Shown here piece by piece: positions 1 through 21,326 of a DNA stretch of 21,326 bases (its first letter is position 1; the number at the start of each line of letters is the position of its first letter). Position numbers and translations under genes: made by a program. This DNA comes from a virus, in the IMG/VR virus record IMGVR_UViG_3300010150_000225, positions 1-21,326 of that record. One strand, given 5' to 3'. Under the pieces are notes generated by a model that searched no databases, was not told the origin of the DNA, and saw only the letters and a list, made by a program, of their open reading frames with translations.

Positions 1-1099
1 GAGGCCCAATGAACTGCAAACTGTATAACGCAGCATCTGTCCAAATAAGTGTTTCTTGTCTAGCTCTTATACCACCGATAATTTCTGAGCCTGCTGAACA
101 CCGTAACGAACCCGCAGTATTCGTGGCACGTGGCTCCCAATCTAGTGGATTTTCTTGATCTGAAAATGCAACGAGTAGAGGATCTATTTCTTCAGACCTA
201 CTGCCGCCGTCTATTGGGTCTGCCCCTAAAACGATAACGTGCCTATCAATATCAGAAACTAAAACTTGTAACCCCACAGTAGGAGCAAAATTTGCTCCTG
301 CAATATCTTTAAGAGCTTTCGCTCTCTGACTCGCCGTAGAAAAATCCCAATAATAAACACCGCCTGCTCTTACATTAGCGACTAAATCCTCACCGAAGTT
401 ATCTAGCGACCATAAACGTAACTGGTTATTAGCGGCTAATGAACTAGTTGAACCCCAAGTACCATCCCCCCATGCGCCTACACCATAGCCAGAACCGGAT
501 ACGAAAACGTCTAGACCGACGTTAATCTGGTATGCCCCTACTGTAGAAGACCCACCGTTACCAGTATCTGAAGCATTCGCTGTTACTGTGGCTCCAGAAG
601 TATCTTTAGCTTCTATCGTGTAAGAATTAGTGTTTACTACCGAAGCAACTTGGTATTCTTGGTTTAGAACAGTTGCGGTAATGTTGCCGCCTAACGACGC
701 TGCTCCGGAAAACGTAACAAAATCGTTTAGATTGACCCCGTTACTTGTATCACTAACCGTAATCGTAGAGGAGCCATTAGAGGCAGAAAACGTAACATCC
801 CCTGCAGCAGTGGTTTCTCGGAGAGGGGTAATATCATTATAGCCCGCGCCTTCCTGCCAATACAGCTTAGACGTTGTCCCTATTGCTAGAATTTTAGTTC
901 CGTTTAAAGCTACCCAGCTATGCAGCTTTCTTCCTGTTCCCGTAAAAGAAGATGCAAGATATTTTACCCAGCCTCCAATCTTTTCTGGAAGCCCTTGACG
1001 AAACCGGACTAAGTTAGCGTCGAACCAGCCGCCTTCCGCCGAATAATCGGTGCCCTCTTTGTTTATTCCAGGGGTGAAAATAAACTTTTGCAAAGGCAT
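1..1099 (-). CDS. Tail structural protein, partial (3' end outside window); possible tail hub/nozzle
   Basis: An open frame runs from an ATG at 1099 to the window edge without a stop, giving the first 366 residues. It begins MPLQKFIFTPGINKEGTDYS and continues with EGGWFDANLVRFRQGLPEKI and GGWVKYL, followed by beta-rich Thr/Ser/Gly sequence with SLGGNITATVLNQEYQVASV around residues 135-155. From memory this N-terminus recurs in uncultured marine phages as a large structural protein. The opening (GGW, an LVRFR segment, then predicted propeller-like strands) is reminiscent of tail hub proteins such as P22 gp10, but that assignment is inference. The ATG overlaps the stop of the lysozyme gene by one base (TAATG), so translation is probably coupled. 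Finding a tail gene downstream of lysis genes is slightly unusual. Coding status is sure, the exact role is not. Confidence 0.85.
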   Translation of the reverse strand, partial: MPLQKFIFTPGINKEGTDYSAEGGWFDANLVRFRQGLPEKIGGWVKYLASSFTGTGRKLHSWVALNGTKILAIGTTSKLYWQEGAGYNDITPLRETTAAGDVTFSASNGSSTITVSDTSNGVNLNDFVTFSGAASLGGNITATVLNQEYQVASVVNTNSYTIEAKDTSGATVTANASDTGNGGSSTVGAYQINVGLDVFVSGSGYGVGAWGDGTWGSTSSLAANNQLRLWSLDNFGEDLVANVRAGGVYYWDFSTASQRAKALKDIAGANFAPTVGLQVLVSDIDRHVIVLGADPIDGGSRSEEIDPLLVAFSDQENPLDWEPRATNTAGSLRCSAGSEIIGGIRARQETLIWTDAALYSLQFIGP

Positions 1100-1518
1100 T
1101 AGCGATACTCCCCAGTCCTTATCATTTCAGTAACTTCTTCTGCTCTACGGCCTACTTGTTTAGCCCACAGGCTATCCATAAACTCGTCAGCAGCAATATC
1201 AAACTGTTCGCGAGACATCGCTTCTAAGGCTTTTACAAACCCTCTTAGCCGTGTAATCCCGAGGTTGAAACATATATCGACCATCGCGTCTCGCCTAGCT
1301 TTATTCAAACCTCCGTACCAATAGTACGAATCTTTAAGCTCCATGTCACAACGCTCTATGTCGTTATGTAATAAATAATCAATTTCGTCTTGAGATAAAC
1401 CTAATCCAGACTCTGAGATGTTTCGGCCTACTCCTATCGTTTCGTACCCTTGGCTACACTTATAGACCTTATCTTTGACGCCTTCGTGACGTTTTATCAT
1501 TTCAATTAGCTGGCCCAT
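1099..1518 (-). CDS. Endolysin, T4-type lysozyme (glycoside hydrolase family 24)
   Basis: A 139-residue muramidase that cleaves the glycan strands of peptidoglycan at the end of infection. The N-terminus lines up with T4 lysozyme without gaps: catalytic Glu12 in RHEG, then Y19-K20-C21, then T27-I-G-V-G. The family signature is Glu-8 residues-Asp/Cys-5 residues-Thr; here the middle position is Cys21 instead of the Asp20 of T4, a variant that is common in this family. The C-terminal lobe shows ARRDAMVDICFNLG and the GRRAEEVTEMI segment typical of the fold. There is no signal peptide or N-terminal membrane anchor, so export to the cell wall should depend on a holin. The gene lies directly behind the 3-TM holin-like gene with a TAATG junction at 1518 and is followed by another TAATG junction at 1099. 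Length is usual for the family. Confidence 0.93.
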   Translation of the reverse strand: MGQLIEMIKRHEGVKDKVYKCSQGYETIGVGRNISESGLGLSQDEIDYLLHNDIERCDMELKDSYYWYGGLNKARRDAMVDICFNLGITRLRGFVKALEAMSREQFDIAADEFMDSLWAKQVGRRAEEVTEMIRTGEYR

Positions 1519-1901
1519 TACTTCTCTCTAGCTACCTGATTGACTTTTTCATATGAACGCATAGCGCCTAACCCGAGCATACCCATCATAACGGGCACAA
1601 GAAGCGTTGTATCTACTTCTGGTACCGCTACCCAGATGCTGATTATGTTGGCGATAATGGTGTTATAGAGTAAACCTAGCGCACAAATCCAGCCGATAGC
1701 AGGTCGCCACCCAGCCACGAACAGCGACTTATGTGCGGCCTCCATCTTGTTGATTTCTAGCTGGCCCTTGAGCGCCTCATGCGAATGCTTTTCAGACATA
1801 GTGGCAATCTCATGGGCCAAGGCATTTTTCTGATCCTTATCCTCTATAAACTTATCTAGTAGCCCTGTAACTGGCCCTACCAACGATGCAACAATACTCA
1901 T
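1518..1901 (-). CDS. Holin, 3-TM type resembling the gene-transfer-agent holin family
   Basis: A 127-residue membrane protein. After an N-terminal segment (residues 1-20) and a charged region (21-60) comes FVAGWRPAIGWICALGLLYN (residues 61-80), the hallmark I associate with the 3-TM holins described from gene transfer agents (Pfam GTA_holin_3TM), leading into a hydrophobic stretch to about residue 91, then a second one at about 97-115 (TLLVPVMMGMLGLGA) and a basic C-terminus. Holins form lesions in the inner membrane that let the endolysin reach the wall. It lies directly upstream of the lysozyme gene (TAATG), exactly where a holin is expected. The family is best known from alphaproteobacterial elements, which hints at host group. 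Family assignment is from motif recognition, not a profile search. Confidence 0.85.
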   Translation of the reverse strand: MSIVASLVGPVTGLLDKFIEDKDQKNALAHEIATMSEKHSHEALKGQLEINKMEAAHKSLFVAGWRPAIGWICALGLLYNTIIANIISIWVAVPEVDTTLLVPVMMGMLGLGAMRSYEKVNQVAREK

Positions 1902-1904
1902 AAT

Positions 1905-2231
1905 CTATTTCCTGTTTGACCAAGCCTGTGCGCCGAAGAACGCAGCTAGTATACCCGCAACGGATACGAAGTAGACTGCCGCCATATCACCTAAAATCGT
2001 TGCTGCTTGATTCAGCCCAAAAAGCTCTGATGCCACGACCAAGCTGGGGTACAACAACATACCCCACAGCGCAAACCAACTCATAGCTCGTTGCGCGTCG
2101 GCTCGTTCATGGTGCAGCCGTAGTTCCAGTAGCTCTTTGCTAGTTTCAATTTCTTCGTCAGAAACTACGCCGTCACCATCTGCATCGTATTCGGCGTATT
2201 CGCTACCTTCTTCTAATCTCTTTGCATTCAT
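1905..2231 (-). CDS. Two-TM membrane protein with an EF-hand loop; holin-like
   Basis: A 108-residue protein with two parts. Residues 16-27 read DADGDGVVSDEE, a complete EF-hand calcium loop: Asp at positions 1, 3 and 5, Gly at 6, hydrophobic at 8 and Glu at 12. After a helical linker (28-48) there are two hydrophobic segments, about 50-70 (MSWFALWGMLLYPSLVVASE) and 82-104 (MAAVYFVSVAGILAAFFGAQ), ending in SNRK. Its position three bases upstream of the 3-TM holin gene, with the lysozyme following, suggests a lysis role such as a second holin or regulator; this is inference. The start ATG at 2231 lies just after the stop of the preceding gene. Calcium binding is predicted only from the loop sequence; a single EF-hand without a partner may bind weakly or pair in a dimer. 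Confidence 0.8.
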   Translation of the reverse strand: MNAKRLEEGSEYAEYDADGDGVVSDEEIETSKELLELRLHHERADAQRAMSWFALWGMLLYPSLVVASELFGLNQAATILGDMAAVYFVSVAGILAAFFGAQAWSNRK

Positions 2232-2233
2232 AA

Positions 2234-2701
2234 CTACGGCCCAAACGCTTTGATAATTAAAAATATGAGACCAATAGCCACTCCCCCACCAAGAACCAAA
2301 GACACTGCTCCAACTGTAAGGTCGTGCATAAGTTTTTCACGTTCTTTGCGTTTCTTGTTCAGCATAGCTTGGTGAGCCTTTCTATCTTTTTCTTGTTGGA
2401 AAATCGCGTCATCATAGGATTTTAGAAGGGCCGGATCTGCCACGAGCAGGAGATCACGCAAATCCTTTTGATAACGCTCTTGTGACCTACGAAGCATTTG
2501 TAACTTCAAGATGTCGTTTTTAGATAGCGGCTTGAAAGCAGAAGACTTGCGGTCAATCTCAAACGCATTGAGAGCCTCACCAAAATCCGACACCAAAGCC
2601 ATAGCCTGATCGACATTAGCCTTACCCTCATTCACGTTTTGAATGACTGTATTGATCTGCTGGAGCAACATGCCAGCGGCTGCAACAGACTCAATAATCA
2701 T
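2234..2701 (-). CDS. Membrane-anchored helical protein in the lysis region, function unknown
   Basis: A 155-residue protein. Residues 1-20 form a mildly hydrophobic helix (IIESVAAAGMLLQQINTVIQ). The middle is helical and charged, with a strongly basic stretch at about 105-124 (KDRKAHQAMLNKKRKEREKL). A clear hydrophobic segment spans about 128-151 (LTVGAVSLVLGGGVAIGLIFL). A C-terminal membrane anchor preceded by a coiled-coil-like charged domain could be a spanin-like or anti-holin-like component, but no lipobox or paired outer-membrane spanin gene is evident and I do not recognise the family with certainty. It sits between two other small putative membrane-protein genes, three bases from each, which is the only functional clue. 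Coding is well supported by the tight packing and ATG start. Confidence 0.8.
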   Translation of the reverse strand: MIIESVAAAGMLLQQINTVIQNVNEGKANVDQAMALVSDFGEALNAFEIDRKSSAFKPLSKNDILKLQMLRRSQERYQKDLRDLLLVADPALLKSYDDAIFQQEKDRKAHQAMLNKKRKEREKLMHDLTVGAVSLVLGGGVAIGLIFLIIKAFGP

Positions 2702-2704
2702 GGC

Positions 2705-2893
2705 TTACCCCATAAAAAACTGCGGTAATGCTGCCGCTGCAATTAATGCGTACAGTCCGTAAATAAGATTTTCTAGGTGCTTAAACTTAGAAGAGCCTTC
2801 TGCAAGGCGCTCTTCGATACGCTGATAACGCAAGGCACACTCTCGCTCATGCGCGTTGACTTCGTTTAGTGCTTGTTCGCCTTTGTCGCTCAT
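2705..2893 (-). CDS. Small single-TM protein, possible holin or lysis accessory
   Basis: A 62-residue protein with a polar helical N-terminal domain (about residues 5-40, with HERECALRYQRIEERL, coiled-coil-like) and one hydrophobic C-terminal segment (about 42-61, NLIYGLYALIAAAALPQFF). This architecture, coiled coil plus one C-terminal membrane span, is that of XhlA-type haemolysin/holin accessory proteins; the resemblance is in layout only and I claim no homology. The ATG at 2893 overlaps the stop of the preceding 40-residue gene (ATGA). It is the first of four consecutive genes for putative membrane proteins ahead of the lysozyme. Confidence 0.78.
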   Translation of the reverse strand: MSDKGEQALNEVNAHERECALRYQRIEERLAEGSSKFKHLENLIYGLYALIAAAALPQFFMG

Positions 2894-3012
2894 TTTTTCT
2901 TCTTTTTCGCCAAAGTTTTTTCAATGCGATCTGCTTGACCTGCGTGAAGTTTAGAAGCCCCCCGAAGTTCTTTTATTAGTTTTCTTTTTTGCGCATCACT
3001 TAACTCAGCCAT
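2890..3012 (-). CDS. 40-residue basic peptide, function unknown
   Basis: A short gene with strong local evidence: an AGGAG at 3023-3019 sits six bases upstream of the ATG, and the stop overlaps the next start as ATGA. The product begins MAELSDAQKRKLIKELRGAS, continues with KLHAGQADRIEKTLA and ends in five lysines. It is predicted to be one or two amphipathic helices, strongly basic at the C-terminus. No domain is recognised. It may be a nucleic-acid or membrane-surface binding peptide, but nothing in the sequence proves that. It lies just before the putative lysis genes. Confidence 0.8.
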   Translation of the reverse strand: MAELSDAQKRKLIKELRGASKLHAGQADRIEKTLAKKKKK

Positions 3013-3018
3013 ATTTTT

Positions 3019-3023
3019 CTCCT
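3019..3023 (-). promoter_or_regulatory. Ribosome binding site of the 40-residue gene
   Basis: AGGAG in the minus-strand sequence, six bases before the ATG at 3012. It overlaps the stop codon (TAG, 3024-3022) of the preceding gene. It is the main evidence that the short downstream frame is translated. Confidence 0.8.
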
Positions 3024-3228
3024 AAACAGATATATCTACTCTTTGTGTAGGAGCAAGAGTTGTAGCTTCGACCTTGCTTCCTTTCTGGGTATATAGGACG
3101 GGTATAATCGTCTCCACAACCTCTTTTATCGGCTCACCTTCAGCGCCTGTCCGTAGGCGCTCTTGCTTTTGCACAGCAATCTGCTTCCAACTAACTTGAG
3201 CAGATCCGTTTACCGAACCAACGTCCAT
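3022..3228 (-). CDS. Hypothetical phage protein, 68 residues
   Basis: The product starts MDVGSVNGSAQVSWKQIAVQ and ends in TLAPTQRVDISV. It has no hydrophobic segment or cysteine. The C-terminal half (VVETIIPVLYTQKGSKVEAT) suggests beta strands, the N-terminal part a helix. I do not recognise the family. The gene starts eight bases after the stop of the 69-residue gene and its stop overlaps the ribosome binding site of the next, so it belongs to the same operon. A role as a small accessory of the tail-fibre or lysis block is only positional inference. Confidence 0.7.
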   Translation of the reverse strand: MDVGSVNGSAQVSWKQIAVQKQERLRTGAEGEPIKEVVETIIPVLYTQKGSKVEATTLAPTQRVDISV

Positions 3229-3236
3229 CTCAGATA

Positions 3237-3446
3237 CTACAACGAGCCAGAAACAATAGACTCTTCGTCAATCGAGGCTACGTTGTCTTGCGCGGGAGCT
3301 TGTTCTTTGAGTTCTTCCATAAAACGATCGCGCATTGCTCCCATCTGGCTCATAGAATCTCCCGACACCATGCCGTTTTTAGCTGCTGCGTCGATGAGAT
3401 TTAGTACGTTAGCTAAATCGTGAATTTGTATATGTTTTGTTTCCAT
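3237..3446 (-). CDS. Hypothetical phage protein, 69 residues
   Basis: I chose the ATG at 3446 because it overlaps the stop of the preceding gene by one base (TAATG). The longer frame would need a TTG at 3452, although an AGGAG lies only four bases before that TTG and ten before the ATG, so the TTG start cannot be excluded. The product (METKHIQIHDLANVLNLIDA...) is an acidic, mostly helical protein: one helix around residues 8-28 and another around 30-50 (MSQMGAMRDRFMEELKEQ), with a Ser/Glu-rich tail. It has no membrane segment and no recognisable domain. It lies between the small gene behind the tail fibre and the genes leading to lysis. Confidence 0.7.
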   Translation of the reverse strand: METKHIQIHDLANVLNLIDAAAKNGMVSGDSMSQMGAMRDRFMEELKEQAPAQDNVASIDEESIVSGSL

Positions 3447-3781
3447 TACCAAGGTACTCCTGATGCGTCTACTGGTGTTGCTTTTTTGTTGATTTGACTT
3501 TGAAGTCCAGCTTCTAATTCTGATGAAGAAGCATCCTCTTCACTACTATCTAAAGCGGCTTTGACCCACGCAATCGCGTTGTCTTTAGTAACGCTATCGT
3601 AGGCGATAAACCCTTCTGCACTAGGATTCCCTGATACGCCTTTTGAACCATAGCAGTATACTTTGTATTCGGTGCCGCTAATTGTTTCGACTGCTGTAAG
3701 CCGCCAATGAATATCGGTGATAAGGCCAGAGGAGACTTGACGATCAACCCGTGGTATTTCCCATGTAAATGTTGCGGTCAT
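3446..3781 (-). CDS. Conserved small phage protein next to the tail fibre
   Basis: A 111-residue protein. It opens with TATFTWEIPRVDRQVSSGLI and has strands with a YGSKGVSG turn around residues 43-51, then an acidic helical part (DNAIAWVKAALDSSEEDA) and a C-terminus ending in DASGVPW. From memory, short proteins with an N-terminal TFTW strand, a YGS turn, an IxWVKAAL helix and a GVPW or GLPW end are frequent in marine phages. The function is not established. It follows the tail-fibre gene by 11 bases, which could point to fibre assembly or attachment, but this is inference only. No catalytic or metal-binding pattern is seen. Confidence 0.8.
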   Translation of the reverse strand: MTATFTWEIPRVDRQVSSGLITDIHWRLTAVETISGTEYKVYCYGSKGVSGNPSAEGFIAYDSVTKDNAIAWVKAALDSSEEDASSSELEAGLQSQINKKATPVDASGVPW

Positions 3782-3792
3782 TGATAAACTCC

Positions 3793-6450
3793 TTACGATT
3801 CTAGTGCTTCAATTCGTGCAGTTAGTGCAGTAATAATCGCATCTTGGTCTTGAATAGCTTTGACAAGAATAGGTACAAACTTACTGTACTGAAGTCCCAT
3901 CTGCTTTCCATCTGCTGTAGTAGATACAGTCAAGTTTTTCTTTGCAGCAGTAGTATATCCAGCAGCTTCTTCAAGAGCTTGTACAGCCTGTGCCTTAAAA
4001 CCAATATCCATCCAGTCTTCTTTGTGAGTACCGTCTGGAGTAAAGTCATCAAGATCATAGTCTTCATTAAGAACTAGATCGCCTTCTTCGTTTGTAGTGT
4101 ACTTGTCACCATACTTACTACGCTTGTCCCAATAGTAAGTAACAGGCTCTAAGGCTTTTACAAAGTCTAAACCAAGATCTAAGTCAACGAAGTCAGTCTT
4201 ATCTCTCTGATCCGAGGCTACCGTCCAATCAACTTGAATATGAGCTTGAGTAATAGCATCGTCACCTATAACTATCTCATTACTTTCGTTATTGATATTA
4301 CCGCCAGGACTTCCTGATACACCTGCATCATGGCCTATTAACACATTGTTAGTCCCAGAAGTTAAACTAGCTCCTGCGCTTATACCCAAAGCAGTGTTGT
4401 CTGCTCCAGTTACAACTCCAGTGCCTCCGGTGTTGTAACCAATAAAAGTGTTATTAGTCCCCGTAGTCATTGCATCACCGGATAGACCACCTACACAAGT
4501 GTTTCTAGCACCTGTGGTAATATCGTTGCCAGAATTATAGCCAACGGCAGTGTTGTAAGTCTGTCCAGCAGTACCGTTTTGATTTTGAAGAGTAAGAGCG
4601 CCAACAGCTACATTACGGCTAGAAGTAGTTTCAGCACTTAATGCATTGTACCCTAGTGCTACGTTAGCACCTCCAGTAGTAATCTCATCACCTACCAGAG
4701 AACCTAAAAATGTGTTCTGAGTAGCCGTAGTCATGAGAACACCAGCGCCATAACCAACCACAGTATTATTGGCGTTAGTACCAGCATTCAAAGTTTTTAA
4801 CGCTCTATAGCCAATAGCAACATTACGTCCGTGACCGTCTTCAGTAGCAAGAGCTTCAAAACCAACAGCTACATTAGAATCGCCGGTAGTTAAAGCAGCC
4901 CCAGCACTGTCACCTATAAATGTATTGTAATCTCCGCTACCACCTATATTCCCGCCAGCATCAAGACCAAGACGGACATTGTTAGAACCTGCTGTTCTGG
5001 TCTGTATTGTTCCGTTTGAACCTATGATAGCAAGGCGATCAGTAGATCCTCCAGCATATAGCTTTAGATCATTGTCTACAGCGCCTATAAATACTGTATC
5101 CGTATCTGTTGTATCGTCATCCTTAAAGGAAATGTAAGCGCCGCTATCGCCAGACTCAATGTTTACAAGGACGTTGCGTGTAGCATGAAAAACATGCAAA
5201 GGCTCGTTAGGAGAAGCAGTGCCAATTCCAACCAAGCCGTCTTTTGTTATGCGCATACGCTCCGTCGTAGTGTCAGCGCCATCAGCGGTTGTTCTGAACA
5301 ATATGCGTCCAGGCATATCATCTGATCCTGGTGTTCCGTCTACTTCGCTTAAAATATCTGCTGCTTTAGACCCTAGATTAGTTCCGTCATCACCGCAAAA
5401 CTGAATTATTCCTAAGTTGTCGCCACTTTGAACTATAGTATTTGAACCAATGGTTCCGTTGCGGCTTTTACCAAATTTCAAAATCGGTGAGTTGGAATCA
5501 TTTCCGAAACGTGTAATTGACTGAGCAGAAGAATTGCCGGTAGTACCGTTAATTTGAAACTCTGCGCCAGATCCGCCTACTGAAATGCTAGTCTGCGAGC
5601 CAAATATAATCCTATCGTTACCAGCGTCTAAGAAAAATCTGTGGGTGTTTAAATCACTTTCAATACGGAAGTCGAGGTCTTGACTGGCTTCGTTAAAAAC
5701 TGTTTCTGTAGCACCAAATTCTGCTCGACTTCTGTTTGTGCCAGCCACTATCGTAGAAAGAGTAAGTTCTCCGTCTTCTGTACCATCACTAGCATCGAGG
5801 ATTGTAGTAGCTATTCGGGCAAACTGGATGGATTCAGCAGCGTCATTCCTACCAATAAATTCTATTTCACCTATATCATCATTATCAGCAGGGCCAGCGG
5901 AATTCCTATCTAGCTTTAGCGATGGGCCAGCAGAAGCACCGCCGTTGGTGCATTCTACGGTGATCCCTGTATCTTGACTTGAAGTTGTAACAAAAAACGA
6001 TCCGTCGACATGCAGATCAGTAAACGCATCGACCATTTTGCCGCCAGACCCAGCGCCGTCAGAATAGATAGCTTTGACGTTACCATTGGGAACAGTGACC
6101 GTAGCGCCAGATCCTTGTTTGATAATAATGTTATACGGGCCAGATGATCCTGAATCTGTTGTTGCGTTTTCTATAAACCACAGTTTCGAAACTGTATTTG
6201 GCCCTATAGTGACGGTGCAATCGCTATCAAGAGCGCCAGTATATTTGAGGAAGATACTGCGGCCAGGGTCAGTAGCCCCATCAGCGATAGTAGTAGTATG
6301 AGTATCAGCATTAGTCGTAATAGCTTCCGTGCCAAAACTAAATGCCTCACCAATCAACTCAAGGTTGGTGTTCGTACTGGTTCCCCAAGTACCTGATTCA
6401 TCGCCGGTAGATATCTCTTTTAGGCGTAGATCGTTAACGTAAGTTGCCAT
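3793..6450 (-). CDS. Tail fibre/spike with C-terminal S74 self-cleaving chaperone domain
   Basis: An 885-residue protein. Residues 1-150 hold an N-terminal segment (MATYVNDLRLKEISTGDESG) of a type common at the virion-attachment end of marine phage fibres. Residues about 150-490 are beta-rich and include a typical fibre segment MRITKDGLVGIGTASPNEPL (399-418). Residues about 498-712 are repeats of the type xNTxxGxxxGxxxTTG. Residues 746-885 are a peptidase S74 intramolecular chaperone: the Ser-Lys dyad is S746 and K751 in ASDQRDK, followed by LEPVTYYW, GFKAQAVQAL and a terminal helix. In this family the chaperone trimerises the fibre and then cuts itself off before the Ser, here between A745 and S746. 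The protein most likely recognises the host surface. It starts directly behind the stop of the repeat protein, with GAGG eight bases before the ATG. Confidence 0.93.
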   Translation of the reverse strand: MATYVNDLRLKEISTGDESGTWGTSTNTNLELIGEAFSFGTEAITTNADTHTTTIADGATDPGRSIFLKYTGALDSDCTVTIGPNTVSKLWFIENATTDSGSSGPYNIIIKQGSGATVTVPNGNVKAIYSDGAGSGGKMVDAFTDLHVDGSFFVTTSSQDTGITVECTNGGASAGPSLKLDRNSAGPADNDDIGEIEFIGRNDAAESIQFARIATTILDASDGTEDGELTLSTIVAGTNRSRAEFGATETVFNEASQDLDFRIESDLNTHRFFLDAGNDRIIFGSQTSISVGGSGAEFQINGTTGNSSAQSITRFGNDSNSPILKFGKSRNGTIGSNTIVQSGDNLGIIQFCGDDGTNLGSKAADILSEVDGTPGSDDMPGRILFRTTADGADTTTERMRITKDGLVGIGTASPNEPLHVFHATRNVLVNIESGDSGAYISFKDDDTTDTDTVFIGAVDNDLKLYAGGSTDRLAIIGSNGTIQTRTAGSNNVRLGLDAGGNIGGSGDYNTFIGDSAGAALTTGDSNVAVGFEALATEDGHGRNVAIGYRALKTLNAGTNANNTVVGYGAGVLMTTATQNTFLGSLVGDEITTGGANVALGYNALSAETTSSRNVAVGALTLQNQNGTAGQTYNTAVGYNSGNDITTGARNTCVGGLSGDAMTTGTNNTFIGYNTGGTGVVTGADNTALGISAGASLTSGTNNVLIGHDAGVSGSPGGNINNESNEIVIGDDAITQAHIQVDWTVASDQRDKTDFVDLDLGLDFVKALEPVTYYWDKRSKYGDKYTTNEEGDLVLNEDYDLDDFTPDGTHKEDWMDIGFKAQAVQALEEAAGYTTAAKKNLTVSTTADGKQMGLQYSKFVPILVKAIQDQDAIITALTARIEALES
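4315..4959 (-). repeat. Array of about ten degenerate fibre repeats inside the tail fibre
   Basis: Residues about 498-712 consist of tandem units of roughly 20-27 residues with the core N(T/V)xxG(Y/F/x)xAG/AL and TTGxxN, for example DYNTFIGDSAGAALTTGDSN, ANVALGYNALSAETTSSRN and NNTFIGYNTGGTGVVTGADN. Such units are common ahead of S74 domains and probably form a beta-roll or triple beta-helix shaft. The unit length varies, so these are not recent exact duplications. Confidence 0.8.
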
Positions 6451-7281
6451 TTAAGCTACCTCATCCCAATTAGGAGTTTGACTGTCCGTTGCATCAGTCC
6501 AACTCGGTGTCTGTGTATCTGTAATCGCCGTCCAACTTGGCGATTGTGTGTCTGTAACGGCTGTCCAATTCGCAGTTTGCCCGTCGCTTATCTCGCCCCA
6601 ACTTGGTACTTGTGAGTCATCTATAAGACCCCAGACGTTAAAATACCCTATCTCCGCTGTTCCAGATACTCCAGTTACCCCAATAACTGCATCCGCAACA
6701 ACTACATCACCAATCGCTCCAGTGCCTGAGACACCTGTTGGAACGATCGTTTGGCCCAGACCGATAGTAACTGTGCCAACCGCTGAAGTACCCGCCACAC
6801 CTGTTGGAGAAATAACTGCGCCACCTGTAACAGTGACCGTACCAACCGCACTAGTTCCTGCCACACCTGTAGCAGAAGCATTCGCATCTGCACTAATTGT
6901 GGCTGTTCCAACAGCCGAAGTGCCTGCGACTCCAGTGACTGAAACATTCGCATCCGCGCTGACCGTAACTGAGCCAACCGCTCCAGTACCAGCAATGCCA
7001 GTAACACTAACATTCGCATCTGACGATACAGTAAGCGTTCCGACAACTCCCGTTCCTGCCACTCCCGTAACAGAAACGGTAACGCCCGTTCCTTCAACAA
7101 TCGTAACGGAGCCAATCGACCCCGTTCCTGCCACGCCTGTAACAGTGACATTCGCATCTGCAGAAACTGTGACGGAACCGACCGCCCCAGTTGCTGCAAC
7201 ACCTGTGACCTCAACAGGGTCTGCTTGACCCCATGGGCCTTCGCCCCAAGTGCCTCTGCCCCATCCATTAAGGTCTGCCAC
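6451..7281 (-). CDS. Repeat protein of 22- and 11-residue units, probable tail-associated protein
   Basis: A 276-residue protein. It begins with a Trp/Gly-rich head (MADLNGWGRGTWGEGPWGQA). Then follow nine units around TGVAGTxAVGxVTVSADANV, with unit starts at residues 26, 48, 72, 94, 116, 138, 160, 182 and 203. Next come five 11-residue units of the form TDTQxPSWTAI at 221-272. The start codon is GTG at 7281; an ATG two bases upstream belongs to a different frame that gives an Arg/Leu-rich product, so I reject it. The composition (Val, Thr, Gly, Ala, hardly any charge) suggests a beta-structured fibrous or sheath-like protein. It lies between a small structural gene and the tail fibre, with its stop touching the fibre's ATG. 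I infer a tail or fibre-attachment role; no known domain is recognised. Confidence 0.85.
   Translation of the reverse strand: MADLNGWGRGTWGEGPWGQADPVEVTGVAATGAVGSVTVSADANVTVTGVAGTGSIGSVTIVEGTGVTVSVTGVAGTGVVGTLTVSSDANVSVTGIAGTGAVGSVTVSADANVSVTGVAGTSAVGTATISADANASATGVAGTSAVGTVTVTGGAVISPTGVAGTSAVGTVTIGLGQTIVPTGVSGTGAIGDVVVADAVIGVTGVSGTAEIGYFNVWGLIDDSQVPSWGEISDGQTANWTAVTDTQSPSWTAITDTQTPSWTDATDSQTPNWDEVA
6466..6621 (-). repeat. Five tandem 11-residue repeats
   Basis: Residues 221-272: DDSQVPSW, SDGQTANW, TDTQSPSW, TDTQTPSW and TDSQTPNW, each spaced by exactly 11 residues (33 bases) with a Gln four residues before a conserved Trp. This is exactly half the period of the neighbouring 22-residue array. 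Confidence 0.9.
6628..7206 (-). repeat. Nine tandem 22-residue repeats
   Basis: Unit core TGV(A/S)GTxxxGxVTVSADANVSV. Unit-to-unit spacing is 22, 24, 22, 22, 22, 22, 22 and 21 residues, that is about 66 bases. DNA copies are diverged, so the protein pattern is under constraint rather than freshly duplicated. The repeats keep stop codons out of other frames, which produces long spurious frames on both strands. Confidence 0.9.
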
Positions 7282-7291
7282 ATATTACTCG

Positions 7292-7723
7292 CTATGCGAT
7301 ACGAATAATGGCGTTAGACGCATCCGCTGTAGGGAATTGAATAGTAAAATCCCCTGAACTAGATGTTTTATCTCCGCCAAAATCTAATGCACAAACAGAG
7401 GGATCACCAGAAGCACTATCATTAAATATCAGTGCGCCTCTTGCGGTAATACTGCTAGAGCTAAACGTCAGATTAGCAAAATCTGTCAGCGCCGTAGTTC
7501 CAGAGGTGCTCGGATCTACACGAGTAAGTGCTGCACCTTTAGCCGTATAGCCCGTACCAGAAACTTCATTGGACGTAGTATATGCAGTAGTGCCTGCGCC
7601 CAAAGAAGCGGAACTTGTATACAGCGCAAGATTAAACGTGCTGCCGCCTGAGTTTTTAAAATTGTGCACTGCTTCCATAAGCTCTTTCTTAAAAGAAGTA
7701 CACATTGCAGTCGTAATAGCCAT
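7292..7723 (-). CDS. Conserved phage structural protein, 143 residues
   Basis: Starts MAITTAMCTSFKKELMEAVH and continues FNLALYTSSASLGAGTTAYT, GTGYTAKGAAL, ITARGALIFND, ending with FGGDKTSSSGDFTIQFPTAD and AIIRIA. I recognise this as a recurrent marine phage protein, usually listed as structural or hypothetical. The N-terminal 25 residues are helical, the rest is predicted beta sandwich with many Ser/Thr/Gly. Its place between connector-like genes and the fibre block suggests a virion protein of the neck or tail. The ATG overlaps the preceding stop by one base (TAATG). The biochemical role is not known to me. Confidence 0.85.
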   Translation of the reverse strand: MAITTAMCTSFKKELMEAVHNFKNSGGSTFNLALYTSSASLGAGTTAYTTSNEVSGTGYTAKGAALTRVDPSTSGTTALTDFANLTFSSSSITARGALIFNDSASGDPSVCALDFGGDKTSSSGDFTIQFPTADASNAIIRIA

Positions 7724-8013
7724 TATAGACTCCTAATTATGTCTGCCATGTCTTTATGGCCCTGACGTTCTAATTCAGCAATTAAAGTTGTTCTATCACT
7801 TTTAATTGCTTCTTTTATGTAAAAACTTACCGTTGTTTGTACAGATCGTTTGAACGCTTCAGCTTGTTGTGCAATCACTGGGTGGCAATCTCCCCCAACA
7901 CTTATAATTCTATCAGAAGCAACTTTTGCCCAAAACTCAGGATCATGTCCTTTATCTGTAGTCGTTGTTACAAATACTTCGCCTATCCCCATCTGCGGAG
8001 CTTCAATCAACAT
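7723..8013 (-). CDS. Conserved hypothetical phage protein, 96 residues
   Basis: The product has a beta-like N-terminus (MLIEAPQMGIGEVFVTTTTD), then GHDPEFWAKVASDRIISVGG and a helical C-terminus (AFKRSVQTTVSFYIKEAIKS, DRTTLIAELERQGHKDMADI). The PEFWA...RIISV segment and the SDRxTL...GH.D(L/M)A.IIR end recur in marine phage genomes as far as I recall. The position, between the two connector-side genes and a small structural protein, and a TAATG junction with the next gene, suggest a head-tail junction accessory. No enzyme motif is visible. Confidence 0.78.
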   Translation of the reverse strand: MLIEAPQMGIGEVFVTTTTDKGHDPEFWAKVASDRIISVGGDCHPVIAQQAEAFKRSVQTTVSFYIKEAIKSDRTTLIAELERQGHKDMADIIRSL

Positions 8014-8018
8014 TTTAA

Positions 8019-8654
8019 CTATCCTTTAGAAATATCGTACCGATACTCGTCTCTTGAACCATAGCCTTGACCCAAGTTTTTAAGACCGTTTACTGCTTGA
8101 ATAAAGCGTTGCTCATATTGAACTACTTCTTCTGGGACTTTAAGAAAAGTCGCAGCCTCCACTAAAGTACCGTACAGCATCGCGTCGGGAGCATTATTAG
8201 AAAGCCATGTTGTCTCAGATCCTGAAGTCGTAGTCAATGAAGCAGGACGATACTTATAGTGCAACTCAAACGAATAACCTTGGTCTGGAGTAGGTGCCAA
8301 CATGAAAGTATTGTCGTCAAACAATGCGTAATACTTTGGAGTACCTGTTGTCGAAGGGTTAGGCGTATAGTCTCTGATAAAAGAAACGTGCTTATACAAC
8401 AAGTAACTGTACACGCTGCTAGAAATTACAGCCAAGCTGTAAGGTGCTAAAAAATCATCAGGTGTGCTTAAATAAGTATTACTCGCAGAAGCAGAACCTG
8501 TTACGTTTTTTCTAAAAACTGGGAGTTCTACGGCTTTTAAGATCCGCTCTTCAGCTTCTTTAATAAACGTATCTAAATCAGAAACAAAAGTTGTTTCTGC
8601 AGTTTCACAGTAATCTTGTACGGTAGATTTTAAAGTCGCTAATGTAAAACTCAT
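8019..8654 (-). CDS. Head-to-tail adaptor-like protein (neck)
   Basis: A 211-residue protein. The N-terminal helices (LKSTVQDYCETAETTFVSDL and DTFIKEAEERILKAVELPVF) are followed by a beta domain with TYLSTPDDFLAPYSLAVISS, a PKYYALFDDNTFMLAPTPDQ stretch and YSFELHYKYRPASL, and a C-terminal helix (AATFLKVPEEVVQYEQRFIQ). This order, an Asp-loop helix start, a P.DFL strand, a P.YY segment, LxPxPD and a terminal Y..RF helix, is that of the adaptor proteins that sit under the portal (T7 gp11 / gp6-like). It likely forms a ring joining head and tail. It overlaps the zinc-ribbon gene upstream (ATGA). The specific family is inferred from pattern, not searched. Confidence 0.75.
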   Translation of the reverse strand: MSFTLATLKSTVQDYCETAETTFVSDLDTFIKEAEERILKAVELPVFRKNVTGSASASNTYLSTPDDFLAPYSLAVISSSVYSYLLYKHVSFIRDYTPNPSTTGTPKYYALFDDNTFMLAPTPDQGYSFELHYKYRPASLTTTSGSETTWLSNNAPDAMLYGTLVEAATFLKVPEEVVQYEQRFIQAVNGLKNLGQGYGSRDEYRYDISKG

Positions 8655-9019
8655 GTTGTTTCTACCTCAACTTGCCCGATGCTACCTGTTGCGAAGACAC
8701 CTTCAAATTTACTTCCTATAGGATCTACTACACCCAACGGCTGTCCACCAACATTTACTCCACTAGCGGTAGTGTTACTTGGACCAGTTGTAAAGACACG
8801 TCCTAGTTCGGACTGCGGTAACGGAACTTCTGGTCTTGCTTGTCGCAATGCTTCAGGATCGGAGGTGTGGTGCGGTGGGTCTAGTTGAGGATGTTTAGGT
8901 TCAAAACATTCTGAACAGACTTTAAATCCTGTCCACTCCATGCGCAGCTCAAGATACTTATATCTAAAGCCGCAACGATCACAGACACCATACGAATACT
9001 TACCTACCGCAAAGGCCAT
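8651..9019 (-). CDS. Small zinc-ribbon phage protein
   Basis: A 122-residue protein with an N-terminal four-cysteine zinc site: C13 and C16 in CDRCGF, C35 and C38 in CSECFE, separated by a strand with LELRMEWTGF. The next residues are PKHPQLDPPHHTSDPEALRQ, so histidines flank the site. The C-terminal half is Gly/Thr/Val-rich and ends QVEVETT. From memory, such a CDRCG...VC..C..PKHPQ protein is widely found in the neck/tail gene region of marine phages, with unknown role; a structural zinc ribbon in a virion or assembly protein is the simplest reading. Junctions are TAATG upstream and ATGA downstream, showing tight coupling with both adaptor-like genes. Confidence 0.85.
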   Translation of the reverse strand: MAFAVGKYSYGVCDRCGFRYKYLELRMEWTGFKVCSECFEPKHPQLDPPHHTSDPEALRQARPEVPLPQSELGRVFTTGPSNTTASGVNVGGQPLGVVDPIGSKFEGVFATGSIGQVEVETT

Positions 9020-9687
9020 TAGATATATGTCCGTCTAGGAACCAATCGTAATGAACTATCGTCATCGTACTTAATAGCATTAACTAGATTTTGCTCATAC
9101 AACGGCTGTAATAATCCTGCCTTTTCGGGGTTTTTCTTTAACGCTAAATTAAAAGCAAGCCCTGTAACTAGGCAGGGAAGAAATCTACTAGGTACGTCAA
9201 CATCGTCTACAGACGCAGAAATATCTTGAATTCGTTTCCAACGGTAAGAAATAAACTTGTCCGTAGAATTCTCTGGAGCAGGCCAAACGTATAGCTTAGG
9301 CGTGATCGTTCTTTCAAGATAGTATTGAGTAACCCTAGCTTGGGTTTCTTTATTGGGAATATCTAAATAGTCTCCACGATCTATACGATCTATCTGAAAA
9401 TCTGTTTGAATCCCGTTTTGTGTCCTACGGATAACTGCGTCTAAAATATCAATATCATACTGATTTAAGTCGTAGGTAGTCGTCCCCTGAACTAAATCAA
9501 GGGAGACTTGTTCTACTTCCCAAATCTGGATACCTCGGTTAGACCAGTCTGCGAACATAATGTTCATAGACCGTCTAGCTGTTACCCCGTCATATCCGGT
9601 ACGGTATTCTAGTCCAGCTAGTTCGTAGGCTTCTTCAATCGCATCCGCTGCGGTTAAAGTGAAAGTTCTTGTTCCTGATGTGGCCAT
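9019..9687 (-). CDS. P22 gp4-like head completion/adaptor protein
   Basis: A 222-residue protein. The first 60 residues match the gp4/adaptor pattern: a helix with AADAIEEAYELAGLEYRTGY, then ARRSMNIMFADWSNRGIQIW and a strand VSLDLVQGTTTYDLNQYD. The central part is beta (YYLERTITPKLYVWPAPENS, FISYRWKRIQDI), and a helical end contains PSRFLPCLVTGLAFNLALKK and LLQPLYEQN. In P22 and related phages such a protein binds the portal, seals packaged DNA and receives the tail. There is a second adaptor-like gene nearby, so the two may make successive neck rings. The start overlaps the preceding stop (TAATG). The family call is inference from motif order. Confidence 0.75.
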   Translation of the reverse strand: MATSGTRTFTLTAADAIEEAYELAGLEYRTGYDGVTARRSMNIMFADWSNRGIQIWEVEQVSLDLVQGTTTYDLNQYDIDILDAVIRRTQNGIQTDFQIDRIDRGDYLDIPNKETQARVTQYYLERTITPKLYVWPAPENSTDKFISYRWKRIQDISASVDDVDVPSRFLPCLVTGLAFNLALKKNPEKAGLLQPLYEQNLVNAIKYDDDSSLRLVPRRTYI

Positions 9688-10094
9688 TATCCATAGTTCT
9701 TCAGAAGTTCTAAAACAATCACATAGCTGTCGTTAGAAGATGCTCCAATGGTGGTCAGATTTATATCTCCGGTTTTACCAGAACCTGACGTATTCTTGAG
9801 TCCTCCAAAAGAACTAAAGTCCATGTGGCCATTACTATCTTGAGCTAACCCTAGCGCAATGGTGTCTGTAGTCGCATCAAATAAAAGTTGTACTTGAGTA
9901 AAACCAATAATTGAATGAGTCACTTTTTCTATAAGTACCCCACTACAAGCAGTTCCATCTTCTCTCGTTGCCAAACCACTAACGTCAATCTTAGTTACGG
10001 CATCTTCACCAGTACCGTCACTAAGATTAGTTAGTTGTATGACAGCTTTATGCGTACCATCAGAGATAGTTGTTGAAGTTACTGCATCTGCCAT
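9687..10094 (-). CDS. Conserved phage structural protein, 135 residues
   Basis: Starts MADAVTSTTISDGTHKAVIQ, followed by LTNLSDGTGEDAVTKIDVSG, a Cys-containing strand, LLFDATTDTIALGL, MDFSSFGGLKNTSGSGKTGD and a C-terminus SYVIVLELLKNYG. I recognise this layout (NISDGTGE..VTK.D, WDATTD, DF..FGG, GKTGDI, YxIVLELxK.Y) from many marine phages, where it is usually unassigned. The protein is predicted all-beta and is probably in the virion. Its location after the major capsid block and before the neck proteins fits a head-surface or neck role. The specific function is unknown. Confidence 0.85.
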   Translation of the reverse strand: MADAVTSTTISDGTHKAVIQLTNLSDGTGEDAVTKIDVSGLATREDGTACSGVLIEKVTHSIIGFTQVQLLFDATTDTIALGLAQDSNGHMDFSSFGGLKNTSGSGKTGDINLTTIGASSNDSYVIVLELLKNYG

Positions 10095-10111
10095 ATCAAT
10101 TTACTCCCGTA

Positions 10112-10618
10112 TTAAGCGTCTGCAAACGGAGTGACAATAGTGCCTGATCCAAGAGTTAGCCCTTCTACTGCATATTTCGCACTAGCGATAGCCGTAACTC
10201 GGATAATACTTCCTGCAAGCCCGCCTTTAGTGCTGCCGTTTAACGTAATTACGTCGTTAGAAGCTCCAGAAATAAAGGTTTTACCAGTTGCGTCATCTAC
10301 GCCTGTGTAAACGCCTCCAACAAACTTATCGGTGCCGTCTGTCAAAATATCCATGTCAGTAGCAGCTGTTACAACTACAAATGTAAATTGAGCACCTAGA
10401 TTATTTGTTTGATCTGGGGAAGTTGGGTCAGTAGGACTAGTTGTAACGATTGAGGGCAAAGTAAACTTGCCATCTGCATCATTACAAAGAAGAATCTTAC
10501 CCGCGTGAGCTGCGACAGTTATCGTCGTGTCTGCGGTCAGACTAACTGTAGCGTTAGCCCCTGCGTTTATAAAACCCGCCAAAGATCTGACTGGGCCAGC
10601 AAAAGTGGTCTGTGCCAT
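10112..10618 (-). CDS. Beta-rich structural protein, 168 residues, first gene after the capsid terminator
   Basis: Starts MAQTTFAGPVRSLAGFINAG and consists of Thr/Ala/Gly-rich beta sequence with VSLTADTTITVAAHAGKILL, FVVVTAATDMDILTDGTDKF and ISGASNDVITLNGSTKGGLA. The opening MAQTTFAGPV is a frequent start of small marine phage virion proteins. I suspect a capsid surface or decoration-type protein but cannot prove it. The gene begins eight bases after an AGAGG ribosome site (10631-10627) that directly follows a leader with interleaved inverted repeats, unlike the other genes here, which are translationally coupled. This makes it the head of a separately controlled segment. Confidence 0.82.
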   Translation of the reverse strand: MAQTTFAGPVRSLAGFINAGANATVSLTADTTITVAAHAGKILLCNDADGKFTLPSIVTTSPTDPTSPDQTNNLGAQFTFVVVTAATDMDILTDGTDKFVGGVYTGVDDATGKTFISGASNDVITLNGSTKGGLAGSIIRVTAIASAKYAVEGLTLGSGTIVTPFADA

Positions 10619-10631
10619 TATAAATACCTCT

Positions 10632-10689
10632 TTACGAAAGGATTCGCCCTAGAGTCTTCGTAACGTCCGTCTGAGGCGGTCGCTAGGGC
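10632..10689 (-). promoter_or_regulatory. Structured leader: two interleaved inverted repeats (possible pseudoknot)
   Basis: In the minus-strand transcript the order is GCCCUAG (10689-10683), UUACGAA (10663-10657), CUAGGGC (10652-10646), UUCGUAA (10638-10632). The first pairs with the third and the second with the fourth, seven perfect base pairs each. Spacers are 19, 4 and 7 bases. This A-B-A'-B' order allows either an H-type pseudoknot or two mutually exclusive hairpins. The last arm directly abuts the AGAGG ribosome site of the 168-residue gene. Confidence 0.55.
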
Positions 10690-10709
10690 TGTTTTTCTCA
10701 GATAGTTCG

Positions 10710-10738
10710 TTTATACAGGAGAAAAAGAAAAGGGGCAA
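10710..10738 (-). promoter_or_regulatory. Weak sigma70-like promoter candidate
   Basis: TTGCCC (10738-10733), 17 bases, then TATAAA (10715-10710) on the minus strand. It overlaps the terminator hairpin and would start transcription near 10703, ahead of the structured leader. The match is 4 of 6 and 5 of 6 to consensus, which is easily reached by chance in AT-rich spacers; kept only because of position. Confidence 0.25.
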
Positions 10739-10751
10739 CAAGTGCCCCTTT
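10716..10751 (-). terminator. Intrinsic terminator after the major capsid gene
   Basis: Minus-strand AAAGGGGCA, loop CTTGT, TGCCCCTTT: a perfect 9-bp stem (10751-10743 with 10737-10729) followed by TCTTTTTCT. It begins 11 bases after the capsid stop codon. It should end or attenuate transcripts from the head operon, with readthrough or a new promoter serving the tail genes. Confidence 0.88.
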
Positions 10752-10762
10752 CTTTCGCGATA

Positions 10763-11674
10763 TTACGCAGCTCCAGGAGAGCCGAAAATACCACGCCAGT
10801 CGGAGAAGCCAAAGCTGTATCGCTCTCTGGCCTTGTACCGAACATTACCAGTTTCGAAGTCACCTTCCATACTGGTCGATACAGGAGAACGCACAAAGTG
10901 CTTCAGACCGTTAGGTACGTCAGTCGTCAGGAAGAACGCATCAGTATCTGTTAGATAATGATTGACGGTGTATCCCTCAGGAACCATACCCATGTTGCGT
11001 AGTGCGTTGATATCGTTATCAGCCGTACCGACTCGTCCAGGAGTTTCCAGTAGACGATCTGCAACGAATTGCAGTGCGGTTGGGATAATCAGCTTACGGG
11101 CTTGTGCGTTGATCTTTAGACCACGCTCATCTTCGAAAGCTGCGATATCGATCAGCGACTGCTCTAGTGAGGTTTCATTAAGATCCGACGCAGTCGATAG
11201 CTCGTTGCGTTGGGTCTCATTACCTACAGTCGGGTGATCAGTTGCACACAGTTCTTTGCCATCACCACCAACAAAAGAAGAACTAAACGCATTGTTCAAT
11301 ACGTTCGCGCCCTTAATGTTTTTAGTGGTCATCATAGAACGAGCAAGTGCTCGCGTATAACGTGAGGACAAGGTGTCGTACAAATTATCTTCAATAGCTT
11401 CTTCAGTCAATGAAAAAGCCAAAGCGATAGTTTCATGCGAGTACCGTGCAGTAAAAGATTCTTGTGCGGTGTCATAAGTAACGCCAGAACCTTCAAACTT
11501 TACAGGAGCTTCGCCGAAGCCAGTCAACATTACCTCTTCTTCAAAAGCTCGTTCTGAAGTTTCGGTTTCGAAGATTTCTTCGTACTCAGCGTCGTAGCGA
11601 TCATACTCTAGTCCGAAAAGAGCATGAAGGCCAGGAACAAGCTCTTTTACGAGTTGCGCTCTATTAATAGCCAT
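10763..11674 (-). CDS. Major capsid protein (HK97-fold, Mu gpT-like)
   Basis: A 303-residue protein. The N-terminus is helical (LVKELVPGLHALFGLEYDRY), then YEEIFETETSERAFEEEVML and TGFGEAPVKFEGSGVTYDTA; the middle carries SLTEEAIEDNLYDTLSSRYT and the sequence ELCATDHPTVGNETQRNELS, and the C-terminal part has QARKLIIPTALQFVADRLLE, HYLTDTDAFFLTTDVPNGLK and FSDWRGIFG. This combination, particularly the LCATDHPTVG loop and the LIIPTAL / FFLT..PNGLKHF strands, matches Mu-type gpT major head subunits, an HK97-fold shell protein. Length fits. It is preceded by scaffold-like and decoration-like genes, has an AAGGAG about eight bases from the ATG, and is followed at once by a strong terminator, in keeping with high expression. 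Confidence 0.92.
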   Translation of the reverse strand: MAINRAQLVKELVPGLHALFGLEYDRYDAEYEEIFETETSERAFEEEVMLTGFGEAPVKFEGSGVTYDTAQESFTARYSHETIALAFSLTEEAIEDNLYDTLSSRYTRALARSMMTTKNIKGANVLNNAFSSSFVGGDGKELCATDHPTVGNETQRNELSTASDLNETSLEQSLIDIAAFEDERGLKINAQARKLIIPTALQFVADRLLETPGRVGTADNDINALRNMGMVPEGYTVNHYLTDTDAFFLTTDVPNGLKHFVRSPVSTSMEGDFETGNVRYKARERYSFGFSDWRGIFGSPGAA

Positions 11675-11691
11675 TAGTTACTCTCCTTCGA

Positions 11692-12231
11692 CTATACAGC
11701 GAATACGTTAGTTGGGAACGAAAAATACCCACGAGCATTAGCACCGATGCTATTGCTTGGGGAATCTACGAACCTATTCAACAACGCTATTCCGCTACTT
11801 GTTGTCGCTGTTACACCTTCTTTGGATCGACCATTGTTAGTGCTACCAGCGGTAGTAGTGATAGTATATTTACTACCAATGAAACTTACGGCAGGAGTAC
11901 CTGCTGTAAATTGTGCTTCATACACGATTGCAGGATCGGTATACACATACGCTTCTGCGTCAGCACCGCCTAGCGTAGCTAGGTCTGCTGTCCACATATT
12001 AGAGTATGTAGGTGTACCGTCTGTTGCGGTGTAGAAAACGCCAGCAAAAACTCCAGCAGGAGTTCCTGTAGCAGTGCCTTGGATAACGTACCCAGAAGAA
12101 AGATTGACTACATCTCCAGTAAAAATGGAGGCGTTGGTCGCACTTGCAATACGCAATTTCTGGGGACGGATCGTTCCACCATAAAGGTGGTAGGCTGGGG
12201 TGAACCCGTTAGGGGCGTCAGTATTAGCCAT
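11692..12231 (-). CDS. Probable capsid decoration protein
   Basis: A 179-residue protein starting MANTDAPNGFTPAYHLYGGT with IRPQKLRIASATNASIFTGD, SGYVIQGTATGTPAGVFAGV, a strand YTATDGTPTYSNMWTAD, AYVYTDPAIVYEAQFTA and a C-terminus ARGYFSFPTNVFAV. The pattern DAPxGFxP..H..GG.I, IFxGD.V.L, GVFAGV.Y and VYxDP..VYE is one I recall from marine phages immediately upstream of the capsid gene. It is predicted beta, compatible with a protein that sits on the shell surface (decoration type) or a head-associated protein. The position next to the major capsid gene supports this. No enzyme motif is present. Confidence 0.82.
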   Translation of the reverse strand: MANTDAPNGFTPAYHLYGGTIRPQKLRIASATNASIFTGDVVNLSSGYVIQGTATGTPAGVFAGVFYTATDGTPTYSNMWTADLATLGGADAEAYVYTDPAIVYEAQFTAGTPAVSFIGSKYTITTTAGSTNNGRSKEGVTATTSSGIALLNRFVDSPSNSIGANARGYFSFPTNVFAV

Positions 12232-12258
12232 GATTTAGTCCTCTAAGGAAATAATGAA

Positions 12259-12726
12259 TTAATCCGTAGCCTTTGTGGGGCTTCCGAATTCCACTTTAGT
12301 GCTTCTCCGCATGTCGCTTTGTCTCAGCGGCATTCTTAGATCGGCCTCTCGCATCAAATCATTATCAACACCTTGAAGTTGTTCTGCAGTCTTACTGTTA
12401 TAGTAATGATTACGTTCTTCAACAGTCTCTTCAGGAATTTTAGCGAGAATAAGACCACCAACACCTATCACACCGGCGTGTTTACCGTCCTCAATCGTAG
12501 GGGCATCAAAATCTGGATGATCTTCTGCTCTTACAGGCTCGAATCCTTCACGAATACGTTTAGACATATTCGCTCGGTCATCATGCCCACGGACTTCTGC
12601 ACGAACCCACCTGTGTTTATATCCAGGAGGGGCGGTAGGGGCGTCTAACATAGATGGCGGTTGCCAAGGTTTACGGCGAGTTTTCTTTTCTCGTGTTTCA
12701 GCAGACCTGGAGGTACGATCTGTCAT
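12259..12726 (-). CDS. Conserved phage protein of the head-gene block, 155 residues
   Basis: The start was set at the ATG at 12726, because AGGAG (12737-12733) lies six bases before it; the ATG at 12732 touches the AGGAG and is unlikely. The product is basic at the N-terminus (SAETREKKTRRKPWQPPSML), then has APPGYKHRWVRAEVRGHDDR, NMSKRIREGFEPVRAEDHPD, HAGVIGVGGLILAKIPEETV and EERNHYYN. The sequence is recurrent in marine phages between scaffold and capsid genes as far as I recall. No fold or activity is known to me. The GY.HRWVR...REGFEPV segment and the GGLIL..IP strand are the most conserved-looking parts. It likely takes part in head assembly, by position. Confidence 0.83.
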   Translation of the reverse strand: MTDRTSRSAETREKKTRRKPWQPPSMLDAPTAPPGYKHRWVRAEVRGHDDRANMSKRIREGFEPVRAEDHPDFDAPTIEDGKHAGVIGVGGLILAKIPEETVEERNHYYNSKTAEQLQGVDNDLMREADLRMPLRQSDMRRSTKVEFGSPTKATD

Positions 12727-12732
12727 TTTCAT

Positions 12733-12737
12733 CTCCT
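12733..12737 (-). promoter_or_regulatory. Ribosome binding site deciding the start at 12726
   Basis: AGGAG on the minus strand, partly within the stop codon (TAG, 12738-12736) of the scaffold-like gene. Six bases separate it from the ATG at 12726, none from the ATG at 12732. Confidence 0.8.
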
Positions 12738-13599
12738 ATACAAACTTTGCGTACTCTTCTAGAGGCACACCTATTCTTTTAGCAATAGCTATTTGGGAAG
12801 GTGTGAGTTTCACACTGCGTGCTCCTTTCTTTACAGAACCAACACCACGGCTGGCACCTGCTACAGAAGATTGCACGTTTTTCGTCTCATCGGCGAACTT
12901 TTGTGGAAAGAGCTCTCTCATTTCTGCATCTACCCGTTGGTAATAATGCTTGGAACTAGGAGGTACTCCTTCCTTAATTAATTTTTGATGAATGCCCATA
13001 GCAGCATACGTCATGCCCTCGTCTTCACCAAACCAACCGTTCTTTTCAGCCCATGCTTCCGCACTAGCGTCTGGAGCAGCTGGTTGTATATTCCGTTGCG
13101 GCATTTCAGGAACTTGCACTTGTTGAGGTGCGTTTTTCTGTCGTGCTACTAATCTTTGGGCATTTTGCGCTTCGTAAGAAGTTTTAGCAACCGCTTCTGT
13201 AGCTAACGCAATAGCTTCAGCATCGCCAAGTTCTTGAGCTTCTTTAAGTGCCCTACGCGCTCGCTCCTTATCCAGTTCAATACGTTGAGTATACTCATTA
13301 ACTAGAGTTGAATCGGAGGATTGTAACTTAGTTTGAAGTTGGTTATTGTGCTCAGAGATTTTCTTAGCAAACTCAATCGCTTCTTCTCTCTGGCGTTCAG
13401 CTTCCCGCATACGATAAGTTAGCTTATCAATGCGTTTTTTAACGCCATCACTGTATTCTTCTAATTCATCAGAGTTAGAAGCAGTTTCTTCTGGAGCAGA
13501 CATATCAAAATCTTGCGCAGGTTCCTGCAGAACATCCGCCTCTCTAGAATCGACTTCCTCATCAGGAAGTATCAGTTCAATATCTTGGGATTCAGCCAT
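12736..13599 (-). CDS. Capsid scaffolding-like protein
   Basis: A 287-residue protein. Residues 1-50 are very acidic (LILPDEEVDSREADVLQEPA). Residues about 50-155 form a long charged coiled coil (VKKRIDKLTYRMREAERQRE onward). A Gln/Pro linker follows at 156-178. A conserved-looking segment AWAEKNGWFGEDEGMTYAAM lies at 182-201 with HYYQRVDAEMRELFPQKF after it. The basic C-terminal end (KKGARSVKLTPSQIAIAKRI) is a helix of the type that binds the coat protein. The acidic start, central coiled coil and basic C-terminal helix, and the position ahead of the capsid gene, are those of T7/P22-type scaffolds that guide procapsid assembly and then leave. No protease domain is present. Confidence 0.85.
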   Translation of the reverse strand: MAESQDIELILPDEEVDSREADVLQEPAQDFDMSAPEETASNSDELEEYSDGVKKRIDKLTYRMREAERQREEAIEFAKKISEHNNQLQTKLQSSDSTLVNEYTQRIELDKERARRALKEAQELGDAEAIALATEAVAKTSYEAQNAQRLVARQKNAPQQVQVPEMPQRNIQPAAPDASAEAWAEKNGWFGEDEGMTYAAMGIHQKLIKEGVPPSSKHYYQRVDAEMRELFPQKFADETKNVQSSVAGASRGVGSVKKGARSVKLTPSQIAIAKRIGVPLEEYAKFV

Positions 13600-13610
13600 T
13601 ACATATCACC

Positions 13611-14072
13611 TTATTGCAGAATATCTTCTGGGTTATTTACAGTAGCTAAAATTTCGTCATCGTTTAAAAGACGCATATCGCCTCCGTCGATGTTAAACCT
13701 AGCTCCTGCGTAGCGACCAAAAATTACCCAATCACCCTCTTCACACCAAGAGCCATCAGGAAATTTATCTGGATCGGAATAAGCATCTGGGCCTTTTCTT
13801 ACGACAAGCCCTACTACGGTAGCTATCCGCTCTTTATCAAGAGTTTGTTTAGCTAACATAATGCCGCCTTTTGTTTTCTCTGGAGGAGTAAACGGCAGAA
13901 TTAACAACCGATACCCAGTAGGGTTCGGCAGTTTGTCTGTATGAGCTTCATAATTTTCAGAGGTTATACTTTCTTTAGCAGGTTCTAACGGCGTATCAGA
14001 ACCAAAATTAAGAACTCGTTCTGGAGTAGCTCCTATGCTACTTAAATCAACGTCTTCAGTCGTCTTCGACAT
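13611..14072 (-). CDS. GroES-like co-chaperonin
   Basis: A 153-residue protein when started at the ATG at 14072, which has AAGGA (14083-14079) six bases upstream; an in-frame ATG at 14087 has no such site. Residues 1-48 are a phage-specific extension. Residues 51-153 follow the GroES fold: PTGYRLLILPFTPPEKTKGG (51-70) corresponds to the first strand plus the mobile loop, with GGIML at 69-73 equivalent to the GGIVL that contacts GroEL; then IATVVGLVVRKGPDAYSD, EEGDWVIFGRYAGARFNIDG and RLLNDDEILATV. By analogy with T4 gp31 it would cap the host GroEL to fold capsid proteins. It sits just ahead of the scaffold and capsid genes. GroES-like fold is clear; that it works with GroEL is inference. Confidence 0.88.
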   Translation of the reverse strand: MSKTTEDVDLSSIGATPERVLNFGSDTPLEPAKESITSENYEAHTDKLPNPTGYRLLILPFTPPEKTKGGIMLAKQTLDKERIATVVGLVVRKGPDAYSDPDKFPDGSWCEEGDWVIFGRYAGARFNIDGGDMRLLNDDEILATVNNPEDILQ

Positions 14073-14256
14073 CTTCCATCCTTCCATGCAGGGTAGTTAT
14101 TTCTTGTTCAGCGAAATTAAGCCCTGAAATTTCACCAACAATACGTTGGTACTGAACAAAGTCTTGTGCGCCACCAGTGGCGAGAGTCTGCGCGAGATCT
14201 TCTTGTCTCTCGCGCAGCTTGCGGAGTAAATACTCCGAATATTTTATAAAATCCAT
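14056..14256 (-). CDS. Small helical phage protein, 66 residues
   Basis: An acidic helical protein (MDFIKYSEYLLRKLRERQED, then LATGGAQDFVQYQRIVGEIS and a tail GRMEDVEDD). It has two helices around a short Gly turn, consistent with a small coiled-coil dimer. I recall similar small proteins (a Y...VGxIxGL..A core) near head genes of many phages, with no assigned function. The start overlaps the preceding stop by one base (TAATG), and the end overlaps the GroES-like gene by 17 bases, so it is certainly part of the operon. A role in head assembly is only positional. Confidence 0.78.
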   Translation of the reverse strand: MDFIKYSEYLLRKLRERQEDLAQTLATGGAQDFVQYQRIVGEISGLNFAEQEITTLHGRMEDVEDD

Positions 14257-14468
14257 TAGTTAACGTAGCTAGTAAAATCTAATCCTTTAGTAGCTGCGCC
14301 AGTTCCTTTCGTCTTTACTTTTTTACCAGGAATGCTGATAGTTTTTTCTGCCAGCATCGTAGCTTTTGCGAAACCTTCGTTAGAAGGTTCTGGGATTGAC
14401 GGTTGGACTCCTGCCTTTTGAGTTTTAGGGGACGGATAAGGCATTTCCGTGTTTCTAAGGTTTCTCAT
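14256..14468 (-). CDS. Small basic phage protein, 70 residues
   Basis: The product reads MRNLRNTEMPYPSPKTQKAG, then Pro/Ser-rich sequence, and ends KKVKTKGTGAATKGLDFTSY. The start at 14468 overlaps the preceding stop as ATGA; an in-frame ATG at 14444 is an alternative. The Lys/Gly/Thr tail with GTGAATKG is a type I remember in small marine phage proteins of unknown function. It has no globular hydrophobic core and is probably partly disordered, perhaps DNA-binding by charge. It is the second of three small genes between the portal-side genes and the GroES-like gene. Confidence 0.75.
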   Translation of the reverse strand: MRNLRNTEMPYPSPKTQKAGVQPSIPEPSNEGFAKATMLAEKTISIPGKKVKTKGTGAATKGLDFTSYVN

Positions 14469-14593
14469 TTTTTACCTTTACTACGAGAACGAGTTGAACC
14501 GCCGCGCTTCATTTTCATCGGCATTTTCTTAGCGGTCTTACCGCCCATGCCCATTTTCTTAGGCATCTTTTTGTTCGTTTTGCGTCCTGGCAT
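14465..14593 (-). CDS. 42-residue highly basic Lys/Met-rich peptide
   Basis: The start is the ATG at 14593: AAGGAG (14605-14600) lies exactly six bases upstream, and the upstream gene's stop is one base away. A longer frame to 14656 overlaps the preceding gene deeply and is rejected. The product is MPGRKTNKKMPKKMGMGGKT continuing with KKMPMKMKRGGSTRSRSKGKK; nearly half the residues are Lys or Arg, with methionines and GG pairs spaced between. It is likely disordered and would bind DNA, RNA or another acidic partner by charge. A DNA-condensing virion peptide is possible but unproven. Confidence 0.8.
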   Translation of the reverse strand: MPGRKTNKKMPKKMGMGGKTAKKMPMKMKRGGSTRSRSKGKK

Positions 14594-14594
14594 T

Positions 14595-15272
14595 TTAATC
14601 TCCTTCGGCGTACAAGTTATTAAACGTAATGTTCGGATCCATGTAGCTATCGTCAATTTCCGCGCTATGCACGTGTTGACTAGGATAAAAGTCCGGTGCT
14701 CCTGAACCTGTCTCCCATAACGCAGGGTTGGTCGCTCTTACACGATTGTTAGGCAACGCCACAATATTGCCTGTCCATTTTCCTGCATCAGTTAGCTGAA
14801 TAACATGACTCTGCTTATGCTGTGCAGGATCATCAGCTATATCATTTCCTGTATAATCTACAGTAAACAAATACTTCCCTGTATGGAACTCGCTATCTAT
14901 CTTACATAGCCAAGGGCTAGAAGATACACGATCCATAACAATAACCTCATGGTCTCGGGAACTACAGTCCCAAGGCTGCGCTAAATGAGTTGCCATTGAT
15001 TCAGGCATTTCATCAATCATCGCGTCAGCAACTAAAGCGGTAATAGGCATCCTAGCCCACATCGCTCCCCCATGAAGATTTTCAGAATCTTCCTCTTCAT
15101 TCAATTCGTATCCTGTAAATACGACTTGAAAGGATAAACATCTATCTGGGATAGTGTTTACCGCAATAGCTATTGCATGTAAATACTCTCCGTGATACTG
15201 TAGATGATTATGTGTGTATTCTTTTCTAACCCAGCAATTAAAATGCGGGATATTACTTATTAAATGAGGCAA
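14595..15272 (-). CDS. Conserved phage protein of unknown function, 225 residues
   Basis: The start codon is TTG at 15272, immediately behind the portal stop and preceded by an AAGGA four bases away; no ATG lies in the first 70 residues, and the sequence before that is clearly coding. The product starts MPHLISNIPHFNCWVRKEYT and has HNHLQYHGEYLHAIAIAVNT, IPDRCLSFQVVFTGYELNEE, MWARMPITALVADAM and CSSRDHEVIVMDRVSSSPWL. I recall the MPH.ISNIPxFxCWVRxEYTHN start from marine phages, where it stays unassigned. It is rich in His and aromatic residues and appears globular. By position between portal and head genes it may be a head-assembly or virion protein. No catalytic motif can be argued. Confidence 0.85.
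   Translation of the reverse strand: MPHLISNIPHFNCWVRKEYTHNHLQYHGEYLHAIAIAVNTIPDRCLSFQVVFTGYELNEEEDSENLHGGAMWARMPITALVADAMIDEMPESMATHLAQPWDCSSRDHEVIVMDRVSSSPWLCKIDSEFHTGKYLFTVDYTGNDIADDPAQHKQSHVIQLTDAGKWTGNIVALPNNRVRATNPALWETGSGAPDFYPSQHVHSAEIDDSYMDPNITFNNLYAEGD
14600..14605 (-). promoter_or_regulatory. Ribosome binding site deciding the start at 14593
   Basis: AAGGAG on the minus strand, six bases before the ATG of the Lys/Met-rich peptide. It lies within the last codons of the preceding gene and excludes the longer upstream start. Confidence 0.8.
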
Positions 15273-17645
15273 TTAATCCTTTTCCTGTGACTCCCGAACA
15301 ATCTTTGCAATCTCAGTCAAATTAGAATCTACTTCTCTATCGTCGCGCATCTCTGCTTGTTGTAGTTCAGAGGCTACTCGGATATCCGTTTGTTGTTCTT
15401 GAGATTCAATACGCTCTCTTTCCAACTGCGCTTTACGCTCGGATTCCCTGTCGCGCTGTTTGAGTTTTTCGAACTCTAATTCCATCTGTTCTTCGAACAT
15501 CTGGCGCTGAGGATCTTGCTGCTGTGCGGCCATCGCTTGAGCAAGAGCTTGTTCTTGGCCAGTAATCTGCTGAGTCGCCTGAGCAGCCGCCATAGCAATT
15601 TGGCTTTCGGCTTCTGGAGGTAACTGCGGCATCTGACCATCTGGCCCTGGCTGTGGTAGCTGGATACCTTGTTGAGTCAACATTTCTTCCACTTGAATAC
15701 GATACTTCAGAGCTTGGTGCTGTTGAATATGCGCTTGAAGTGCGCCCATCGCTTGTGGATTCTGCTGTGTTTGAGGATTTTGCATAAACGCCATATGTGC
15801 TTGGACGTGGGCGTCATGGTTTTGTTGAATGAACGCTTGTAAAGGAGCACTCATCAATGCGTCCATATTTTCTTGGACGGGATCTTTCGGAGCAGGAGCC
15901 ATATCAGGTAATAAGATATCGTCGATATCTTTGATATTTAGCGCAGTATACATTTTACGAAAGGCTTCTTTCATATTGTGTATTTGAGGGGCGCTTTGGG
16001 CCATCTGTAGTTGCGTTTGTGCCAAAATAATACGTTGTGTCGTACTGAAAATGTTTGGATCACAAACGGGAATGATATCGACACTGTTGTCGAAATCTTC
16101 GGCGAATACAGTTTTCTGAGCACCCTGTACTTGGTACGGGTATTCAGGAGGTAAGTATTCTCCGAATAATCTTTTTAGGATTTTAAATTCGTTGCGCTGT
16201 GCATAGTGCAATCTCTTATGGATTGCAGAAATTACTTTTTGTCCTTTTTCCAACAACGCAACGGTAGTGCCTACTGGAGCATTAGAATTAGCGTCGCCAG
16301 TTTGGTTATCCATCACAGATGCAAACCGCTGGCCAGACTCCACTAGAACTCCCATCAACTGCGCAAGAGCAGGACTAGGTTCTTTATACGGTAGCGGCAT
16401 AAAGGATTCGCGGATAGTACCTCCAGGAGTATCGACATCACGCCACTCTCCAGGCTGTACCGGATCATCTGACCTTTGGATATTTAATCCACGTGCTTTA
16501 AATCCAGCAGGTAAGTTCGCTAATGTACCAGCGTCAATTAGCTGTCGGAGGATTGCGGTAGCTGATTTCGTAACGCCGCCAATCATATGGATTAGACCGA
16601 AACCGTAAAACCCTAATCCTGGAAGGAACTTGTAATGCGTAAAGTATTCAATTTTCTTTCGCATCGGATCGGTTTCTTCGTAGTTTCTACGAATAGATAG
16701 AATATCGTTGTTATCCCTACAAATAGTGATTATGTACGGCAACGCTAGTCCGGTTACTTCGCCGTTTTTATCCGTATGTTCAAACCCTTCGATATCTAAT
16801 TCAACATGGAACTCAAGCAGCGTGTAATCATGCTGGTTCCCTGTACGACTAACGCCGTCTATCTGATCAATCTTTTCTTGTACCGAATCGTCTCCGTCAG
16901 TATATGAAGGAGCGTTCATCTCGGTATCTACATAAAACCCGCTAAGTTGTAACTTACGAAGATCATTCTCCGTCATAGTCATCCGGTGGGTAATACGAGG
17001 GGACGTATGCAGATCCGTAGCTGTGTACGGAACTACTAAATCTTCAGCTTTTACAAACCTTGATACGACACGACCTACCGTCGGATCGTAATAACATTTC
17101 TTAAACGCAGAACCTGCCAGTGGCAAAAAGAACAACATCTGATCCATTTCAGGATCGTACTCTTCCATTTTGTACAACAACTGGAAGTTCATAAAATCCT
17201 TTACGCGATTAGCCTGCATCGCTTTCGGATCGTTTGACGCGCCCATAATTTTCGTATCTACTGGGCCGTTAGCTGGTAGTAGTTCTTTATACGCTTGAGC
17301 TTGGAAATGGGTAGCAGCTTCAGCAAGTATCGGGTGATATACGCCGCTTGCGCCTTCAAACGGTTCGCTACGAGGATCGTTTTCAATACCAAGCAGCTCT
17401 AGACCGTCTTTAAATGTTTCGTACCAGTTTTGACGGGAATCTACATCGTCTTGGTACGCGCTAAGTAGCTCTCCAGAAATTTCAGAAAGCGTAGCGGGGT
17501 CTAAATACTCCGCAAGGTTTTCTTCAAACGGAATATCTACTTCCATTTCTAACATAGAAGGATCAACGAGGTTATTGTCCTCGTCAAACAGGATCTCTAC
17601 CCGTTCTTCGCCGTCAAACTCTTCTGGGAATTGCACTTCAGCCAT
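15273..17645 (-). CDS. Portal protein
   Basis: A 790-residue protein forming the ring at the head vertex through which DNA enters and leaves. The N-terminus is acidic (1-60); then WYETFKDGLELLGIENDPRS, PFEGASGVYHPILAEAATHF, FLPLAGSAFKKCYYDPTVGR, YTLLEFHVELDIEG and the segment HYKFLPGLGFYGFGLIHMIG, TAILRQLIDAGTLANLPAGF are as in P22-like portals of large size. From about residue 600 to the end the protein is Gln/Ala-rich and helical with a charged coiled coil (QRDRESERKAQLERERIESQ), consistent with the long barrel seen in P22-type portals. It follows the terminase gene by 37 bases and is followed directly by the next gene. The length is slightly above P22 portal (725). The family call rests on motif recognition and context. 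Confidence 0.9.
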   Translation of the reverse strand: MAEVQFPEEFDGEERVEILFDEDNNLVDPSMLEMEVDIPFEENLAEYLDPATLSEISGELLSAYQDDVDSRQNWYETFKDGLELLGIENDPRSEPFEGASGVYHPILAEAATHFQAQAYKELLPANGPVDTKIMGASNDPKAMQANRVKDFMNFQLLYKMEEYDPEMDQMLFFLPLAGSAFKKCYYDPTVGRVVSRFVKAEDLVVPYTATDLHTSPRITHRMTMTENDLRKLQLSGFYVDTEMNAPSYTDGDDSVQEKIDQIDGVSRTGNQHDYTLLEFHVELDIEGFEHTDKNGEVTGLALPYIITICRDNNDILSIRRNYEETDPMRKKIEYFTHYKFLPGLGFYGFGLIHMIGGVTKSATAILRQLIDAGTLANLPAGFKARGLNIQRSDDPVQPGEWRDVDTPGGTIRESFMPLPYKEPSPALAQLMGVLVESGQRFASVMDNQTGDANSNAPVGTTVALLEKGQKVISAIHKRLHYAQRNEFKILKRLFGEYLPPEYPYQVQGAQKTVFAEDFDNSVDIIPVCDPNIFSTTQRIILAQTQLQMAQSAPQIHNMKEAFRKMYTALNIKDIDDILLPDMAPAPKDPVQENMDALMSAPLQAFIQQNHDAHVQAHMAFMQNPQTQQNPQAMGALQAHIQQHQALKYRIQVEEMLTQQGIQLPQPGPDGQMPQLPPEAESQIAMAAAQATQQITGQEQALAQAMAAQQQDPQRQMFEEQMELEFEKLKQRDRESERKAQLERERIESQEQQTDIRVASELQQAEMRDDREVDSNLTEIAKIVRESQEKD

Positions 17646-17682
17646 GGAACGCTACCCTACTCTTATTTTTTGAGACGGTAAA

Positions 17683-19200
17683 TTAGTAATATGCCCGTAT
17701 TTTCGGATAATACTCTTCTTCGTCGTCATAATCGCCATCTAATCGCAAAAATCCGCCCTGTCTAAAGCGACTTAGGGCTAAAGTAGTTGCATCTACGCAA
17801 TCATCGTTGTCCCCGTTAGGAAAATCAGCAACTTCGTCTACTAATTCTTGCGCCCAGTTCGTATCAGGCACCCAAACGCGGCCTTCTTGGAAAATTCCAC
17901 TAACCGCATTCAATCTAGCGATCTTATCCTGACCTTTACTCGGTGAAAAGGTATTTATTGGGATACCCTGCCGCCGTAATTCTTGCGTTAACGGAATACC
18001 AGAGGCTTTCGTTTCGATAATTACCGAATCAGGCTCCCAATGTTCGTATAACCGCATCGCTTCGCGCTTGAGTTCAGGGAAATCTAACCGCTCTTTTACG
18101 CAATCTAACAAAATTATATGCGCATCCTGCCCACTATAGTGTTCATCGCCGATTTTACCCTCGGGGTAGAACACCCCCCACGTTGTTATCGCCGTATAGT
18201 CGGATCTTTCGGATTTTAAAAACGCCGTATCGTAACTTTGAATCAAATAATCGCAAGATGGAGGGTTATCTCTAGGCCATTCCATTATCCATTCTTTAGG
18301 AATAATCGAAATACCCTCGCCCGTAGGCCGCTGCATATACTGCGCTGCCCATTTAGACGGAGGTATCGACGCTTTCGTAGCTTCTAATTCGTCTAATGAC
18401 CAAAATTCAGGCCATAGCGGTTTACCTGATGGCAATATCGCGGGAAACTCAATAACCTCCCATTCGTCGCCACCCTTTTCTTGCGTCATCCGCTTGATTA
18501 ATTTACCCGTTACGTCCTTTTTAGACCAACGAGTCATTACGATAACGATCGCACCTCCTGGCTGAAGGCGCTGACGGGGGCCAGTTTGATACCAGTCATA
18601 CGCTTCTTCTAACGCTTTATCCGAAAAAGCGTCTTGTTCAGAGTGAGGATCGTCAATAATAAACAAATCAGCACCACGACCCGCGAGTGCGCCACCAATA
18701 CCCGCCGCATAATACTGACCGCCCTGCGATGTATTCCATTTACCCGCGCTTCGCGAGTCAGCTTTTAGTTCGGTAGCTGGAAATATCTCCGCATATTCTT
18801 CGCTTTCAATTAAGTCACGAACCCTACGGCCAAAGTTAACCGCAAGGTCAGCTGTGTGCGTAGCTTCAATGATTTTTAATTTAGGACGCTTACCTAATAA
18901 GTAAGCTGGGAACAAATACGAAGCAAACTCAGACTTCGTATGTCGTGGAGGCATGTTGATTATGAGGCGTTTTGATTCTCCGCTGGCGATTTTATCGAAT
19001 GCCTCGGCCATCTTTTTGTGGTGCGCACCCGCAATAAACTCTGGCCAAATCGTTTTAACAAAATCGTAAAACGACGCCATAGAACTTTCGCGTTTTTCGC
19101 GCTTTTCTAATTCCTCTAGGAGAAGAGTAAACTCTTTCGCTTCTTCTTTCGATAGATGGGAAAGGTCTACTTCCTTTAGCTGTTCAAGTGGGGTGGTCAA
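17683..19200 (-). CDS. terL: Terminase large subunit (packaging ATPase and nuclease)
   Basis: A 505-residue protein. ATPase domain: P-loop variant NMPPRHTKS (82-90), Walker B LFIIDD (179-184) with D183/D184, and the coupling motif TRW (223-225). The linker carries SKWAAQYMQRPTGEG (282-296). The RNase H-like nuclease domain has D324 in SYDTAF, E396 in IIETKASG and the acidic group D466/D467/D470 in GDNDDCVDA, the expected metal ligands. It packages DNA into the procapsid through the portal. The start is a TTG at 19200 that overlaps the preceding stop (TTGA); the next ATG at 19080 would lose an acidic helix (residues 20-38) that resembles homologues I recall, so I keep the TTG, although no strong ribosome site is visible. 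No small-subunit gene is recognised in the window. Confidence 0.95.
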   Translation of the reverse strand: MTTPLEQLKEVDLSHLSKEEAKEFTLLLEELEKREKRESSMASFYDFVKTIWPEFIAGAHHKKMAEAFDKIASGESKRLIINMPPRHTKSEFASYLFPAYLLGKRPKLKIIEATHTADLAVNFGRRVRDLIESEEYAEIFPATELKADSRSAGKWNTSQGGQYYAAGIGGALAGRGADLFIIDDPHSEQDAFSDKALEEAYDWYQTGPRQRLQPGGAIVIVMTRWSKKDVTGKLIKRMTQEKGGDEWEVIEFPAILPSGKPLWPEFWSLDELEATKASIPPSKWAAQYMQRPTGEGISIIPKEWIMEWPRDNPPSCDYLIQSYDTAFLKSERSDYTAITTWGVFYPEGKIGDEHYSGQDAHIILLDCVKERLDFPELKREAMRLYEHWEPDSVIIETKASGIPLTQELRRQGIPINTFSPSKGQDKIARLNAVSGIFQEGRVWVPDTNWAQELVDEVADFPNGDNDDCVDATTLALSRFRQGGFLRLDGDYDDEEEYYPKIRAYY

Positions 19201-19793
19201 CGGAGTCTTTCTTGGTTTAACCTTTCAGAAGATATTCGGCCACCGTTAGCCATCGTTTGTATTTGTTGTTGCGTAGCTGGCACCATCCCCGCATCGGGAG
19301 TCATTTCCATTTGATCCGCAAGTTGCATACCTACTTGCTGGATTTGTGGGTCGGGGTCTTGCATCATCCCCATAATTTGCGGAACGCCAAAATAATATAC
19401 GTCGTTCGGTGTACCTACCGGCCCACCGTCGGCGGCCATCTGAGTAAATACACTTTCTAAACCACCTGATTCTATTAGCATCGCTAAATCTTCTTCAGAT
19501 AGCTCCATAGGCATTGCGCCCATAGCGTCGTCTTCTCCTGGAACCGGAGGCTGACCTCCTTCGTAATCCATCGCTTTTAACGCTTCTTCTAATCCAGAAA
19601 CGTCGCTACCCTGTACTTCTTCAGGAACAACTTCTTTAACCATCGCGATATTCGGGGCGGACCCTTCAATTAACGCACGAGTTTGAGCGTTTTCTTCAGC
19701 TTTTCTTTGTGCTTTACGGGCTTGACGAGCAGAATACGCCGTAGCCGCAGCCGTCGCTGTCGCCCCTATAATTGCAGCTGCAATAAAGCTCAT
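19197..19793 (-). CDS. Hydrophobic-helix virion-type protein, 198 residues, function unknown
   Basis: Residues 2-20 form a small-residue hydrophobic helix (SFIAAAIIGATATAAATAYS) followed by a basic helix ARQARKAQRKAEENAQTRA. The remainder is acidic and Met/Gln-rich, with short GG elements MAADGGPVG and MANGGRIS and helical segments such as DPQIQQVGMQLADQME. The N-terminal layout resembles that of DNA-ejection or membrane-interacting phage proteins, where such a helix is common, but the length and C-terminal part do not let me name it. The start overlaps the preceding stop as ATGA and the end overlaps the terminase start. It could also be a small packaging partner; no helix-turn-helix is seen. 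Confidence 0.75.
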   Translation of the reverse strand: MSFIAAAIIGATATAAATAYSARQARKAQRKAEENAQTRALIEGSAPNIAMVKEVVPEEVQGSDVSGLEEALKAMDYEGGQPPVPGEDDAMGAMPMELSEEDLAMLIESGGLESVFTQMAADGGPVGTPNDVYYFGVPQIMGMMQDPDPQIQQVGMQLADQMEMTPDAGMVPATQQQIQTMANGGRISSERLNQERLR

Positions 19794-20413
19794 AGCTGTT
19801 TCTCCTTGATCTGACAGATAAGTTTTTCTACTTGTTGAATATCAGGGGGAAGTAACTTAACATCTTTAAAAGATTTAGCGATTACTTCTTCTTCGATATC
19901 TTCAATGTTTAACTTGTCTGTTGCATGAACTGTAACAAACACACACTCAGTGTGAGTGTATATCGCGCGTTTAGTTCCCGCTTGAGTTATGCCGTGGTAG
20001 GGAGCGGATATTTTTTCTACCCCGTCTTGTGAAAAAATAGACATTTCACCTTGCATTAAGAAAAACGGATGCGTTTTGTTATGTATTTTCGTAACGATAA
20101 ATAATCCTGCTGGATTAAAAATCTCACGAATATACTGACCGTCTGCAAAACTATGTTTAGTTGGGTTTATCTCATGAACCGTTTGTAGTTTAGCGGGATG
20201 TGCGTTAACCGCTTGTTCGAACTCAGTTATTTTTTCTCTGAATTCTTTTTGTTTTCTTTGGTATACCGCGTAATCCCACGCTTCATCGAAATGAAACGTA
20301 TGCTGCAGCCCCCATTCTTCCGTTTTTTCTATAAAGTGCTTTTTAGCGTCTTCTTTAGATAAAGGAGCGTTTTTAATTTGCTCGTCTATCTGGGCCATTG
20401 TAAGCTGGCTCAT
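19790..20413 (-). CDS. Cupin-like phage protein
   Basis: A 207-residue protein. The N-terminal 75 residues are helical (MAQIDEQIKNAPLSKEDAKK, KQKEFREKITEFEQAV). Residues about 92-180 resemble a single cupin barrel: GQYIREIFNPAGLFIVTKIH, then NKTHPFFLMQGEMSIFSQDG with candidate metal ligands H111, H115 and E123, then GITQAGTKRAIYTHTECVFV with H154 and a closing strand TVHATDKL. Cupins bind metals or sugars or serve as structural modules, and cupin-like genes turn up near phage structural genes; the substrate here is unknown. The start and end each overlap neighbours by four bases (ATGA), so it is co-translated with the terminase-side genes. Confidence 0.78.
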   Translation of the reverse strand: MSQLTMAQIDEQIKNAPLSKEDAKKHFIEKTEEWGLQHTFHFDEAWDYAVYQRKQKEFREKITEFEQAVNAHPAKLQTVHEINPTKHSFADGQYIREIFNPAGLFIVTKIHNKTHPFFLMQGEMSIFSQDGVEKISAPYHGITQAGTKRAIYTHTECVFVTVHATDKLNIEDIEEEVIAKSFKDVKLLPPDIQQVEKLICQIKEKQL

Positions 20414-21240
20414 TTATACGACTTCCCGTAATAACCTTTCGCGTAACTTAAACCACCACCGTTAGCTTTTTTAGCAGTAGTTGCGGCCTGTCGGAAATTT
20501 TCCTTCGTCGGCGCACCTTTAGATCCCGCCTTACGCATCGTTTCGCCAGAACCCGAAGCTATCCGCTTACGCTTTGCGGCGATATTTGCATACAACCCTG
20601 GACGTCCCCCACCTGCCATCTGGTCAGGATCGCTAAAAATATCTTTCCGTAACTTCTGGATTCCAGATTCACCTTGGCGGTTCATAAAATCTTGGTATTC
20701 GCGTAATGCCGTTTCGTATTCTTCCGACATTTCGCCTCCTTCTAAACGAGTGTTAAAATCACTACGCTCACGTAACCCCTCTAACTGTTCCGCTCGGGTA
20801 CGGTCAATACGATCTTGATCCGCTAACCGCGTTAACATATCGTCTTCGTCTAACCGGCGCATACGATCCGCAGTATCAGCTTTATCTTTTGTAATAAACT
20901 GCGCTAGTTCATCTTTTAACGAAGCTAAACCCTTAGCCTTTCCTCCAGGCCCACCCATCATTCCAGCTAATAATGCCATCTCTGGGCCAACCATAGAACT
21001 TAATGCAGGTTGATCACTTAACGATACAGCTAATTCGCTCGGCTGACCCATCTCCTGCGTTTGCCGCATCGTCAACGTATCTTTATTGGTATTTTGTAAC
21101 ATCGCCATAATTTCGGGCAAGCTATCCATTACCTCTTCGCCGAGAGTAATATCCCCCGTACCGCGTAACAGCGACAGTAAGCCTCCACGACCGCGACTAA
21201 GTTCTTCATCGTAAACCGCTTGCATATCGTCCATTACCAT
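20410..21240 (-). CDS. Phage protein with Gly/Lys-rich C-terminus, 276 residues
   Basis: The start ATG at 21240 overlaps the previous stop by seven bases; an in-frame ATG at 21234 is an alternative two codons on. The N-terminal half is helical and Met-rich (ALLAGMMGGPGGKAKGLASL), the middle very charged (RRLDEDDMLTRLADQDRIDR). The C-terminus (207-276) has QMAGGGRPGLYANIAAKRKR, IASGSGETMRKAGSKGAPTK and GGGLSYAKGYYGKSYK. From memory GLxANIxAKRKRI..GSGE.MRKxGxKGAPT is a recurrent tail in marine phages, found alone or at the end of larger proteins, with no function that I know. It may be a portable DNA- or protein-binding module. The rest of the protein is not recognised. Confidence 0.78.
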   Translation of the reverse strand: MVMDDMQAVYDEELSRGRGGLLSLLRGTGDITLGEEVMDSLPEIMAMLQNTNKDTLTMRQTQEMGQPSELAVSLSDQPALSSMVGPEMALLAGMMGGPGGKAKGLASLKDELAQFITKDKADTADRMRRLDEDDMLTRLADQDRIDRTRAEQLEGLRERSDFNTRLEGGEMSEEYETALREYQDFMNRQGESGIQKLRKDIFSDPDQMAGGGRPGLYANIAAKRKRIASGSGETMRKAGSKGAPTKENFRQAATTAKKANGGGLSYAKGYYGKSYK

Positions 21241-21326
21241 TTCACCTTATCGGCCCAATAAGCTGCGCTCATCTTGCCCTTTTTGATATTCTTTCCGTGA
21301 CGTGCCTTAAAACTCTTACGCCGCGC
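21234..21326 (-). CDS. Small basic phage protein, C-terminal 30 residues only (5' end outside window)
   Basis: The frame enters at the window edge and ends at a TAA at 21236-21234. The visible residues are ARRKSFKARHGKNIKKGKMS followed by AAYWADKVKW. From memory an end of the type RxKSFxARH...KxxxxYWxxxxKW recurs in marine phage proteins near packaging genes; the function is unknown. It overlaps the next gene by seven bases. The basic character (10 Lys/Arg in the first 18 residues) is notable. Confidence 0.72.
   Translation of the reverse strand, partial: ARRKSFKARHGKNIKKGKMSAAYWADKVKW

Follow-up and report, generated by a model that had tools for sequence, protein, structure and literature searches.

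Organization of the locus

The window, i.e., the whole 21,326-nt stretch of DNA analyzed here, comes from a marine phage. All genes around the site studied lie on the minus strand, and a gap of 144 nt separates the major capsid protein gene from the gene for a 168-aa protein. The features of this region are listed below in the 5' to 3' order of that strand.

11674–10763, minus strand: major capsid protein gene (Pfam Phage_capsid_4 and Mu-like_gpT; PHROG 371)
10752–10728, minus strand: intrinsic terminator downstream of the capsid gene, GAAAGGGGCACTTGTTGCCCCTTTT followed by CTTTTTC, judged real
10715–10710, minus strand: -10-like box TATAAA, 7 nt before P1, weak (position 6 is A)
10702–10697, minus strand: 5' strand of helix P1, TCTGAG, partner at 10670–10675
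10689–10683, minus strand: 5' strand of helix P2, GCCCTAG (arm A of the preliminary description); double compensatory change at all nine P2 positions
10681, minus strand: extra closing pair of P2, G10681 with C10654
10680, minus strand: conserved unpaired A between P2 and P3, invariant in alignment A3 and also demanded by the core finder
10679–10667, minus strand: hairpin P3, CCG-CCTCAGA-CGG, 3 bp (CCG 10679–10677 with CGG 10669–10667)
10675–10670, minus strand: 3' strand of P1, CTCAGA, inside the P3 loop
10666–10665, minus strand: conserved AC immediately 3' of P3, also demanded by the core finder
10663–10657, minus strand: strand B, TTACGAA, in the 3' internal loop of P2, identified by the own-partner swap test
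10657–10655, minus strand: conserved AGA preceding P2', overlapping B at the first A; the finder demanded GA
10652–10646, minus strand: 3' strand of P2 (P2'), CTAGGGC (arm A'), identified by covariation and a covariance-model match
10638–10632, minus strand: strand B', TTCGTAA, adjoining the ribosome site
10631–10627, minus strand: Shine-Dalgarno sequence (SD) AGAGG, directly after B' and 8 nt before the ATG at 10618–10616
10618–10112, minus strand: gene for the 168-aa capsid-spike-like protein, N-terminus MAQTTFAGPV

The preliminary description had reported two perfect 7-bp inverted repeats in the order A-B-A'-B', located after the capsid terminator, with spacers of 19, 4, and 7 bases and with the last arm abutting AGAGG. 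All of this was recovered at the same coordinates on the minus strand (GCCCTAG-(19)-TTACGAA-(4)-CTAGGGC-(7)-TTCGTAA). Among 20,000 shuffles of the 99-nt leader that preserved dinucleotide content, 92 (about 0.5%) contained two interleaved perfect 7-bp repeats; hence the bare arrangement was no more than suggestive, and comparison with relatives was needed. Helix P1, hairpin P3, the weak -10-like box, and a kinship with the Rfam family Mu-gpT-DE had been overlooked. Plain minimum free energy folding did not recover the structure (z -0.4 for the leader), as expected for a pseudoknot.

Covariation of P2 and P3 in related phages

Viral contigs were searched for loci that encode proteins related to the 168-aa protein and to the capsid, and annotated phages and genome contigs were added. 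The core sought was [P2]-A-[P3 hairpin]-AC-B-GA-[P2'], with the finder demanding some P2 pairing, and it was present in 316 of 392 capsid-downstream regions of relatives (178 unique, with 109 different P2 strands). Hairpins resembling the capsid terminator of the window precede the RNA element in many relatives. Among 49 diverse ungapped sequences, double-sided changes were found at all nine P2 pairs and at two of the three P3 pairs, the middle P3 pair appearing as C-G, U-A, A-U, or G-C in different phages. In the same set, 94.4% of the P2/P3 cells were paired, as compared with 56.7% after shuffling and 24–42% with the partner slid, and double-change cells numbered 232 versus 68. Another alignment (A2), which contained a junk row, was left out. 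To offset the P2 requirement of the finder, a second search was made with inner-loop patterns blind to P2; at least seven of the nine P2 pairs were nevertheless formed in 341 of 356 loci, whereas simple binomial arithmetic predicts about 4%. P2 also varies within the window's own clade, where a C-G pair is replaced by U-A in L084 and further changes occur in L085 and L071.

A covariance model (R1) built without the window matched it at 10646–10689 on the minus strand with 34.6 bits (E 3.5e-7), far above the next-best match (12.9 bits). The RNA is present once per genome of about 60 kb; an apparent second copy in one genome (G009) turned out to be the overlapping ends of a single contig, present as two variants. 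That the leader is a structured RNA can be regarded as practically certain.

Two further helices and a double pseudoknot

The loop of P3 pairs with a strand 5–15 nt upstream of P2, forming P1 (TCTGAG/CTCAGA in the window). A P1 run of at least 5 bp was found in 164 of 173 short-hairpin leaders, and 41 of 49 distinct P3 loops reached at least 5 bp with their own upstream strand, compared with 8% when paired with the strands of others. Strand B, in turn, formed on average 5.25 bp with its own partner downstream of P2' and 3.81 bp with partners taken from other phages. None of 20,000 permutations reached the observed sum in the swap test for P1, and none did so in that for B-B'. In both tests each distinct loop or B string was represented once, which corrects incompletely for shared ancestry. 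Matched changes were, however, also seen between very close relatives (L084, L140/L142, and L414/L415); for example, the nearly identical copies that a single contig carries at its two ends show CCCGG/CCGGG versus CTCGG/CCGAG in P1. In the window's clade, B-B' changes from CUUACGAA/UUCGUAAG to CUUACCAA/UUGGUAAG in L140 and L142. The variety of the B/B' pairs is illustrated by TTACGAA/TTCGTAA (window), CTTACCAA/TTGGTAAG (L142), ACATGC/GCATGT, TAGTAG/CTACTA, GTATAG/CTATAC, TTGCAC/GTGCAA, CCTAG/CTAGG, and CGTAG/CTACG.

Since P1 and B-B' pair with their own partners and are added to P2 and P3, the leader is best described as a double pseudoknot around P2, in the order P1-P2-P3[P1']-B-P2'-B'. The preliminary description had proposed an H-type pseudoknot, or alternatively two competing hairpins, gating translation of the 168-residue protein. 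The pseudoknot and the proposed gating are supported, although the second pseudoknot (P1/P3) had been missed, and the pseudoknot is favored over competing hairpins because the two helices are free of overlap and are conserved jointly. Absence of both stems from relatives, or changes in the arms that do not compensate each other, had been named as grounds for refuting the proposal; the comparison was carried out, and both stems covary strongly.

On its own the window's B-B' duplex is weak (about -5 kcal/mol). In the marine AAGCCAAGA class and in canonical Mu-gpT-DE, B-B' is often just 4 bp (GCCA/UGGC). Because genes commonly begin with ATGGC, this pairing could be partly due to chance. An additional hairpin around B' (P5; e.g., CUC/GAG, CUU/AAG, CCU/AGG) was considered and rejected, stems of at least 3 bp being present in 60% of cases versus 48% with swapped flanks.

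Position of B' relative to the translation start

Of the 105 unique leaders with a B-B' helix of at least 5 bp, 90 have a B' that ends no more than 14 nt upstream of the start codon, i.e., in the SD zone; in 8 others it overlaps the AUG. The exact target differs between phages. In some it is the SD itself (CTCC/GGAG, CCTAG/CTAGGAGG), several B' sites lie upstream of the SD and not over it, and the canonical Mu-gpT-DE type targets the start (TAGCCA with aTGGCTA). In L124, whose gene begins with ATGGGT and not with ATGGCTA, strand B has ACCCA in place of TAGCCA. The distance from P2' to the start codon is 8–32 nt (median 22). The task of the blocking strand thus stays constant even as its sequence and precise target vary, and this is the main reason for reading the element as a control of translation initiation.

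The RNA accompanies a spike-like gene

The products encoded downstream share the N-terminus TTFxGPV and have otherwise different bodies; this N-terminus follows the RNA in 323 of 344 pattern-found loci. A Foldseek search with the predicted fold of the window's 168-aa protein (pLDDT of 69.6, a modest value) gave as best match the capsid spike of the Pseudomonas phage Pa223 (PDB 9ny6_C; E 7.4e-5, TMq 0.42), and in the record of DSL-LC04 the gene at the same place is named "cement protein". We therefore call the protein spike-like, its place on the virion being a prediction.

Judged from gene order, the RNA goes with the downstream gene and not with the capsid gene. In seven loci lacking a capsid gene upstream (L498, L508, L519, L531, L537, L551, and L582), the RNA and its gene lie behind a gene for a portal-like protein of about 840 aa, which PHROGs identified as portal in the four tested (L498, L537, L551, and L519), and in L476 the RNA and the spike gene precede the capsid gene. 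Homing-endonuclease-like genes, judged as such from sequence, separate the capsid gene from the RNA in L414 (740–1699) and L446 (3525–5111), where the RNA stays with the spike gene. The capsids of L082 and L083 are about 94% like that of the window, yet these loci carry a Mu-gpT-DE leader and a different spike; comparison with window positions 10100–10760 indicates that leader and gene were swapped as a cassette, with capsid and terminator kept and a breakpoint near the terminator. Exchange of a leader-spike cassette between phages thus looks real from these sequences. Many spike genes of this kind have no RNA (e.g., L304, L301, and L289), so the RNA is not essential.

Further insertions were observed in relatives. 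A homing-endonuclease-like gene, in this case annotated, lies between capsid and spike genes in L171 (2390–3756). Many loci (L006, L015, L023, L036, L061, L079, and those of the L405 type) have a small ORF directly after the capsid gene, between its terminator and the RNA, in a gap of about 600–660 nt; the L006 type is Cys-rich near the N-terminus.

Predicted transcript start

A TATAAT box (at least 5 of 6 positions) starting 12–16 nt before P1 was found in 68 of 99 unique relatives with room for it, against a mean of 6.1 after shuffling, which suggests that the predicted spike mRNA begins with P1. The window's TATAAA fits this pattern weakly, and the box before P1 is absent from the nearby L009/L081 subclade, so that the idea of P1 as the invariable 5' end of the mRNA had to be tempered. 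In the L009 subclade, TATAAT can fall in the P1-P2 linker; a transcript starting from it would omit P1 and could give a shorter alternative leader.

Comparison with known RNAs

The window leader matched no Rfam family. A Pistol ribozyme hit at 10604–10654 of the plus strand (23.6 bits, E 0.012, below the 34.5 cut-off) was antisense, skipped much of the model, and is probably due to chance. The nearest known RNA is Mu-gpT-DE (RF03012), for which we found no function. It occupies the same place between gpT-like capsid and TTFxGP spike genes in close relatives (CRP-901/902, L082, L124, and L250), with further matches in L439 and L449, and shares with the window type the framework P2 - A - inner hairpin - AC - about 9 nt - GA - P2'. 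The window likewise has the outer stem, unpaired A, inner hairpin, single-stranded 3' side, and closing strand of the Mu-gpT-DE layout, and lies downstream of a Mu gpT-like capsid gene. In Mu-gpT-DE, UAGCCA can pair with AUGGCUA at the start, as can ACCCA with AUGGGU in L124. However, the RF03012 covariance model did not match the window leader at the gathering score or up to E 10, nor did it match a freshwater relative, and the R1 model did not match Mu-gpT-DE. As neither model matches the other's members, the kinship rests on layout, place, and core bases and not on model score. The details differ as well: P2 of Mu-gpT-DE is 4 bp long, with its 3' strand merging into the SD (AGGAG), which is not so in the window; its hairpin measures 19–20 nt versus 12–13 nt in the window type; its start codon is 8 nt away versus about 22; and no P1 pairing was found in it. 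Given these differences and the mutual blindness of the models, we regard the window RNA as a relative of Mu-gpT-DE and not as a member. A study with CaCoFold noted that the database structures of Mu-gpT-DE are without covarying pairs (PMC7657543), which is consistent with extra helices in that family. In the literature searched, we found no earlier description of a phage capsid/spike leader of this kind; a related family has been described, but without a function that we could find and without the double-pseudoknot architecture.

Pseudoknots in mRNA that govern translation initiation are known from the E. coli S4/alpha-operon and S15/rpsO leaders and from the SAM-II and preQ1 riboswitches. 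By Rfam scan none of these is homologous to the window leader, and they control different genes. The rpsO leader pseudoknot is also covered by PMC3014915, together with that in the leader of T4 gene 32, which binds its own gene product. The T4 gene 32 element resembles the window type, in which a conserved pseudoknot likewise precedes the ribosome site within the 5' leader of a single phage gene. Its gene, however, is unrelated to the spike-like gene, and gp32, once bound, spreads along an A+U-rich site that is unstructured, whereas in the window the second knot strand is predicted to pair with the ribosome site.

Proposed function and alternative explanations

These findings lead us to propose that the gene for the 168-aa spike-like protein has a cis-acting translational operator as its leader, a reading to which we assign a probability of about 75%; that the RNA acts on translation of the spike gene in one way or another is at least equally probable. 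The 5' part would fold into a compact pseudoknot consisting of the P2 stem, the P3 hairpin within it, and the P3 loop paired with the upstream strand as P1. This platform would present strand B in a bulge, from where it could pair with B', which lies next to the ribosome site (SD or AUG) or covers it. With B-B' paired, ribosomes would be kept off (OFF), and with B-B' opened, translation would proceed (ON). The four helices, the position of B', and the attachment to the spike gene rest on sequence evidence, from which we infer repression by B-B'. The RNA, which recurs before this gene in hundreds of related phages with its pairing bases exchanged in matched pairs, is thus very probably a control switch for synthesis of the spike-like protein.

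As to what operates the switch, we would guess first at a virion protein exerting autogenous control, either the capsid protein or the spike, the latter acting through its conserved N-terminus. Spike output would thereby be matched to capsids, much as T4 gp32 controls itself through the pseudoknot in its own 5' leader; we hold this tentatively, at somewhat less than even odds. The roughly 10-nt conserved core could be there for a ligand, for a protein, or just for folding. A broader and more speculative idea, which we consider rather unlikely, is that one conserved effector reads the common core in phages with many different hosts; Mu-gpT-DE and the window type would then be two forms of one operator whose blocking strand was repeatedly retargeted among SD flank, SD, and AUG. 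Such an effector would most likely be gpT-type capsid protein that is not yet assembled, or else the N-terminal anchor that the spikes have in common, and the RNA would serve dsDNA phages as a switch for counting capsid against spike.

Among other explanations, the least improbable is a small-molecule riboswitch, in which the core (A, AC, AGA) would bind a metabolite or ion and the pseudoknot would hide the ribosome site, as in the H-type SAM-II and preQ1 riboswitches. The combination of a pseudoknot with SD/AUG sequestration, and a core conserved among phages with otherwise different spike proteins, would fit; yet no Rfam riboswitch matched the window leader or the relatives scanned, and the element governs one virion structural gene instead of a metabolic or transport gene, which makes this reading improbable. 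It is still less probable that the knot stabilizes the spike mRNA by protecting its 5' end from 5'-end-dependent decay, B-B' just completing the fold. The -10 boxes would place the first transcribed bases in P1 in the 68 relatives, but this placement fails in the close L009/L081 subclade, the element of L498 lies directly behind the portal gene without an evident promoter, and B' tracks the ribosome site, which a stabilizer need not do.

A trans-acting small RNA, as suggested by the Rfam typing of Mu-gpT-DE (gene; sRNA) and the promoter-like boxes upstream in many relatives, or a packaging RNA, is very improbable: no terminator was seen between the element and the gene, the distance to the start codon is short and narrow, and the pairing of B, in cis at the start of the gene, is specific for the cognate partner. 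We give almost no credence to a purely DNA-level junction, a conserved recombination site for spike-cassette exchange. Leader and spike do change together in L082/L083 while capsid and terminator stay, but the arms vary in a base-paired fashion without shared sequence (cf. the 109 distinct P2 strands), the opposite of a homology site, and as a sole explanation this is already refuted by the covariation.

The translational operator would give a testable function, control of a virion-surface protein, to an RNA lineage of which Rfam had a small, differently built branch only. If a virion protein operates it, this would be a rare case in dsDNA phages of an mRNA pseudoknot tuning virion composition. 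A cultured phage and its host (HTVC027P on HTCC1062) are available for direct study of the switch.

Other genes in the window and related loci

On the minus strand, the window also encodes an 885-aa tail-spike-like protein with a C-terminal Peptidase_S74 intramolecular chaperone domain (3793–6450) and a GTA_holin_3TM holin beside a phage lysozyme (1518–1901 and 1099–1518). A phage GroES-like co-chaperonin is encoded upstream of the capsid block (13611–14087, minus strand) and, in L498, just after the spike gene. In Caudoviricetes sp. ct7L0027 (L169), a tRNA gene (653–726) lies upstream of the capsid gene.
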